A stretch of DNA of 64,000 bases, taken from the NCBI RefSeq assembly GCF_014595885.1, contig NZ_JABUKC010000001.1, positions 496,001 through 560,000 of the forward strand, in the 5' to 3' direction. Position 1 is the first letter of the stretch. The number at the start of each line of letters is the position of its first letter. This DNA comes from Microcella alkalica. GTDB lineage: Bacteria > Actinomycetota > Actinomycetes > Actinomycetales > Microbacteriaceae. Of this stretch, positions 1 to 64,000 are shown in pieces. A program made the translations under genes and the position numbers. The notes below the pieces were generated by a model, which saw only the letters and a program-made list of their open reading frames with translations, did not search any database and was not told where the DNA came from.

Positions 1-860
1 TCGAGCCGACCGCCGGGCGGGTCAAGCGCGGCAAGACCGTCGTCGTGGCGACGCTCGACCAGCAGCTCGCCGACCTCAGCGCCGTCGCCGACGAGCGCGT
101 CTCGGCGGTCATCGCCTCGAAGCGCACCTCGTACGTCGCCGGCGGCAAGGAGCTCACGCCCGGCCAGCTGCTCGAGCGCCTCGGCTTCACCTCGGCCCAG
201 CTCTCGACACCGATCAAGGATCTCAGCGGTGGCCAGAAGCGCCGCCTGCAGCTGCTGCTGATCCTGCTCGACGAGCCGAACGTGCTCATCATGGACGAGC
301 CCACGAACGACCTCGACACCGACATGCTGGCCGCGATCGAGGACCTGCTCGACTCGTGGCCCGGCACCCTCATCGTCGTCTCGCACGACCGGTACCTGCT
401 CGAGCGCGTCACCGACCAGCAGTTCGCGGTGCTCGGCGGTCGACTGCGGCACCTGCCGGGCGGCGTCGACGAGTACCTGCGGCTGAGCGCGGCGATGGCC
501 GGGTCGGCGGCGGATGCGGGGCGCGCGACGGTCGCCTCCGTCACGAGCGCGAGCGGGGCATCCGCCATCGCGACCGCGCCCGCACCGGGCTCGAGCGCCC
601 CGGCGGCTGCCGCGGCCGCGCCCGCCGCACCCGCGCTCGCCGGTGCCGAGCGCCGCGCCGCCGAGAAGGAGCTCGCGTTGGTCGAGCGCCGCATCGCCAA
701 GCTGCAGGGCGAGGTCGACGCGCTGCACGTGCGCCTCGCCGAGCACGACGTCAGCGACTACGTCGGCATCGGCGCGCTGCACGAGCAGCTGCGCGAGGTC
801 GAGGCGCAGCGCGACGAGCTCGAGACGCGCTGGCTGGAGCTCGGCGAGCTGCTCGGCTGA
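1..860 (+). CDS. ABC-F family ATPase (Uup-like), 3' part only
   Basis: The gene enters from the left edge, so its start and first ATPase domain are not visible. The visible frame, read from base 3, carries the second nucleotide-binding domain: signature LSGGQKRR, Walker B LIMDEPTNDLDT and switch region VVSHDRYLLE. An Ala/Pro-rich linker follows, then a charged C-terminal coiled coil over about the last 75 residues. ABC-F proteins are soluble, have no membrane domain and act on the ribosome or in translation quality control. The coiled-coil tail is typical of the Uup branch. Assignment to ABC-F is firm; the exact subgroup is inferred. Confidence 0.88.
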   Translation, partial: EPTAGRVKRGKTVVVATLDQQLADLSAVADERVSAVIASKRTSYVAGGKELTPGQLLERLGFTSAQLSTPIKDLSGGQKRRLQLLLILLDEPNVLIMDEPTNDLDTDMLAAIEDLLDSWPGTLIVVSHDRYLLERVTDQQFAVLGGRLRHLPGGVDEYLRLSAAMAGSAADAGRATVASVTSASGASAIATAPAPGSSAPAAAAAAPAAPALAGAERRAAEKELALVERRIAKLQGEVDALHVRLAEHDVSDYVGIGALHEQLREVEAQRDELETRWLELGELLG

Positions 861-870
861 GGCGGGCGTG

Positions 871-1302
871 CTACTTCGTGCGGCCGATCAGCAGGTCGAC
901 GCGCCAGCCCTGCTTCGTCTGCACGACCGCCAGGGGGATGCGCGGCTTGTCGCCCCGGCCGTCCAACCGGCGCACAGCCTCGTCGTAGATGCTCTCGAGT
1001 CCGCGCGGCACGACGCCGACGACGCCCGAGACGCGGCGACCCGAGAAGACGCGCACCTCGATGGGAGCATCCACCCGCTCCTGCTCGAGGGTGCGCGCCG
1101 GGGTCGCCGTCGCGAGCGCCTCGGGGTCTTCGCCGGCGAGCGCGGCGATCTCGTCCTGGTGCGGGGTCGCGTCGGCGAGCCGCAGCGTGATGTCGCGGTT
1201 CTTCGGGATCAGGTCGTACAGGTAGTCGTCGAACGAGCCCTTGCCGCGGTCGTCCTTGGGCAGGTTCGGGTCGCCGAACTCCTGCTTGCGCCAGAACGGC
1301 AC
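871..1302 (-). CDS. Small conserved protein of unknown function, co-transcribed with fgd
   Basis: A 143-residue soluble protein with no signal peptide or membrane segment. I do not recognise the family. The N-terminus (MPFWRKQEFGDPNLPKDDRG) is Pro- and charge-rich and is followed by a region that looks like a compact alpha/beta fold ending in LAVVQTKQGWRVDLLIGRTK. The GTG start is one base after the fgd stop codon, so the two are almost certainly translated from one mRNA. That coupling hints at a link with fgd but does not establish a function. Its 3' end converges on the ABC-F gene with a 10-nt gap. Confidence 0.75.
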   Translation of the reverse strand: MPFWRKQEFGDPNLPKDDRGKGSFDDYLYDLIPKNRDITLRLADATPHQDEIAALAGEDPEALATATPARTLEQERVDAPIEVRVFSGRRVSGVVGVVPRGLESIYDEAVRRLDGRGDKPRIPLAVVQTKQGWRVDLLIGRTK

Positions 1303-1303
1303 G

Positions 1304-2368
1304 TCAGGCCTCCGCGCCCGCGGCTGCCTCGGTGCCCGCCGTCGCGGCGTCGTGCTCGGCGACCGCGGCCCGCAGCCGCGGCATGACCTCGGCGCCGTAC
1401 AGCTCGAGGAATCGCGCCTGGTCGGGGCCGGGCGCGTGGAAGACCAGGTGACGGAAGCCCATGCGCACGTAGTCCATGACGCGCTCCACGTGCTCGTCGG
1501 GGTCGGTCGAGACGATCCAGCGCGAGGCGGCTCGCTCGATCGGCAGGGCGTCGGCGAGCTTCTCCATCTCTCGCGGATCCTCCACGCCCATCTTCTCCTC
1601 GCCGCTGAGCGCGAGGGCGGCCCAGTGGCGGGTGTCTTCGAGGGCGCGCTGGTAGTCGGTGTCGAACGACACCTTCATCTCGATGAGGGTGTCGACCGTG
1701 CCCGGCTCGCGCTCGCCCTTCTCGAGGCCTTCGCGGAAGGCGGGCAGCAGGTTCTCGGTGTAGAGCTCGCGCGGCTTGCCGGAGGTCGTGATGTAGCCGT
1801 CGGCGATGCGGCCGGCGAGGCGCGTCGCCGCGGGGCCGGAGGCGCCGATGTAGATCGGCACGCGCACCTCGGGCCGGTCGTAGATGGTGACGTTGTCGGT
1901 GCGGTAGTGCTCGCCCTCGTGGGTGACGCGCTCTTCGGCCCAGAGGCGCTCGATGAGCTGCACGGCCTCCTTGAGGCGGGCGAAGCGCTCCTTGATGTCG
2001 GGCCAGACGAAGCCGAGCGGCGCCTCGTTGAGCGACTCGCCGGTGCCGACCCCGAGGATCACGCGACCCGGATACAGCTGCCCGAGCGTGCCGAACGCCT
2101 GCGCGACCATCGCCGGGTGGTGCCGGAAGGTCGGCGTCAGCACCGAGGTGCCCATGACGATGCGCTCGGTCTTCGCGCCGAGGGCTCCGAGCCAGGCGAT
2201 CGCGGCGGGGGCGTGGCCGTCGGTGTGCTTCCACGGCTGCAGGTGGTCGCTGATGAACACCGACTCGAAGCCAGCCTGCTCGGCGAGCACGCCGTAGTCG
2301 AGCAGCTCGCGCGGCGCGAACTGCTCGCTCGAGGCCTTGTAGCCGATGCGGAACGGAACGGTGCTCAT
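1304..2368 (-). CDS. fgd: F420-dependent glucose-6-phosphate dehydrogenase (LLM superfamily)
   Basis: Predicted to oxidise glucose-6-phosphate to 6-phosphogluconolactone while reducing coenzyme F420 in the cytosol. The 354-residue product follows mycobacterial FGD1 closely from memory: GYKASSEQFAPREL at the N-terminus, SDHLQPWKH, the block MGTSVLTPTFRHHPAMVAQA, LGVGTGESLNE, TSGKPRELYTENLLPA, and ADALPIERAASRWIV followed by HLVFHAPGPDQ near the C-terminus. The start at 2368 was chosen because this N-terminus begins the TIM-barrel domain directly; the frame stays open further upstream but would run into the divergent SDR gene. A possible -10 box (TAGGGT, minus strand 2409-2404) and a GGAG about 10 nt before the ATG fit a short leader. 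It heads a two-gene unit with the small protein at 871-1302. Confidence 0.87.
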   Translation of the reverse strand: MSTVPFRIGYKASSEQFAPRELLDYGVLAEQAGFESVFISDHLQPWKHTDGHAPAAIAWLGALGAKTERIVMGTSVLTPTFRHHPAMVAQAFGTLGQLYPGRVILGVGTGESLNEAPLGFVWPDIKERFARLKEAVQLIERLWAEERVTHEGEHYRTDNVTIYDRPEVRVPIYIGASGPAATRLAGRIADGYITTSGKPRELYTENLLPAFREGLEKGEREPGTVDTLIEMKVSFDTDYQRALEDTRHWAALALSGEEKMGVEDPREMEKLADALPIERAASRWIVSTDPDEHVERVMDYVRMGFRHLVFHAPGPDQARFLELYGAEVMPRLRAAVAEHDAATAGTEAAAGAEA

Positions 2369-2489
2369 GCGTGACTCCAGTCGACGGCGGCGGGTGCAGA
2401 AGAACCCTACGCGGCGCACCCCCGTGGTAGGCATGGAAGCCGCGCCGTCATCGCCGTCGGCGCTCCGATGAGCCTGACGGAGGGCATCC

Positions 2490-3257
2490 ATGAACATCAC
2501 CGGCCGCACCGCGCTCATCACCGGGGGCGCTTCGGGGCTCGGCCGGGCGACGGCTGAGCGGATGCTCGCCGCGGGCAGCTCGGTCGTCATCGCCGACCTG
2601 CCCCAGTCACCGGGAGCCGCGCTCGCCGACGAGTGGGGCGACCGCGCCGTCTTCGTGCCGACCGATGTGACCGACGCCGACCAGGTGCAGTCGGCCGTGG
2701 ATGCCGCGAGCGAGCTCGGGCGGCTCGACGTCGTCGTGGCGTGCGCGGGCATCGTGCGCGGGGCGCGCGTCGTGGGGCGGAAGGGGCCGTTCCCGCTCGA
2801 GATGTTCCGGCAGGTGGTCGACATCAACCTCACGGGCACGTTCACGGTCGTGAGCCTCGCGGCGGCGCGCATGGTCGAGACGCCGCCGACGGAGACGGAG
2901 GAGGAGTCGGGCGTCATCGTCATGACCGCCTCGGTCGCCGCGTTCGACGGGCAGGTCGGTCAGGCCGCCTACTCGGCGTCGAAGGGTGGCATCGTGGGCC
3001 TCGCCCTGCCGCTCGCGCGCGACCTGGCCGAGCACCGCATTCGGGTGATGGCGATCGCGCCGAGCCTGTTCCGCACGCCGATGGCCGAGATGCTGCCCGA
3101 GGAGGCGCTCGCCTCGCTCGAGGAGCAGACCCTGCACCCGCACCGCCTCGGCAAGCCGGAGGAGTACGCGGCGCTCGTGCAGCACATCGTCGAGAACCCG
3201 ATGCTCAACGGCGAGGTGATCAGGCTCGACGGCGCGGTGCGCATGGCGCCGCGCTGA
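2490..3257 (+). CDS. Short-chain dehydrogenase/reductase (SDR)
   Basis: A 255-residue classical SDR, a cytosolic NAD(P)-dependent oxidoreductase. The Rossmann glycine motif TGGASGLG is at residues 11-18, the structural motif CAGIV near 85, and the catalytic Ser148, Tyr161 and Lys165 in TASV and YSASK. The sequence resembles the 3-hydroxyacyl-CoA dehydrogenase type 2 (HSD10-like) branch, for example in GGASGLGRAT, IVRGARVVGRKG and the FDGQVGQAAYSASKGG block, but the substrate cannot be read from sequence. A GGAGGG precedes the ATG. It is divergent from fgd with about 120 nt between them. Confidence 0.85.
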   Translation: MNITGRTALITGGASGLGRATAERMLAAGSSVVIADLPQSPGAALADEWGDRAVFVPTDVTDADQVQSAVDAASELGRLDVVVACAGIVRGARVVGRKGPFPLEMFRQVVDINLTGTFTVVSLAAARMVETPPTETEEESGVIVMTASVAAFDGQVGQAAYSASKGGIVGLALPLARDLAEHRIRVMAIAPSLFRTPMAEMLPEEALASLEEQTLHPHRLGKPEEYAALVQHIVENPMLNGEVIRLDGAVRMAPR

Positions 3258-3294
3258 GCGGGCTCGCGCCGGGCATCCGCCCTACGATGAACCC

Positions 3295-3696
3295 ATGACC
3301 GAGCCGCTCGACGCCATCGCGATCGTCGGCGAGGTCGTCTCGTGGCTGCTGCTGCCCAGCGGACTGCTGCTGCTCGTCATCGGCCTCGCCCGCCGCTCGT
3401 GGGCGCGCAATTACCGCGCGGCGAAGGCAGTCATCACGACTGTGCACGAGCGCGACGCGAAGCTGCGCTGGTTCGGCGACGAGGGCGACGTGCACGAGAC
3501 CGTCTCGCCCCTCACGGGGCCGATTCCGGCGGTGGGGGATGCCCGCACCGTCTGGGTGCACCCCTCGCGCCCCGAGAGCGCCCGCCTCGACTCGCCGGCC
3601 CACGATGGGCGCGCGCTGACCACCCTCGGCGGCATCCTGACGGCGGTCGGAGTGTTCGCGGTCGTGCTGTCGTTCGTACTGCCGCTGGTGGGCTAG
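3295..3696 (+). CDS. Small membrane protein, DUF3592-like
   Basis: A 133-residue protein with one hydrophobic helix near residues 12-30 and a second at the C-terminus (about 108-132). They flank a soluble segment of about 75 residues that contains VHPSRPESARLD. This two-helix layout with a central beta-rich domain resembles DUF3592 proteins, whose role is unknown. The start is supported by a -10-like TACGAT ending 6 nt before the ATG, which suggests a leaderless transcript. The lipoprotein gene starts 11 nt downstream, so the two probably form an operon. Confidence 0.7.
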   Translation: MTEPLDAIAIVGEVVSWLLLPSGLLLLVIGLARRSWARNYRAAKAVITTVHERDAKLRWFGDEGDVHETVSPLTGPIPAVGDARTVWVHPSRPESARLDSPAHDGRALTTLGGILTAVGVFAVVLSFVLPLVG

Positions 3697-3707
3697 GCGC
3701 GGCGATC

Positions 3708-4106
3708 ATGCGCGGATTCGCCGTCTCGATCGCAGCGGTCGCTCTCGCGCTCGCCGGGTGCGGCATCCTTCCCGGCGCGACGTCGCCGGCGGTGTGGGAG
3801 CTCGCTCCCGATCAGGTCGTCGACGCCGAGACGACTTCCTTGTCGGTGCTGGTGACCCGAGTGGCGTGCAACAGCGGGGTGACGGGAACGGTGAACGAGC
3901 CCGCCATCGACCGCACAGACGGTGAGCTCGTCATCACCTTCACCGTGAGCCCCGGTGATCCTCCCGCGGCGGAATGCCCGAGCAACGATCTCGTCGAGTA
4001 CGTCATCGAGCTCGACGAGCCGGTCGGCGACCGTGCGCTCGTCGACGGCGCGTGCCGCACGACCGACGCGGCCGACACGGTGTCTTGCGACTCCGAGTTC
4101 CGGTAG
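3708..4106 (+). CDS. Putative secreted lipoprotein
   Basis: A 132-residue product that begins with a short lipoprotein signal peptide; the lipobox LAGC places the modified cysteine at residue 18. The mature part is small and acidic, rich in beta-forming residues, and holds four further cysteines (in VACNS, AECPS, GACRT and VSCDS) that could form two disulfides outside the cell. I recognise no domain. The ATG follows the upstream gene by 11 nt. The frame is open much further upstream, but that part overlaps the DUF3592-like gene in another frame and is rejected. Confidence 0.72.
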   Translation: MRGFAVSIAAVALALAGCGILPGATSPAVWELAPDQVVDAETTSLSVLVTRVACNSGVTGTVNEPAIDRTDGELVITFTVSPGDPPAAECPSNDLVEYVIELDEPVGDRALVDGACRTTDAADTVSCDSEFR

Positions 4107-4128
4107 CTCTTCGGCGGGGCTGCCGAAT

Positions 4129-4632
4129 TTAGACGGTGCCCTCGAAGTCGGCGCCGAGCGTCCGCAGCAGGCTCGCGAGCCGCTCCTGGTCGGCGCGGCT
4201 GAGGCCACTGAGCAGCTCGCGCTCGGCGACGACGAGCTCGGCGATGGCGTGGTCGACGCGCTCGCGGCCCGCATCGGTCATCCGCACCAGGATGCCGCGG
4301 CCGTCGTTGGGATCGGTGCGCCGCTCGACGAGTCCGCGCGCGGTGAGCCGGTCGATGCGGTTGGTCATGGTGCCGCTCGAGACGAGGGTCTGGCGCAGCA
4401 GCGACGTGGGACTCAGCTCGTACGGGGAGCCGGCGCGGCGCAGGGCCGCGAGCACGTCGAACTCCCAGCTCTCGAGCGCGGATGCCGCGAACGCCGCCTT
4501 CCGCGCGCGATCGAGGTGCTTGGCGACGCGTCCGAGCCGCGAGAGCACGTGCAGCGGCGAGAAGTCGAGGTCGGGCCGCTCGCGCTGCCAGGCGTCGACG
4601 ATGCGGTCGACGTCATCGGCAGGGGCGGTCAT
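4129..4632 (-). CDS. MarR family transcriptional regulator
   Basis: A 167-residue winged-helix regulator. The N-terminal helices (VDAWQRERPDLDFSPLHVLSRLGRVAKHLDRA) and the DNA-binding core (LSPTSLLRQTLVSSGTMTNRIDRLTARGLVERRTDPNDGRG) are typical MarR features, with the wing at DPNDGRGILVRMT. Such proteins bind palindromes as dimers and usually respond to small aromatic or toxic ligands; no ligand can be deduced here. A perfect-looking -10 GATAAT (minus strand 4644-4639) ends 6 nt before the ATG, so the mRNA is probably leaderless. It converges with the lipoprotein gene and has no obvious partner gene. Confidence 0.88.
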   Translation of the reverse strand: MTAPADDVDRIVDAWQRERPDLDFSPLHVLSRLGRVAKHLDRARKAAFAASALESWEFDVLAALRRAGSPYELSPTSLLRQTLVSSGTMTNRIDRLTARGLVERRTDPNDGRGILVRMTDAGRERVDHAIAELVVAERELLSGLSRADQERLASLLRTLGADFEGTV

Positions 4633-4778
4633 GCGTTCATTATCGCGGGCGCCTCATGTGGGTCGGTCGCGTCGCGACTCAGTCGCCTGCCGGCAGCGAC
4701 GGATGCTCGGCGCGCGCCCGCCGCCCGCGGGCCGTTCGGGCTCGTCTGGCAGACTTGCCCCGCGCCCGTGAGGCGCGA

Positions 4779-4850
4779 TCCGCCTTGGTGTAACGGCAGC
4801 ACGACGGCCTTTGGAGCCGTGAGGCCCAGGTTCGAATCCTGGAGGCGGAG
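4779..4850 (+). tRNA. tRNA-Gln (anticodon TTG)
   Basis: A 72-nt cloverleaf. The acceptor stem TCCGCCT pairs with AGGCGGA, followed by discriminator G. The anticodon stem ACGGC/GCCGT closes the loop CTTTGGA with anticodon TTG at 4811-4813. The T-arm is CCAGG-TTCGAAT-CCTGG. The 3' CCA is not encoded. A possible -10 box CAGACT lies at 4750-4755. Confidence 0.95.
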
Positions 4851-4870
4851 CTTCATGTCGCCATCGGCAG

Positions 4871-5392
4871 TCACCGGACCCAACACGCGTGCTGCCACCC
4901 CGGGACGGGTTCGCCGTCTTCGTCGAGTGTCGTGCCGTCGGCGTAGGTGTACACGATCATCATCGGCCCGGTGATGCCAGCTTCCCGCATGCCGGGGAAG
5001 ACCGCCCTACGGCAGTCCAGGTCCATAATCAGACGCTGCTGATCCAGACCGACGGTGAGTGCTTCCCAGTCCACGGGATCCGCGAAGACGAAGTCGATTT
5101 GGAGTGTCGAGTAACGACCTTCGGGAGCGGCGAGGCCGGCCGGGACGTCATCGATGAACGAGCTCACTTCGATCGACTCGTACTCGTTAGGTCGGTCGGC
5201 CAGTTGATCAGGGATTGCGGCCTCCACTCCGTCTGCGTGCGCCGCGAGCAGCTCGAGGTTGCGTTCTGAAGCGTCGTCGGTCGACCGGACGGACTTAGAT
5301 GGAGAGCTTCCCGGATCGGCTGTGCAACCGACCGTCGCGAGGAGTGCGATGACGGCGAGAGTGATCGCGGGAACGCCGAGCTGGGGCTTCAT
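4871..5392 (-). CDS. Putative lipoprotein of unknown function
   Basis: A 173-residue product beginning MKPQLGVPAITLAVIALL, a lipoprotein-type signal with a non-ideal lipobox ATVGC (Cys23). The mature domain is acidic and contains EVSSFIDDVPAGL, a central beta region with Asp-rich turns, and a C-terminal YTYADGTTLDEDG segment. No family recognised. The ATG at 5392 is preceded by GGAAGG about 9 nt upstream. The gene lies between tRNA-Gln (convergent) and the toxin-antitoxin operon (divergent). Its codon use is somewhat less GC3-rich than the neighbours, which would fit recent acquisition together with the adjacent toxin-antitoxin pair. Confidence 0.7.
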   Translation of the reverse strand: MKPQLGVPAITLAVIALLATVGCTADPGSSPSKSVRSTDDASERNLELLAAHADGVEAAIPDQLADRPNEYESIEVSSFIDDVPAGLAAPEGRYSTLQIDFVFADPVDWEALTVGLDQQRLIMDLDCRRAVFPGMREAGITGPMMIVYTYADGTTLDEDGEPVPGWQHACWVR

Positions 5393-5470
5393 GTCTGCAC
5401 CTTCCGAGGAGAGTGCGGGGAAGCTAACGGGACGGGGAGTCGATTGCTCTCGTTCTCCACCGACCCCTCC

Positions 5471-5487
5471 TGCTAGCATTGCTAGCA
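5471..5487. promoter_or_regulatory. Predicted FitAB/VapBC operator overlapping the promoter
   Basis: TGCTAGCA-T-TGCTAGCA: two copies of an 8-nt self-palindrome separated by one base. The second copy abuts the Shine-Dalgarno AGGAGG (5487-5492). The -10-like TAGCAT (5474-5479) lies inside the repeat, so a bound antitoxin dimer would block transcription. From memory the Neisseria FitAB site uses a very similar half-site, TGCTATCA. Confidence 0.75.
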
Positions 5488-5496
5488 GGAGGTCCG

Positions 5497-5724
5497 ATGG
5501 CTACTTTGACGATCCGGAACCTGCCCGAGCCGGTGCGCCGCTCACTCAAGGAGCGAGCCGCGGCCCACAACCGCTCGATGGAGGCCGAAGTGCGCGCGAT
5601 TCTGGAGGACTCCGTCGCGCCTCGCGCCGATTTCATGTCCCGCTGGGTCGCCTCCACCGAGGCTCTCCGGGGCGACTTCGAGCTACCCGAGCGTTCGCCT
5701 GCTCGCTCGGTCGAGCTGTCGTGA
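5497..5724 (+). CDS. FitA/VapB-type antitoxin (ribbon-helix-helix)
   Basis: A 75-residue antitoxin. The N-terminus ATLTIRNLPEPVRRSLKERA and the segment AAAHNRSMEAEVRAILED form a ribbon-helix-helix DNA-binding domain of the FitA type. The C-terminal 30 residues are the likely toxin-binding tail. The ATG at 5497 has an AGGAGG five bases upstream, which decides the start. The stop overlaps the toxin start by 4 nt (GTGA). The palindromic operator immediately upstream predicts autorepression by the antitoxin-toxin complex. Confidence 0.88.
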   Translation: MATLTIRNLPEPVRRSLKERAAAHNRSMEAEVRAILEDSVAPRADFMSRWVASTEALRGDFELPERSPARSVELS

Positions 5725-6134
5725 TCGTTCTCGACACCAACGTCGTATCCGAACCTCTGAGCCGCGTTCCTGACCAGAACGTGCTGCGGTGGATCGCCGA
5801 GCACGCGACCGACCTCGCGATCACCTCGATCACGGTCGCCGAGCTTCGTTTCGGAGTGCAGCGCATGACCGAGGGCCGGCGGCGCGACCATCTGGCAGCC
5901 GCCGTCCACGACCTCATCGTCGGTGCCGCCGAGCGCATCCTCCCGTTCGACGCCGAGGCGGCCGACACCGCTGGCAGGCTGCGAGCGCGACGCGAAAGCG
6001 TCGGTCGGCTCGTCAGCGCGGAGGACACGATGATCGCCGCGATCTGCTTGGCCGGCGGACACGCGCTCGCAACCCGGAACACGCGGGACTTCGACGATGC
6101 GGGCGTCGAGCTTCACAATCCCTGGGCCGACTGA
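5721..6134 (+). CDS. FitB/VapC-type PIN-domain toxin ribonuclease
   Basis: A 137-residue PIN-domain protein, predicted to be a metal-dependent RNase held inactive by the upstream antitoxin. The acidic catalytic residues are visible: Asp5 in VLDTNVVSE, Glu41 in VAELRFG, Asp102 in SAEDTMIAA and Asp123 in TRNTRDFDD. The GTG start overlaps the antitoxin stop, giving translational coupling. The LDTNVVSE and TRNTRDF signatures place it in the FitB (VapC-like) branch. The RNA target cannot be predicted from the sequence. Confidence 0.9.
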   Translation: MIVLDTNVVSEPLSRVPDQNVLRWIAEHATDLAITSITVAELRFGVQRMTEGRRRDHLAAAVHDLIVGAAERILPFDAEAADTAGRLRARRESVGRLVSAEDTMIAAICLAGGHALATRNTRDFDDAGVELHNPWAD

Positions 6135-6341
6135 CCGCCAAGCGCGCGCTACCGGCTCACGACCAGCGCAACGCGCACCTGCGCAAGGTCGTGCGCCTCC
6201 GAACGATCCGCGCCACAATAGAGTCGCGGCTCGACGACGCCCGCACGAGGGGTGTCGCGCGCGCCGCCGACCCGCGCAGCGCGAGCAGGGCGGGTCGCTC
6301 CACCCCTCGGCCGTGACCCGGCCCCACCGATCGGAGCCCTC

Positions 6342-7763
<1,422 letters not shown>

Positions 7764-7842
7764 CACGGATGCCCGGCCGGGCCCCGCGCGGCTGTGCACT
7801 GCGCCACCGCCCGCGTCGGCGGTGCCCGGCAGACTGACCCGC

Positions 7843-8244
7843 ATGTTCAAGGCCCGGCACGTCAGCGAGTCCATCGGTCGTCCGCCCGCGGTGGTGATGG
7901 CGATCGCGCGCGACCCGCTGCGGCTGCCCGAGTGGGCGGCGGGGCTCGCCGAGGGCATCCGCCGCGAGGGCGACGGGTGGGTGGCGAGCTCGCCGTTCGG
8001 CGAGGTGCGGGTCGAGTTCCGCACCGACCTCGAGCGGGGCATCCTCGACCATGACGTGACGATGCCCGACGGCGTCGTCGTGCAGAACTTCATGCGCGTG
8101 CTGCCGAACGGCGGCGGCAGCGAGGTCGTGTTCACGCTGTTCCAGCGCGAGGGGATGTCCGACGCCGCGTTCGAGTCGGACGCGGTCGCCGTCGCGGCCG
8201 ACCTGCGAGCACTGCGCGAGCTGTGCGAGAGGATAGCGGGATGA
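7843..8244 (+). CDS. SRPBCC (START-like) family protein
   Basis: A 133-residue protein that fits the polyketide-cyclase/START fold: an N-terminal strand and helix ([29 protein letters not shown]), a central beta sheet and a long C-terminal helix. It is probably a small hydrophobic ligand-binding protein; no catalytic residues can be assigned. CAGACT ends 7 nt before the ATG and there is no Shine-Dalgarno, so a leaderless mRNA is likely. Its stop overlaps the glmU start (ATGA), so the two are translationally coupled, although no functional link is apparent. Confidence 0.75.
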
Positions 8245-9668
8245 CCGATTCGCAGCTCGCCGTCATCGTGCTCGCCGCCGGCCAGGGCACCCGCATGAAG
8301 TCGCGCACCCCCAAGGTGCTGCACCGGCTCGCGGGGGTGCCGCTCATCGGCCACGTGCTGGCCACGGCGCGTGCCCTCGAGCCCGCACACGTCGTCGCCG
8401 TCGTGCGGCACGAGCGCGACCTCGTCGCCGCCGCGATCGCCGAGCTCGACGCCGACGCGCTCATCGCCGACCAGGACGAGATCCCGGGCACCGGTCGCGC
8501 CGTCGAGGCCGCCCTGGACGCCCTGCCCGCCGACTTCGCCGGCGACGTGCTCGTAGTCTCGGGCGACGTGCCGCTGCTCGACGCCGATACCCTCGCCGGG
8601 CTCATCGCCGAGCACCGCGGGCGCGCAGCGGCCGCGACCGTGCTGAGCGCCGTGCTAGACGACGCCACCGGCTACGGCCGCATCGTGCGCTCGAGCGAGG
8701 GCGACCTCGACCGCATCGTCGAGCAGAAGGACGCCTCGGAGGAGGAGCGCGCCCTCACCGAGATCAACTCGGGCACGTACGTCTTCAGCGTCGCGCCGCT
8801 GCGCAGCTCGCTCGCGCTCGTGTCGACCGACAACGCCGCACAGGAGAAGTACCTCACCGACGTCATCGGCCTGCTGCGCGGCGACGGGATGCCCGTCGCG
8901 GCGCTGCCCGCCGGCCAGTCGTGGCTCGTCGCCGGCGTCAACGACCGCGTGCAGCTCGCCGACGCCGCGCAGCGGCTCAACGCCATGATCGTGCGAGGCT
9001 GGCAGCTCGCCGGCGTCACCATCAGCGACCCGGCCTCGGTGTGGATCGACCGCACCGTCACGCTCGAGGCCGACGCGGAGGTGCTGCCTGGCACGCAGCT
9101 CAAGGGCGCCACGACGATCGCCGCGGGCGCCGTCGTCGGCCCCGACACGACGCTCGTCGACACCGAGGTCGGCCCCGACGCCCGCGTCAGCCGCACCGAC
9201 GCGACGCTCGCCGTGATCGGCGCCGGCGCATCCGTCGGGCCCTTCGCCTACCTGCGCCCCGGCACCGTCGTGGGCGAGAAGGGCAAGATCGGCACCTTCG
9301 TCGAGACGAAGAACACCACCCTCGGCGCCGGCAGCAAGGTGCCGCACCTGTCGTACATCGGCGACACGACCGTCGGCGAGGGTTCGAACATCGGCGCCGG
9401 CACGATCACCGCCAACTACGACGGCGTGAACAAGCACCGCACCGAGGTCGGCTCGCACGTGCGCACCGGGTCTCACAACGTGTTCGTCGCCCCCGTTAGG
9501 ATTGGCGACGGAGCGTACTCCGGCGCCGGCACGGTCATCCGCAAGGATGTCGCGCCGGGGGAGCTGGCCGTGAACGTCGCTCCGCAGCGCAACATCGCCG
9601 GCTGGGTGGAGAAGAACCGGCCGGGAACCGCGGCCGCCGAGGCGGCAGCCGCAGCCTCGGACGGCTAG
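8241..9668 (+). CDS. glmU: Bifunctional N-acetylglucosamine-1-phosphate uridyltransferase / glucosamine-1-phosphate acetyltransferase
   Basis: Makes UDP-N-acetylglucosamine for peptidoglycan. The 475-residue protein has the pyrophosphorylase domain first (VIVLAAGQGTRMKS, QDEIPGTGRAVEAAL, VSGDVPLLDADTL, EINSGTYVF) and then a left-handed beta-helix acetyltransferase domain made of hexapeptide repeats from about residue 265. Within it, FAYLRPGTVVGEKGKIGTFVE, LSYIGDTTVGEGSNIGAGT and NYDGVNKHRTEVG carry the active-site residues. The ATG overlaps the upstream stop and has AGAGGA before it. prs follows after 64 nt, the same glmU-prs pairing seen in mycobacteria. Confidence 0.97.
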   Translation: MTDSQLAVIVLAAGQGTRMKSRTPKVLHRLAGVPLIGHVLATARALEPAHVVAVVRHERDLVAAAIAELDADALIADQDEIPGTGRAVEAALDALPADFAGDVLVVSGDVPLLDADTLAGLIAEHRGRAAAATVLSAVLDDATGYGRIVRSSEGDLDRIVEQKDASEEERALTEINSGTYVFSVAPLRSSLALVSTDNAAQEKYLTDVIGLLRGDGMPVAALPAGQSWLVAGVNDRVQLADAAQRLNAMIVRGWQLAGVTISDPASVWIDRTVTLEADAEVLPGTQLKGATTIAAGAVVGPDTTLVDTEVGPDARVSRTDATLAVIGAGASVGPFAYLRPGTVVGEKGKIGTFVETKNTTLGAGSKVPHLSYIGDTTVGEGSNIGAGTITANYDGVNKHRTEVGSHVRTGSHNVFVAPVRIGDGAYSGAGTVIRKDVAPGELAVNVAPQRNIAGWVEKNRPGTAAAEAAAAASDG

Positions 9669-9732
9669 CCCCGCCCCGCCGCAACTGCACAGACCGAACG
9701 CAACGTCGCCGCGGCGGCAGAACTGGGGACTC

Positions 9733-10710
9733 GTGGCCAGCATCAAGATCACCGGCCAGAAGCGCCTCGTCATCATCTCGGGGCGCGCGTACCCCGAGCT
9801 CGCCGACCAGATCGCGGCCGAGCTCGACACCGAGGTCGTGCCGACCGATGCCCGCACCTTCGCCAACGGCGAGATCTACGCGCGCTTCGACGAGAGCGTG
9901 CGCGGCTGCGACGCCTTCGTGATCCAGTCGCACGCGCGACCCATCAACGAGGCGCTCATGGAGCAGCTCATCATGGTCGACGCCCTCAAGCGCGCCTCCG
10001 CCAAGCGCATCACGGTCGTGGCGCCCTTCTACCCCTACTCGCGGCAGGACAAGAAGGGCCGCGGGCGCGAGCCGATCTCGGCCCGCCTCGTCGCCGACCT
10101 GTTCAAGGCCGCCGGCGCCGACCGCATCATGAGCGTCGACCTGCACGCCGCGCAGATCCAGGGCTTCTTCGACGGCCCCGTCGACCACCTCTTCGCGATG
10201 CCCGTGCTGCTGAAGCACTTCCAGGAGCAGCTCGACCCCGCCACCCTCGCCGTCGTCTCGCCCGACATGGGCCGCGTCCGCGTCGCCGACATCTGGAGCG
10301 ACAAGCTCGGCGCGCCGCTCGCGATCATCCACAAGCGCCGCGACCCGCTCGTGCCCAACCAGGTCTCGGTGCACGAGATCGTCGGCGAGGTCGAGGGCAA
10401 GGTGTGCCTGCTCGTCGACGACATGATCGACACCGGCCGCACCATCGTGAAGGCCGCCGAGGCGCTCAAGAAGAACGGCGCGATCGGCGTCGTCGTCGCC
10501 GCGACCCACGCGATCTTCAGCGACCCGGCCTTCGACATCCTGCAGGCGGAGGCTATCGATCAGGTCGTCGTCACCGACACGCTGCCGATCCCGCCCGAGA
10601 AGCGCTGGGATCGCCTCACCGTGCTGCCCATCGCTCCGCTCATCGCGCGCGCGATCCACGAGGTGTTCGACGACGGGTCGGTCACCTCGATGTTCGACGG
10701 CGCGGCGTAG
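9733..10710 (+). CDS. prs: Ribose-phosphate pyrophosphokinase (PRPP synthase)
   Basis: Transfers pyrophosphate from ATP to ribose-5-phosphate, giving PRPP for nucleotide, histidine and tryptophan synthesis. The 325 residues show DARTFANGEIYARFDESVRG at the N-terminus, the PRPP-synthase signature DLHAAQIQGFFDGPVDHL, the catalytic flexible loop region KRRDPLVPNQ, and the ribose-5-phosphate loop VDDMIDTGRTI. The start is GTG with a GGGGACT stretch just upstream. It is probably co-transcribed with glmU. Confidence 0.96.
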   Translation: MASIKITGQKRLVIISGRAYPELADQIAAELDTEVVPTDARTFANGEIYARFDESVRGCDAFVIQSHARPINEALMEQLIMVDALKRASAKRITVVAPFYPYSRQDKKGRGREPISARLVADLFKAAGADRIMSVDLHAAQIQGFFDGPVDHLFAMPVLLKHFQEQLDPATLAVVSPDMGRVRVADIWSDKLGAPLAIIHKRRDPLVPNQVSVHEIVGEVEGKVCLLVDDMIDTGRTIVKAAEALKKNGAIGVVVAATHAIFSDPAFDILQAEAIDQVVVTDTLPIPPEKRWDRLTVLPIAPLIARAIHEVFDDGSVTSMFDGAA

Positions 10711-10759
10711 CGCGCCCACGCTCAGTGCTCGGCGGGCGCCGAGTCGGGCCCTCGCTCGC

Positions 10760-10830
10760 CGCCGAGGCGGGCACTTGAGTCGAGACGGGCCTTTCGAAGG
10801 CCCGAGTCGACAGAAACGCCCGCCTCGGCG
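10760..10830. terminator. Nested inverted repeat between convergent genes, probable bidirectional terminator
   Basis: Outer arms CGCCGAGGCGGGC (10760-10772) and GCCCGCCTCGGCG (10818-10830) pair over 13 bp. Inside lies a second perfect hairpin, CGGGCCTT-TCG-AAGGCCCG (10786-10804). No T-tract follows on either side. It sits between prs and the convergent aminotransferase gene. Confidence 0.7.
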
Positions 10831-10853
10831 AGCCGCGCCGCGCGGGCAGCGCG

Positions 10854-12215
10854 CTACGCGCCGACGAGCTCGCGGATGCACTCCTCGAACGCCGCGTGGT
10901 GAGCATCCACGTCGGCGCGCGTCGTCATCGGCGCCATGAGCGCCATGTTGTGGAACGGCGTGAGCATGATGCCGCGGTTGGCGAGGTACAGGTGGATCAT
11001 GTCCTCGAGCTCGCCATCAGCGGCGAGAGCCGCCTGCGTGCCGTTGATCGGATACGGCCGCGCGAAGCGGTACTCGGCCCGCGCGCCGAGCTGGTTGATC
11101 GCCCACGGCAGGTCGTAGCGGTCGAACAGCGCGTTCACGCCGTCGGTGAAGTACGTCGCCGTGTCGATCATGGTCGCGAAGGCCTCGTCGGTGAGCACGT
11201 GCTCGAGGGTCGCGCGCATCGCCGCGACCGAGACGGGGTTGCCGGCGAGGGTGCCGCCGACGCCGCCCATGTCGACGAGGTCGAGGTCGGTGCGGGCGAG
11301 GGCGCGCTCGGCGAACTCCGCCGAGAGGCCGTAGGCGCCGGTCGGGATGCCCCCGCCGATCGCCTTGCCGATGACGACCAGGTCGGGCTCGAGGTCGTAG
11401 GCGGTCGTCATGCCGCCGGGCCCGGCCGAGAAGGTGTGCGTCTCGTCGATGATGAGCAGCGCGTCGTACTTCCGGGTCAGCTCGCGCACGCCCTCGAGGT
11501 AGCCGGGCTCGGGCAGCACGATGCCGATGTTGGTGAGCGCCGGCTCGATGAGCACCGCGGCGACGTCGCCGTGCGCGAGGGCCCGCTCGAGGCCGGGCAG
11601 GTCGTTGTACTCGGCGGCGCGCGACGTCTCGGTCACCGGCACGGGGGCGCCGACGTTGCCGGGGCGCGACATGCTCTCGCCGTCGGGCCCGACGACGACG
11701 AGCGACTCGTCGACCGATCCGTGGTAGCAGTACGAGTGGAAGACGATCTTCGGCTTGCCGGTGATCGCGCGCACGAGACGAATCGCCCAGCGATTCGCAT
11801 CCGTCGCCGTCAGTGAGAAGCTCCAGCGGTCCATCTTGAAGCGCCGCGAGAGCTCGGCGCCGACCCACTCGGCGTCCTCGGTCGGCAGCATCGTGGTGAG
11901 GCCGCCGAGCTCGCCGATGCGCCTCTGCACCGCCTCGACGACGACCGGGTGCGAGTGCCCGGCCATCGAGCCGGTGTCGCCGAGGGCGAAGTCGATGTAC
12001 TCGTGGCCGTCGATGTCCCACACGCGGTTGCCCTGCGCGCGGTCGAGGTAGATCGGGAAGCCGCCTGCCTTCTTGTTCATCCAGGTCATCGGCACGCGGC
12101 CGAACAGGTGCTCGGCGCGCTCGTAGGCGGCCTTCGACTTCGGGCGGGCGGCGACGAACGCCTCCTGCTCGCGGGCGTACAGCTCGGCCAGGCGGGTGCG
12201 ATCGATGGTGATCAT
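10854..12215 (-). CDS. Class III PLP-dependent aminotransferase (glutamate-1-semialdehyde aminomutase-like)
   Basis: A 453-residue fold-type I aminotransferase. The PLP lysine is Lys284 in VVIGKAIGGGIPTGAYG, the cofactor-ring Asp257 lies in LLIIDETHTFSAGPGG, and GDTGSMAGHSHPVV precedes the domain core. The DETHTF and IGKAIGGG blocks resemble the glutamate-1-semialdehyde aminomutase / omega-amino acid transaminase group, but no heme genes are nearby, so a catabolic or beta-amino acid transaminase is as likely. The ATG at 12215 has GAGG about 6 nt upstream. The frame extends further 5' without recognisable protein features and is rejected. The 286 nt upstream of this gene (12216-12501) hold no supported gene. 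Confidence 0.85.
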   Translation of the reverse strand: MITIDRTRLAELYAREQEAFVAARPKSKAAYERAEHLFGRVPMTWMNKKAGGFPIYLDRAQGNRVWDIDGHEYIDFALGDTGSMAGHSHPVVVEAVQRRIGELGGLTTMLPTEDAEWVGAELSRRFKMDRWSFSLTATDANRWAIRLVRAITGKPKIVFHSYCYHGSVDESLVVVGPDGESMSRPGNVGAPVPVTETSRAAEYNDLPGLERALAHGDVAAVLIEPALTNIGIVLPEPGYLEGVRELTRKYDALLIIDETHTFSAGPGGMTTAYDLEPDLVVIGKAIGGGIPTGAYGLSAEFAERALARTDLDLVDMGGVGGTLAGNPVSVAAMRATLEHVLTDEAFATMIDTATYFTDGVNALFDRYDLPWAINQLGARAEYRFARPYPINGTQAALAADGELEDMIHLYLANRGIMLTPFHNMALMAPMTTRADVDAHHAAFEECIRELVGA

Positions 12216-12501
12216 GGGGTCCTCATTCGTTTCGTCGACGATGCGGCCCTCGCCCGGGGCGCGGTCGCTGCGGCCACTCAGTCGTTCGGGCTGAGCGGTC
12301 GGCATGGCGTGCGCGGGCAGGGTGCACCGGTTCCGTGCTGGTGATCGCATGAGGTGACCGGAAGCGATGAAAGCAACCACCGCTCCTCGACGGGTCAGGC
12401 GCTGCGCCCTTCGGGGCGCCGCCATCCGCGAACACGGAACGCCTCATTCTCGCAAATCGGCCCCCGGTCGCGAAAGAGGGGGGCGGATGCGCGGCTCGCG
12501 C

Positions 12502-12867
12502 TCAGGCGCCGCTGCGCGGCCGCAGGTCGGGCGCCCCCGGGATCACCCCGAGCACGGCCACGCGCACCTCGCCCGTGGGCGCGAGGGCGTAGCAGTTCCA
12601 GCCGAGGGTCTCGAGGCGGTCGACCTCGAAGGCGACGCGCGACGGCGTGCGAGCATCCGCCATCGCATCGACGGCCAGGCGGCAGGCGCGCGTCGCCGTC
12701 GACTCGGCGAGCGCCCACGTCGACAGGGCGCCCGGCACGACGAGCGCGAACAGGGCGACGAGGCTCACGACGCGCACGAGCTGCGCGCGCCGCCGCAGCG
12801 CGGGGGAGCGGTCGCCGTCGTCGTCGGGCCAGTCGGCCTCGCGGAGCTCGCGCGGGTCGTCGTCCAT
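12502..12867 (-). CDS. Small single-pass membrane protein of unknown function
   Basis: A 121-residue protein with an acidic N-terminus (MDDDPRELREADWPDDDGD), a basic stretch, one transmembrane helix near residues 34-52 (VVSLVALFALVVPGALSTW) and an extracytoplasmic domain of about 65 residues with two cysteines (ATRACRL, GWNCYAL) that could pair. No family recognised. A GAGACT hexamer (minus strand 12880-12875) ends 7 nt before the ATG, which favours this start over the GTG one codon upstream and suggests a leaderless mRNA. It is divergent from the permease gene. Confidence 0.65.
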   Translation of the reverse strand: MDDDPRELREADWPDDDGDRSPALRRRAQLVRVVSLVALFALVVPGALSTWALAESTATRACRLAVDAMADARTPSRVAFEVDRLETLGWNCYALAPTGEVRVAVLGVIPGAPDLRPRSGA

Positions 12868-12874
12868 CACGGCC

Positions 12875-12880
12875 AGTCTC
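12875..12880 (-). promoter_or_regulatory. -10 box of a probable leaderless promoter
   Basis: GAGACT read on the minus strand, ending 7 nt before the ATG at 12867. It decides between two adjacent start codons. Confidence 0.5.
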
Positions 12881-12971
12881 GCACGCGGGTGCGCGCCGCC
12901 GCCGGGCGAGCGGCAGCGGCGGGTGCGCGCGACGTCACATCGGCGCCACCCACGCCGGGTAGTCTGCGCGC

Positions 12972-14252
12972 GTGCCGACCCCCGACCCTGCCGCGCACCC
13001 GGCCCTCGCCCGTCGCATCGGCCTGCCTGGCGCGATCGGCATCGGTCTCGCGTCGATGATCGGCGCCGGAGCCTTCTTCGTCTGGGCGCCCGCGGCCGCC
13101 GTCGCCGGCGAGTGGCTGCTGCTCGCGCTCGTGCTCGCCGCGATCGTGGCGACCCTCAACGCGTTCAGCTCGGCACAGCTGGCGATGGCGCACCCCACCT
13201 CGGGCGGCGCCTACGCCTTCGGGCGCCGCTACCTCGGCCCCGTGCCCGGGTTCACCGCGGGCTGGCTGTTCGTCACGGGCAAGACGGCCTCGGCGGCGGC
13301 GATCGCAGCGGTCGCGGCGGGCTATCTCGGCACGGCGGCTGGGCTCGACGACACCGCGACCCGTCTGCTCGCCGCCGCGCTCATCGCGACCTTCGCGGCG
13401 CTCAACATGTCGGGCGTGCGCACGACGGCCCGGGTGGCGATCGCGATCGTGAGCCTCGTGCTCGCCGGCCTGCTGGTGTGGTTCGTCGCGGTGAGCGTCG
13501 CCCCCGCGCCGTCATCGATGGCGGATGCCCCGCTCGCGCTCGACCCGACGACCCCGCTCGGCGTGCTGCAAGCCGCGGCGCTGCTGTTCTTCGCGTTCGC
13601 CGGCTACGCCCGCATGGCGACCCTCGGCGAGGAGGTGCGCGACCCGCGCCGCACCCTGCCCCGCGCGATCCTGCTCGCCCTCGGCGTGGTGCTGGCGCTC
13701 TACGCGGCCCTCGCGCTCGTGCTCGTCGACCGGCTCGGGGTGGCGGCGCTCGCCGCGAGCGACTCCCCGCTCGCGGCGGCGATCGACCCCCGCTGGGCGG
13801 TGCCGGTCGCGGCCCTCGCGACGCTCGCGTGCCTCGGGTCGCTCGCGGGCATCCTCGCCGGGCTCAGCCGCACGAGTCTCGCGATGGCGCGCGAGCGCGA
13901 CCTGCCGGGGGTGCTCGCGCGCGTCTCGCCCCGCACGCGCGCGCCGATCGTCGCCGAGGCCGTCATCGCGCTCGTCGCGATCGGCATCGTGCTGCTGCTG
14001 CAGCCGGCGCAGCTCGTCGCCGCGTCGAGTTCGGCGGTGCTGCTGTACTACGCGGTCGCGCACGCCTCGGCGCTGCGCCAGCCGGCGAGCGAGCGCTGGC
14101 AGCCGCGCGCGGTCGCCGTCGCGGGGCTCGTCGGCTGCGTGCTGCTGGTGGCAGCGCTGCCGCCCGTGTCGCTGCTCGGCACGGCGGCGCTGCTCGCGGT
14201 GGGGCTCGCGCTGCGGGCCGTCGCGGTGCGGCATCGTCGCGCTCCGGCGTGA
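12972..14252 (+). CDS. APC superfamily amino acid permease
   Basis: A 426-residue integral membrane protein with about 11-12 hydrophobic helices. The first-helix motif IGLPGAIGIGLASMIGAGAFFVWAP is broken by the glycine-rich GLASMIGAG that binds the substrate backbone in APC transporters. GGAYAFGRRYLGPVPGFTAGW is the typical helix 3 block, and FAFAGYARMATLGEEVRDPRRTLPRAI the helix 6-7 block. Predicted to import an amino acid or related cation by proton or sodium symport; the substrate is unknown. TAGTCT ends 6 nt before the GTG start, suggesting a leaderless transcript. Confidence 0.88.
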   Translation: MPTPDPAAHPALARRIGLPGAIGIGLASMIGAGAFFVWAPAAAVAGEWLLLALVLAAIVATLNAFSSAQLAMAHPTSGGAYAFGRRYLGPVPGFTAGWLFVTGKTASAAAIAAVAAGYLGTAAGLDDTATRLLAAALIATFAALNMSGVRTTARVAIAIVSLVLAGLLVWFVAVSVAPAPSSMADAPLALDPTTPLGVLQAAALLFFAFAGYARMATLGEEVRDPRRTLPRAILLALGVVLALYAALALVLVDRLGVAALAASDSPLAAAIDPRWAVPVAALATLACLGSLAGILAGLSRTSLAMARERDLPGVLARVSPRTRAPIVAEAVIALVAIGIVLLLQPAQLVAASSSAVLLYYAVAHASALRQPASERWQPRAVAVAGLVGCVLLVAALPPVSLLGTAALLAVGLALRAVAVRHRRAPA

Positions 14253-14321
14253 CGGCGCCGGCGCAGCCCACCCGGGCGGCCGGCGTGAGCGGCCCTCACG
14301 CGCATCCGGCAGACTGTTCCG

Positions 14322-16346
14322 GTGCCGCGACCCGAAGCCCAGCACACCACCCCTGACCCTGCCGACGCCGAGCAGCCCGACTCGGCGCTCACGCGGGCCG
14401 TCGCCGCGCTCGCGGAGGCCGCCGGCTTCGACGCGCAGGCCGCAGCCCGGGTGCGCGTCAGCGGCGAGCCCGTGCTCGGCGGCCGCTACCCCGTCGGGAC
14501 CTTCGCGGCGGCGGCGATCGCGACGACGGCTCTCGCGACCGCCGAGCTGACCGGCCACGACGGCCCGGTGCAGGTGGATGCTCCGCTCGCGAACGGCTGG
14601 TTCCGAGCCGCGGTGCGCCCGCGTGCCGAACAGCCGAGCCCCTGGGATCCCCTCACGGGCGACTACCGCACCGCCGACGGCTGGATCCGGCTGCACCTCA
14701 ACGCACCCCACCACCGCGCCGCCGCGCTGCGCGTGCTCGGGCTGGCGCCGGCCGCCGACGCCCCCGACCCGACCCGCGACGAGGTCGCCCGCGCCGTCGC
14801 GCCGTTCGGGGCCGACGCGCTTGAGACCCTCGTCGTGCAGGCGGGCGGTGCGGCCGCGCGACTGCGGTCGGTCGCGGCGTGGGCGCAGCATCCGCAGGGC
14901 GTCGCAGTGGCGAGCGAGCCGCTCATCGCCGTCGAGACGACCGGCGACGTGCGGGCGGCCGACGCGCCATTCCCCGCCGGAACCCCTGAGCGCCCCCTCG
15001 CCGGCGTGCGCGTGCTCGACCTCACGCGCGTGCTCGCCGGCCCCGTCGCGACGCGCTCGCTCGCCCTGCTCGGCGCCGACGTGCTGCGCATCGACCCGCC
15101 CGACTGGCACGAGCCCGCCGTCGAGCCTGACATGACCCTCGGCAAGCGCTGCGCCCGCGTCGACGCGCACACGGTCGAGGGCCGCAGCGAGCTGCTCGCG
15201 CTCGTCGCCGAGTGCGACGTGCTCGTGCACGGCTACCGCCCCGGAGCCCTCGACGGCCTCGGCCTCGACCCCACCACCCTGCGGTCGGTGCGCCCCGGCC
15301 TCGTCGAAGTGCAGCTCGACGCGTGGGGCTACTCGGGCCCGTGGGCGGGGCGGCGCGGCTTCGACTCGCTCGTGCAGCTCGCGACCGGCATCGCGAGCCC
15401 CGACGCCGCCGACGGCGACGATGCGGGGGATGCCCCTCGGGCATCCGACGCCCCGATCGCCCTGCCCGTGCAGGCCCTCGATCACGCCACGGGGTGGTTC
15501 GCCGCGACGGCCGCCCTGCGCGCGGTCGCGCGCGCCCGCCGCACAGGCGAGGGGTCGCGCAGCCGGGTGTCGCTGGCCCGCACGGCGCTCGAGCTCGAGC
15601 GGCTGCGCGCGCAGCTCGGGCCCGCTCCCGCGCGCGACGAGCCGCGCCTGCCGAGCGCGCCCTTCGACACCCCGTGGGGGGTCGCCGACGTGCTCGAGCC
15701 GCCTTACTCGGCGGGCGGCGCGCGGCTCGGCACCGTGCATCCGCCGCGGCACCTGGGCAGCGACGAGCCGTTCTGGCTCGTCGACGACCGTGCCGACGAG
15801 GCCGAGGCCGAGCGCTTGCGGCCGCGAGGCCCGCGACCGGCCGTCATGCTGCCGGCTCGGGCGCTCGCCTGGGCGCTCGTGAGCGCCGCGCTCGTGTGGG
15901 CGGCGCAGGGCGGCTTCGAGGTCGTCGGTGCCGCCGTGCTCGGCCGGCCCGACATCGGCGCCGGCTGGTGGAGCCGCCCCGCCTGGGCCGCCGGCGCCGC
16001 CCTGCAGGCGGTCGCCCTGCTGCTGGGGTGGATGCTCGCCTCGCGCCGCCTCACCGTCGCACCCGCGCTCGCCGTCGCGATCGGGTCCGGGCACGTCGCG
16101 AACCTCGTGGGAGTCACGGTCGCGACCTCCCTCGTCGGGGCGTCGCTCGGCGCTGGCCCCAGCGCGCAGCAGGTGCTGCAGACCGGCCTCGGGCTCGGCG
16201 TCATCGCGTGGGTGACGGGGGCGGCGCTCGTGCAGCTCGCGACGCCCGTGCTCGTGGCGCTGCTGCCGCCTTTCCTCGGTCGCGTGAGCGGGCGGGCGCG
16301 CGCCGTCGAGCCGCGCTACGCGCGTCGCGGCCGCCGCGCCCGCTGA
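14322..16346 (+). CDS. Class III (CaiB/BaiF-type) CoA-transferase fused to a C-terminal membrane domain
   Basis: One uninterrupted 674-codon frame encodes two parts. Residues 1 to about 490 resemble family III CoA-transferases, which move CoA between acyl groups: LAGVRVLDLTRVLAGPVATR, LGADVLRIDPPDWHEP, LVHGYRPGALDGLGLDP and GYSGPWAGRRGFDSLVQLATG. The likely catalytic aspartate is Asp387 in VQALDHATGWFAAT. From Met509 onward there are about four hydrophobic helices (LAWALVSAALVWAAQGG, and a helix ending LLLGWMLAS), then a basic tail. No stop or obvious frameshift separates the parts. The start is GTG with CAGACT ending 6 nt upstream. Membrane tethering of this enzyme family would be unusual. 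Confidence 0.75.
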   Translation: MPRPEAQHTTPDPADAEQPDSALTRAVAALAEAAGFDAQAAARVRVSGEPVLGGRYPVGTFAAAAIATTALATAELTGHDGPVQVDAPLANGWFRAAVRPRAEQPSPWDPLTGDYRTADGWIRLHLNAPHHRAAALRVLGLAPAADAPDPTRDEVARAVAPFGADALETLVVQAGGAAARLRSVAAWAQHPQGVAVASEPLIAVETTGDVRAADAPFPAGTPERPLAGVRVLDLTRVLAGPVATRSLALLGADVLRIDPPDWHEPAVEPDMTLGKRCARVDAHTVEGRSELLALVAECDVLVHGYRPGALDGLGLDPTTLRSVRPGLVEVQLDAWGYSGPWAGRRGFDSLVQLATGIASPDAADGDDAGDAPRASDAPIALPVQALDHATGWFAATAALRAVARARRTGEGSRSRVSLARTALELERLRAQLGPAPARDEPRLPSAPFDTPWGVADVLEPPYSAGGARLGTVHPPRHLGSDEPFWLVDDRADEAEAERLRPRGPRPAVMLPARALAWALVSAALVWAAQGGFEVVGAAVLGRPDIGAGWWSRPAWAAGAALQAVALLLGWMLASRRLTVAPALAVAIGSGHVANLVGVTVATSLVGASLGAGPSAQQVLQTGLGLGVIAWVTGAALVQLATPVLVALLPPFLGRVSGRARAVEPRYARRGRRAR

Positions 16347-16527
16347 CCGCGGCCCGCGCCGCCGACCCTGCCTGCTCGCGCCGGCAGCCCCGCCCCGTCG
16401 CGCAGCCCCGGCGCGTCTCGGCGACACGCCGCGCGCGCGGCCCGCGACTCCTGCATGTCGGGCCCGCACCGGGTCGACGAGACAGCGTGAGCCGCCACCT
16501 CCGCCGCTGCGGCCCCCTGGCAACGCC

Positions 16528-16561
16528 GACGGCCCGCACCCCCGAGGGGGCGCGGGCCGTC
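16528..16561. terminator. Hairpin terminator between convergent genes
   Basis: GACGGCCCGC pairs with GCGGGCCGTC, with an inner CCCCC/GGGGG stem. It lies between the CoA-transferase gene and gnd and could serve both. No clear T-tract. The remaining 16347-16601 interval holds nothing else I can support. Confidence 0.75.
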
Positions 16562-16601
16562 GAGGCGACTCAGGCGGCGACGCCGCCGCCGCGCCGAGCA
16601 C

Positions 16602-18050
16602 CTAGTGCGCGTCGGCCGCCGAGATCTCCGTGCGGTCGCCGCTCCACAGCGTGTGGAACGTGCCCTCGCGGTCGATGCGCCGGTAGGTGTGCGCGCCGAA
16701 GAAGTCGCGCTGGCCCTGCACGAGCGCGGCCGGCAGGCGGTCGGCGCGCAGGCCGTCGTAGTACGACAGCGACGACGCGAAGGTAGGGGTGGGGATGCCC
16801 GCGAGCGCCGCGCCCGAGACGACGCGACGCCACGACGGCAGCGCGCCGGCGACCGCGTCGGCGAAGTACGGCGCCGTGACGAGCGCGACGAGCTCGGGGT
16901 CGGCCGCGTACGCCTCGGTGATGCGGTTGAGGAACTGCGCGCGGATGATGCAGCCGGCACGCCAGATCTTCGCGATCTCGCCCTTCTTGATGTCCCAGTC
17001 GTACTGCTCCGCGCCGGCGACGATCGCGTCGAAGCCCTGGCTGTAGGCGATGATCTTCGAGGCGTAGAGCGCCCGGCGCACGTCTTCGACGAACGCGGCG
17101 CGGTCGTCCACCGTCCACTCCTGCGAGCCGGCCGGCAGGGTGCGCGCGGCGGCGCGCTGCGCGGGCTTCGACGAGAGCGAGCGGGCGAACACGGCCTCCG
17201 CGATGCCCGACACGGGCACGCCGAGGTCGAGCGCCGACTGCACCGTCCACGCGCCGGTGCCCTTGGCGCCGGCCTGGTCGAGGATGACGTCGACGAGCGG
17301 CTTGCCGGTCGTCGCATCCACCTGCTTCAGCACCTCGGCAGTGATCTCGATGAGGTAGCTCTCGAGCTCGCCGGTGTTCCACTCGGCGAAGATCTCCGCG
17401 ATCTCGGCAGGCGTCAGCCCGCCGACGCGGCGCAGCAGGTCGTAGGCCTCGGCGATGAGCTGCATGTCGGCGTACTCGATGCCGTTGTGGATCATCTTGA
17501 CGAAGTGCCCGGCGCCGTCGGTGCCGACGTGGGTGACGCACGGCTCGCCCTCGGCGACCGCGGCGATCGAGCGCAGGATCGGCCCGAGCGTCTGCCAGGC
17601 CTCCGCCGAGCCGCCGGGCATGATCGAGGGCCCCTTGAGGGCGCCCTCCTCGCCACCGGAGATGCCGGCGCCGACGAAGTTGATGCCCGTCTCACGCACC
17701 GCCTTCTCGCGGCGGATCGTGTCGGTGAACAGCGCGTTGCCGCCGTCGACGATGATGTCGCCCGGTTCGAAGACCTGCGTGAGCGCGTCGATGACGGCGT
17801 CGGTGCCGCGGCCGGCCTGCACCATGATGATCGCGGTGCGCGGCTTCTGCAGCGCGGCGGCGAACTCCTCGTAGGTCGAGGTCGCGATGAAGCCCGCCTC
17901 GGGGTGCTGCTCGATGAGCGTGGCGGTCTTCTCGTACGAGCGGTTGAAGATCGCCACGGTGTTGCCCTCGCGGCTGGCGAGGTTGCGGGCGAGGTTCGAG
18001 CCCATCACGGCGAGTCCGACGACGCCGATGTTGGCCTGGGGCTGGGTCAC
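16602..18050 (-). CDS. gnd: 6-phosphogluconate dehydrogenase, decarboxylating
   Basis: Oxidatively decarboxylates 6-phosphogluconate to ribulose-5-phosphate in the pentose phosphate pathway, making NADPH. The 482-residue length matches the long dimeric form. The Rossmann motif is VVGLAVMGSNLARN, the NADP-type NRS follows in AIFNRSYEK, and the substrate signature GAGISGGEEGALKGPSIMPGG and DGAGHFVKMIHNGIEYADMQ are intact. The start is GTG. The gene is divergent from gluconokinase, whose product makes its substrate. The shared 106-nt spacer is therefore a likely common control point. Confidence 0.96.
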   Translation of the reverse strand: MTQPQANIGVVGLAVMGSNLARNLASREGNTVAIFNRSYEKTATLIEQHPEAGFIATSTYEEFAAALQKPRTAIIMVQAGRGTDAVIDALTQVFEPGDIIVDGGNALFTDTIRREKAVRETGINFVGAGISGGEEGALKGPSIMPGGSAEAWQTLGPILRSIAAVAEGEPCVTHVGTDGAGHFVKMIHNGIEYADMQLIAEAYDLLRRVGGLTPAEIAEIFAEWNTGELESYLIEITAEVLKQVDATTGKPLVDVILDQAGAKGTGAWTVQSALDLGVPVSGIAEAVFARSLSSKPAQRAAARTLPAGSQEWTVDDRAAFVEDVRRALYASKIIAYSQGFDAIVAGAEQYDWDIKKGEIAKIWRAGCIIRAQFLNRITEAYAADPELVALVTAPYFADAVAGALPSWRRVVSGAALAGIPTPTFASSLSYYDGLRADRLPAALVQGQRDFFGAHTYRRIDREGTFHTLWSGDRTEISAADAH

Positions 18051-18156
18051 GGGTGACTCCTCGAGTGCGGGTCTTCGCGGCGCGCGAGCGTCACGAGCGG
18101 CAGGGTGGTGGTGGTCTCCAGCCTATTGCGCCGCCGCTGTCGATACCGTGGGGCGC

Positions 18157-18672
18157 ATGACCGCCCAGCCCTCGCTCGTGCTCATGGGCGTCTCGGGCGC
18201 CGGCAAGACCGTCGTCGGCCGCGATGCCGCGGCCCGCGCGGGCGTCGCCTTCCTCGACGCCGACGACCTCCACCCGGCCGCGAACGTGGCCAAGATGGCG
18301 TCGGGGCAGCCGCTGAACGACGCCGACCGGGCCCCCTGGCTGGATGCCGTGGGCGCCGCCCTGCGCGACCACCGCCCCTGCGTCATGGCCTGCAGCGCCC
18401 TCAAGCGCTCCTACCGCGCCCGACTGCGCGAGCTCGCCCCCGGCGCGCTCTTCGCTCTGCTCGAGGTGCCCCGCCCCGTGCTCGAGCAGCGCCTCGCGAG
18501 CCGCGAGGGCCACTACATGCCGCCGAGCCTGCTCGACTCGCAGCTGGCGACGCTCGAGAGCCCGGCGCCGGGCGAGCTCGTCACGGTGCTCGACGGCGAG
18601 GCGAGCATCCCCGAACTGGCGCAGCAGGTGGCTCACCTGCTGGCGTCGGCGGCGCGCCGCGATCTCGCGTAG
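18157..18672 (+). CDS. gntK: Gluconokinase
   Basis: Phosphorylates gluconate to 6-phosphogluconate with ATP. A 171-residue P-loop kinase with Walker A GVSGAGKT at residues 11-18, DADDLHPAANVAKMASGQPLN and the acceptor-site region ACSALKRSYRARLRE, then GHYMPPSLLDSQLATLE. TACCGT ends 7 nt before the ATG with no Shine-Dalgarno, which suggests a leaderless mRNA and sets the start; the frame is open upstream into the gnd spacer. Together with gnd it forms a gluconate shunt. No gluconate permease or GntR-type regulator lies within the window. Confidence 0.95.
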   Translation: MTAQPSLVLMGVSGAGKTVVGRDAAARAGVAFLDADDLHPAANVAKMASGQPLNDADRAPWLDAVGAALRDHRPCVMACSALKRSYRARLRELAPGALFALLEVPRPVLEQRLASREGHYMPPSLLDSQLATLESPAPGELVTVLDGEASIPELAQQVAHLLASAARRDLA

Positions 18673-18675
18673 ACT
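18670..18675 (+). promoter_or_regulatory. -10 box for the rplY leader, overlapping the gntK stop codon
   Basis: TAGACT. Its first three bases are the TAG stop of gntK. Transcription would begin near 18682 and give a leader of about 139 nt before rplY. Confidence 0.55.
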
Positions 18676-18681
18676 GGGCCG

Positions 18682-18820
18682 CTGAACTTCGGCGAGGAAG
18701 GGCTGTGGCCCTTCGTGATCGACGCGGTGGGCAAGGCCCAGGTCTTTCCTCACGCGATTGCGCGTTCGAGTTGAACATCCACGACCGGGCCGAGCGGCCC
18801 GCAGACACAAGGAGTCCGGC
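18682..18820 (+). promoter_or_regulatory. Structured 5' leader of rplY, candidate autoregulatory RNA
   Basis: Predicted transcript start to the rplY ATG. GAGGAA (18694-18699) can pair with TTCCTC (18746-18751) and enclose two hairpins, GGGC-TGTG-GCCC (18700-18711) and TGGGC-AAG-GCCCA (18728-18740), forming a three-way junction. A separate hairpin CGGGCC-GAGC-GGCCCG (18786-18801) lies just upstream of the AAGGAG ribosome-binding site. L25 binds 5S rRNA, so feedback binding to its own leader is possible but unproven. Confidence 0.45.
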
Positions 18821-19483
18821 ATGTCCGAGAACACCCACCTCTCCGCGGAGGTGCGCACGAGCTTCGGCAAGGGCGCTGCCCGCAAGATCCGTGCGACGAA
18901 CAAGATCCCCGCGGTCATCTACGGCCACGGCACCGAGCCCCGCCACGTGACCCTGCCCGGTCACGAGACGGCGCTGCTGCTGCGCAAGAAGAACGTCGTG
19001 CTCACGCTCGACATCGCCGGCGACGAGCAGCTCGCGCTCGTGAAGGACGTCCAGAAGGACCCGGTGCGTCAGCTCATCGAGCACATCGACCTCGTCGTCG
19101 TGCGCAAGGGCGAGAAGGTCGTCGTCGACGTGCCCGTGCACCTCGAGGGCGAGAGCTTCTCCGGCACGATCGCGATGCTCGAGCACACGACCGTCTCGGT
19201 CGAGGCCGAGGCCACGCACATCCCTGAGAACATCGTCGTCTCGATCGAGGGCGCCGAGGAGGGCACGCAGATCCACGCCGGCCAGCTCGAGCTGCCCAAG
19301 GGCACGACGCTCGTGACCGACCCCGAGGCGATCGTCGTCGTCGTGACGGTGCCGCAGCTCGACACGACCTCCGACGCCGACGGCTCGGCCGAGGCCGCCG
19401 ATGAGGCCGCTGAGGGCTCGGCCGAGGCCGAGGGCGACGCCGCGGAGGCCGCCGAGGGCGAGTCGGCCGAGACCGCCGAGTAG
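18821..19483 (+). CDS. rplY: 50S ribosomal protein L25, Ctc form
   Basis: A 5S rRNA-binding ribosomal protein of 220 residues. The N-terminal L25 domain is recognisable (EVRTSFGKGAARKIRATNKIPAVIYG) and is followed by the longer Ctc/TL5 beta domain (DVPVHLEGESFSG, THIPENIVVSIEGAEEGTQI, LPKGTTLVTDPE). The last 35 residues are a very acidic Ala/Glu/Asp tail. The ATG has AAGGAG about 7 nt upstream. pth follows after 41 nt; the rplY-pth pair is widely conserved in actinobacteria and both products act in translation. Confidence 0.96.
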   Translation: MSENTHLSAEVRTSFGKGAARKIRATNKIPAVIYGHGTEPRHVTLPGHETALLLRKKNVVLTLDIAGDEQLALVKDVQKDPVRQLIEHIDLVVVRKGEKVVVDVPVHLEGESFSGTIAMLEHTTVSVEAEATHIPENIVVSIEGAEEGTQIHAGQLELPKGTTLVTDPEAIVVVVTVPQLDTTSDADGSAEAADEAAEGSAEAEGDAAEAAEGESAETAE

Positions 19484-19524
19484 GCGCCATCTTCGGTCTC
19501 ACGAGGCGTCAGGCACCTCCGGCC

Positions 19525-20115
19525 GTGGCCGATCAGAACGTCTGGCTCGTAGCCGGGCTCGGGAACCCCGGGCCCGGCTACGCCGGCAATCGGCACAACG
19601 TCGGCCAGATGGTGCTCGACGAGCTCGCCACCCGACTGGGCGGGCGCTTCTCGCGCCACCGCTCCACCACGATGCTCGCCGAGGTGCGCACGCGCCCCGG
19701 CGGGCCGAAGCTCGTGCTCATCAAGCCGCTGAGCTACATGAACACCTCCGGCGGGCCGGTCTCGAGCGCCGCGAAGTACTTCGGCATCCCGCCCGAGCGC
19801 GTCATCGTGCTGCACGACGACCTCGACCTGCCGTTCGAGACCGTGAAGCTCAAGGCCGACGGCGGCCACGGCGGCCAGAACGGCGTGCGCGACATCATCA
19901 AGGCGCTCGGCACGCAGGAGTTCCCGCGCGTGCGCGTCGGCATCGGCCGCCCGCCCGGCCGGCAGGATGCCGCCGACTACGTGCTGAAAGATTTCGCCGC
20001 CGCCGAGCGGGCCCGCCTGCCGTTCGTGCTCGGCGACGCCGCCGACGCGGTCGAGCTGCTCGTCGAGCAGGGGCTGCTCGCGGCGCAGCAGAAGTTCCAC
20101 GCCCCGCGCGCGTAG
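19525..20115 (+). CDS. pth: Peptidyl-tRNA hydrolase
   Basis: Cleaves peptidyl-tRNA released from stalled ribosomes. The 196 residues include GLGNPGPGYAGNRHNVG with catalytic His24 and Asn14, KPLSYMNTSGGPV, LHDDLDLPFETVKLKADGGHGGQNGVRDI and RVRVGIGRPPGRQDAADYVL, all diagnostic of bacterial Pth. The start is GTG, with CACCTCCGGC before it and only weak ribosome-binding potential, so it probably depends on the upstream rplY transcript. Confidence 0.96.
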   Translation: MADQNVWLVAGLGNPGPGYAGNRHNVGQMVLDELATRLGGRFSRHRSTTMLAEVRTRPGGPKLVLIKPLSYMNTSGGPVSSAAKYFGIPPERVIVLHDDLDLPFETVKLKADGGHGGQNGVRDIIKALGTQEFPRVRVGIGRPPGRQDAADYVLKDFAAAERARLPFVLGDAADAVELLVEQGLLAAQQKFHAPRA

Positions 20116-20156
20116 CGGCGGCCGCACCCCGCGCCGCACCCCCAGCCCAGCGCGCG

Positions 20157-20162
20157 TACGCT
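20157..20162 (+). promoter_or_regulatory. -10 box of a probable leaderless mfd promoter
   Basis: TACGCT ending 8 nt before the GTG at 20171. It excludes the in-frame TTG at 20162 as a start. Confidence 0.5.
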
Positions 20163-20170
20163 TGTGCGAC

Positions 20171-23100
20171 GTGAGTCTCGAGCGGTTGATCCCGGCCCTG
20201 TCGCGCGCCCGCACACTGCAGGAGGCGCTCGAGCACAGCCGGGCATCCACCGATTTCTCGGTCGTCGAGGGCCTGCGCGCCCCGCTCGTCGCGAGCATCC
20301 TGCGCGCCGAGACCGGCCCGCGCTGCCTGCTCGCGATCACCGCGACGGGCCGCGAGTCCGAGGGCTTCATCGACGCGCTGCGCTGCCTGCTGCCCGAGGC
20401 GACGATCCTCGACCTGCCGGCGTGGGAGACCCTGCCGCACGAGCGTCTGAGCCCGAGCGCCGAGACCGTCGGCCGCCGCATCCGCACCCTGCGGGCGCTC
20501 GCGCAGTGGGCGGATGCCCCCTCCGCCCCGCTCGTCGTCGTCGCCTCGGTGCGCGCGGCGCTGCAACCGCTGCCCACGGGTCTGACGAGCATCGAGCCCG
20601 TCGTGCTCGCGGCCGGGCAGCGCGGGCACGAGCTCGCGCCGACCGTCGAGCGGCTCGTCGATCTCGCCTACGCGCGCGTCGACATGGTGACGCGCCGCGG
20701 CGAGTTCGCAGTGCGCGGCGGCATCCTCGACGTCTTCCCGGCGGTCGCCGAGCACCCGGTGCGCGTGGAGTTCTTCGGCGATGAGGTCGAGCAGCTGCGC
20801 GAGTTCTCGGTCGCTGACCAGCGCAGCCTGCCGACCGCCGTCGAGCGGGTCGAGCTGCCGCCGACGCGCGAGCTGCTGCTGACGCCGAGCGTGCAGCAGC
20901 GGGCGCGCGAGATGCAGCACGAGTTCCCGAGCCTCGCGCAGATGCTGGAAAAGATCGGCCAGGGCATCCCCGTCGAGGGCATGGAGAGCCTCGCGCCCGC
21001 CCTCGTCGACGAGCTCGTGCCGATCACCCACTACCTGCCCGAGGGCGCCGCGATCGCCGTGCTGAGCCCCGAGCGGGTGGCAACGCGCGCGGCCACGCTC
21101 GTCGAGACGAACCGCGAGTTCCTGAGCGCGGCGTGGCACGCGGCGACGGCGGGGGCCGAGGCGCCCATCGACCTCGACGCGGGCGACTTCCTCACGGTGA
21201 ACGGCCTGCGCGCAGCATCCGCCGGGCGCCCCTGGTTCACGATCAGCGCGTTCGACGCCGACGACCCGGAGGTCGTGCGCATCGACGCGGTCGAGCCGCC
21301 GAGCTTCGCCGGGCGCGCCGGGGGAGCGGTCGACCACGTCGTCGACCGCGTGCGCGACGGCTGGGCGATGGTCGTCGTCGCCGGCGGCATGGGCCTGCTC
21401 GAGCGCGCCGCGGACGTGCTCGCCGAGCAGCAGGTCGCCGCGCGCATCGTCGACGAGCTGCCCGACGCCCTCGAGCCCGGCGTCGTGCACCTCGTGCGCG
21501 GCACCGTCGAGCACGGCTTCGAGCTGCCGGAGCTGCGCCTCGGGCTGCTGAGCGAGACCGAGTTCTACGGCCGGTCGGTGGGCTACGACTCGCGCCAGCC
21601 GAAGAAGCTCGCGAGCCGCCGCAAGAACGTCGTCGACCCGCTGCAGCTGAAGACCGGTGACTTCGTCGTGCACGCCACGCACGGCATCGGGCGGTTCCTC
21701 GAGCTCGTGCAGCGCGAGGTGTCGACCGGCGGCGGGCGCAACGCGGTGAAGAGCACCCGCGAGTTCCTCGTCATCGAGTACGCGCCGTCGAAGCGCGGCT
21801 ACCCGGGCGACAAGCTCTACGTGCCCACCGACCAGCTCGACCTGCTCACCCGCTACGTCGGCGGCGAGGCCCCCCAGCTCAGCAAGATGGGCGGCAGCGA
21901 CTGGGCGGCGGCGAAGGGCCGGGCGCGCAAGGCGGTGCGCGACATCGCCGTCGAGCTCGTGAAGCTGTACTCGGCGCGCATGTCGAGCAAGGGCTACGCC
22001 TTCCCGCCCGACACCCCGTGGCAGCGCGAGCTGGAGGAGGCGTTCCCCTACGCCGAGACGCCCGACCAGCTGACCACCATCGAGGAGGTCAAGCGCGACA
22101 TGGAGTCGCCGATCCCCATGGATCGCCTGCTCGCCGGCGACGTCGGCTACGGCAAGACCGAGGTCGCCGTGCGCGCCGCGTTCAAAGCCGTGCAGGGCGG
22201 CAAGCAGGTGGCGATGATCGTGCCGACGACGCTGCTGGTGAAGCAGCACATGGAGACCTTCGCCGACCGCTTCGCCGGGTTCCCGGTGCACGTGCGCGCG
22301 CTCAGCCGCTTCCAGAGCGACAAGGAGGCGAAGGAGACGATCGAGGGCCTCGCCCGCGGCACGGTCGACGTCGTCATCGGCACCCACCGCATCCTGAGCC
22401 AGGGCGTGCAGTTCAAAGACCTCGGCCTCGTCATCATCGACGAGGAGCAGCGCTTCGGCGTCGAGCACAAGGACGCGCTGAAGAAGCTCAAGACCAACGT
22501 CGACGTGCTCGCGATGTCGGCCACGCCGATCCCGCGCACCCTCGAGATGGCCGTGACGGGCATCCGCGAGATGTCGACCCTGGCGACCCCGCCGGAGGAC
22601 CGCCACCCGATCCTGACCTTCGTCGGCCCGTACAGCGACAAGCAGGTGGCGGCGGCGATCCACCGCGAGCTGCTGCGCGAGGGGCAGGTGTTCTACGTGC
22701 ACAATCGCGTGTCGAGCATCCAGCGCGTCGCCAGCCACCTCGCCGAGCTCGTGCCCGAAGCGCGCATCGCCGTCGCCCACGGGCAGATGAGCGAGTCGAC
22801 GCTCGAGCAGGTCATGGTCGACTTCTGGGAGCGCCGCTTCGACGTGCTCGTCTCGACGACCATCATCGAGACCGGCCTCGACGTCGCCAACGCCAACACG
22901 CTCATCATCGACCGCGCCGACAAGTACGGCCTCAGCCAGCTGCACCAGCTGCGCGGGCGCGTCGGCCGCGGGCGCGAGCGGGCGTACGCGTACTTCCTCT
23001 ACGACGAGCTCAAGCCCCTCACCGAGACGGCGCACGACCGCCTGCAGACCCTCGCCGCGAACAGCGACCTCGGCGGCGGCATGGCGATCGCGATGAAAGA

Positions 23101-23722
23101 CCTCGAGATCCGCGGCGCCGGCAACCTGCTCGGCGCCGAGCAGGCGGGCCACATCGCCGGCGTCGGCTTCGACCTCTACCTGCGCATGATCGGCGAGGCG
23201 GTGAGCGCCTTCCGCGGCGACGCCGCCGACGAGCAGACCGAGCTGCGGCTCGAGCTGCCGGTCGACGCGCACATCCCCGAGGAGTTCATCGAATCGGAGC
23301 GCCTCCGCCTCGAGGCGTACCAGAAGCTGTCGGCGGCCGCCGGCCCCGCCAGCCCCGACGATGCGCTGGATGCCGTGCTCGACGAGCTCGCCGACCGCTA
23401 CGGCGACCCGCCGCAGCCGGTGCTCACGCTGCTCGCCGTCTCGCGCCTGCGCCGCCTCGCCCAGAGCCTCGGACTCAGCGACGTCGTCGTCATGGGCTCG
23501 AACCTGCGCGTCGTCGGGCGCGAGCTGCCCGACTCGCGGCAGCTGCGCCTGCAGCGCATGTACCCGGGCTCGAAGTACTTCGCCCAGCAGAGGGTCGCGA
23601 CGATGCCGCTGCCGAAGGATGCCAGCGACGACGACCTCATCGCCTGGGTGCGGCAGGTGCTCGAGAACCTCTACGTGGCCGAGCCGGCGGCGTCGGGGGC
23701 GGCGGCCTCGCCCTCGGCCTGA
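20171..23722 (+). CDS. mfd: Transcription-repair coupling factor
   Basis: Removes RNA polymerase stalled at DNA lesions and recruits UvrA. The 1183-residue protein has the UvrB-like N-terminal domains (LPAWETLPHERLSPSAETVGRR), the RNA-polymerase-interacting CarD-like domain (LKTGDFVVHATHGIGRF, EYAPSKRGYPGDKLYVP), and the RecG-like translocase with Walker A AGDVGYGKTEV, the DEEQ box IIDEEQRFGVEHKD, MSATPIPRT and QLRGRVGRGRERAYAY. The C-terminal TRCF domain (DAHIPEEFI) is complete. The start at GTG 20171 is favoured by the -10 box position. Its 3' end overlaps the convergent CPBP gene by 52 nt. Confidence 0.97.
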   Translation: MSLERLIPALSRARTLQEALEHSRASTDFSVVEGLRAPLVASILRAETGPRCLLAITATGRESEGFIDALRCLLPEATILDLPAWETLPHERLSPSAETVGRRIRTLRALAQWADAPSAPLVVVASVRAALQPLPTGLTSIEPVVLAAGQRGHELAPTVERLVDLAYARVDMVTRRGEFAVRGGILDVFPAVAEHPVRVEFFGDEVEQLREFSVADQRSLPTAVERVELPPTRELLLTPSVQQRAREMQHEFPSLAQMLEKIGQGIPVEGMESLAPALVDELVPITHYLPEGAAIAVLSPERVATRAATLVETNREFLSAAWHAATAGAEAPIDLDAGDFLTVNGLRAASAGRPWFTISAFDADDPEVVRIDAVEPPSFAGRAGGAVDHVVDRVRDGWAMVVVAGGMGLLERAADVLAEQQVAARIVDELPDALEPGVVHLVRGTVEHGFELPELRLGLLSETEFYGRSVGYDSRQPKKLASRRKNVVDPLQLKTGDFVVHATHGIGRFLELVQREVSTGGGRNAVKSTREFLVIEYAPSKRGYPGDKLYVPTDQLDLLTRYVGGEAPQLSKMGGSDWAAAKGRARKAVRDIAVELVKLYSARMSSKGYAFPPDTPWQRELEEAFPYAETPDQLTTIEEVKRDMESPIPMDRLLAGDVGYGKTEVAVRAAFKAVQGGKQVAMIVPTTLLVKQHMETFADRFAGFPVHVRALSRFQSDKEAKETIEGLARGTVDVVIGTHRILSQGVQFKDLGLVIIDEEQRFGVEHKDALKKLKTNVDVLAMSATPIPRTLEMAVTGIREMSTLATPPEDRHPILTFVGPYSDKQVAAAIHRELLREGQVFYVHNRVSSIQRVASHLAELVPEARIAVAHGQMSESTLEQVMVDFWERRFDVLVSTTIIETGLDVANANTLIIDRADKYGLSQLHQLRGRVGRGRERAYAYFLYDELKPLTETAHDRLQTLAANSDLGGGMAIAMKDLEIRGAGNLLGAEQAGHIAGVGFDLYLRMIGEAVSAFRGDAADEQTELRLELPVDAHIPEEFIESERLRLEAYQKLSAAAGPASPDDALDAVLDELADRYGDPPQPVLTLLAVSRLRRLAQSLGLSDVVVMGSNLRVVGRELPDSRQLRLQRMYPGSKYFAQQRVATMPLPKDASDDDLIAWVRQVLENLYVAEPAASGAAASPSA

Positions 23723-24531
23723 GGCTCGCGCAGCGACAGCCCGCGCAGCGGCGGCGGGAACCGCCGCGACCCGGGCACCCGGTGCACCTCGTACACGGCC
23801 ATCGGCACGACGACGAGTGTGCGCAGGTCGAGGGCGGCGTGCAGCGCGATGGCGACGACGATGCTGCCGCTCAGCACGTAGGCGGCCGTGAGCAGCAGCC
23901 CGACGACGAGCGTGCCAGCGACGCCCGCCGGACCCTGGTAGGCGTGCAGGGCCGCGAACAGCAGTGCGGCGAGCCCGAAGGCGCTGAGCGGCTCACCCGT
24001 CACGACGAACAGCAGCGCTGGCAGGCACAGCCGGAACAGCAGCTCCTCCACGACCCCCGCGTTGACCGCGAGGCCCGCCGCCCACCCGAGCTCGGGCCGG
24101 TTGCGCGGCAGCAGCGCCGCGATGTCGCCGATCATCACGACCCCGCCCTCGCGGCGAGCGGAGCGCACCCCCACGAGCGTGAGCGCCACGAGCGCGGCGA
24201 CGCCGAGCGCGAGGCCGAGCATCCCCGCCGGTGACGACAGCCAGCCGACGACCGCCGCGACCCACGGCACCGACCGGGCCGCGTCGAGAACCGGCTGCGT
24301 GAACGGATGCACGACCAGCGCCAGCAGCGCCGCCGAGCCGCCGAACACGACGATCGACTCGACGAGCCAGCGCCGCAGCAGTCGTTGCCGGCGCACCGTC
24401 GAGCGGTAGCGGCGGAACCGCGCGTACTCGCGGCGATCCTTGCGGGCCGCCCGCCACACGAGCACCGAGACGAGCCCCAGCGCGATCGCGAGCGCGACGA
24501 CGCGGCTCACGGGGTCGTCGGGGCTCAGCAC
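23671..24531 (-). CDS. CPBP family intramembrane metalloprotease (CAAX-type)
   Basis: A 286-residue membrane protein with about seven hydrophobic helices. The metalloprotease motifs are present: the glutamate pair in GVVEELLFRL, then FAALHAYQGPAG and the second-histidine helix VVAIALHAALDLRT. Such Abi/CPBP proteins cleave membrane substrates or provide self-immunity to peptides; no target is evident here. CAGGAT (minus strand 24543-24538) ends 6 nt before the GTG, so that GTG is taken as a leaderless start even though the frame is open upstream. The last 52 nt overlap the end of mfd on the other strand. Confidence 0.82.
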   Translation of the reverse strand: MLSPDDPVSRVVALAIALGLVSVLVWRAARKDRREYARFRRYRSTVRRQRLLRRWLVESIVVFGGSAALLALVVHPFTQPVLDAARSVPWVAAVVGWLSSPAGMLGLALGVAALVALTLVGVRSARREGGVVMIGDIAALLPRNRPELGWAAGLAVNAGVVEELLFRLCLPALLFVVTGEPLSAFGLAALLFAALHAYQGPAGVAGTLVVGLLLTAAYVLSGSIVVAIALHAALDLRTLVVVPMAVYEVHRVPGSRRFPPPLRGLSLREPQAEGEAAAPDAAGSAT

Positions 24532-24537
24532 GGGGCC

Positions 24538-24543
24538 ATCCTG
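24538..24543 (-). promoter_or_regulatory. -10 box of a probable leaderless CPBP-protease promoter
   Basis: CAGGAT on the minus strand, 6 nt before the GTG at 24531. It sets the start of that gene. Confidence 0.45.
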
Positions 24544-24655
24544 ACAGGGGCGGATGCGCGGCCGCCGAGGGGCCGCCTCCCAGACTGCGGTGCCAGAGTG
24601 ACGGGGCCGCGGCGCGGCCGGGGTCGAGCATCCGCGCGGCGCCGCACCACCGCGC

Positions 24656-26200
24656 GTGACGCGCCGCGAGAGGGAGCCAGCACTGAGCGAGCGAGCAGCG
24701 GGCGCGACCGTGCGTCGCGCCGACGTCGGCCTGAGGTCGTCGCGCGGACCCATCCTGCTCTCGCTCATGGTGACGACGGGGCTCGTCGCGATCGACGCCA
24801 CGATCCTCGCGACCGCCGTGCCGACCCTCGTGGCCGAGCTCGGCGGGTTCGAGCAGTTCCCGTGGCTGTTCTCGATCTACCTGCTCGCGCAGGCGGTGTC
24901 GGTGCCGATCTACGCCAAGCTCAGCGACGTCGTCGGGCGCAAGCCGATCATCCTGTTCGGCATCGGCGTGTTCCTGCTCGGGTCGATCCTGTGCGGCCTT
25001 GCCTGGAGCATGCCCGCCCTCATCGCCTTCCGCGCCATCCAGGGCCTCGGTGCGGGCGCCGTCGGCCCCATGTCGATCACGATCGCCGGCGACGTCTACT
25101 CGGTCGCCGAGCGCGCGAAGGTGCAGGGATACATCGCGAGCGTGTGGGGCGCCTCGGCCGTCGTCGGCCCGCTGCTGGGCGGCCTGTTCGCCCAGCTCGA
25201 CGCGTGGCGCTGGATCTTCTTCGTCAACATCCCGCTGTGCCTGCTGGCGGGGTGGATGCTCCTCCGCTCGTTCCACGAGACCGTCGAGCGCCGCCGCCAC
25301 CGCATCGACTACCTCGGCGCCGCCCTGCTGAGCGGGTCGCTCGCGCTCGTGCTCGTCGGCGTGCTCGAGGGCGGGCAGGCGTGGGCGTGGGCGTCGTGGC
25401 AGACGGCCGTCGCCTTCGGCGTCGGCGGGGCGCTGCTCGTAGTGTTCGCGCTCGTCGAGCGCCGCGCATCCGAGCCGATCCTGCCGCTGTGGGTGCTGTC
25501 GCGCCGCCTCGTGCTGTCGACGACGCTCGTCTCCGTCGGCATCGGCGCCGTACTGTTCGGCCTCACCTCGTACGTGCCCACCTACCTCGAAGGATCGCTC
25601 GGGGTGTCGCCGCTCGTCGCCGGGCTCGCGCTCGGCGCCCTCACGATCGGCTGGCCCATCTCGGCCGCCCAGTCGGGCCGGCTCTACCTCACGCTCGGGT
25701 TCCGCACCACGGTGCTCATCGGCATGGCGCTCGTCATCGCCGGGCCGGCCCTGCTCGCCGCCCTCGCCGCGGCGCCCTCGGTCGCCGTCGTCGCGCTCGC
25801 GTGCTTCATCAGCGGACTCGGCATGGGACTCGTCGCGACTCCGTCGCTCATCGCCGCGCAGGCGAGCGTGCCGTGGAACGAGCGCGGCGTCGTCACCGGC
25901 ACCAACCTCTTCGCCCGCTCGATCGGCAGCGCCGTCGGCGTCGCCATCTTCGGAGCCATCGCCAACGGCATCATCGGGCGCGAGGGCGCGGGGCCGGTCG
26001 CCGGCGTCACGCCCGACGAGATCGTCGCCGCCTCGTCGGCCGTGTTCCTCGGCACGCTCGTCGCCGCCTCGTCGGCCGTGTTCCTCGGCACGCTCGTCGC
26101 CGCCGTCGCGACCCTCGCCGCGGCGGTCGCGATGCCGCGCACGCCGGCGCCCGCCGCCGACGAGGCGCACGCGGCGCCGGCGGCTGCCGCCGCCGCGTAG
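24656..26200 (+). CDS. MFS multidrug exporter, DHA2 (EmrB/QacA-like) family
   Basis: A 514-residue transporter predicted to have 14 helices and to export drugs by proton antiport. Family marks are the helix 1 motif LVAIDATILATAVPTLV, motif A AKLSDVVGRKPIILFG, the helix 4-5 segment AFRAIQGLGAGAVGPMS with motif C at SVWGASAVVGPLLGG, and WRWIFFVNIPLCL. Near the C-terminus a 12-residue unit, VAASSAVFLGTL, is repeated exactly in tandem by a 36-bp duplication. This lengthens the last hydrophobic segment and is odd. The start is a GTG at 24656 without a good ribosome-binding site; a start a few codons later is possible. A CAGACT at 24591 may be its -10 box. Confidence 0.9.
   Translation: MTRREREPALSERAAGATVRRADVGLRSSRGPILLSLMVTTGLVAIDATILATAVPTLVAELGGFEQFPWLFSIYLLAQAVSVPIYAKLSDVVGRKPIILFGIGVFLLGSILCGLAWSMPALIAFRAIQGLGAGAVGPMSITIAGDVYSVAERAKVQGYIASVWGASAVVGPLLGGLFAQLDAWRWIFFVNIPLCLLAGWMLLRSFHETVERRRHRIDYLGAALLSGSLALVLVGVLEGGQAWAWASWQTAVAFGVGGALLVVFALVERRASEPILPLWVLSRRLVLSTTLVSVGIGAVLFGLTSYVPTYLEGSLGVSPLVAGLALGALTIGWPISAAQSGRLYLTLGFRTTVLIGMALVIAGPALLAALAAAPSVAVVALACFISGLGMGLVATPSLIAAQASVPWNERGVVTGTNLFARSIGSAVGVAIFGAIANGIIGREGAGPVAGVTPDEIVAASSAVFLGTLVAASSAVFLGTLVAAVATLAAAVAMPRTPAPAADEAHAAPAAAAAA
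26024..26095 (+). repeat. Exact 36-bp tandem duplication inside the MFS gene
   Basis: Two perfect 36-bp copies, 26024-26059 and 26060-26095, in frame (12 codons each), within the last transmembrane region. They look like a recent slippage event. Confidence 0.95.
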
Positions 26201-26210
26201 CGCGCGCCGC

Positions 26211-26280
26211 GCCGCGTCTCGCGCCGCCGCGCCGCGTCTCGCGCGCCGCGCCGCGTCTCGCGCGGCCCCGCGTCTCGCGC
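26211..26280. repeat. Short GC-rich tandem repeats, core GCCGCGTCTCGCG
   Basis: The core occurs at 26211, 26231 and 26250 and, shortened, at 26268, with spacings of about 20, 20 and 16 nt, directly after the MFS stop codon. The 310-nt interval 26201-26510 has no supported gene; it holds these repeats and the inverted repeat at 26336-26403. Confidence 0.8.
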
Positions 26281-26335
26281 GGCCCCGCCGTGCGCACGCC
26301 CGCGCCGCGCGGCCCTTCCGCGCTCTCGCACCTCA

Positions 26336-26403
26336 CACACCACACGGTTCACGGCATGCACTGCGGAACAAAGCGCAGTGCATGCCGTGAACCGTGTGGT
26401 GTG
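26336..26403. repeat. Perfect 30-bp inverted repeat with 8-nt loop
   Basis: The left arm 26336-26365 and right arm 26374-26403 are exactly complementary over 30 bp around the loop GAACAAAG. The arms begin CACACCACACGG and end GGCATGCACTGCG. Their GC content, about 60%, is clearly below the surrounding DNA. It could act as a terminator for the MFS gene, a cruciform or a palindromic mobile-element remnant. No T-tract follows the right arm. Confidence 0.95.
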
Positions 26404-26510
26404 CGACGGCTGCTCGCGTCGATGGCGTCGGCGCGCCGAGCCGCCCTCGCCGAGCGTCCTCGCCGAGCCGCCCCCACCGCCGCGCCCCGACCCGGTGGCA
26501 AGATGACCGC

Positions 26511-27242
26511 ATGAGCGCGAGCGCCCCCCACCCCGACCTCCCGCCGGGCACCCCGGTCGAGCCGCACCCCGCCCTCGACGCGCTCATCGGCGTCATGCAC
26601 CGCCTGCGCGCGCCCGGCGGCTGCGCCTGGGATGCCGAGCAGACCCACGAGAGCCTCACGAAGTACCTCATCGAGGAGGCGCACGAGCTCGTCGACGCGA
26701 TCGAGCACGGCTCCCGCGACGACATGCTCGAGGAGCTGGGCGACGTGCTCTACCAGGTGCTGTTCCACGCCGACATCGCCGCGGCCGACGCCGAGCATCC
26801 GTTCACGATCGACGACGTCGCGGCCCGCAGCATGCGGAAGATGGTCGGCCGCCACCCGCACGTCTTCGCCGACGTCGTGGCCGACACGGCCGACGAGGTC
26901 TCCGCCAACTGGGAGACGTGGAAGGCCGCCGAGAAGCCCGCCCGCACGAGCGTGCTCGACGGGCTGCCCGCGGCCCTACCCGCGCTCGTGCGCGCCGAGA
27001 AGGTGCTGAGCCGCGCGGAGCGGCTGGGAGTCGAGCAGCGCCCGCTCTCGACCACCGACGACACGCGCGGCGCCGAGCCGACCCACGTCACCGCCGACGA
27101 GCGCGCCCTGGGCGAGCAGCTGCTGCACCTGGTGGCGGTCGCCCGCGAGCGGGGGTGGGATGCCGAGCGCGCCCTCCGCATGGCGGTGCGCGATCTCGAG
27201 ACGAGCATCCGCGATCACGAGCGAGGCCGCGCGGAGCGCTGA
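26511..27242 (+). CDS. mazG: MazG nucleotide pyrophosphohydrolase
   Basis: Hydrolyses nucleoside triphosphates to monophosphates, a house-cleaning role. The 243-residue protein has a MazG domain with RLRAPGGCAWDAEQTHESLTKYL and the metal-binding helices LIEEAHELVDAIE and LEELGDVLYQVLFHADIA, which supply the EExxE/ExxD ligands. MRKMVGRHPHVFAD and NWETWKAAEK follow. The C-terminal half is a second, degenerate copy, as in actinobacterial MazG. CAAGAT ends 6 nt before the ATG, consistent with a leaderless mRNA. The mfd-mazG-eno order seen here matches mycobacteria, with an exporter pair and hisS added between mazG and eno. Confidence 0.93.
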   Translation: MSASAPHPDLPPGTPVEPHPALDALIGVMHRLRAPGGCAWDAEQTHESLTKYLIEEAHELVDAIEHGSRDDMLEELGDVLYQVLFHADIAAADAEHPFTIDDVAARSMRKMVGRHPHVFADVVADTADEVSANWETWKAAEKPARTSVLDGLPAALPALVRAEKVLSRAERLGVEQRPLSTTDDTRGAEPTHVTADERALGEQLLHLVAVARERGWDAERALRMAVRDLETSIRDHERGRAER

Positions 27243-27379
27243 CGGCCGCGGCAGCGATCGCGAGCCGAGCCGATCCGCACAGCCGCACCGCCGCACCACC
27301 CCGCACCCGCGTTCGCGAGTATTCGTCGCGACCGCGCGTCGCCGCGACACCCCGTGCCGCCCCTGCCAGACTCGCCCGC

Positions 27380-28303
27380 ATGACCCAGCCCCCCGCGATC
27401 GCGGTCGAGGGCGTGGCCCGCAGCTTCGGCTCGGTGCACGCCGTGCGCGACGTGACCTTCGAGGCCCATCCCGGGCGCGTGACGGCCCTCATCGGTCCGA
27501 ACGGCTCCGGCAAGACGACGCTGCTGCTCATGCTCGCGTCGCTGCTGCAGCCCGACCGGGGCACGATCCGCATCCAGGGTCACGACCCGGTGACCGATCC
27601 GCGCGCCGTGCGGCGCGTCATGGGGTGGATGCCCGACGTGCTCGGTTCGTGGGCCACCCTGACGGTGCGCCAGACCCTCGAGACCACCGCGCGCCTGTAC
27701 GAGCTCGACGCCGCGCAGGCCCGCTCCCGCGCCGCCGAGCTCATCGACCTCGTCGGCCTGGAGGAGCTCGCCGACCAGCCGACCCGGGTGCTCAGCCGCG
27801 GGCAGAAGCAGCGCCTGAGCCTCGCGCGCGCCCTCGTGCACCGACCCACCGTGCTGCTGCTCGACGAGCCGGCGTCGGGCCTCGACCCGGCCGCCCGCAT
27901 CGATCTGCGCGTGCTCGTGCGCCGCCTCGCCGCTGAGGGGGCGAGCGTGCTCGTCTCGAGCCACGTGCTCGCCGAGCTCGACGAGATGGCCGATGACGCC
28001 GTCTACCTCGACCACGGCGTGACCGCATCACGTGAGAGCGTCGAGGCGAGCCGCTCGACGGTGCGCGACTGGCGCGTGCGCGCGCTCGACCCGGCGGCGC
28101 TCGCCGCGGCGCTCGCCGAGTTGGGAATCCCAACCGGGGGCGACGACCATCTGGGCACCCTCGTGCCGGTGGCCGGCGAGCAGGAAGCCGCCGCCGTGCT
28201 CACGCGGCTCACCGCCCACGGCGTCGCGATCAGCGCCTTCGGGCCCGCCGTCGGCGACCTCGAGCACACCTTCCTCGACCTCGCGAAGGGCGGTCGCTCG
28301 TGA
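27380..28303 (+). CDS. ABC transporter ATP-binding protein (ABC-2 type exporter)
   Basis: A 307-residue ATPase subunit. Walker A is GPNGSGKTT, the Q-loop region is MGWMPDVLGSW (Asp replaces the usual Gln), the signature is LSRGQKQR, Walker B is VLLLDEPASGLDP and the switch histidine is in VLVSSHVLAEL. About 90 C-terminal residues form an extra regulatory domain. CAGACT ends 7 nt before the ATG. The stop overlaps the GTG of the permease gene by 4 nt. The substrate is unknown; no regulator gene is adjacent. Confidence 0.9.
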   Translation: MTQPPAIAVEGVARSFGSVHAVRDVTFEAHPGRVTALIGPNGSGKTTLLLMLASLLQPDRGTIRIQGHDPVTDPRAVRRVMGWMPDVLGSWATLTVRQTLETTARLYELDAAQARSRAAELIDLVGLEELADQPTRVLSRGQKQRLSLARALVHRPTVLLLDEPASGLDPAARIDLRVLVRRLAAEGASVLVSSHVLAELDEMADDAVYLDHGVTASRESVEASRSTVRDWRVRALDPAALAAALAELGIPTGGDDHLGTLVPVAGEQEAAAVLTRLTAHGVAISAFGPAVGDLEHTFLDLAKGGRS

Positions 28304-29403
28304 ACGGCTGGATCACCGGGCTCGGCACCATCGCCGCCCTCGAGCTGCGGCAGCGCGTGCGCAGCGTCGCGTGGCTCGTGCTGCTCATCGTCGTGTTCGT
28401 CATCGTCGCGATCGTGACGCTGCTGCTGTGGTTCTCGCTGTCGACGTTTGGCGACGATTCGGTCGACAACGCGGCGATCTACTCGAGCATCGTGTTCTTC
28501 GTGCTGCTCGTCGGCACGCTCGTCACCCCCGCCGTCTCCGGCGGTGCGATCAACGCCGAGCGCGACGCGGGCACGCTCGCCACGACGCAGGTCACGCTCG
28601 TGAGCGCGGGCCAGATCGTCCTGGGCAAGTTCCTCGCCGCTTGGACGATCGCCCTCACCTTCCTGGCCGCGAGCCTGCCGTTCATCGTGCTCGCGGTCGC
28701 GATCGGGGGCGTGCCGATCACGACGCTGCTGACCTCGCTCGCCGTGCTCGTGGTCGAGCTCGGTGTCGTCGCGGCGATCGGCGTCGGGCTCTCGGGCCTG
28801 CAGACGCGCGCGCTGTTCTCGGTCGTCACCACCTACCTCGTCGTCGCGGCGCTCAGCATCGGCACGCTCATCGCCTTCGGCCTCGGCGGTCTGGCGAGCC
28901 AGAGCGAGGTGCGCAGCGTCTACATCGGCTACACCTACGACCAGTCCGTCGAGCTCGACCCGGACACGGGCCTGCCGGAGGATCCGGACGACATCACCTG
29001 CCTTGAGCCCGAGGTGACGACGTACCAGGCGCCGCGGTTCGACCGGGTGTGGTGGTTCCTCGCGGCGAACCCGTACATCGTGCTCGCCGACGCCTCGCCG
29101 ACGACGTTCGACGAGAACGGCAACCCGGAGGATCTTTTCGGCGGCATCGGCCTCGGCATCCGCGGTGCGCAGCTGCCGCCCGACCTCGAGCAGACCTATG
29201 ACGAGTGCGCGAACGCGAAGGCGAACTGGCGGCTCGTGCAGGACGACTACGAGACCCCCGAGGAGGTCTACGCGAAGACGGTGCCGAGCTGGTTCGTCGG
29301 CATCGTCATCCACCTCGTGCTTGCCGGTCTCGCCCTGTGGGGAGCGGTCGCCCGCACGCGCACGCCGTCGAAGCACCTGCCGAAGGGCTCGCGCGTCGCC
29401 TGA
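28300..29403 (+). CDS. ABC-2 type transporter permease
   Basis: A 367-residue membrane subunit for the ATPase encoded just upstream. It has an N-terminal helix (near VAWLVLLIVVFVIVAIVTL), a cluster of five helices between about residues 60 and 205, a large extracytoplasmic domain of about 120 residues with two cysteines (ITCLEPE, DECANAK), and a final helix before a basic tail. INAERDAGTLATTQVT matches the conserved cytoplasmic loop of ABC-2 permeases. Translation is coupled to the ATPase gene by the GTGA overlap. Confidence 0.85.
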   Translation: MNGWITGLGTIAALELRQRVRSVAWLVLLIVVFVIVAIVTLLLWFSLSTFGDDSVDNAAIYSSIVFFVLLVGTLVTPAVSGGAINAERDAGTLATTQVTLVSAGQIVLGKFLAAWTIALTFLAASLPFIVLAVAIGGVPITTLLTSLAVLVVELGVVAAIGVGLSGLQTRALFSVVTTYLVVAALSIGTLIAFGLGGLASQSEVRSVYIGYTYDQSVELDPDTGLPEDPDDITCLEPEVTTYQAPRFDRVWWFLAANPYIVLADASPTTFDENGNPEDLFGGIGLGIRGAQLPPDLEQTYDECANAKANWRLVQDDYETPEEVYAKTVPSWFVGIVIHLVLAGLALWGAVARTRTPSKHLPKGSRVA

Positions 29404-29488
29404 GCCGTGGGGCCGGCGCGCGGTCGCGGCCCGGCGGGAGCATCCGCCCCCGACCGGACGCTCGGCGCCCCTCTGACAGAATCGAGGC

Positions 29489-32228
<2,740 letters not shown>

Positions 32229-32244
32229 TCCGCCCGCAGCGCTC

Positions 32245-32282
32245 GAGGCCCGCCGTCCCCGCTCCCGGGGGCGGCGGGCCTC
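32245..32282 (+). terminator. eno terminator hairpin
   Basis: GAGGCCCGCCG pairs with CGGCGGGCCTC, extended inward by CCCC/GGGG with one G-T wobble, around a 6-nt loop. It lies 17 nt after the eno stop and just before the -10 box of ftsB. Confidence 0.8.
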
Positions 32283-32299
32283 TCGCGTACCCTGGGGGC

Positions 32300-32845
32300 A
32301 TGGCCGGCCGCTCGCGTGACATCCCCGTCGAGCTGCCCGCCGGCGCTCCTGCCGCGACGCCGTGGTTCCGCAACCTGCAGGTCTCCGGCTTCACCGTCAC
32401 CGTGCTGCTGCTCATCGTCGGCGCCCTCGTCGTGCTCGCCCCCTCGCTGCGGGTGCTCGTCGAGCAGCAGCAGGAGATCGCGGCCCTCGAGGCGCGCGTC
32501 GCCGCGCAGGAGGCCGCCGTCGACGACCTCACCGCCGAGATCGACCGCTGGTCCGACCCCGCCTACATCGAGTCGCAGGCCCGCGACCGCCTGCTCTACG
32601 TGAAGCCGGGCGACATCAGCTACCTCGTGATCGACGACGGCGCGACGGTCGAGGTCGACCCGGTGCAGCCGGTGAGCGACGAGATCCAGCGCACGCGCAT
32701 CGACTGGAGCCGCGCCGTGCTCGCCTCGGTGCTCACGGCCGCCCTCACCGACCTGCCCGCCGTCGAGCTGCTCGGCCCCGAGCCCGAGCCCGATCCCGCC
32801 GACCCAGCGGCCCCCGCCGCCCCCGCCCCCGAGGAGGCCCCGTGA
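32300..32845 (+). CDS. FtsB/DivIC-like septum formation initiator
   Basis: A 181-residue bitopic membrane protein. It has a short cytoplasmic start, one transmembrane helix at about 32-50 (FTVTVLLLIVGALVVLAPSL), a coiled coil (LVEQQQEIAALEARVAAQEAAVDDLTAEI) and the DivIC/FtsB hallmark RWSDPAYIESQARDRLLYVKPGD. The tail is Pro/Glu-rich. It is predicted to join the FtsL/FtsB/FtsQ divisome complex. TACCCT ends 6 nt before the ATG. The position between eno and DUF501 is the same as in mycobacteria. The stop overlaps the next start (GTGA). Confidence 0.88.
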   Translation: MAGRSRDIPVELPAGAPAATPWFRNLQVSGFTVTVLLLIVGALVVLAPSLRVLVEQQQEIAALEARVAAQEAAVDDLTAEIDRWSDPAYIESQARDRLLYVKPGDISYLVIDDGATVEVDPVQPVSDEIQRTRIDWSRAVLASVLTAALTDLPAVELLGPEPEPDPADPAAPAAPAPEEAP

Positions 32846-33360
32846 GTCGCCCGCCCTTCGAGCCCGTGAGCGCTGAGGATGTCCGCATCGTCTCCGCGCA
32901 GCTGGGCCGGCCCGCGCGCGACGTCGTCGGCATCCCCGCCCGGTGCGCGTGCGGCGCTCCGACGGTCGTCGCCACCGCTCCCCGGCTCGGCAACGGCACG
33001 CCCTTCCCGACGCTGTACTACCTGACGCACCCCGCGGCGACCGCCGCCGTGTCGCGACTCGAGGCGAGCGGCGTCATGACCGAGTACCAGGCCGCTCTCG
33101 CCGACGACCCCGAGCTCGCGGCCGGCTACGCGGCGGCGCACGAGGCGTACCTCGACGACCGCGCCCGCTTCGGCCGCGTGCCGGAGATCGAGGGCATCAG
33201 CGCCGGCGGCATGCCGACGCGCGTGAAGTGCCTGCACGCCCTCGTCGGCCACAGCCTGTCGGCCGGCCCCGGCCTCAACCCGGTCGGCGACCTCGCGCTC
33301 GCGGCGTGCGACTGGAGCCCCGAGGTCTGCGCGTGCGCGCCCGACCAGCGCGGGTCGTAG
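32842..33360 (+). CDS. DUF501 family protein
   Basis: A 172-residue soluble protein of unknown function. Features I recognise from the family are ARDVVGIPARCACGAPTVVATAPRL, GTPFPTLYYLTHP and the C-terminal VKCLHALVGHSLSAGPGLNPVGD, with conserved Cys and His residues (CACG, CLHALVGH) that could bind metal. Translation is coupled to the ftsB-like gene by a 4-nt overlap, and its end overlaps the subtilase start by 28 nt. In related genomes a Ppx/GppA phosphatase gene usually follows; here it does not. Confidence 0.87.
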   Translation: MSRPPFEPVSAEDVRIVSAQLGRPARDVVGIPARCACGAPTVVATAPRLGNGTPFPTLYYLTHPAATAAVSRLEASGVMTEYQAALADDPELAAGYAAAHEAYLDDRARFGRVPEIEGISAGGMPTRVKCLHALVGHSLSAGPGLNPVGDLALAACDWSPEVCACAPDQRGS

Positions 33361-34613
33361 CCGCCGCGCTGCTGGCCGCCGCGATCGCGGCCGCGCCGCT
33401 CGCGGTGCCGCAGGCGGCGCTGTCGGCGCCCGCGGGCATCCTCGCCGCCGATGCGATCCGCGATCGGCAGTACTGGCTCGACGAGTACGGCATCCGCGAG
33501 GCCTGGCAGGTGACCCGCGGCGCGGGCGTGACCATCGCGATCATCGACTCGGGCGTCGACGCAAGCCACCCCGACCTGCGCGGCGCGGTCGTCGGGGGCA
33601 TCGACCTCTCGGGGGTGGGCGCGGCCGACGGCACGCGCCCGGTCGGCTCCGACGCGCCGGATCACGGCACGATGGTCGCCTCTCTCGCCGCCGGCCGGGG
33701 CAGCGCGCCCGGCGATGGCGTCATCGGCGCCGCCCCCGAGGCGAGCCTGCTGAGCGCCTCGCTCGCCTTCGGTCCCGAGCAGCGCGACGGCGACGCGCAG
33801 GTGGCCGAGGCGGTGCGCTGGGCGGTCGACGCGGGCGCCGACGTCATTTCGCTCTCGCTCACCCGCAACACGCTCGCCTGGCCGGAGAGCTGGGACGACG
33901 CCTTCGGCTACGCCGAGGCCAACGACGTCGTCGTCATCGCCGCGGCCGGCAACCGCGGCAGCGGCACCGAGCAGGTCGGCGCTCCCGCGACGATCCCCGG
34001 GGTCGTCGCCGTCGGCGGGGTCGACCGGGCCGGCCGCGCGAGCGACGCGGCGAGCGCGCAGGGCATCTCGATCGCCGTGATGGCGCCGAGCGAGCAGCTC
34101 GTCGGCGCCGTGCCGGGCGGCGGCCACGTCATCTGGCAGGGCACGAGCGGCGCGGCGCCCATCGTGGCGGGCATCGCCGCGCTCATCCGGGCGGCGCACC
34201 CCGAGGCGACGGCCGCCGACGTCGTCACGCGGCTCATCACCACTGCGCAACCCGTGACCGCGACGGTGCCCGACCCCCTGTACGGGTACGGCCTGGTGGA
34301 TGCGGCCGCCGCCGTGCGCGCCGAGCTTCCCGCCGCCACCGAGAACCCCCTCGGCAGCCTGGCCGAGTGGGTCGCGCTCAACCGTCGGGCAGAGGCCGAG
34401 GCTCGAGAGGTGCTCGTCGCGGGCGGGCGCGAGGCGATCGCGCGCGCCGGGCATCCGGCCGACGGGGAGGCGGTCGCGACGGCGCACGCGATCGCGGTCG
34501 TCGTCGGCCCCGTGGCCCTCCTCGGCGCGGCCGTGCTCGCCGGCTCGCTGCTCGTGATCGGGGCGATCGTGATGGCGGCTCCACGATTCGTCAGGCGCGA
34601 GCGCGCGCGGTAG
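33333..34613 (+). CDS. Membrane-anchored subtilisin-like serine protease (S8, mycosin-like)
   Basis: A 426-residue secreted protease. It has a signal peptide (RVVAAALLAAAIAAAPLAVP), then the S8 catalytic domain with Asp72 (AIIDSGVDASHPDL), His111 (DHGTMVASLAAG) and Ser272 (GTSGAAPIVAG). The oxyanion Asn region is AAAGNRGSG. A C-terminal transmembrane helix (VGPVALLGAAVLAGSLLVIGAIV) and a basic tail anchor it outside the membrane. The layout is that of mycosins, but no type VII secretion genes are in the window. The GTG at 33333 gives the shortest complete signal peptide and overlaps DUF501 by 28 nt. Confidence 0.87.
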   Translation: MRARPARVVAAALLAAAIAAAPLAVPQAALSAPAGILAADAIRDRQYWLDEYGIREAWQVTRGAGVTIAIIDSGVDASHPDLRGAVVGGIDLSGVGAADGTRPVGSDAPDHGTMVASLAAGRGSAPGDGVIGAAPEASLLSASLAFGPEQRDGDAQVAEAVRWAVDAGADVISLSLTRNTLAWPESWDDAFGYAEANDVVVIAAAGNRGSGTEQVGAPATIPGVVAVGGVDRAGRASDAASAQGISIAVMAPSEQLVGAVPGGGHVIWQGTSGAAPIVAGIAALIRAAHPEATAADVVTRLITTAQPVTATVPDPLYGYGLVDAAAAVRAELPAATENPLGSLAEWVALNRRAEAEAREVLVAGGREAIARAGHPADGEAVATAHAIAVVVGPVALLGAAVLAGSLLVIGAIVMAAPRFVRRERAR

Positions 34614-34616
34614 ATT
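34611..34616 (+). promoter_or_regulatory. -10 box for ndh, overlapping the protease stop codon
   Basis: TAGATT, of which TAG is the stop codon of the protease gene. It would give a leader of about 28 nt carrying AAGGAG. Confidence 0.5.
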
Positions 34617-34650
34617 GTCGGAGTCCCTCACCACAAGGAGTCCTTTCGCC

Positions 34651-35973
34651 GTGCCCAGAATCCTCATCGTCGGTGGCGGTTACGCCGGTTTTTACACCGC
34701 ACTGAAGCTCGAGAAGTGGCTGCGCCGGGGTGAGGCCGAGGTCGTGGTCGTCGATCCGCTGCCGTACATGACGTACCAGCCGTTCCTGCCCGAGGTCGCC
34801 GCCGGCCAGATCGAGCCGCGCCACGCGGTCGTCTCGCTGCGCCGCCACCTCGAGAAGACGCGCGTCATCACCGCGAAGGTCACCGGCATCGACCACGCCG
34901 CGAAGACCGCGACGATCACCCCCGAGGTGGGCGAGTCGTGGCAGCTGGAGTACGACCACATCGTCGTGACCGCCGGTGCCGTCTCGCGCACGTTCCCGAT
35001 CCCGGGCGTCGCCGACGAGGCCATCGGCATGAAGGCGATCGAAGAGGCTGTGGCCGTGCGCGACCGCCTCATCGACAACTTCGCCCGCGCGGCCCTGCTG
35101 CCCGCCGGCCCCGAGCGCGACCGCCTGCTCACCGTCGTCGTCGTCGGTGGCGGCTTCGCGGGCATCGAGACCTTCGCCGAGCTGCGCAGCCTCGCCAGCT
35201 CGCTGCTGAAGGAGTACCCGCAGCTCACGATCGACGACACCCACTTCCACCTCATCGAGGCGATGGGCCGCATCATGCCCGAGGTGTCGCTCGAGACCAG
35301 CCAGTGGGTGCTGAAGAACCTCGCCCAGCGCGACGCGATCGTGCACCTCGACACGCAGCTCACGAGCGCGGTCGACGGCCGCATCGAGCTGTCGACGGGC
35401 GAGAGCTTCGAGAGCGACCTCATCATCTGGACGGCCGGCGTCATGGCCAACCCCGTCGTGCGCTCGACCGACCTCCCGGTCGAGGAGCGCGGCCGCATCC
35501 GCGCCCAGGCCGACCTGCGCGTCATCGACGAGACCGGCGCGGTCGTCGAGGGCGCGTGGGCCGCGGGCGACGTCGCCGCGGTGCCCGACCTGAGCGGCGG
35601 CGGCGTGGGCGGCTTCTGCGTGCCCAACGCTCAGCACGCGGTGCGCCAGGGCAAGCTGCTGGCGAAGAACCTGGTCGCCGTGCTCCGCGGCGAGCAGCCG
35701 AAGGACTACGTGCACAAGAACCTCGGCGCGGTGGCTGGCCTCGGCCTGGGCCACGGTGTCTTCCAGTCGGGCAAGCTCGCGATCAAGGGCTTCCCGGCGT
35801 GGGTCGCGCACCGCGGCTACCACGGTCTCGCGATCCCCATGTGGGAGCGCAAGCTACGCGTCTTCAGCGGCTGGTTCTGGAACCTGCTGCTCGGCCGCGA
35901 CAACGTCACGCTCGCCGCGCGCGAGGAGCCGCAGGAGTACTTCCAGGCCTTCGCCTCGCGCCCCAAGGCCTAG
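34651..35973 (+). CDS. ndh: Type II NADH dehydrogenase (NDH-2)
   Basis: A peripheral membrane flavoprotein that passes electrons from NADH to menaquinone without pumping protons. The 440-residue product has the FAD motif ILIVGGGYAGFYTALKLE at the N-terminus, the quinone-site region YMTYQPFLPEVAAGQIEPRH, the second Rossmann motif TVVVVGGGFAGIETFAEL and AWAAGDVAAVPDLSGGG. The C-terminal amphipathic segment RKLRVFSGWFWNLLLGRD probably binds the membrane. The GTG start follows AAGGAG by 10 nt. Confidence 0.92.
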   Translation: MPRILIVGGGYAGFYTALKLEKWLRRGEAEVVVVDPLPYMTYQPFLPEVAAGQIEPRHAVVSLRRHLEKTRVITAKVTGIDHAAKTATITPEVGESWQLEYDHIVVTAGAVSRTFPIPGVADEAIGMKAIEEAVAVRDRLIDNFARAALLPAGPERDRLLTVVVVGGGFAGIETFAELRSLASSLLKEYPQLTIDDTHFHLIEAMGRIMPEVSLETSQWVLKNLAQRDAIVHLDTQLTSAVDGRIELSTGESFESDLIIWTAGVMANPVVRSTDLPVEERGRIRAQADLRVIDETGAVVEGAWAAGDVAAVPDLSGGGVGGFCVPNAQHAVRQGKLLAKNLVAVLRGEQPKDYVHKNLGAVAGLGLGHGVFQSGKLAIKGFPAWVAHRGYHGLAIPMWERKLRVFSGWFWNLLLGRDNVTLAAREEPQEYFQAFASRPKA

Positions 35974-35990
35974 CACCTCCGCACGCATCA

Positions 35991-36021
35991 GCGGGCCCCG
36001 TCGCACGTCGACGGGGCCCGC
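35991..36021 (+). terminator. ndh terminator hairpin
   Basis: A perfect 13-bp stem, GCGGGCCCCGTCG / CGACGGGGCCCGC, with 5-nt loop CACGT, 18 nt after the ndh stop. Followed by TGGCGTTCG rather than a T-run. Confidence 0.85.
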
Positions 36022-36068
36022 TGGCGTTCGCGGCGCCATGCGTCACCCCCGACGCCGGACGCTCGCTC

Positions 36069-36074
36069 TAGGCT
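36069..36074 (+). promoter_or_regulatory. -10 box for tRNA-Leu
   Basis: TAGGCT ending 8 nt before the first base of the tRNA, so transcription would begin almost at the mature 5' end. Confidence 0.45.
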
Positions 36075-36082
36075 GATCGGGC

Positions 36083-36156
36083 GCCCCGGTAGCCCAATCG
36101 GCAGAGGCAGCCGACTTAAAATCGGCGCAGTCTGGGTTCGAGTCCCAGCCGGGGCA
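36083..36156 (+). tRNA. tRNA-Leu (anticodon TAA), short variable loop
   Basis: A 74-nt cloverleaf. Acceptor GCCCCGG/CCGGGGC with discriminator A; D-stem GCC/GGC of three pairs; anticodon stem GCCGA/TCGGC around CTTAAAA, giving anticodon TAA; T-arm CTGGG-TTCGAGT-CCCAG. The variable loop is only 5 nt (GCAGT), whereas bacterial leucine tRNAs normally have a long variable arm. CCA is not encoded. Its 3' end is 4 nt from the stop codon of the convergent gene. Confidence 0.8.
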
Positions 36157-36160
36157 CCGC

Positions 36161-38299
36161 TCAGTCGAGCGCGGGCTCCACCCAGCGCACCCATACCGTG
36201 GCGCCGACGAGCACGGCGCCCACGCCGGCGGCCGCGAGCGCGAGCGGCACGAGCGGGAAGCTCGCGCCGGAGGCGACGATGGCGCCCGTGACGCTCGCGG
36301 CGGCGAGCGCGGCGATGACCCAGAGCGCGCGCGAGACCGCGTAGACGGCCCGGCCGGGGAACGCGCCGACCGGCAGCAGCATCACCAGCAGCGAGCCGAG
36401 GCCGCCGAGCGCGACGGCCGCCGCGGTCTCGGCGGTGAAGCTCACCCAGAACCCCGAGCTGGGGGTGAGCAGGTCGTGCACGGCCCAGCCGAGCAGGGCG
36501 AGCGCGGCGACGGCGGCGAGCTGGGCGACAGCGAGGGCGACCCGCACGCGGAACCGCGCCGCCCCGATCACGCTCGCCGCGACGAGCACCCCGATGAGGA
36601 TGCCCGGCCGCAGCTCGGCGACGCGAGTGAGCAGCGCCGCCCCCGCCGCCACCGCGAGGATGCCCGGCAGCAGCCGCACGACGACGCTCGCGCCCGTCGC
36701 CCGGCGGACGACGCTCGCGGGCAGCGCGATGCCGACGCCGGCGAGCAGCAGCATGCCGAGGCCGATGGCGGCGGTGAGTCGGGCGTACCGCACTTCGAGG
36801 TCGAGCCCGCCCTCGACGCCGGCGATGAGCGCCGCGCCGGCGAAGACGCCGATCGTCGTGAGCACGGGCGACACGACGGGCCCGTCGTCGTCGGCGACGA
36901 CGCCCCGATTGCGCCCGGTGAGGCGGGGCAGGGCGAGGCGGATGCGCGGCAGCGCGTGCGTGGCGAACCAGCGCAGCGGCAGGGCGACGAGCAGCAGGTA
37001 GCCGAGGGCGATGAGGGGGGCGGCGACGAGCCCTCCGCGTTCGACGATCTGCGCCGCGGTGGGCAGCGCGCCGCCGAAGCCGGTGGGGGTGCCCCAGTTC
37101 GTCGACAGCTCGGGCTGGCCCCGCTGCGGCGGCGCGGTCGGCCCGCCGTCGCCGGGAGTCGGGGCGCCCGGGGTCGGCGAGCCGCCGGGCGCGCGCGGGT
37201 CGCCGTGCGCGCCGGGGGACGCGCCTTCTGTCGCCCCGGGGGAGGGCTGCCCGGGCCGTTCGGCGTCGGGGTCATCGCCGGGAGGCGAGGACGGGGTGGC
37301 GCCGCCGGTCTCGCCCGGCACGGCCCACTCGATGCGCACGCCGTCGCTCGCCGAGCTGAAGTTGCCGGCGCCGTCGCGAGAGAGCGCCCGCAGCTCGAGC
37401 TCGCCGGGCTGCGGCAGCTCGATGCGGCACTCCCAGGTGCCGCGCGCGTCCACGCGCGCCTCGCACACGATGTCGCCGCTGGCGAAGAGCTGCAGGCTCG
37501 CGCCCGGCTCGGCCGTGCCCGCGACGCGCAGCGTCGAGGAGGCGGTGCGCGTGCCGCTGCGGGGGAAGTCGATCGAGGGCGCCGGGGGCACTTCCCGGTC
37601 GACGGTCGCGAGCGTCGCGCCCGACCAGTCGGAGCGCTCGGGCCCGATCGCGTCGACCTGCTGGCGAGCACTCACCCGGTAGTCGCCCGAGGGCACCTGC
37701 ACGATGCACGACCAGAAGCCGTCGGGCAGCGCGGCCGGGCACGAGTGCACGACGGCGCCGCGCTCGTCGACGGTGCGCACCTCCACGTCGGCCCCCGGTG
37801 CGGCGATGCCCGTGAAGCGGCCCGCGGTGAGTGTCGCCGCGCCCGCCCCGTCGATGCGCGGCGGCGGCAGCACGCGCAGCTGCACGCTGCCGAAGGGGCG
37901 CTCCGTGCCGTCGACGAGCACCTCGACGCCCGCGAGCTCGACGCCGCCGGTCGGCAGCGCGACGTCCGAGCAGCTCCACGTCGTGGGGCCGGGCTCGGCC
38001 TCGCAGACCGTGCCGCCGCCGACGATCGCGACGCGCACGCCGCTCGTGGCGTCCTTCTCGCCCGCGACGGTGATGGCGGCGGAGCCCACGAAGCCGCTCT
38101 GCGGGCTCGTGAAGCTCGCGGCGACGGCGGAGAACGGCGTCGGCTCGGGTGACGGCGTCGGGTCGACGGTCGCGGCGGCCGGGCCCGCGGTCGCACCCAG
38201 CGCGAGCCCGAGCGTCGCCGCGACGAGGGCGACCCTCGCGATGATTCCGAGCGGGGATGCCCGGCGCGGCCCGGCGGAGACGGAGGGGCGAGCGCGCAT
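36161..38299 (-). CDS. Large secreted/membrane protein with Ig-like repeats and about ten helices
   Basis: A 712-residue envelope protein I do not recognise. It begins with a signal peptide (IIARVALVAATLGLALGATAG), then two or three beta-sandwich domains of Ig/bacterial big-domain type up to about residue 325; each has a cysteine pair, for example TVCEAEPGPTTWSCSD and IVCEARVDARGTWECRIELP. A Pro/Gly/Ser-rich linker (about 328-415) leads to a C-terminal region of about ten transmembrane helices. The ATG at 38299 is preceded by GGGAGGCGGG; the frame is open upstream but without protein-like features. A surface anchor, adhesin or transporter-like role is possible. Confidence 0.75.
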   Translation of the reverse strand: MRARPSVSAGPRRASPLGIIARVALVAATLGLALGATAGPAAATVDPTPSPEPTPFSAVAASFTSPQSGFVGSAAITVAGEKDATSGVRVAIVGGGTVCEAEPGPTTWSCSDVALPTGGVELAGVEVLVDGTERPFGSVQLRVLPPPRIDGAGAATLTAGRFTGIAAPGADVEVRTVDERGAVVHSCPAALPDGFWSCIVQVPSGDYRVSARQQVDAIGPERSDWSGATLATVDREVPPAPSIDFPRSGTRTASSTLRVAGTAEPGASLQLFASGDIVCEARVDARGTWECRIELPQPGELELRALSRDGAGNFSSASDGVRIEWAVPGETGGATPSSPPGDDPDAERPGQPSPGATEGASPGAHGDPRAPGGSPTPGAPTPGDGGPTAPPQRGQPELSTNWGTPTGFGGALPTAAQIVERGGLVAAPLIALGYLLLVALPLRWFATHALPRIRLALPRLTGRNRGVVADDDGPVVSPVLTTIGVFAGAALIAGVEGGLDLEVRYARLTAAIGLGMLLLAGVGIALPASVVRRATGASVVVRLLPGILAVAAGAALLTRVAELRPGILIGVLVAASVIGAARFRVRVALAVAQLAAVAALALLGWAVHDLLTPSSGFWVSFTAETAAAVALGGLGSLLVMLLPVGAFPGRAVYAVSRALWVIAALAAASVTGAIVASGASFPLVPLALAAAGVGAVLVGATVWVRWVEPALD

Positions 38300-38470
38300 C
38301 CCGCCTCCCTCACCCGCTGCCGACCGTGTTCCGTGCGCCTCGCCCGCGGCGACTGAGCGCTCGTCGATTCTCCCAGGTGCCGGCCGAGCGCTCGCCCAGC
38401 GCGCGGGGGTCGCGGCGAATCCATAGCGACCGCGCCGCCCTCGCGCCTGTCGGCGCCCCGCGGCGAGTCC

Positions 38471-38476
38471 TATGCT
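38471..38476 (+). promoter_or_regulatory. -10 box of a probable leaderless lemA promoter
   Basis: TATGCT ending 7 nt before the ATG at 38484. It contains, and so rules out, the in-frame ATG at 38472. Confidence 0.5.
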
Positions 38477-38483
38477 GTGCCGC

Positions 38484-39050
38484 ATGGAAATCCTCATCCT
38501 CGTCGGCGTCGTCGTGCTGCTGGCGGTCATCGTCGGCATCTACCTCTGGGCGACCTACAACTCGCTCGTCACTCTCAACGTGCGCGTCGACGAGGCCTGG
38601 AGCGACATCACCGTGCAGCTCAAGCGCCGCGCCGACCTGCTGCCGAACCTCATCGAGGCGGTGAAGGGCTACGCGGCCCACGAGAAGCAGGTCTTCGAGT
38701 CCGTCACGAAGGCGCGCGCCGAGACGCTCAGCGCTCAGGGCCCCGCCGACGCCGCGGTCGCCGAGGGGCACATGCAGCAGGCGCTGAAGAGCATCTTCGC
38801 CGTCGCCGAGGCGTACCCGCAGCTGCAGGCGAGCCAGAACTTCCTGCAGCTGCAGGGCGAGCTCGTCGACACGGAGGACAAGATCCAGGCGGCCCGCCGC
38901 TTCTACAACGGCGGCGTGCGCGAGCTCAACACGAAGATCAAGCAGTTCCCGAACACGCTGTTCGCGCGCCGCCTCGGCTTCACCGAGCGCGACTTCTTCG
39001 AGGTGAGCGACGCCGCGGCGATCGCCGAGCCGCCTCGCGTGCAGTTCTAG
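38484..39050 (+). CDS. LemA family membrane protein
   Basis: A 188-residue protein with one N-terminal transmembrane helix (ILILVGVVVLLAVIVGIYLWA) and a cytoplasmic or periplasmic four-helix bundle. LemA marks are YNSLVTLNVRVDEAWSDITVQLKRRADLLPNLIEAVKGYA and SQNFLQLQGELVDTEDKIQAARRFYNGGVRELNTKI, followed by FPNTLFARRLGF. LemA function is not settled. The next gene is htpX, 48 nt downstream, a pairing found in many bacteria that suggests a membrane quality-control unit. Confidence 0.9.
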   Translation: MEILILVGVVVLLAVIVGIYLWATYNSLVTLNVRVDEAWSDITVQLKRRADLLPNLIEAVKGYAAHEKQVFESVTKARAETLSAQGPADAAVAEGHMQQALKSIFAVAEAYPQLQASQNFLQLQGELVDTEDKIQAARRFYNGGVRELNTKIKQFPNTLFARRLGFTERDFFEVSDAAAIAEPPRVQF

Positions 39051-39098
39051 GGGCCGGAACGGGCATCCTCACCTCGATCTCGCCCCGGGAGGGCTGAC

Positions 39099-39980
39099 GT
39101 GTACCGCGCGATCGCCGCGAACAAGCGCAACACCTGGTTCATCATGCTGGCGTTCCTGGTCATCATCGGAGCGCTCGGACTGCTCGCCGATTACCTCTAC
39201 GGCGGCGGGTTCTCGATCTTCATCGGCACCCTCATCGGTGCGGCCGCGTACACGCTCTTCCAGTACTTCGCCGCCGGGCGGCAGGCGCTCTCGATGGCCG
39301 GCGCCCGCCCCATCGAGAAGGCCGACAACCCGCGCCTGTACCGCATCGTCGAGAACCTCGCCATCACCGAGGGGCTGCCGATGCCGAAGGTCTACATCGT
39401 CGACGACCCCGCCCCGAACGCGTTCGCGACCGGGCGCGACCCGCAGCACGCGAGCGTCGCCGCGACGACCGGGCTGCTCGAGATCATGAACGACCGCGAG
39501 CTGACCGGCGTCATGGCGCACGAGCTGGGGCACGTGAAGAACTACGACATCCGCGTCTCGACGATCGTGTTCGGGCTCACCGTCGCCGTCGGCCTCATCG
39601 CCGACATCCTGGCTCGCATGGCGTTCTTCGGCGGCAACCGCAACAACAACGGCGGCAACCCGATCGTGCTGATCTTCGGCCTCGTCGCGATGCTCGTCGC
39701 GCCGCTCGTCGCGGCCGCGATTCAGGCGGCGGTGTCGCGGCAGCGCGAGTACCTCGCCGACGCGACCGGCGCTCTCACCACGCGCGACCCAGAGGGGCTC
39801 GCGAGCGCCCTGCAGAAGCTCGGCGACTACGCCCGCCCCATGCGCCGCCAGCAGTCGACGATGGCGCACCTCTGGATGAACGACCCCATGAAGCCCGGCG
39901 TCATGGATCGCATGTTCCAGACCCACCCGCCCATCCCCGACCGGGTGAAGCGCCTGCTCGAGAACTCGAGCCGCTTCTAG
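39099..39980 (+). CDS. htpX: Zinc metalloprotease HtpX homologue
   Basis: A 293-residue M48 membrane protease that degrades misfolded membrane proteins. It has two N-terminal helices (WFIMLAFLVIIGALGLLADYL, IFIGTLIGAAAYTLFQYF), the cytoplasmic start of the protease domain (VYIVDDPAPNAFATGRDPQHASV), the zinc site HELGH with His141, Glu142 and His145, two further helices, and the third ligand glutamate in SRQREYLADATGA. The GTG start lies after GGGAGG. It is co-directional with lemA and probably in the same operon. Only 16 nt separate its stop from the convergent YcaQ-like gene. Confidence 0.93.
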   Translation: MYRAIAANKRNTWFIMLAFLVIIGALGLLADYLYGGGFSIFIGTLIGAAAYTLFQYFAAGRQALSMAGARPIEKADNPRLYRIVENLAITEGLPMPKVYIVDDPAPNAFATGRDPQHASVAATTGLLEIMNDRELTGVMAHELGHVKNYDIRVSTIVFGLTVAVGLIADILARMAFFGGNRNNNGGNPIVLIFGLVAMLVAPLVAAAIQAAVSRQREYLADATGALTTRDPEGLASALQKLGDYARPMRRQQSTMAHLWMNDPMKPGVMDRMFQTHPPIPDRVKRLLENSSRF

Positions 39981-39996
39981 CGTCGGGCGGGCGGCC

Positions 39997-41205
39997 TCAG
40001 CAGCGCTCGAGGGCCGCGCGCACGGCGGCCGCAGCGTCGCCGCGGTCGGCGACCACGACATCCCCCAGCCCCTGCCAGGCGGCGGCCGCGCGCAGCGCCG
40101 GCGCCACCCGCTCGGCCATCGCGCCAGCCGACGCGCCCGGCTCGACCCAGGCCGACTGCACGCGCAGCACGCCCGCCGCGCGGTCGCTCTTGAGGTCGAT
40201 GCGCCCCGGCAGCGCATCGTCGATGAGCACGGGCAGCGAGTAGTAGCCGTACTGCCGCTTCGGCGCCGACGTGTAGATCTCGATGCGGTAGTGGAACCCG
40301 AACATCCGCAGCGCCCGGTCGCGGAACCACACGACCGGGTCGAACGGCGACAGCAGCGCCGTCGCCTCGATACGACGGGGGATGCGCGTGCCCGGCACCC
40401 GGAACGCCGGCAGCGTCCTGCCGCCCCGCTCCCACCCCTCGACCGCGACCTGCTCGACGGCACCAGCCTCGACGAGCTCGCGCAGCGCCTGCGTCGTCGG
40501 CGCGATCTTCAGCCGGTGGTAGTCGGCGATGTCGTCGATCGTGCCGACACCGAGAGCGCGCACGCTGCGCAGCACGAGCTCGCGCACGGCCTCCTCGCGC
40601 GGCACCACCACCTCGTGCAGCGCGCCGAGCCCCACCTGCTCGGGCAGCGCGTACACGCGCGAGAAGCCGCGCCGGCCGCCGCTGACGACGTCGCCGAAGG
40701 CGAAGAGGTACTCCAGGCCCTCCTTGACGTCGCTCCAGCCCCACCACGGGCCGCGTCGCACCGTCGCGTCATGCTCGACCTCGGCGACCGTCATGGGGCC
40801 CTTGTCGGCGAGCTCGGCCAGCAGCCAGCTCATGAGGGCGGCGTTCTCGCGCACCCACGGCCGCGTGCGCGTGAACCGCTCGCGCAGCGCCTCGCGCTTG
40901 AAGTGCCACAGCGGCCAGTCCTCCCGTCGGATGATCGCGGCCTCGTGCGCCCAGTACTCGGTGTACCGGCCGCCGCGGGAGAAAAGCATCCGGTCGAGCG
41001 CCCCCTGGTCGTAGGCGCCCAGCCGAGCGAACAGCGGCAGGTAGTGCGAGCGGGCGAACACCGACACCGAGTCGAGCTGCAGAACCTGCAGCCGGTCGAC
41101 GGTCGCCGAAAGCTGCCGAGCGCCGACGACGGGCGGATGCGCGCGGTCGAAGCCCTGCGCGGCGAGCGCGAGGCGGCGCGCGGCGGCGGCGGAGAGGCGA
41201 TCCAC
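39997..41205 (-). CDS. YcaQ/AlkX-type DNA glycosylase (winged-helix HTH_42 family)
   Basis: A 402-residue protein of the family that includes E. coli YcaQ (AlkX) and Streptomyces AlkZ, glycosylases that unhook bulky or crosslinked bases. The catalytic motif region is LQVLQLDSVSVFARSHYLPLF: Gln43-Leu44-Asp45 is the Q-hydrophobic-D form of the AlkX branch rather than the QxQ form of AlkZ. YTEYWAHEAAII and LLSPFDPVVWFRDRALRMFGFHYRIEIY are further family marks. TAGCGT ends 6 nt before the GTG start on the minus strand, suggesting a leaderless mRNA. No biosynthetic cluster is nearby, as expected for the YcaQ-like branch. Confidence 0.85.
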   Translation of the reverse strand: MDRLSAAAARRLALAAQGFDRAHPPVVGARQLSATVDRLQVLQLDSVSVFARSHYLPLFARLGAYDQGALDRMLFSRGGRYTEYWAHEAAIIRREDWPLWHFKREALRERFTRTRPWVRENAALMSWLLAELADKGPMTVAEVEHDATVRRGPWWGWSDVKEGLEYLFAFGDVVSGGRRGFSRVYALPEQVGLGALHEVVVPREEAVRELVLRSVRALGVGTIDDIADYHRLKIAPTTQALRELVEAGAVEQVAVEGWERGGRTLPAFRVPGTRIPRRIEATALLSPFDPVVWFRDRALRMFGFHYRIEIYTSAPKRQYGYYSLPVLIDDALPGRIDLKSDRAAGVLRVQSAWVEPGASAGAMAERVAPALRAAAAWQGLGDVVVADRGDAAAAVRAALERC

Positions 41206-41291
41206 GCGGCCACGCTAGCGGTGCGCACCGACGCTGGGCGGCCGCCGGACGCATCCGCCGCCGCGCATGACCCCGCTCGTAGACTGGGGCG

Positions 41292-42452
41292 ATGTTCCGA
41301 CGACTGCGCGACGTGCCCGCCGAGTCGACGACGCTGCGCGCGGAGGACGTGCCGCGGGGCATGCGCATCGCCGGCGCCTACGCGTGGCGGCTGCTCGCCC
41401 TCGCGGGCGTCGCGGGCGTGCTGATCTTCCTCGTCATGCAGCTGAGCCTGCTCGTCATCCCGCTCTTCGTCGGCGTGCTGCTCGCGGCACTGCTCGGCCC
41501 CTTCGTCGGCTGGCTGCGCCGGCACCGCGTGCCCAACGGCCTCGCCGCGACGATCGGCCTGCTCACGCTGCTGGGCGTCATCGCGGGGCTCGTCTGGCTC
41601 GTCGTGACGCAGATCCGCTCCGGCATGGGCGATCTGCGCGAGCGCTCGGTCGAGCGCTTCGACGAGCTGCTCGGCTGGGTGTCGTCGACGTTCGGGCTGT
41701 CGCAGAGCGAGATCCAGGCCTCGATCGACGAGTTCTTCGGGCAGTTCGACCTCACCGACGACTGGTTCGTCAGCGGCGCGCTGTCGATCGGCGCGACGAC
41801 GGCCGACATCCTCACCGGCGCAGCCCTGGCGCTCTTCGCCCTGCTGTTCTTCCTGCTCGACGGCCGCCGAATCTGGCTCTTCGTCGTGGGGCTGTTCCCG
41901 CGCACCGCGCGCGAGGCGGTCGACGGCGCGGCGAGCGCGGGCTGGCGCACCGTCACCGAGTTCGCGAAGGTGCAGATCTTCGTCGCCTTCGTCGACGCCG
42001 TCGGCATCGGGCTGGGCCTGGTGATCCTGCAACTGCCCCTCGCTCTGCCGATCGCGGTGGCCGTCTTCCTCGGCAGCTTCGTGCCGATCGTCGGTGCGAT
42101 CGTGACGGGCTCGCTCGCCGTCATCGTCGCCCTCATCTACTCGGGCCCCGTGACGGCGCTCATCATGCTCGGCATCGTGCTGCTCGTGCAGCAGATCGAG
42201 GGCAACGTGCTGCAGCCGCTCGTCATGGGCACCGCGATCAAGGTGCACCCGCTGGCCGTCGTCGTCGCGGTCGCAGCGGGAGGCTTCCTCGCGGGCATCC
42301 CCGGCACGCTCTTCGCGGTGCCGATCGTGGCGTTCCTCAACGTGTTCGTCCGGTACATTGCGTCGGGGGCCTGGCGATCGACGCCCGCTCCGCTCGCGCT
42401 CGGTGCGGCCGCCCCGCCGCCCGTGCCACCCCGCTCAGAGAGGTCTCGATGA
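41292..42452 (+). CDS. AI-2E family transporter
   Basis: A 386-residue membrane protein of the PF01594-type family, with about eight helices: a pair near residues 35-70, a long helical stalk (SVERFDELLGWVSSTFGLSQSEIQASIDEFF), and a C-terminal cluster containing GSFVPIVGAIVTGSLAV, QQIEGNVLQPLVMG and GTLFAVPIVAFLNVFVRY. Members export autoinducer-2, ions or other small solutes; the substrate here is unknown. TAGACT ends 6 nt before the ATG. The stop overlaps the ilvA start by 4 nt (ATGA). An AI-2E gene also lies near fum/DUF4245 in mycobacteria. Confidence 0.88.
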   Translation: MFRRLRDVPAESTTLRAEDVPRGMRIAGAYAWRLLALAGVAGVLIFLVMQLSLLVIPLFVGVLLAALLGPFVGWLRRHRVPNGLAATIGLLTLLGVIAGLVWLVVTQIRSGMGDLRERSVERFDELLGWVSSTFGLSQSEIQASIDEFFGQFDLTDDWFVSGALSIGATTADILTGAALALFALLFFLLDGRRIWLFVVGLFPRTAREAVDGAASAGWRTVTEFAKVQIFVAFVDAVGIGLGLVILQLPLALPIAVAVFLGSFVPIVGAIVTGSLAVIVALIYSGPVTALIMLGIVLLVQQIEGNVLQPLVMGTAIKVHPLAVVVAVAAGGFLAGIPGTLFAVPIVAFLNVFVRYIASGAWRSTPAPLALGAAAPPPVPPRSERSR

Positions 42453-43744
42453 CCGATACCGCCGCCGTGCCCGTGGTCGCCGCGACCCCCGCGGCGGATG
42501 CCCTGCGCACGCCGCTCGCCCTGCCGGGGCCGACCCTCGCCGAGGTCGAGGCCGCGCGCGCCATCGTCAGTGCGGTCGCCGAGGTCACCCCCCTGCAGAG
42601 CTCGCGGCACCTTGGCGCGATGCTCGGAGCCCCGGTGTTCCTGAAGACCGAGAACCTGCAGCGCACCGGCTCGTACAAGATCCGCGGCGCCTACCACCGC
42701 ATGTCGAAGCTCAGCGACGAGGAGCGCGCGCGCGGCGTCGTCGCGGCGAGCGCGGGCAACCACGCCCAGGGCGTCGCCTTCGCGGCCGGCGAGCTGGGCA
42801 TCCGCGCCACGATCTTCATGCCGGTGGGCGTCGCCCTGCCGAAGCTGCAGGCGACCCGTCATTACGGAGCCGAGGTCGTGCTCGTCGGCGACACCTTCGA
42901 CGAGTCCCGCCGTGCGGCCCAGCAGCACGCGGCCGAGACGGGCGCGGTGTTCATCCCGCCCTTCGACCACCCCGACGTCATCGCCGGTCAGGGCACGCTG
43001 GCGCTCGAGCTGCTCGACCAGGTGCCCGACCTGCAGACGGTCGTCGTGCCCATCGGCGGCGGCGGACTCGCGGCCGGCGTCGCGACCGTGCTCAAGCAGC
43101 GCGCGGCGCTCGAGGGTCGCAGCATCCGCGTCATCGGCGTGCAGGCCGCGAACGCCGCCGCCTACCCGCCCAGCCTCGCGGCCGGTGAGCCGACAGCGGT
43201 CGCCGTCACCCCGACGATCGCCGACGGCATCGCCGTCGCCAAGCCGGGCGCCCTGAACTTCGCGATCATCCGCGAGACCGTCGACGAGGTCGTCACGGTC
43301 GACGACGACGACATCGCGCGCGCCATGCTCGTGCTGCTCGAGCGCGCCAAGCTCGTCGTCGAGCCCGCGGGCGCCGTCGGGGTCGCCGCGATCATGACCG
43401 GCCGCATCGCGCCCGAGGGCACGACCGTCGTCATCCTCTCCGGCGGCAACATCGACCCGCTCGTCATGGAGCGCGTCATCAGCCACGGCCTGGCCGCGAG
43501 CGAGCGGTACCTCAAGCTGCGCATCCCGCTGCCCGACCGACCGGGCCAGCTCGCGCGCACGAGCGAGATCGTCGCCGCGCAGAACGCCAACGTCGTCGAG
43601 GTGCTGCACACCCGCCACGGATCGGGGCTGCAGATCAGCCAGGTGGAGCTCGAGCTGCACATCGAGACGCGCGGGCCCGAGCACGCCGAGCAGGTCATGT
43701 CGGCGCTGCGCGAGGCCGGCTACGACCCGCGGCGCACGCTCTAG
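42449..43744 (+). CDS. ilvA: Threonine ammonia-lyase with ACT domain
   Basis: Deaminates threonine to 2-oxobutyrate, the first step towards isoleucine. A 431-residue fold-type II PLP enzyme: Lys77 in TENLQRTGSYKIRGAYHR, AASAGNHAQGVAFAA, IGGGGLAAGVATVLK for phosphate binding, EPAGAVGVAAIM and ILSGGNIDP. A single C-terminal ACT domain (LRIPLPDRPGQLARTSEIVA to the end) makes it the medium-length form, which may respond differently to isoleucine than the long two-ACT IlvA. Translational coupling to the AI-2E transporter (ATGA) is unexplained; export of an amino acid-derived compound is one guess. Confidence 0.92.
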   Translation: MTDTAAVPVVAATPAADALRTPLALPGPTLAEVEAARAIVSAVAEVTPLQSSRHLGAMLGAPVFLKTENLQRTGSYKIRGAYHRMSKLSDEERARGVVAASAGNHAQGVAFAAGELGIRATIFMPVGVALPKLQATRHYGAEVVLVGDTFDESRRAAQQHAAETGAVFIPPFDHPDVIAGQGTLALELLDQVPDLQTVVVPIGGGGLAAGVATVLKQRAALEGRSIRVIGVQAANAAAYPPSLAAGEPTAVAVTPTIADGIAVAKPGALNFAIIRETVDEVVTVDDDDIARAMLVLLERAKLVVEPAGAVGVAAIMTGRIAPEGTTVVILSGGNIDPLVMERVISHGLAASERYLKLRIPLPDRPGQLARTSEIVAAQNANVVEVLHTRHGSGLQISQVELELHIETRGPEHAEQVMSALREAGYDPRRTL

Positions 43745-43874
43745 CCGCGCGCGTAGCGCTGCTTGGCCCGCGTTCGACCCGCGCCGCGCGCGTCATGCGA
43801 CGCGCCCGCGGTGGGTGCCTGACTGCCACAGCGTGCGATTCCGACACGAGCGTGCGAAGAAGCGCACGTCTTGG

Positions 43875-43936
43875 GCGGAACGGCACGGCCCCATAGGCCG
43901 GCAGAGCGGAACGGCACGGCCCCATAGGCCGGCAGA
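43875..43936. repeat. Exact 31-bp tandem duplication, intergenic
   Basis: Two perfect copies, 43875-43905 and 43906-43936, beginning GCGGAACGGCACGG and containing the imperfect palindrome GGCCCCATAGGCC. Just upstream is a small hairpin, CGTGCG-AAGAAG-CGCACG (43851-43868). The 274-nt gap between ilvA and greA holds no gene. Confidence 0.95.
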
Positions 43937-43972
43937 TCGGGCGCCCGCCACCGCGCGCGGCCCGCAGACGAC

Positions 43973-44008
43973 GACGGCGCCCGCCCCTCCAGGGGAGCGG
44001 GCGCCGTC
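43973..44008 (-). terminator. greA terminator hairpin
   Basis: GACGGCGCCCGC pairs perfectly with GCGGGCGCCGTC (12 bp) with a further CCC/GGG inside. It lies 10 nt beyond the greA stop and could also terminate ilvA from the other side. Confidence 0.85.
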
Positions 44009-44018
44009 AGGGCCGCCG

Positions 44019-44510
44019 CTACGGGCGGTAGGTCTGCACGTCGACGATCTCGACGTCGATCTCGCGGCCGTTGGGCGCGGTGTAGGTGGTGAACTCGCCG
44101 ATCGTGAGCCCGAGGATCGCCGCGCCGAGCGGGCTCTGCTCGCTGTAGACGTCGAGGTCGCTGCCGTCGGCGAGGATCTCGCGACTGCCGAGCAGGAACT
44201 TCTCCTCGTCGCCGGCGACCTTCGCAGTGACGACGGTGCCGGGCTCGACCACGTCGGTCGCCTCGGGAACCTCGCCGACCGTCGCGGTACGCAGCAGCTC
44301 GGTGAGCTGGCGGATGCGCGCCTCGATCTTGCCCTGCTCGTCCTTCGCGGCGTGGTAGCCGCCGTTCTCCTTCAGGTCGCCCTCCTCCCGCGCGGCCTCG
44401 ATGCGCTTGGCGATGTCGGCGCGGCCCGTCGTGGAGAGGTGCTCCAGCTCGGCGGTGAGACGGTCGTGGGCCTCCTGCGTCAGCCACTTGGTGCCGCTGG
44501 TGTCGCTCAT
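44019..44510 (-). CDS. greA: Transcription elongation factor GreA
   Basis: Rescues backtracked RNA polymerase by stimulating transcript cleavage. The 163-residue protein has the N-terminal coiled-coil finger (WLTQEAHDRLTAELEHLSTTGRADIAKRIEAAREEGDLKENGGYHAAKDEQGKIEARI), whose tip acidic residues in EGDLKENGGYHAA coordinate the second magnesium. The C-terminal FKBP-like domain follows (GTVVTAKVAGDEEKFLLGSRE, EQSPLGAAILG). The ATG at 44510 has GGAAGGA upstream on the minus strand. The greA-DUF4307 neighbourhood is conserved in actinobacteria. Confidence 0.97.
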   Translation of the reverse strand: MSDTSGTKWLTQEAHDRLTAELEHLSTTGRADIAKRIEAAREEGDLKENGGYHAAKDEQGKIEARIRQLTELLRTATVGEVPEATDVVEPGTVVTAKVAGDEEKFLLGSREILADGSDLDVYSEQSPLGAAILGLTIGEFTTYTAPNGREIDVEIVDVQTYRP

Positions 44511-44560
44511 GGGTGGTCCTTCCGTGCCGAGGGGCCGCGGCGTCGAGGCCGGGCGGTGAA

Positions 44561-44591
44561 CAAAAGGAACCGGCCGCACGGGCCGGTTCCT
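44561..44591 (-). terminator. Intrinsic terminator after the DUF4307 gene
   Basis: An 11-bp stem, AGGAACCGGCC / GGCCGGTTCCT, with a 5-nt loop. On the minus strand it is followed by TTTTG, one of the few hairpins here with a real T-tract. It separates the DUF4307 gene from greA. Confidence 0.88.
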
Positions 44592-44610
44592 CAGGTTGGT
44601 TCCGTGGATT

Positions 44611-45033
44611 CTACGGAAGCCAGCAGCGGTACGGCAAACCCGTCACGGGAGGCTCCGCGGTGCGCACCGTCTCCTCGAACACGCGCGTGAAGCGGTCGGA
44701 GGCGCCCAGGTCGACGACCTTCCAGCCGACGATGCCGAAGCTGCCGTTGAGGGCCTGCAGCGCGCACGACACTTCTGTGCCGGGCTCGACCGAGACCTCC
44801 CAGCGCACCTGGATCGACGTGTCGGTGGCCTCGCTGTAGCCGAGCTCGCGCACCTCCAGGGAGGCGTTGGTGCCCGAGAGCCCGCCCCAGATCACCCAGG
44901 CGGCGAAGACGACGACGAACGCGATCGCGGTGCCGATGACGAGCAGGCGCGAGCGGCGCTGCGCGGTCGGCGTGCGGCCGTAGCGGGCGTCGAGCCTGGC
45001 CTGCGTCGAGTGCGGCGCGGGGGAGTCGGTCAT
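44611..45033 (-). CDS. DUF4307 family membrane protein
   Basis: A 140-residue protein with an N-terminal cytoplasmic part (LDARYGRTPTAQRRSR), one transmembrane helix (LLVIGTAIAFVVVFAAWVIWGGL) and an extracytoplasmic beta domain (VRWEVSVEPGTEVSCALQALN to the end) with a cysteine pair. Function unknown; the family is confined to actinobacteria and sits next to greA. A GTG at 45060 would add nine residues; a TAAAGACTAT element just upstream leaves the choice open. In mycobacteria the mycothiol conjugate amidase gene mca lies on the other side; it is absent here. Confidence 0.8.
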   Translation of the reverse strand: MTDSPAPHSTQARLDARYGRTPTAQRRSRLLVIGTAIAFVVVFAAWVIWGGLSGTNASLEVRELGYSEATDTSIQVRWEVSVEPGTEVSCALQALNGSFGIVGWKVVDLGASDRFTRVFEETVRTAEPPVTGLPYRCWLP

Positions 45034-45160
45034 CGCGGGCGGGGCATCCTGTCTGCTCACGGGAACGGGCCGATAGTCTTTACTCCACGCTACTGCGCGG
45101 CGCTGAGCGCCGACCGCACCGGCAACCGCCCGGCCGTCCACTCGCTTCGAGGAGCACCCC

Positions 45161-45490
45161 GTGACCTGGCTGTCCTCCCTCGCCCCGCTGACCGTCGGGC
45201 CCGGCCCCGTCGACGACCCGAGCGACCCGCTGATCCCGCCGATCGAGGTCGATCCGAACCTCGTCACTCCCGGCATCGCGGGCTTCATTGCGATCGCGCT
45301 CGTGACGGTCGCCGCCATCCTGCTCATCATCGACATGAGCCGTCGCGTGCGTCGCGTGCGCTACCGCGGCGAGGTGCGCGAGCGTCTCGAGGCGGAGGCC
45401 GCCGAGGCCGAGCTCGCCGCCCGCGCCGGCGGGTCAGCCGCCGAAGGGCGGGTCGAGGGCGATGAGCAGGATCCCCGTCCAGTGGCATAG
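45161..45490 (+). CDS. Small single-pass membrane protein
   Basis: A 109-residue protein. It has an N-terminal Pro/Asp-rich outer segment (DPSDPLIPPIEVDPN), one transmembrane helix (IAGFIAIALVTVAAILLIIDM), then a basic cytoplasmic helix (SRRVRRVRYRGEVRERLEAEAAEAEL). The GTG start has GAGGAG about 10 nt before it. Its position and shape match the small membrane protein found between mca and hemolysin III in mycobacteria. Its last 57 nt overlap the end of the hemolysin III gene on the other strand. Confidence 0.78.
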   Translation: MTWLSSLAPLTVGPGPVDDPSDPLIPPIEVDPNLVTPGIAGFIAIALVTVAAILLIIDMSRRVRRVRYRGEVRERLEAEAAEAELAARAGGSAAEGRVEGDEQDPRPVA

Positions 45491-46228
45491 GAAGGCCACC
45501 ACCGTCAGGGTGTGGAAGATCTCGTGGAACCCGAACACGCCGGGCACGGGGTTGGGCCGCTTGAGGCCGTAGACGACGGCGCCGACCGTGTAGGCGAGGC
45601 CGCCGACGATGACGAGCACCATCATGGCGACGTTTGCGGCGAACAGGTCGCCGAGGTACAGCACCGCGGCCCAGCCGAGCAGCACGTAGAGCGGCACGTA
45701 CGCCCAGCGCGGCGCCGTGATCCAGAACACGCGGAAGCCGATGCCGAGCACCGCGCCCGACCAGACCAGCACGAGCAGCAGGATGCCCTTCTCCGGCGGC
45801 AGCGCGAGGGTCGCCAGGGGCGTGTACGTGCCGGCGATGAGCAGGAAGATGTTGGCGTGGTCGAGCCGCTTGAGCATGACCCGCATCCGCTCGGTCCAGG
45901 TGAAGCGGTGGTAGGTCGCCGAGATGCCGAACAGCAGCAGCGACGACAGCACGAACACGGCGCTCGACCAGCGCGCGGCGGGCCCGTCGCCGAGCGCGAT
46001 GAGCACGAGACCGAGCACGATCGCGAGCGGGAAGGTGCCCGCGTGGATCCACCCGCGCCACAGCGGCTTGCCCTCGACGGGCGGGTGCGCGAGCTCGTCC
46101 TCCAGCAGGGGCAGATTGGGGATGTCCGCGGCCGGCTCGCGATCGACCGCCGCTTCGCGCGCGGTCTCGGCGGGGTTCGCGCCCGAGGTGGCGCCGGCGT
46201 TCGGGTCGGGGGTTGCGCGGGAGGCCAT
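45434..46228 (-). CDS. Hemolysin III family (PAQR-like) membrane protein
   Basis: A 264-residue seven-helix membrane protein. The three PAQR signature regions are present: FGISATYHRFTW, LKRLDHANIFLLIAGTYTPLA, and GFHEIFHTLTVVAFLCHW, with the conserved Ser/His/Asp residues that bind zinc in this family. Bacterial members may be hydrolases or channels; the cytolysin name is historical. TAGCGT ends 6 nt before the ATG on the minus strand, so the mRNA is probably leaderless. It is divergent from uppS. Confidence 0.88.
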   Translation of the reverse strand: MASRATPDPNAGATSGANPAETAREAAVDREPAADIPNLPLLEDELAHPPVEGKPLWRGWIHAGTFPLAIVLGLVLIALGDGPAARWSSAVFVLSSLLLFGISATYHRFTWTERMRVMLKRLDHANIFLLIAGTYTPLATLALPPEKGILLLVLVWSGAVLGIGFRVFWITAPRWAYVPLYVLLGWAAVLYLGDLFAANVAMMVLVIVGGLAYTVGAVVYGLKRPNPVPGVFGFHEIFHTLTVVAFLCHWTGILLIALDPPFGG

Positions 46229-46314
46229 GGCTCCACGCTACGCGCGCGGCATGCCCGCCGCGGAATCCCTTGGCCCCCGGGGACAACTCGCGGCCGGTCG
46301 ACTACCGTTGGCCT

Positions 46315-47097
46315 GTGCGTTCGACGAGAATCCCCGCTGGCAGCGGGCTGCTCTACGAGCTGTACATGCGGCGGCTGCGCAAGCAGCTGGCCGGCACCAC
46401 GCACCCTCGCCACGTCGCGATGATCATCGACGGCAACCGGCGCTGGGCCCGGCAGTTCGGCGGCACGACCGAGCACGGGCACCGCGCGGGCGCCGAGAAG
46501 ATGCGCGAGTTCCTGACGTGGTGCGACGAGGCCGGCATTGGCGTGGTGACGCTCTACCTGCTGTCGACCGACAACCTCACCGGCCGCGACGAGGCGGAGC
46601 TCACGGCCCTCACGCGCATCATCGCCGAGCTCGCCGACGAGCTCTCGCACGTGCCCGGCTGGCGCGTGCAGCACGTCGGCAGCCGCGAGGGCCTGCCCGA
46701 CACCCTGCTCGCGGCGCTCGACGCCGCGGAGGCGCGCACCGCCGACGACCGCGGCCTGCACATCAATCTCGCGGTCGGCTACGGCGGTCGCCGTGAGATC
46801 GCCGACGCGGTGCGCTCGATCGTGCACCACCACGCCGAGCGCGGCGGCACCCTCGACGAGCTCGCCGAGCAGGTCACGCCGGAGAAGATCGCCGAGCACC
46901 TCTACACCGGCGGCCAGCCCGACCCCGACCTCGTGATCCGCACCTCGGGCGAGCAGCGCCTGAGCGACTTCATGCTGTGGCAGAGCGCCCACAGCGAGTT
47001 CTACTTCGTCGAGGCCCTCGGCCCCGACCTGCGCGAGGTCGACTTCCTGCGCGCCCTGCGCGACTTCGCCCGACGCCAGCGCCGCTTCGGCGCCTGA
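46315..47097 (+). CDS. cis-Isoprenyl diphosphate synthase (UppS family)
   Basis: Condenses isopentenyl diphosphate units in cis to make short- or long-chain polyprenyl diphosphates for cell-wall lipid carriers. The 260-residue product has the catalytic Asp39 in HVAMIIDGNRRWAR, LYLLSTDNLTGRD, NLAVGYGGRREIADA and the diphosphate-binding LVIRTSGEQRLSDFMLWQSAHSEFYF. Its position next to hemolysin III matches mycobacterial Rv1086, a Z-farnesyl diphosphate synthase. Product chain length therefore should not be assumed, and a second uppS is likely elsewhere. TACCGT ends 6 nt before the GTG. Confidence 0.92.
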   Translation: MRSTRIPAGSGLLYELYMRRLRKQLAGTTHPRHVAMIIDGNRRWARQFGGTTEHGHRAGAEKMREFLTWCDEAGIGVVTLYLLSTDNLTGRDEAELTALTRIIAELADELSHVPGWRVQHVGSREGLPDTLLAALDAAEARTADDRGLHINLAVGYGGRREIADAVRSIVHHHAERGGTLDELAEQVTPEKIAEHLYTGGQPDPDLVIRTSGEQRLSDFMLWQSAHSEFYFVEALGPDLREVDFLRALRDFARRQRRFGA

Positions 47098-47114
47098 CCC
47101 GAGAAGGCACCCCC

Positions 47115-48245
47115 ATGCCCACGATCGACGAGTTCGCCGCCCGCTTCACGGAGGAGCCCGGCTACCTCAACTTCCCCTCCTTCGGCCCGCTGGGCGAGGC
47201 GGCGCTCGAGGAGCAGCGCGCGCAGAGCGAGCTCATGACGCGCGCCCGCTTCGGTTCGGTGCCGTCGATGGAGGCGGAGGAGGAGCGGGTGGATGCGGCC
47301 GTCGCCGCCCTGCTGGGCATGCGGCCCGATCAGGTCGTCTTCCAGCCCTCCACGAGCCAGGCCCTCATGCACGTCATGTTCGGCGTGACCGGGGGCATCG
47401 CCGCGGCGACGGAGGAGTTCCCGTCGATCGGCTACGGCATCGCGCGCGCGGCCGAGGCGCTCGGCGTGCTCGTGCCGCACGTCATCACGCCCGACCACGA
47501 GCGCATCACGCCCGCCGTCGTGCGCGACCAGATGGCGAGCTCGGTCGTCGCGGTCGCGGTGAGCCTCGTCGACTACCGCACCGGTCACCTCGTCGATCTC
47601 GAGGGTATCCGTCAGGTCATCGGCGACCGCCTGCTCATCGTCGACGCGATCCAGGGACTCGGGGCCGTGGAGGCGCCGTGGGAGCTGTGCGACGTCATCG
47701 TCTCCGGCGGGCAGAAGTGGCTGCGCGCCGGCTACGGCACGGGCTTCCTCGCGCTCAGCGACCGCGCCGCCGAGCAGCTCACCCCCGTGTGGTCGGGCTG
47801 GAACGCGATCGGCGAGCCCTTCATCGACGGCCCGCGCCACGACATCGTCGCGCCCGACCGCTCGGCGCGCGGGTTCCGGGTCGGGTACGCCGACCCGATC
47901 GCGCAGGCGCGCCTCGCGGGTGCGGTCGAGGAGCTCACGGCGGTGGGGGTCGGGCCGGTGCGGCAGCGGATCCTCGAGCGAGCATCCGCCATCATCGACC
48001 TCGCCGACGAGGTCGGCCTGCCTGTCGTGTCGCCCCGCGACGACGCCGAGCGCGCCGGCATCGTCGCGCTCGAGCCCGCCCCCGAGCAGCTGAGCCTGCT
48101 GAGCGCGGCCCTGCACAACCACGGTGTCTCCACGACGGTGCGCGGCGGCCGCGTGCGGCTGGGCCCGCACGTGTCGACGACCGACGAGACGCTCGAGCTG
48201 CTGCGGGCGGCGTTCGTCGAGTACCAGTCGGCCGCGCGCGTGTGA
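47115..48245 (+). CDS. Class V PLP-dependent aminotransferase
   Basis: A 376-residue fold-type I enzyme of the class V group (cysteine desulfurase/kynureninase/IscS-like). The PLP lysine is Lys201 in VSGGQKWLRAGYGTGF, with the ring-stacking and aspartate region DRLLIVDAIQGLGAVE. The segment RARFGSVPSMEAEEERVDAAVAALLG and QPSTSQALMHVMFG bind phosphate. It lacks an obvious active-site cysteine loop, so a desulfurase role is unlikely. The substrate is unknown. It starts 17 nt after uppS, with GAGAAGG upstream, and is probably co-transcribed with it. Confidence 0.83.
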   Translation: MPTIDEFAARFTEEPGYLNFPSFGPLGEAALEEQRAQSELMTRARFGSVPSMEAEEERVDAAVAALLGMRPDQVVFQPSTSQALMHVMFGVTGGIAAATEEFPSIGYGIARAAEALGVLVPHVITPDHERITPAVVRDQMASSVVAVAVSLVDYRTGHLVDLEGIRQVIGDRLLIVDAIQGLGAVEAPWELCDVIVSGGQKWLRAGYGTGFLALSDRAAEQLTPVWSGWNAIGEPFIDGPRHDIVAPDRSARGFRVGYADPIAQARLAGAVEELTAVGVGPVRQRILERASAIIDLADEVGLPVVSPRDDAERAGIVALEPAPEQLSLLSAALHNHGVSTTVRGGRVRLGPHVSTTDETLELLRAAFVEYQSAARV

Positions 48246-48377
48246 CCATTCCGTGTCGCGCGCGTGTCGCGCCGCGCGGAGGTCGAGGGCGGGTCTAGCG
48301 TCAGCGCCATCGGGCACCTCGCCCGGTCGGGACGGCCTCGGAATCGTCTCGCGAGCCCCCGGCCGTCTCGCAGCGAC

Positions 48378-48383
48378 TATGGT
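48378..48383 (+). promoter_or_regulatory. -10 box of a probable leaderless phoH2 promoter
   Basis: TATGGT ending 6 nt before the ATG at 48390. It favours that start over the GTG at 48420. Confidence 0.5.
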
Positions 48384-48389
48384 CCGGGG

Positions 48390-49769
48390 ATGCCCGCGCT
48401 CCCCGGGGACGGAGCACCGGTGGCCTCTTCCCGCACTACTCGCCAGGCAGCATCCAGCAGCGCGACGTCGGGGGAGGTGGGGCAGCGCACCTACGTGCTC
48501 GACACGTCGGTGCTGCTGAGTGATCCGAAGGCCCTGTTCCGGTTCGCCGAACACGCCGTCGTCATCCCCGTCGTCGTCATCGGCGAGCTCGAGGCCAAGC
48601 GGCACGACCCCGAGATCGGCTACTTCGCGCGGCAGGCGCTGCGCAATCTGGATGACCTGCGCGTGCAGCACGAGCGCCTCGACTTCCCCATCGCGGTGGG
48701 CGACGGCGGCTCGCTGCGCGTCGAGCTCAACCACTCCAACCAGTCGGTGCTGCCCTCGGGGCTGCAGCTGGGGGACAACGACTCGCGCATCCTCGCCGTG
48801 GCGATGAACCTCGCGAGCGAGGGCCTCGACGTCGTCGTGGTCTCGAAAGACCTGCCGATGCGGGTCAAGGCCTCGTCGATCGGTCTCGCCGCCGAGGAGT
48901 ACCGCGCCGAGCTCGCCGTCGACTCCGGCTGGACGGGCATGAGCGACGTCTCACTGTCGGCCGAGCAGATGGCGACGCTCTACGAGCGCGAGACCATCGA
49001 GTCGTCGGCCGTCGCCGAGCTGCCGATCAACACCGGGCTCGTGATCCACTCCGACCGCGGGTCGGCGCTCGGCCGTGTCATCGACAAGGGCCGCGTCGGG
49101 CTCGTGCGCGGCGACCGCGACGTCTTCGGCCTGCACGGCCGCTCGGCCGAGCAGCGGCTCGCGATCGACCTCCTCATGGACCCGCAGATCGGCATCGTCT
49201 CGCTCGGCGGCCGCGCCGGCACCGGCAAGTCGGCGCTCGCCCTCTGCGCGGGCCTCGAGGCCGTGCTCGAGCGGCAGCAGCAGCGCAAGATCATGGTGTT
49301 CCGGCCGCTGTACGCGGTCGGCGGGCAGGAGCTCGGCTACCTGCCGGGCGACGCGAGCGAAAAGATGAACCCCTGGGCGCAGGCGACGTTCGACACGCTC
49401 TCGAGCGTCGTGTCGCAGAACGTGCTCGACGAGGTCATCGACCGCGGGCTTCTCGAGGTGCTGCCGCTCACGCACATCCGTGGCCGGTCGCTGCACGACG
49501 CCTTCGTCATCGTCGACGAGGCGCAGTCGCTCGAGCGCAACGTGCTGCTGACGGTGCTGTCGCGCATCGGGCAGAACTCGAAGGTCGTGCTCACGCACGA
49601 CGTCGCCCAGCGCGACAACCTCCGCGTCGGCCGGCACGACGGCGTCGCGAGCGTCATCGAGACGCTCAAGGGCCACGGGCTGTTCGGGCACATCACGCTC
49701 ACGCGCAGCGAGCGCAGCGCGATCGCCGCGCTCGTGACCGATCTGCTCGAGGGCAACGAGCTCGCCTGA
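48390..49769 (+). CDS. phoH2: PhoH2-type PIN domain-PhoH ATPase
   Basis: A 459-residue fusion of an N-terminal PIN nuclease domain and a C-terminal PhoH helicase-like ATPase. The PIN domain has [15 protein letters not shown] (first Asp), [14 protein letters not shown] and [12 protein letters not shown] with [13 protein letters not shown]. The ATPase has Walker [35 protein letters not shown] and Walker [16 protein letters not shown], then [11 protein letters not shown]. Mycobacterial PhoH2 unwinds and cuts RNA. The ATG at 48390 fits a leaderless promoter; a GTG at 48420 with GGAG upstream is the alternative. No separate antitoxin gene precedes it. Confidence 0.92.
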
Positions 49770-49791
49770 GGCGGGCATCCGCTCGATGGTG

Positions 49792-49821
49792 CGGCGCTCG
49801 CCCTGCGGGGCGGGCGCCGCT
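49792..49821. terminator. Hairpin terminator between phoH2 and the dab regulator
   Basis: A 13-bp stem (GCGGCGC-T-CGCCC against GGGCG-G-GCGCCGC, one G-T wobble) with loop TGCG. Placed between convergent genes; no T-tract. Confidence 0.7.
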
Positions 49822-49851
49822 CCTCGTTCGCGGGCCTCGTTCGCCGGGCGG

Positions 49852-50151
49852 TCAGCTGTCGGCGGGCCGGTCGCGGCGAGACTGCGCGACGGCCGCGAGC
49901 AGCTCGCCGAGCGTGTGGTCGCCCTCGACCCGGTGGCGCAGGCTCGCGTCGCCGTTGACGGTGTAGCGGTTGCGGCGGCCGTCGCGCTCCTTGACGAGGT
50001 AGCCGCCCTCGACGAGCTCGGCGATGATGCGCTGCGTGGCGCGCTCGGTGATGCCGACGAGCTCGGCGATCTCGCGCATGCGCAGCTCGGGGTCGGCGGC
50101 GAGGCACACGAGCACGTGGGAGTGATTGGTCAGGAACGTCCACTCGGCCAC
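49852..50151 (-). CDS. Small winged-helix regulator, divergent from the dab operon
   Basis: A 99-residue DNA-binding protein. The core [47 protein letters not shown] is a winged helix of the ArsR/MarR type, with recognition helix [12 protein letters not shown] and a basic wing. There are no cysteine metal-binding motifs. TACAGT (minus strand 50163-50158) ends 6 nt before the GTG, consistent with a leaderless mRNA. It is divergent from dabB with a 163-nt spacer that holds an AT-rich inverted repeat, so it is the obvious candidate regulator of inorganic carbon uptake here. The inducer is unknown. Confidence 0.82.
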
Positions 50152-50266
50152 CAGCCCACTGTAGGGCGCGAGTCCGGCGATCGTCCGGAAGCGCGCGTGG
50201 CGGAGCTCGAACGCGCACGGGGCGCGGAGCGAGCCCTAACCCGACATCCGAAACGCGACACGAAAC

Positions 50267-50286
50267 ACACGAACTACATTACGTGT
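50267..50286. promoter_or_regulatory. Candidate operator of the dab operon
   Basis: ACACG-N10-CGTGT in an AT-rich patch, flanked by a wider CACAC/GTGTG pair (50266-50270 and 50290-50294). A possible dabB -10 box, TATTGT, lies at 50286-50291, just upstream of AAGGAGG (50301-50307), so a protein bound here would cover the promoter. Confidence 0.5.
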
Positions 50287-50314
50287 ATTGTGTGACGCGT
50301 AAGGAGGTTCGCCC

Positions 50315-51637
50315 ATGCCACCCGCACCGCCGATCAGCCTCGAACCGCTCTCCGTGCTCCTGCTCGTGCTCGTCGCCGGCATCGCCCTCGCGGTGCTGCC
50401 CTACGCGCACCGCTCGCTGCGCGGCGACCGCCGCGGACGCTCGACCACCGTCGCGATCGCGGCGATGCTCGTCTCTACCGCCGTGCTCGCCGTCGCCGAT
50501 GCTCCGTGGCTGATCGCCGCCGCCTGGAGCGCCGCGACCCTCGCCACGCTCGCCGCCCTCGGCCTCGGCGGCGGAGCGGCCGCCGTGCGCCGCGCCGCCC
50601 CCTGGCTCGTCATCGGCGACCTCGCGCTCTGGGGGGCCGTCGCCGCGATCGCGGCGGGAGGGCGCGGCGACCTCGCGGCCGTCCTGCTCGTCGTCGCGGC
50701 GGGCATCCGCTGCGCCGCCCCGCCCGCCCACGGCTGGCTCGTCGACTCGCTGCACGCCCCCACGCCCGTCAGCGCCGCCCTGCACGGCGGCATCGTCAAC
50801 GGCGGCGGCATCCTGCTGCTGAGCCAGCTGCCGGTGCTGCAGGCGAGCCCGCTCGCGCTCGGCCTGCTCGCCGCGCTCGCCGCCGTCGCCGTCGTCGCCG
50901 GCACGATCGGCGCCCTCGTGCGCACCGACGTCAAGGGCCGCCTCGTGCTCTCGACCGTCGCGCAGATGGGGTTCATGCTGCTCTGCCTCGCGCTCGGCCT
51001 CGCCGCCGCGGCCGCCCTCCACCTCGTCGCGCACGGCTTCTACAAGAGCGCGCTCTTCCTCGGCTCGAGCGACGGCATCGACCGCCGCGCCGCCGACCGC
51101 CGCGCGCCCGCCGCGCTGCGCCTCACGGCCGCCGGCCGTCGGGTGCGGATGCTCGTCGGCGCGCTGCCCGCCGTGCTCGCCCTCGTCGTCACCGCGCTCG
51201 CCCTCTACCCGGGCGGCCGCGGGCTGCCCGAGGCGCTGCTGCTGCTCGTCATGGCCGCCGCCGTCGCGACCGCCGGATACCGCGCCGCCCTCGCCGCGCG
51301 CACCCTGCCGCACGCGCTCGGCGTCGGAGCCCTCGCCGCCGCCGGCGCCACCGCGTTCGCCGCGCTGACCTCGGCGCTCTCCGGGGCGCTCGCGCTGCCC
51401 TCCGGGGGTGCCGCGGCCGGTGGCGCCGCCGTGCCGCTCGTGCTCGCCGTGCTCACGATCGCGGCCCTCGCCGGGCTCGCCGCCGTGCGGGGCACGGCGC
51501 CCTCGGGGCGGCTCGGGCTGCGCATCCTCGCCCTCGGCCACCGTCTCGGCGGGCCCGGTCTCGTCGGCCGCCCCCGCTCGCGCCCCGCCGCCTCCCGCAC
51601 CGCCGGTTCGCGCTTCCCGATCGGAGCCTCCGCATGA
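50315..51637 (+). CDS. dabB: DabB-like proton-conducting subunit of an inorganic carbon transporter (NuoL/MrpA-related)
   Basis: A 440-residue membrane protein related to the antiporter-like subunits of complex I. About twelve helices are visible. The functional block APPAHGWLVDSLHAPTPVSAALHGGIVNGGGILLL matches the NuoL helix 7-8 region, and TDVKGRLVLSTVAQMGFM plus LVAHGFYKSALFLGSSDGID match helices 10-12, with the buried His and Lys of HGFYKS. It is shorter than NuoL and is encoded directly before dabA, which defines the DAB system: DabB passes protons (or sodium) and DabA hydrates CO2. The ATG has AAGGAGG 8 nt upstream. The stop overlaps dabA by 4 nt. Confidence 0.87.
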   Translation: MPPAPPISLEPLSVLLLVLVAGIALAVLPYAHRSLRGDRRGRSTTVAIAAMLVSTAVLAVADAPWLIAAAWSAATLATLAALGLGGGAAAVRRAAPWLVIGDLALWGAVAAIAAGGRGDLAAVLLVVAAGIRCAAPPAHGWLVDSLHAPTPVSAALHGGIVNGGGILLLSQLPVLQASPLALGLLAALAAVAVVAGTIGALVRTDVKGRLVLSTVAQMGFMLLCLALGLAAAAALHLVAHGFYKSALFLGSSDGIDRRAADRRAPAALRLTAAGRRVRMLVGALPAVLALVVTALALYPGGRGLPEALLLLVMAAAVATAGYRAALAARTLPHALGVGALAAAGATAFAALTSALSGALALPSGGAAAGGAAVPLVLAVLTIAALAGLAAVRGTAPSGRLGLRILALGHRLGGPGLVGRPRSRPAASRTAGSRFPIGASA

Positions 51638-54108
51638 CCAGCCTGCTGCCGACCACCGCGCGCATCCTGCGCGCCCGCGCCGACGCCGAGATCGCCGCGA
51701 GCGTCATCGCGCCGTACTACGGCCTTGACGCCGCGATCGCCGTCAACCCCGTGCTGCCCTCGCTGCGGCAGGGGATGCCCGCGGCGCTCCGCGACGCCGC
51801 CCCCGCCCTCGGGGCGCGCGGCGGCGTGAGCGAGCAGTGGGCCCGCGAGCGCTTCGACGCCGGGCGCATCTCGCGCACCGAGCTCGCGCGCGCCCTGCGG
51901 GAGCGCCTCGACGCCGACCACCCGGCGGTCGGCGAGAGCGACGCGACCCTCGTGGCGCGGTTCCTCGCCGGCGCGGGGGCGGTCGCCGAGCCGCCGGTCG
52001 CCGACGCGGTCGCCGACGCCGCGGAGCAGGCCGCGCTCGGTGTCGACGAGCGCGTGACGTCCTGGTGCCGCGCCGCGCTCGCCCCCGAGGCCGCCGCCTG
52101 GCCGGTGCCGGTCGCCGAGCTCGGCTTCTACGGCGCCTGGCGCGCCGTCGCTGCCACCGACCTCACGCTGCCCCGCGAGGCTCGGCGGCGCATCGAGCAG
52201 GCGCCGCTCGCGGCCGATGCCGCGCTCGCTGCGGCACTCGAGGCGAGCGGCCTGCCGCAGGCCGACCGCGCCGAGGCCCTGCGGCGCGAGCTCGCCCGCA
52301 CGCCCGGCTTCACCGCCCACGTGCGCTGGCTCGCCGAGACGCGCGGCGACGTCGAGATCGTCGACCTGCTCGCCGTGCGGCTGACGCTGCGCCTCGCGCT
52401 CGACGCACCGCTGCCGTCGCCCGCCGCGACGCTCGCACGGCCCCGTCGGCCCCGACGCGACGAGCTCGGGCTCGACGCCGTCGACCGCGCCCTCGTCTGG
52501 CAGAGCGCGCTCGAGGCCCGCGTGCACGGCCGCCTGCTGTCGCGCGTGCGCCCCGAGCCGCCGACCCCCGCCGCGTCGCCGGCTGCACACCTGGTCTTCT
52601 GCATCGACGTGCGCAGCGAGGGCATCCGCCGCCACCTCGAGCAGCAGGGCCCCTACGCGACCTCGGGCTTCGCCGGGTTCTTCGGCATCGCCGCGGAGGT
52701 TGAGCCGCTCGCCGCCTCCGCCGCCTCCGCGGCGTGCCCCGTGCTGCTCAGCCCGCGCTACCGCGTGAGCGAGCGGCCCGTGCCGGGTGCCTGGCGCGGC
52801 GCGAAGGGCCTCGTCGACCGCCTCGCCGGAGGCCGGGCGTGGCGCTCGGCGCTGAAGGCGCCGGACGCGGTCGCCGGTGCGCCGCTCGGCTGGGCCGAGA
52901 TGACCGGGTGGCTGTGGGGTCCGGTCGCGGCGACCCGCAGCATCCTCGCCGGCGCCGCAGGCCGCGATCGCCGACCCGACGAGCCCGCGACCGCCCCCGC
53001 GACCCTCTTCGACGTCGACTCGGCGCTCACGATCGACGACCAGCTCGACACCGCCGAGGTGATCCTGCGCACGATGGGCATGACCGCGCCGGATGCCCCG
53101 CTCGTGGTGCTCGTCGGCCACGGCTCGACGACCGTCAACAACGCCTTCCGCACCGCGCTCGACTGCGGCGCCTGCGGCGGCCACCGGGGCGCGCCGAACG
53201 CCCGCATCGCCGCGGCGATCCTCAACAGCGAGGCGGTGCGCGCCGGGCTCGCCGAGCGCGGCATCGTGATCCCCGCCGAGACGGTGTTCCTCGCGGGCGA
53301 GCACGACACCGTGAGCGACGCCCTGCGCATCGTCGACGCCTCGGCGCTGCCCGCCTCGCGCCGGGGCGAACTCGACACCCTGCTCGCCGACGCCGCGCGC
53401 GCCGCCGACGCCCTGCAGCGCGAGCGCGCTGCCGAGCTGCCGGGCGCCGCTCGGCGCGGCGGTCGCGGGCGGGCGCGCCTGGAGCGCCGCGGCCGCGACT
53501 GGGCGCAGGTCTACCCGGAGTGGGGCCTCGCCCGCAACGCGGCGATCGTCATCGGGCCCCGCTCGCGCACCGCCGGGGTCGATCTCGAGCGCCGAGCCTT
53601 CCTGCACTCGTACGACCCGGTGGCGGATGCCGACGGTCGCGCCCTCGAGACCATCCTCACCGCGCCGCTCGTGGTCGCGCACTGGATCAACGCCCAGTAC
53701 TACTTCTCGGCCGTCGACCCCGACGTGCTCGGCGCCGGCTCGAAGACCGTGCACAACCTCGTCGGCGGCGCGGGCGTGCTCGCCGGACCGGGCGGCGACC
53801 TGCGCATCGGCCTGCCCTGGCAGTCGATCGGCACCCGCGCCGGGCTGCACCACGAGCCGCTGCGCCTGCTGGCCGTCGTCGACGCGCCCCTGCCGCGCAT
53901 TGACGACATCATCCAGCGCGCCGACATCGTCGCCGACCTGGTGTTCGGCGACTGGGTGCTGCTCGTCGCCCCCGGCGCCGAGCCCGGCACCTGGGTGCGC
54001 CGCACCCGCGAGGGCTGGCAGCCGTACGCGCTCGATGCGAGCATGCACACCGAGGAGGGCGCGCCCGGCGCTGCTCCGCAGACCACCGACCGGAAGGAGG
54101 CGGCATGA
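51634..54108 (+). CDS. dabA: DabA-like inorganic carbon transporter subunit (DUF2309/UPF0753)
   Basis: An 824-residue protein distantly related to beta-carbonic anhydrase. The predicted zinc-site residues are Cys323 and Asp325 (VFCIDVRSEGIRRHLE), His496 (VLVGHGSTTVNNAFR) and Cys511 (ALDCGACGGHRG). Their spacing, 173 and 15 residues, is the same as I recall for Halothiobacillus DabA2 (C351, D353, H524, C539). Other family blocks are FAGFFGIAAEVEP, RDWAQVYPEWGLARNAAIVIGPR and VVAHWINAQYYFSAVDPDVLGAG, followed by KTVHNLVGG. Predicted to work at the membrane with DabB to turn CO2 into bicarbonate one-way inside the cell. Start and stop both overlap neighbours by 4 nt. Confidence 0.93.
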   Translation: MTSLLPTTARILRARADAEIAASVIAPYYGLDAAIAVNPVLPSLRQGMPAALRDAAPALGARGGVSEQWARERFDAGRISRTELARALRERLDADHPAVGESDATLVARFLAGAGAVAEPPVADAVADAAEQAALGVDERVTSWCRAALAPEAAAWPVPVAELGFYGAWRAVAATDLTLPREARRRIEQAPLAADAALAAALEASGLPQADRAEALRRELARTPGFTAHVRWLAETRGDVEIVDLLAVRLTLRLALDAPLPSPAATLARPRRPRRDELGLDAVDRALVWQSALEARVHGRLLSRVRPEPPTPAASPAAHLVFCIDVRSEGIRRHLEQQGPYATSGFAGFFGIAAEVEPLAASAASAACPVLLSPRYRVSERPVPGAWRGAKGLVDRLAGGRAWRSALKAPDAVAGAPLGWAEMTGWLWGPVAATRSILAGAAGRDRRPDEPATAPATLFDVDSALTIDDQLDTAEVILRTMGMTAPDAPLVVLVGHGSTTVNNAFRTALDCGACGGHRGAPNARIAAAILNSEAVRAGLAERGIVIPAETVFLAGEHDTVSDALRIVDASALPASRRGELDTLLADAARAADALQRERAAELPGAARRGGRGRARLERRGRDWAQVYPEWGLARNAAIVIGPRSRTAGVDLERRAFLHSYDPVADADGRALETILTAPLVVAHWINAQYYFSAVDPDVLGAGSKTVHNLVGGAGVLAGPGGDLRIGLPWQSIGTRAGLHHEPLRLLAVVDAPLPRIDDIIQRADIVADLVFGDWVLLVAPGAEPGTWVRRTREGWQPYALDASMHTEEGAPGAAPQTTDRKEAA

Positions 54109-54428
54109 GCCGCGACTCACTCACCCGCATGACCAAGATCGAGGTCGTCGCGCGCACCGCCGACTCCGACGCGGTGCGCCGCCAGATCGTCGCCTCCGGA
54201 GCGACCGGCTACACGAGCCTGCCCGCCGTGACCGGCCTCGGCCACCACGGCGCCCACGAGGGGCGCGCGCTGTTCAACGACCGCGACGCGCTCACCCTCA
54301 CGATCACCGTCGTGCCCGACGACCGCGCCGACGACCTCATCGACGGCCTGCGCTCGCTGCTCGAGCGCTCAACGGGCGTCATGTTCGTGAGCGACACCTA
54401 CGTGAGCCGGCCGCACTACTTCAGCTGA
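54105..54428 (+). CDS. PII-like regulatory protein of the dab operon
   Basis: A 107-residue protein with the ferredoxin-like PII fold: the first strand MTKIEVVARTADSDAVRRQIVASGATGYTSLPAVTGLG leads into a shortened T-loop (GHHGAHEGRALFNDRDAL), then LTITVVPDDRADDLIDGLRSLL and a final strand. The uridylylated tyrosine of GlnB is absent, so it is not a classical nitrogen sensor. PII-like proteins beside bicarbonate transporters (SbtB, CPII) sense adenine nucleotides or bicarbonate; that role is inferred here. The ATG overlaps the dabA stop with GGAAGGAGG upstream. An ATG eight codons later is a possible second start. Confidence 0.82.
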   Translation: MSRDSLTRMTKIEVVARTADSDAVRRQIVASGATGYTSLPAVTGLGHHGAHEGRALFNDRDALTLTITVVPDDRADDLIDGLRSLLERSTGVMFVSDTYVSRPHYFS

Positions 54429-54460
54429 GCGCGGCGCGAGCCGAGCATCCGCGAACCGGA

Positions 54461-54497
54461 ACGGCGCCCGCCCCGAGAGCCGGGGCGGGCGCCGTTC
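54461..54497. terminator. Strong hairpin terminator between the dab operon and fumC
   Basis: A perfect 15-bp stem from 54461 (AACGGCGCCCGCCCC) to 54497, extendable by one G-C pair, around a loop of 5-7 nt. It serves convergent transcripts from both sides. Confidence 0.85.
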
Positions 54498-54515
54498 GCG
54501 TCAGGCGAGTGCGGC

Positions 54516-55919
<1,404 letters not shown>

Positions 55920-55964
55920 AGCGATGCGCTCCTTCTCGTGAGAGTGCGGGGGTCGGCGCGCCGG

Positions 55965-56606
55965 TCAGATCTGGCCGACGACGATGTCGGGCACTGCTCG
56001 ACCCTCGAGCAGGCGGTAATTGGCACCGACGATAGCCAGGGTACCGGCGGCGACGGCGTCGCTGATCAGCTCGCTCGCGGCCAGCAGCTCGCCGACGGTG
56101 TCGCGCAGGTGCTCGCGCCCGACGACCTGCGCGTCGAGTTCGGCGGGGTCGGTCGTGCCGGCGGCGAGCAGGCAGCGGTCGACCGCGGGCACGATGCGCT
56201 CGACGAGACCCTGGATGTGCGGGGGCAGCGGCGGAGCATCCGCCCCTCGGGAGTCGATCGCCGCCCGCACCGCACCGCACTCGTCGTGGCCGAGCACGAG
56301 GATCAGCGGCACGCCCAGCACGCCGACCGCGTACTCGAGCGAGCCGACGACGCTGCTGGAGATCACCTGCCCGGCGTTGCGCACGACGAAGAGGTCGCCG
56401 AGGCCCTTGTCGAAGATGATCTCGGCCGCCAGGCGCGAGTCGCTGCAGCCGAAGAGGGCCGCGTGCGGCGCCTGCGAGGAGGCCAGCTCGTTGCGCCGCT
56501 CGACGTCCTGTCGCGGATGCGCGGGCTCACCGGCGACGAAGCGGGCGTTGCCGCGCTCCATCTCGCGCCACACGTCGGCGGGGGTGCGCTGCTCGATCGG
56601 CGGCAT
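55965..56606 (-). CDS. Beta-carbonic anhydrase
   Basis: Interconverts CO2 and bicarbonate. The 213-residue protein has zinc ligands Cys54, His107 and Cys110 (FGCSDSRLAAE, VLGHDECGAV) and the Asp56-Arg58 catalytic dyad. The N-terminal block MERGNARFVAGEPAHPRQD and VVRNAGQVISSSVVGSLEYAV match the plant-type/clade B enzymes. GGAG precedes the ATG at 56606. It is probably cytosolic and lies about 1.5 kb from the dab operon, in the opposite orientation. A soluble anhydrase beside a DAB system must be restrained or serve another step, because it could let CO2 leak back out. Confidence 0.93.
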   Translation of the reverse strand: MPPIEQRTPADVWREMERGNARFVAGEPAHPRQDVERRNELASSQAPHAALFGCSDSRLAAEIIFDKGLGDLFVVRNAGQVISSSVVGSLEYAVGVLGVPLILVLGHDECGAVRAAIDSRGADAPPLPPHIQGLVERIVPAVDRCLLAAGTTDPAELDAQVVGREHLRDTVGELLAASELISDAVAAGTLAIVGANYRLLEGRAVPDIVVGQI

Positions 56607-56676
56607 GGCGGCTCCGGGAGGCGTCAGAGGTGGAGGGCGGGGCTCCACGGCCCCCGACCTGCGAGCCTACGCCCGC

Positions 56677-57318
56677 TCAGCGGCCCGGTGTGTCGAGCTC
56701 GTCGGCGATCGCTGTGGCGAGCTGCGCGAAGTCGGCGTCGCTCGCGGTGCCGTACAGCACGACCGTGCTCGACCCGGCGTCGGTGACGAGCGCGTAGGCG
56801 CGATTGCCGATCTCGTCGACGTCGCGGCGATCGAAGGCGCGCCACTCGCGCCCGCCGATCTCGACGACCTCGCCGTCGCCGTTGGGCCCGCGCAGGGCGT
56901 CGTCGAGCCACGTGGGGTTCGCGTCGAAGCCCTGCAGCAGGCCGATGAAGCGGTCGTCGGCGGTGATGAGGCCGACGTACCACTCCTGCACCTCGCCGTC
57001 GCCGCCCAGGTCGGCCCGGTTGGCGTACCAGCCCTCGGGCAGCGCCGGCGCGACGACGGACTGCCCGAGCCCGGCCTCGGCCTGCTCGGCGGTCGCGGCG
57101 TAGTCGACGCTCTCGGGCGTCGGATCCTCCCGCACCGTCACGACGATGAGGAACAGCACGATGAGCAGCGAGGCGCCGATCGACAGCAGCAGGTTCTTCG
57201 TCGACTGGTTGGCGCGGCGCTTGGCCCGGTTGGCGGCGACGCGGGCCGCGCGCTCCTCGTCGGTCTCGGGGCGACCGAGCTCGGCGACGATCGGGCGGCC
57301 GGTGACGGGGTCGGTCAT
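56677..57318 (-). CDS. DUF4245 family membrane protein
   Basis: A 213-residue protein: a short cytoplasmic start with KRRANQSTKNLLLSIG, one transmembrane helix (IGASLLIVLFLIVVTVRED) and an extracytoplasmic domain whose segment PALPEGWYANRADLGGDGEVQEWYVGLIT is the DUF4245 hallmark. Function unknown. It lies 10 nt downstream of xseB and is the third gene of the xseA-xseB-DUF4245 unit. In mycobacteria the neighbour is glpX, which is not found here; a beta-carbonic anhydrase follows instead. Confidence 0.88.
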   Translation of the reverse strand: MTDPVTGRPIVAELGRPETDEERAARVAANRAKRRANQSTKNLLLSIGASLLIVLFLIVVTVREDPTPESVDYAATAEQAEAGLGQSVVAPALPEGWYANRADLGGDGEVQEWYVGLITADDRFIGLLQGFDANPTWLDDALRGPNGDGEVVEIGGREWRAFDRRDVDEIGNRAYALVTDAGSSTVVLYGTASDADFAQLATAIADELDTPGR

Positions 57319-57328
57319 GGGCGGATGC

Positions 57329-57565
57329 TCAGCCCTGGCCCGCGGCGGAGCGTGCGGCGTCGAGGCGCTCCTTCGCGCCGATCAGCCACTGCTCGCAGCG
57401 GCGCGCGAGCGCCTCGCCGCGCTCCCACAGGGCGATCGACTGCTCGAGCGTGGCGCCGCCCTGCTCGAGCTCGGTGACCACGCGCACGAGCTCGTCGCGC
57501 GCCTGCTCGTACGACAGGGCGTCGACGTCGGTCGCGGCGTCGGCGGTGGGGGTCACGTCAGTCAT
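57329..57565 (-). CDS. xseB: Exodeoxyribonuclease VII small subunit
   Basis: A 78-residue helical protein that wraps the large subunit and limits its nuclease activity. The family core is LSYEQARDELVRVVTELEQGGATLEQSIALWERGEALARRCEQWL, forming an antiparallel helix pair. The first 15 residues are a disordered Thr/Asp/Ala extension. The gene is 45 nt downstream of xseA and 10 nt upstream of the DUF4245 gene. Confidence 0.94.
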   Translation of the reverse strand: MTDVTPTADAATDVDALSYEQARDELVRVVTELEQGGATLEQSIALWERGEALARRCEQWLIGAKERLDAARSAAGQG

Positions 57566-57610
57566 GGTACGAGCGTCTCTCTGTCGAGCGGGTGGGTGCG
57601 GGGTGCGAGG

Positions 57611-58870
57611 TCACCGAGCGGGGTCGCCGACGGCGGGCAGCGCCGCGCCCGCGGTCGCCGCGAGTCGCCCGGCGGCGAGCGTGAGCACGAGCGCGTCGCC
57701 CGCGCTCGCCTCGGCCGGGTCGCGCAGCACCTGGCCCTCGCCGCGCTGCACGATCGCGTACCCGCGGTCGAGGGTGTGCTGCGGCGAGAGGGCGCGCAGC
57801 TGCCGGCGGCGCTCCTCGACCTCCTGGCCAGCGCGCTCGAGCCGACGCTCCGTGAGCTCGACGCCGCGCGCGACGAGGCGCACGAGCTCGTCGGCGCGCT
57901 GGTCGATGATCCAGCCGGGCGCGGCGAGCGAGGGCCGGGAGCGCACCTGGGCGATGCGGTCGATCTCGGTGCCGATGAGGCTCGTGACGCGCGAGAGCAT
58001 GCGCGAGCGCACCTGCTGCACGCGCGCGAGCTCGTCGGCGACGTCGGGCACGACGCGCTTGGCGGCGTCGGTCGGCGTCGAGGCGCGCAGGTCGGCCACG
58101 TCGTCGAGCAGCGGCCGGTCGTTCTCGTGCCCGATCGCGCTCACGAGCGGGGTCTCGCAGGCCGCCGTGGCGCGCACGACGGCCTCGTCGCTGAACGGCA
58201 GCAGGTTCTGGAAGTCGCCGCCGCCGCGGGCGACGATGATGACGTCGACCTCGGGGTCGGCATCCAGCGCCCGGATGCCCGCCACGAGCTCGCCGACGGC
58301 CCGCTCGCCCTGCACCGCCGAGTGGTGCACCCGGAACCGCACGGAGGGCCAGCGCAGCTGCGCGTTGCGCAGCACATCCTTCTCGGCGTCGCTGTCGGCG
58401 CCCGTCACGAGGCCGATGCAGTGCGGCAGGAACGGCAGCGGCTTCTTGCGCGCCGCGTCGAAGAGCCCCTCGGCGCGCAGCTGCTGGCGCAGCCGCTCGA
58501 GCCGCTCGAGCAGGTCGCCGAGGCCGACGCGGCGCATCTCGAACACCTGCATCGTGAGGCTGCCGCCCTTGACCCACCAGTTGGCCTTGACGAGCGCGAC
58601 GACGCGGTCGCCCTGGCCGAGGCCGTCGGGCAGCTTCGCCCGCACGCTCGACCACACCGTGAACGACACGGTGGCGTCGACGGCGAGGTCTTTGAGCTTG
58701 CCGTAGACGTTGCCGCCCGAGACGCCCCACTGGGTGATCTCGCCCTCGACCCACACGCTGCCGAGCCGGTCGATGTAGCCCTTGATCTTCTGCGACAGCT
58801 CGCCGACGGGCCACGGGGCATCAGCCGTCGAGGGAGCGGCGGCGGGTGCGCTCGACGCGGTCTCGCTCAT
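57611..58870 (-). CDS. xseA: Exodeoxyribonuclease VII large subunit
   Basis: Degrades single-stranded DNA to oligonucleotides, with roles in repair and recombination. The 419-residue protein starts with the OB-fold domain (VGELSQKIKGYIDRLGSVWVEGEITQWG, GGNVYGKLKD), then the catalytic domain (IGLVTGADSDAEKDVL, DVIIVARGGGDFQNLLPFSDEAVVRA, TPLVSAIGHENDRPLLDDVADLRASTPTDAA), then a long coiled-coil region that binds XseB copies, and a C-terminal segment LDRGYAIVQRGEG. The ATG at 58870 has AAGGAGG 6 nt upstream on the minus strand. The frame is open beyond this start without family similarity. Confidence 0.96.
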   Translation of the reverse strand: MSETASSAPAAAPSTADAPWPVGELSQKIKGYIDRLGSVWVEGEITQWGVSGGNVYGKLKDLAVDATVSFTVWSSVRAKLPDGLGQGDRVVALVKANWWVKGGSLTMQVFEMRRVGLGDLLERLERLRQQLRAEGLFDAARKKPLPFLPHCIGLVTGADSDAEKDVLRNAQLRWPSVRFRVHHSAVQGERAVGELVAGIRALDADPEVDVIIVARGGGDFQNLLPFSDEAVVRATAACETPLVSAIGHENDRPLLDDVADLRASTPTDAAKRVVPDVADELARVQQVRSRMLSRVTSLIGTEIDRIAQVRSRPSLAAPGWIIDQRADELVRLVARGVELTERRLERAGQEVEERRRQLRALSPQHTLDRGYAIVQRGEGQVLRDPAEASAGDALVLTLAAGRLAATAGAALPAVGDPAR

Positions 58871-58955
58871 GCCCCTCCTTGCTTCGTTCGGCGGCCTCCG
58901 CCAGGGTAGTCGACGGCACCGACGGCCGTCGGGCCGAGCGGAGAGTCGAGGAACC

Positions 58956-59879
58956 ATGCCGTCATCCACACCCCTGGAGGTGTCGCGCCTGACGAAGGTC
59001 TACGGCCCCGTCACGGCCCTGCACGACGTGAGCTTCACCGCGCAGCCGGGGCGCGTGACGGGCTTCCTGGGCCCGAACGGCGCGGGCAAGACCTCGACGC
59101 TGCGCATCCTGCTCGGCCTCAACCGCCCCACCTCCGGCAGCGCCACGATCGCGGGCGTGCCGTACCGCGCGCTCGAGCGGCCCCTGACCCGCGTGGGCGG
59201 CTCGCTGTCGAGCGACGTGTTCCACCCGGCGCGCTCCGGCCGCGACCACCTGCGGGTCGTGGCGCTCGCGGCGGGCATCCCCCTGCCGCGCGTGGACGTC
59301 GTGCTCGAGCAGGTGGGGCTGCAGCACGCGGCCCGGCGCCCCGTCGGGGGTTACTCGCTCGGCATGCGCCAGCGGCTCGGCCTCGCCGGAGCCCTGCTCG
59401 GCGACCCCGACGCGCTCGTGCTCGACGAGCCCATCAACGGCCTCGACCCCGACGGCATCCGCTGGATGCGCGGTCTGCTGCGGGCGCTCGCCGACGAGGG
59501 CCGCACGGTGCTGCTGTCGAGTCACGTGCTGAGCGAGGTGCAGCAGACGGTGGATGACGTGGTCGTCATCCGGCACGGACGCATCGTCTTCGACGGCGCG
59601 CTCTCCGATCTCGAGCAGGGCACCGCGCGCGTGCGCGTCGACGTCGCACCCGGCGATCGGGCGGCGCTCGCCGCAGCGCTGACCGCCGCGGGCGCGGGCG
59701 TCGAGGCGGGCGAGCACGGCCTCGTCGTGGTCGGCCTCGACGCGCGCCGCACGGGCGAGGTCGCGCGCGACGCGGGGCTCGCGCTCACGCACCTCAGCGA
59801 CGAGGGCGACGGGCTCGAGGCGATCTTCCTGCAGCTCACCGCCGACGAGTCCGCCAGCGCCGAGGGGAGCGCGGCATGA
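58956..59879 (+). CDS. ABC transporter ATP-binding protein (ABC-2 type exporter)
   Basis: A 307-residue ATPase of the CcmA/NatA type: Walker [12 protein letters not shown], signature [12 protein letters not shown], Walker [16 protein letters not shown] and switch [12 protein letters not shown], then an accessory C-terminal domain. [20 protein letters not shown] is typical of bacitracin/lantibiotic-type exporters of the BcrA group, so export of or immunity to a peptide antibiotic is possible. The ATG has a weak GAGGA upstream. The stop overlaps the permease start (ATGA). Confidence 0.9.
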
Positions 59880-60724
59880 GCGCGCTCGGCCGCGCCGTCG
59901 CCTCCGAGTTCGCGAAGGTGCTCTCGCTGCGCGCCTGGTGGCTGCTCGGTCTCGTGCTGCTGCTCTACATCGCGGTCACCGCGGCGGGGCTCGCCTTCTT
60001 CCTCAGCGACCTCGGTGCGCAGCTCGGCGCGGCGGCGGGCCCCGGCGCTCCGGTGCTCGACGCGGTGACGACGGCGAACCTCGTCTACTCGAGCGTCACC
60101 GCGGTCGGCCTCGTGATCCCGCTGCTGTTCGGCGCGCTGCTCGCGACGACCGAGTACCGTCACCGCACGCTCACCCCGACCGTGCTCGCCCAGCCGCGCC
60201 GCGGCGTCGTGCTCGCGGCGAAGGCCGTCGTCGCGCTCGTCATGGGCGCGCTCTACGGCGTCATCGGCCTCGCCGGCTCGGTCGGCGCCGGCGCCCCGAC
60301 CCTCCTGGCTGTGGGCGAGCAGGCGGCCCTCGACGAACCGGACGTGCTCACGGTGCTCGCCCGCACCCTGCTGGCGACGGCGCTGTGGTCGCTGCTCGGC
60401 CTCGGCCTCGGTGCGCTGCTGACGAGCCAGATCGCGGCGATCGTCATCGTGCTGGCGTTCACGCAGTTCGTCGAGCCGATCCTGCGGCTCATCGCCGGCA
60501 TCAGCGAGCCCACGGCCGCGATCGCGCGCTTCCTGCCCGGGGCGGCGACCGACGCGCTCGTCGGCGCGGGCATCCTCAGCTCGCTCGGGGCGATCGATCC
60601 GAGCGTGCCCAACGCGACGGCGGATGCCCTGCTGTGGTGGCAGGGCGGCCTCGTGCTCGCCGCCCTCGCCGTCGTCCCGGTGGTCGTCGCGGCCCTCACG
60701 ACCGCCCGGCGCGATGTCGAGTAG
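59876..60724 (+). CDS. ABC-2 type transporter permease (BcrB-like)
   Basis: A 282-residue membrane protein with six hydrophobic segments: one near residues 20-42, then helices around 70-90, 100-125, 150-175, 180-205 and 255-275. The N-terminal [17 protein letters not shown] and the loop [22 protein letters not shown] are the standard marks of these permeases. It is the partner of the upstream ATPase by 4-nt overlap. No two-component regulator is attached, although sensor genes lie 1.2 kb downstream. Confidence 0.87.
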
Positions 60725-60780
60725 CCGGAGCCCGCTCGCGCTCGGCGAGCGCCCACCCGCGCCCTCGTAGACTGGCGCCC

Positions 60781-61857
60781 GTGAGCAGCATCACGAACGG
60801 CGCCCTCGGCGCGACCCTGACCGCCCCCGTCGTGCCCGAGCGACGCGAGCGGCTCGTGCCGACCGCCGTCGACGGCCCGCGCCGCGTGCTGCTCGCCGCG
60901 CCCCGCGGCTACTGCGCCGGCGTCGACCGCGCCGTCATCGCCGTCGAGAAGGCGCTCGAGCAGTACGGCGCCCCCGTCTACGTGCGCAAGCAGATCGTGC
61001 ACAACGTGCACGTCGTGAGCGAGCTCGAGAAGCAGGGCGCGATCTTCGTCGACGAGGTCGACGAGGTGCCGGAGGGCTCGCACATCGTGTTCTCGGCGCA
61101 CGGCGTGAGCCCGGCGGTCGTGCAGGGCGCCGCCGATCGAGGGCTCGCCGCGATCGATGCGACGTGCCCGCTCGTGACGAAGGTGCACCGCGAAGCGGTG
61201 CGCTTCGCGAAGCAGGACTACCGCATCCTGCTCATCGGTCACGCGGGCCACGAGGAGGTCGAGGGCACGATGGGCCACGCCCCAGAGCGCACGATCCTCA
61301 TCGGCACGCCGGAGGAGGCCGACACGGTCGAGGTGCCCGAGAGCGACACCCTCATCTGGCTGTCGCAGACGACGCTGAGCGTCGACGAGACCATGGAGAC
61401 CGTGCGGCGCCTGCGCGCGCGGTTCCCGCACCTGCAGGATCCGCCGAGCGACGACATCTGCTACGCCACCCAGAACCGACAGGTCGCCATCAAGAAGGTG
61501 GCACCGGATGCTGACCTCGTGATCGTCGTCGGCTCGGCCAACTCCTCCAACAGCGTGCGCCTCGTCGAGGTCGCCCTCGAGTACGGCGCGAAGGCCGCCT
61601 ACCGCGTCGACTACGCGAGCGAGATCAAGCAGGAGTGGCTCGAGGGCGTCGCGACGGTCGGCGTCACGAGCGGCGCGAGCGTGCCGGAGGTGCTCGTGCA
61701 GCAGGTGCTCGCCGACCTCGCCGACGCCGGCTTCGCCGACGTCGAGGTCGTCAAGACGGCGGAGGAGGACCTCATGTTCTCGCTGCCGAAGGAGCTGCGC
61801 ACCACGGCGAGCGGCGAGCAGGACGCTCGCGCGCTCGGCGGCCGCACTCGAGCCTGA
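60781..61857 (+). CDS. ispH: 4-hydroxy-3-methylbut-2-enyl diphosphate reductase
   Basis: The last step of the MEP pathway, giving IPP and DMAPP with an iron-sulfur cluster. The 358-residue protein keeps the three cluster cysteines in [12 protein letters not shown] (Cys45), [16 protein letters not shown] and [13 protein letters not shown], plus the substrate motifs [36 protein letters not shown] and [18 protein letters not shown] ends 7 nt before the GTG and there is no Shine-Dalgarno. Its place near xseA-xseB is the same as lytB2 in mycobacteria. It supplies precursors for the cis-prenyl synthase at 46.3 kb. Confidence 0.96.
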
Positions 61858-61926
61858 GCACCGCTCGCCCGGCCCGGCAGTAGTCTGCGAGGGCAGCGCC
61901 CCCACGGGCGCGCCTCGGGAGGGAAG

Positions 61927-63117
61927 ATGCCCGGCATCGCACTGCCGCGCGACATCGCGTCGGCGGTCGTCGTGCGCGGCTTCGCGACGGCACAGCGCGC
62001 GATCGTCGTCGTGGCAATGCTGCTCACGGTCGTGCCCGTCACCGTCACCGTGCTCGACCGCGGGGGCTCGGTGCCGCACCTTCTCGTCGCGGTCGCCTGC
62101 CTGCTCGTCACCGCCGGTCTTGCACTGCAGCTGCTGCTCGCGCCCAGCGTCGGTCGCGCCGTGCTCTTCCTCGTCGGCGGCTCGGTCGTCTCCTCGGTGT
62201 ACGCCGTCGCCCTGCTGCGGTCGGGCGCCGACCTCACCGAGCCGGCGCCGTTCCTCGTCAACCGCATCGCCGTCGCGCTGCTGATGGTCGGCGCCCTCAG
62301 CGCCAGCGCCCGCGTGGGGCTCGTGTGGACCGTGCTCGGCTTCGCCGCGGGCGAGCTCTCGCTCATCGTCGGCTTCGCCCTCGCGGGGGAGGCCGCGCCC
62401 ACTGGGGTCGCTCCGTTCCTCGCGCTCGCCGTCGTGCTCGCCGTGTACGGGGCCTTCGAGATCGGCGGCCGCCGGCTGCGCAGTCAGCTGGCCGACATCG
62501 GCGCGCTCCAGTCGGAGCTCGCGGAGGTCGAGCATCAGCGCGAGCTCGAACGGCGCGCCTCGCGCATCGTGCACGACACCGTGCTCGCCGACCTCGCGAT
62601 CGTCGCCGCTCGCTCGGGCCCCGTCGACGGGGCGGCGCGAGCGCGCCTCGAGCGCGACGTCGCGGCCGCCGCCGCCGGCACGGTCGCGCTGCGGGGAGCG
62701 GGGGCCGCGCCCGCCCGCTCGAGGGTCGGCGACGAGCTGCTCGACCTCGCTCGCGACTACCAGTGGAGCGGCGTGCGCATCGACATCTCCGGTTTCGACG
62801 CACTCGACGCGGAGGTCGACGACGACGTGCGCGAGGCCGTCATCGGTGCGACGCGCGCCGCGCTCGACAACGTCGTGCGGCACGCCGGCGCCGACCGGGC
62901 CGAGGTCGTCGTCGGGGTGCGCGACGGCACGCTCTCGGTGCTCGTCGTCGATGACGGCATCGGCTTCGCCGCCGACGACGTCGACCCCGACCGCCTGGGC
63001 GTCCGTTCGTCGATCGATGAGCGCGTGCGCCGTGTCGGGGGCGCCGTGCGCGTGTGGTCGGGCGACGAGGGCACGACCGTCATGCTGACCGTGCCGGCTC
63101 GAACGGGCGCATCATGA
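61927..63117 (+). CDS. Membrane sensor histidine kinase-like protein (NarL/LytS-type ATPase domain)
   Basis: A 396-residue protein with about six N-terminal helices (residues 20-185), a short coiled coil (LQSELAEVEHQRELERRAS), a dimerisation helix with candidate phospho-acceptor His in RASRIVHDTVLADLAIV, and a C-terminal HATPase domain: N-box EAVIGATRAALDNVVRHAGA and G-boxes VVDDGIGFAADDVDPDRLGVRSSIDERV. The VHD instead of the usual H-E/D-L-R order resembles actinobacterial DesK-like kinases. The ATG follows GGGAGGGAAG. A TAGTCT near 61881 may be the -10 box. The next gene overlaps by 4 nt. Confidence 0.82.
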   Translation: MPGIALPRDIASAVVVRGFATAQRAIVVVAMLLTVVPVTVTVLDRGGSVPHLLVAVACLLVTAGLALQLLLAPSVGRAVLFLVGGSVVSSVYAVALLRSGADLTEPAPFLVNRIAVALLMVGALSASARVGLVWTVLGFAAGELSLIVGFALAGEAAPTGVAPFLALAVVLAVYGAFEIGGRRLRSQLADIGALQSELAEVEHQRELERRASRIVHDTVLADLAIVAARSGPVDGAARARLERDVAAAAAGTVALRGAGAAPARSRVGDELLDLARDYQWSGVRIDISGFDALDAEVDDDVREAVIGATRAALDNVVRHAGADRAEVVVGVRDGTLSVLVVDDGIGFAADDVDPDRLGVRSSIDERVRRVGGAVRVWSGDEGTTVMLTVPARTGAS

Positions 63118-64000
63118 GAGGCGCAGCGATGCGAGCACCGCGCACGCCCCGCAGCGCCACGGGCGAGCGGCTCGGCTCACTGTGGTCGGCCGACCCGCTC
63201 AGTTGGCTCGCCACGCGGTGGCTCGCCGCCGGGTGCGCGATCAGCGCGGTGCTGCTGGCGGTGGTGATGCTCGTGCTGTTCGCCGGCAGCTCGGCGCGCC
63301 TGCCCGTGCAGATCGCCGCGCTCGCCGTGTCGACCGCCGCGTTCGCGCTCGTGCACGTCGCCACGCGCCCGCACCGCGGCGGGCTGCCCGAGTCGACCGC
63401 GTGGGCCGCACTGGCCCTGTCGCTCGCGGGCGTCGGCCTCTCGGCGGCGGGCTACGTCGGCCTGGACTTCCGCGTGCAGTTCTGGTGGGCGCCGGTGAGC
63501 GTCTCACTGCTGCTCATCGCGCTCACCCCTTTCTCGACGGCGGCGCAGGTGGCCCGCTACGGCGCGGCGTCGTTCGTGGTGTGCGGCGGCCTCGCCGTCG
63601 GGCTCGCCTCGACCGGCACCCTGCAGTGGCCGATGCTCGTCATCATCTACCTCGTCGAACTGCAGATCGTGATCGCGACGGTGGGCTGCATCGTCTTCAC
63701 CACGGTCGTCACGCGCCTGCTGCGCGGCTGGAACGAGCGCCCCCTGCCGGCCGTCGCGACAGGGCCCGAGCCCGAGCCCGATCCTGATGCGCGGCGCGAG
63801 CCGAACGAGGCCGACGACCGCGCGGAGTCCGCGCGCGCCGAGCTCGCCGCCCGCGTCGATGAGGCCATGTCGGCGCGGCTCGCGGCGCCGCTGCAGCTGC
63901 TGCGGGGCATCCTCGATCGGGGCGTCGTCGAGCCGGAGGATCAGCGGCGCGCGCTCGAACTCGCCGCCGCGCTGCGCGCCGACCTCGTCGCGCAGGCCGA
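63114..64000 (+). CDS. Membrane protein paired with the sensor kinase, truncated by the window edge
   Basis: The ATG overlaps the upstream stop (ATGA) and the frame stays open to the end of the window, giving at least 295 residues. After a basic start (MRAPRTPRSATGERLG) there are about six helices from residue 30 to about 200 (WLAAGCAISAVLLAVVMLVLF through VIIYLVELQIVIATVGCIVF). An acidic Pro/Glu linker and a predicted cytoplasmic helical region (SARAELAARVDEAMSARLAAPLQLLRGILD) follow. That region could be the start of a degenerate dimerisation domain, making this a second kinase-like protein of a heteromeric sensor. The deciding C-terminal part is outside the window. Confidence 0.7.
   Translation, partial: MRGAAMRAPRTPRSATGERLGSLWSADPLSWLATRWLAAGCAISAVLLAVVMLVLFAGSSARLPVQIAALAVSTAAFALVHVATRPHRGGLPESTAWAALALSLAGVGLSAAGYVGLDFRVQFWWAPVSVSLLLIALTPFSTAAQVARYGAASFVVCGGLAVGLASTGTLQWPMLVIIYLVELQIVIATVGCIVFTTVVTRLLRGWNERPLPAVATGPEPEPDPDARREPNEADDRAESARAELAARVDEAMSARLAAPLQLLRGILDRGVVEPEDQRRALELAAALRADLVAQA

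Follow-up and report, generated by a model that had tools for sequence, protein, structure and literature searches.

The locus analysed here lies in a 64,000-nucleotide stretch of Microcella alkalica DNA (the window) and comprises four genes spanning ~4.6 kb (49852-54428), which encode a winged-helix regulator, DabB, DabA and a PII-like protein. The initial annotation had described a dabB-dabA-PII series with 4-nt overlaps and a divergent regulator, and its coordinates were right: the dabB/dabA and dabA/PII-like overlaps are 4 nt each. The genes and the features around them are as follows.

49852..50151, minus strand: regulator gene, 99 aa, starting with GTG and transcribed divergently from dabB (Pfam MarR_2, alignment of relatives, AlphaFold model)
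50253..50300, no strand: long imperfect dyad around the operator (DNA fold z -2.59; none of 200 shuffles equally stable)
50264..50303, no strand: predicted 40-bp operator between regulator and dabB (matrix from Mycobacteriales sites)
50278-50289, minus strand: operator core AATACACGTAAT, a single occurrence in the window when two mismatches are allowed (0.06 expected)
50301..50307, plus strand: RBS-like AAGGAGG of dabB, read from the sequence and overlapped by the operator end
50315..51637, plus strand: dabB, 440 aa, NuoL-like membrane subunit without an equivalent of DabB2 residues ~1-78 (TM1-2)
51634..54108, plus strand: dabA, 824 aa, beta-carbonic-anhydrase-like subunit (Pfam DabA, DabA2 alignment)
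54105..54428, plus strand: PII-like gene, 107 aa, nearest to 5d4n (Pfam P-II)
54460..54496, no strand: perfect inverted repeat of 15 bp, found by eye where the PII-like gene and fumC converge

The inverted repeat is a possible two-way terminator lacking a T run; a consensus terminator scan found none.

DabA matches the Pfam DabA family over its full length (705 bits against a cut-off of 25; profile positions 3-747 of 747) and DabA2 (9rd0_A) at 348 bits. The zinc site (C323, H496, C511) and the Asp-Arg dyad (D325, R327) are present, each of these residues standing in an invariant alignment column. The zinc spacing given in the initial annotation was borne out, with 173 residues from C323 to H496 and 15 from H496 to C511, as for the DabA2 ligands C351/H524/C539 (PMC13144422). 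All 11 catalytic or coupling residues that the same paper names for DabA2 are identical in the Microcella protein: C351, D353, R355, S356, A376 and E444 correspond to C323, D325, R327, S328, A347 and E422, and H524, C539, H585, D590 and L658 to H496, C511, H557, D562 and L632. The positions of these pairs were read off the alignment by manual counting, and all letters agree with the published numbering. The match of E422 to E444 is less certain than the zinc site; because the pairwise alignment places the two residues 6 positions apart, it rests on the shared ExxG motif, of which E422 and G425 are invariant in 15 rows, like the E444-x-x-G of DabA2. E422 is probably the coupling glutamate of the DabA finger.

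DabB matches Pfam Proton_antipo_M at 84 bits. Seven of seven proton-path residues of DabB2 (S256, H260, K310, S316, H339, H343, K347) are kept, as S153, H157, K207, S213, H236, H240 and K244, and all seven are invariant in 11 aligned rows. The DAB identity proposed earlier is upheld. The Microcella protein is shorter, at 440 aa against 551 aa in DabB2, and the missing region covers approximately DabB2 residues 1-78 (TM1-2). An in-frame stop (TAA) lies at 50300-50302, and the structural model is predicted to contain 13 transmembrane segments by count, against 15 helices in the DabB of DAB2. The short form is common to seven Microcella-clade loci (the window, L014, L015, L016, L018, L019 and L063), and the absence of TM1-2 is a new point. 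The Lys235-Asp185 pair of DabB2 is not matched, Arg132 standing with Asp102 instead, and Val99 occupies the position of Arg182. At the Lys235 position, the actinobacterial DabBs whose motif was shown carry Arg, and Geobacillus carries Pro. In DAB2, K235A and R182A still complement, with growth yields 30-60% lower (PMC13144422). Both the 15-helix DabB and the Lys235-Asp185 pair are DAB2-like details rather than family-defining ones.

The PII-like protein scores 69 bits against Pfam P-II. Its closest solved structure is 5d4n (E 1.1e-15), labelled nitrogen regulatory protein P-II, which we take to be Thiomonas CPII; for canonical PII chains the matches are no better than E 0.3-1.3, with the E. 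coli-type PII 1pil at E 0.34. On these comparisons it is classed as a CPII/SbtB-type protein, closer to CPII than to GlnB/GlnK. The subfamily occurs in 10 of 11 DabA-positive and 0 of 188 DabA-negative Microbacteriaceae genomes (Fisher test, 5e-16; for most genomes the scoring covered 24 first-look candidates), and in the single DabA-positive exception, G198, the contig ends inside dabA. The founding DAB paper (Desmarais 2019) reportedly may mention PII genes near DABs.

The regulator, at a threshold of at least 150 bits, is likewise found in 11/11 DabA-positive against 2/188 DabA-negative genomes of the family (Fisher test, 2e-16). Among dab loci, the PII gene is present in 65 of 66 and the regulator in 56 of 63, some rows having been dropped from these counts. 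The unit is found again in relatives of Microcella and, at different chromosomal positions, in other genera, so the arrangement is not due to chance. Regulator, dabB, dabA and PII are one conserved actinobacterial cassette, as had been suggested from the window, and this is new; among the open-licence papers listed by literature searches, none was recognisable as an account of it. Other DABs occur without it: PII adjoins dabA in just 5/22 sample genomes of the phylum (flanks of 1.4 kb). In a quick tree with some long branches, whose relevant forks are not all firm, Microcella DabA (7 rows, support 100) stands apart from other Microbacteriaceae DabAs. In the dab-less congener G137, phoH and fumC are still neighbours, ~1.7 kb apart, and no clean empty site is seen; since this gap carries a PadR-like gene, gain and loss of the cassette look alike.

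RuBisCO (PF00016) is absent from the entire genome, which is 99.99% complete, extending what had been noted for the window, and from 11/11 DabA-positive Microbacteriaceae. PEP carboxylase, one of the bicarbonate sinks suggested in the initial annotation, is absent from the genome as well; pyruvate carboxylase is encoded, along with two carboxyltransferases. The initial annotation had also presented DAB in a heterotroph as surprising; the surprise is weak, as MpsAB of Staphylococcus aureus is a published case (excerpts of PMC6689103 and PMC8552792). The genome's only beta-class carbonic anhydrase, with its full motif, lies 1.5 kb from the cassette, and bicarbonate therefore has another route. 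We considered this enzyme as a fifth cassette gene in Microcella and rejected it, because the order fumC-CA-DUF4245-xseB-xseA is also kept in G137; beta-carbonic anhydrase occurs in 194/199 genomes of the family.

Between the regulator and dabB lies a new candidate operator, predicted with a 40-bp matrix that was trained on 20 Mycobacteriales dab sites only, making Microcella an out-of-sample case. It scores 30.5 (+) and 31.6 (-) bits, the top of 127,922 window positions, and the four best positions on each strand all fall at this one place. Outside the training set, 36/41 regulator-dabB regions reach at least 12 bits (12/16 in Microbacteriaceae), with weak matches at the Microbacteriaceae dab loci L088, L090, L091 and L092 and at L140. 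Scores near 10 can arise without dab, as the phoH-fumC gap of G137 gives 10.4 bits at the start of the PadR-like gene. The matrix gave nothing operator-like (best score -10.6 or lower) in the stretches examined near pyruvate carboxylase, both carboxyltransferases, the carbonic anhydrase and the genome's second regulator copy.

The regulator itself is a single domain of 99 aa that matches Pfam MarR_2 (33 bits, cut-off 27) and falls below the ArsR/SmtB family cut-off (HTH_metalloreg, 22 bits against 55). Winged helices of the MarR type usually carry dimerisation helices as well. Its AlphaFold model (mean pLDDT 85.6) is predicted to be an ArsR/MarR-like winged helix whose fold neighbours mix ArsR/SmtB metal sensors and MarR proteins, the top ones including CzrA, SmtB, AntR and AdcR. 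Across 14 aligned rows, His10, His12, His73 and His79 do not vary and Cys16 is nearly invariant; together these could make a metal site. A TerC gene occurs in 14 relatives' dab loci (between regulator and dabB in the four inspected) and in 9/18 regulator loci away from dab; elsewhere, TerC proteins are linked to the export of metals. Of these 18 places in Microbacteriaceae, 13 lie beside sbtA or one gene off; PF05982 (SbtA) was found in 6/6 of those scanned, and a PII-like gene directly follows sbtA in 4/13 loci. As sbtA encodes an unrelated bicarbonate transporter, the family is probably an inorganic-carbon regulator, which would be new; among the open-licence papers listed by literature searches, none was recognised as describing a winged-helix protein that controls dab or sbtA in this phylum. 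With local base composition, the best operator match falls within 250 bp upstream of sbtA in 6/13 loci, but of the six scores only those of G137 (13.8) and G141 (10.6) are above zero, and near relatives account for several of the loci; an operator at sbtA is suggestive only. Across 199 genomes, none has both dabA (11) and a regulator-sbtA pair (13), sbtA being counted only in such pairs; with ~0.7 expected by chance, we claim no mutual exclusion. The initial annotation had missed the operator, the nearby carbonic anhydrase, the short DabB and the SbtA link.

In our view the cassette is likely to be a DAB pump under PII and winged-helix control in a heterotroph, energised by the membrane and hydrating CO2 vectorially. 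This reading draws on homology, on the residues kept for catalysis and the proton path, on the conserved gene set, on the element with its location, on the regulator-sbtA neighbourhoods and on the lack of RuBisCO, from which we infer the activity, ion, signal, PII target and repression. The inorganic carbon uptake envisaged earlier has to be revised, as DAB2 hydrates CO2 and does not import bicarbonate (PMC13144422). DabA would turn external or respiratory CO2 into bicarbonate at its buried zinc site while protons pass through DabB, driven by the membrane potential. The PII-like protein may sense adenylates and bicarbonate and throttle the DabBA complex, and the winged-helix protein would bind the 40-bp element reaching the dabB RBS, repressing dab when inorganic carbon is plentiful. 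In this way the pump might sustain the cytoplasmic bicarbonate on which pyruvate, acyl-CoA and other carboxylations draw, in a host from CO2-poor, often alkaline places. Speaking against pump and control are the Arg132 and Val99 replacements, the missing TM1-2, the coexisting beta-carbonic anhydrase, the five dab loci with weak operator matches and the DABs of the phylum that occur without the cassette; against repression, the regulator could be an activator, or could sense metal or pH.

The regulator might instead be a metal or general stress regulator, no carbon sensor, with the zinc enzyme DabA merely one of its targets. The CzrA, SmtB, AntR and AdcR fold neighbours, the conserved His/Cys set and the TerC genes all fit this, but the poor metalloregulator score and the sbtA neighbourhoods do not, and we find it unlikely, if worth keeping in mind. 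We judge it decidedly improbable that the role of DabBA lies in ion or pH homeostasis (entry of sodium or protons, membrane potential), a function once suggested for MpsAB, with bicarbonate a by-product and the cassette answering alkaline stress. An excerpt of PMC4585250 lists Microcella among alkaliphilic actinobacteria, a sodium-transporter mutant is rescued by MpsAB and not by DAB2 (PMC13144422), and TerC recurs at both kinds of regulator locus; the complete zinc site with its probable coupling Glu422, the CPII-like partner and a regulator family shared with a bicarbonate transporter argue the other way.

That PII and regulator tie the pump to nitrogen status rather than inorganic carbon would fit membership of the PII superfamily, yet the kinship with 5d4n over canonical PII makes it very improbable. 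There is equally little chance that the cassette is decaying and the pump dead after the loss of TM1-2 from DabB: the shortened protein and its Arg132 and Val99 replacements would suit such an end, but its spread over the Microcella clade, the invariant pathway residues, the open frames and the intact overlaps would not.

Tentatively, and with slightly more doubt than belief, we extend the CO2-pump reading to a portable inorganic-carbon control module owned by actinobacteria: a winged-helix repressor, its operator and a CPII/SbtB-type PII, plugged repeatedly into DAB and SbtA in hosts that do not fix CO2. If so, heterotrophic Actinomycetota would have in this regulator a transcription factor devoted to sensing inorganic carbon (or a close proxy). 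Heterotrophs need bicarbonate, and little is known of how its supply is sensed and regulated; this regulator, with its 99 aa, a defined candidate site of 40 bp and relatives at two uptake systems of unrelated families, is a directly testable candidate for such a sensor. The cassette, at ~4.6 kb and with a short DabB, may also offer engineering a minimal self-contained regulated CO2-trapping unit, and Microcella is a natural case of DAB and carbonic anhydrase coexisting.

Among known systems, the single-domain winged-helix regulators of the MarR/ArsR type share the fold and size of the regulator, although matches to named families are weak. CPII of Thiomonas, presumably 5d4n, is the closest solved relative of the PII-like protein; it is carboxysome-associated according to the title of its report, whereas in Microcella the gene closes a dabBA operon and the host is a heterotroph. 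Cyanobacterial SbtA-SbtB similarly joins a bicarbonate transporter to a PII-like partner, and Microbacteriaceae sbtA lies beside a relative of this regulator, but SbtA (PF05982) and DAB belong to different families and no sbtA was seen in the window's cassette. MpsAB of S. aureus is, like the cassette, a DAB-type pair in a non-autotroph; in excerpts of PMC6689103 and PMC8552792 it is needed in air and interchangeable with carbonic anhydrase, and PMC8552792 uses neither the word PII nor the word Actinobacteria. S. aureus is reported to lack carbonic anhydrase, whereas Microcella also has a beta-class enzyme. The Microcella DabBA pair appears to be of the same two-subunit vectorial carbonic anhydrase type as DAB2 of Halothiobacillus neapolitanus (DabA2/DabB2, PDB 9rd0), judging by the named catalytic, coupling and proton-path residues; the Microcella system differs from DAB2 in a genome without RuBisCO, in a DabB without TM1-2 and with Arg for Lys235, and in its own PII-like and winged-helix genes.

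The arrangement proposed in the initial annotation, dabB, dabA and a PII-like gene with a divergent winged-helix gene, was recovered with all four frames located exactly and with Pfam matches that agree:

49852-50151 (-), divergent gene, regulator; MarR_2, 33 bits
50315-51637 (+), dabB, DabB; Proton_antipo_M, 84 bits
51634-54108 (+), dabA, DabA; Pfam DabA, 705 bits
54105-54428 (+), third gene of the dabBA operon, PII-like protein; P-II, 69 bits

The best solved relatives of the window DabA and DabB are DabA2 and DabB2 of Halothiobacillus neapolitanus (PDB 9rd0). Judged from sequence, the catalytic and coupling residues of this pair are conserved in the window proteins, and the heterotroph's DAB is probably functional. 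For the PII-like protein the best solved relative is 5d4n (E 1.1e-15), with the E. coli-type PII 1pil reaching just E 0.34. The database entry for 5d4n says P-II and no more; we take it to be the CPII protein of Thiomonas. By sequence identity the nearest named genomes are Yonghaparkia sp. Root332 (81%), a Microcella MAG and M. alkalica (79% each), which places the host in Microcella or close to it, within the Microbacteriaceae.

The description of regulator, dabB, dabA and PII gene as one cassette held up both across loci and across genomes. Among DabA loci L014-L093 and the window, restricted to those whose DabA match covers ≥2,000 nt, the PII gene is present in 65 of the 66 that have 500 nt downstream, and the regulator lies somewhere in the fetched locus in 56 of the 63 that have 3.3 kb upstream, mostly divergent upstream and in L081 downstream instead. 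The exceptions are the Geobacillus locus L067, which carries neither, and L025, L033, L037, L044, L045 and L070, which carry no regulator. This count excludes repeat genomes (L001-L013), the phylum sample and loci with a shorter DabA match, with PII present (L017, L071, L074) or none seen (L069, L072, L076, L077, L078, L079 and L085, mostly non-Actinobacteria or cut off). As the 72 named loci were retrieved with the window's own DabA, near relatives are over-represented, and genome-wide co-occurrence is the fairer test. With at most 24-25 initial candidates scored per genome, so that weak copies may be missed, the PII profile was found in 10 of 199 Microbacteriaceae genomes, every one with DabA, and the regulator at ≥150 bits in all 11 genomes with DabA, adjoining dab on its contig, and in 2 of the 188 others. 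Nocardia and Promicromonospora loci (L024, L030, L075, L083) have two regulator copies upstream of dabB, one of them in L024 inside a longer open frame of ~306 aa. A complete cassette also occurs in L028, perhaps through a binning error or transfer, on a Spirochaetaceae-labelled contig where uppS- and phoH-like genes share the stretch with it.

DabA itself was found in 11/199 family genomes and 23/396 phylum genomes, the window genome being in both counts. In the phylum sample PII adjoins dabA in 5/22 genomes (flanks 1.4 kb), and among seven loci refetched with long flanks the regulator is present in L138, L140 and L144 and absent from L139, L141, L142 and L143. Many of the remaining loci have an enlarged dabA and DabB-like genes at one or both flanks. 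The cassette thus marks one actinobacterial DAB branch and not all. In other actinobacterial families (L095-L100, L102, L104, L108-L110), DabA matches extend up to 3.8 kb, in open frames of ~1,300 aa. These carry a large insertion close to the DabA N-terminus and are flanked on one or both sides by DabB-like genes.

Comparison of regulator-dabB regions yielded a core, AATACAnGTATT, which occurs at ≤2 mismatches in 39/61 regions (~0.9 expected from first-order shuffles), a count that is not independent since the core was first noticed in some of those regions. An independent test came from scanning both window strands with a 40-bp matrix built on 20 non-redundant Mycobacteriales sites and zero from Microbacteriaceae. 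The best of 127,922 positions was 50264-50303, the predicted operator, which scores 30.5 bits on one strand and 31.6 on the other over a window background of mean -59.8 (s.d. 11.6). The top four scores per strand all overlap this element, the fourth being -4.2 and -4.5, and nothing elsewhere in the window exceeded -4.2. The Mycobacteriales core AATACACGTAAT has one mismatch-free occurrence in the 64 kb. Twelve bits were reached by 36 of 41 non-training regions, which include close kin of some training rows, and by 12 of the 16 from Microbacteriaceae among them; L088, L090, L091, L092 and L140 fell below. Scanned across their full length, eight loci of other DAB architecture (L067, L072, L077, L078, L079, L139, L142, L143) scored ≤10.2. 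An operator-like site with no regulator in the fetched sequence was seen in L141 (31.6) and L044 (23.7); in L144, where the regulator is present, the score is just 2.8.

The element extends into the dabB ribosome-binding site (50301-50307), and the right end of many mycobacterial sites includes an ATG, possibly the start codon of dabB. Since a protein bound at the ribosome-binding-site end would block initiation, repression of dab is the likelier sign of control.

Away from dab, the regulator family was found at 18 places in the 199 genomes (92-155 bits; all 18 fetched), outside which other winged-helix proteins gave weak matches of 20-32 bits. An SbtA homologue adjoins the regulator or lies one gene from it in 13/18 (PF05982 in 6/6 scanned, 315-392 bits), and a PII-like gene comes right after sbtA in 4 of these 13 (P-II confirmed in both scanned). 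At the five other places the regulator neighbours are ABC1 kinase and AsnC (L175, in the window's own genome), BTAD (L178), DUF4389 (L180), DUF4386 (L183) and, in L188, a partial sbtA at the edge with an isocitrate-dehydrogenase-like gene, recognized by eye, next door. Upstream of the latter gene, near the regulator copy, lies a 33.7-bit operator-like site (L188 6109-6148), a score inflated by the AT-richer base composition of that genome.

In a tree of 47 regulators, whose bootstrap is unsettled, dab-linked and sbtA-linked members are intermixed: the dab label changes 6 times, versus 14.7 under shuffled labels, and well-supported branches require at least 2 of these changes. The SbtA-linked L177 sits with dab regulators where the tree is weakly resolved, dab regulators L021, L027 and L047 (Mycolicibacterium/Mycobacterium) group with the sbtA set with moderate support, and the second regulator copy of the window genome groups with the SbtA-linked copy of the dab-less congener G137 (98/92). 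On the simplest reading, inorganic-carbon uptake has a single family of regulators, which has changed partner more than once. That second copy (L175 4660-4926; C1:404650-404928 in its genome) is an intact paralogue of the SbtA-linked type; no sbtA lies within the fetched 9 kb around it, and it is possibly left over from an sbtA that was lost or relocated.

TerC-family membrane protein genes also accompany the regulator, in 9/18 non-dab places (Pfam-confirmed in L176 and L187) and in 14 dab loci, lying between regulator and dabB in the four dab loci inspected (L021, L027, L032, L084):

L021 5264-6346, TerC-family gene beside regulator
L027 5399-6406, TerC-family gene beside regulator
L176 4597-5652, TerC-family gene beside regulator
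L187 3270-4304, TerC-family gene beside regulator

This recurrence at dab and sbtA loci points to a shared stress, alkaline pH or metal for example. Metal may also be the regulator's signal, a reading consistent with its invariant His10, His12, His73 and His79, its nearly invariant Cys16, and metal sensors among its predicted fold neighbours.

A beta-class carbonic anhydrase (CA) occurs in 11/11 family genomes with DabA. The only one in the window genome (55965-56648, -) lies 1.5 kb from the cassette, within a fumC-CA-DUF4245-xseB-xseA block kept by the dab-less congener. According to PMC8552792, MpsAB and CA seldom coexist in one species, several Bacillaceae have both, and in some Bacillaceae/Firmicutes a putative CA directly follows the MpsAB homologue; DAB and CA co-expression is reported to have done no harm in E. 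coli or C. necator (PMC9894237). Coexistence thus appears uncommon on the former account and tolerable on the latter. In Mycolicibacterium-type cassettes a fifth gene immediately after PII encodes a beta-CA homologue (39 loci, including L021, L025, L068, L138). Its CxDSR dyad Arg is lost in 35 of the 38 with readable motif, and CSDSR is retained in 9 Microcella-clade CAs near fumC; the fifth-gene CA may be catalytically crippled or act as a sensor.

The lack of RuBisCO noted for the window extends to the whole genome (2,493,753 bp, 99.99% complete), in which a profile search found no large chain. Of the proposed carboxylase sinks, one pyruvate carboxylase and two carboxyltransferases are encoded, and PEP carboxylase has to be dropped, being absent from the whole genome. 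Over 32 other genomes with DabA, a match to the RuBisCO family, which takes in RuBisCO-like proteins, was seen in 0/10 from Microbacteriaceae versus 9/22 elsewhere in the phylum. Bicarbonate is required by heterotrophs, as stated in PMC9894237.

We propose that DAB would carry out one-way CO2 hydration driven by membrane potential (as PMC13144422 implies), that the PII-like protein would gate it by adenylate/bicarbonate, by analogy with CPII and SbtB, and that the regulator, given the position of its element, would repress dab. CO2 capture, respiratory CO2 included, would be needed where outside CO2 is scarce, as the habitat suggests; Microcella is listed as alkaliphilic in PMC4585250. Rhodopsins occur in representatives of both Microcella and Yonghaparkia (PMC6106888), and in such carriers a light-made proton gradient could drive DAB. 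The parts, conserved residues, conserved element and co-occurrence were observed in this analysis. No description of the regulatory module, its operator or the module's sharing with SbtA was found in the literature searched. The DAB of this heterotroph is real and has its own proposed two-level control, and the pump is of a known kind.
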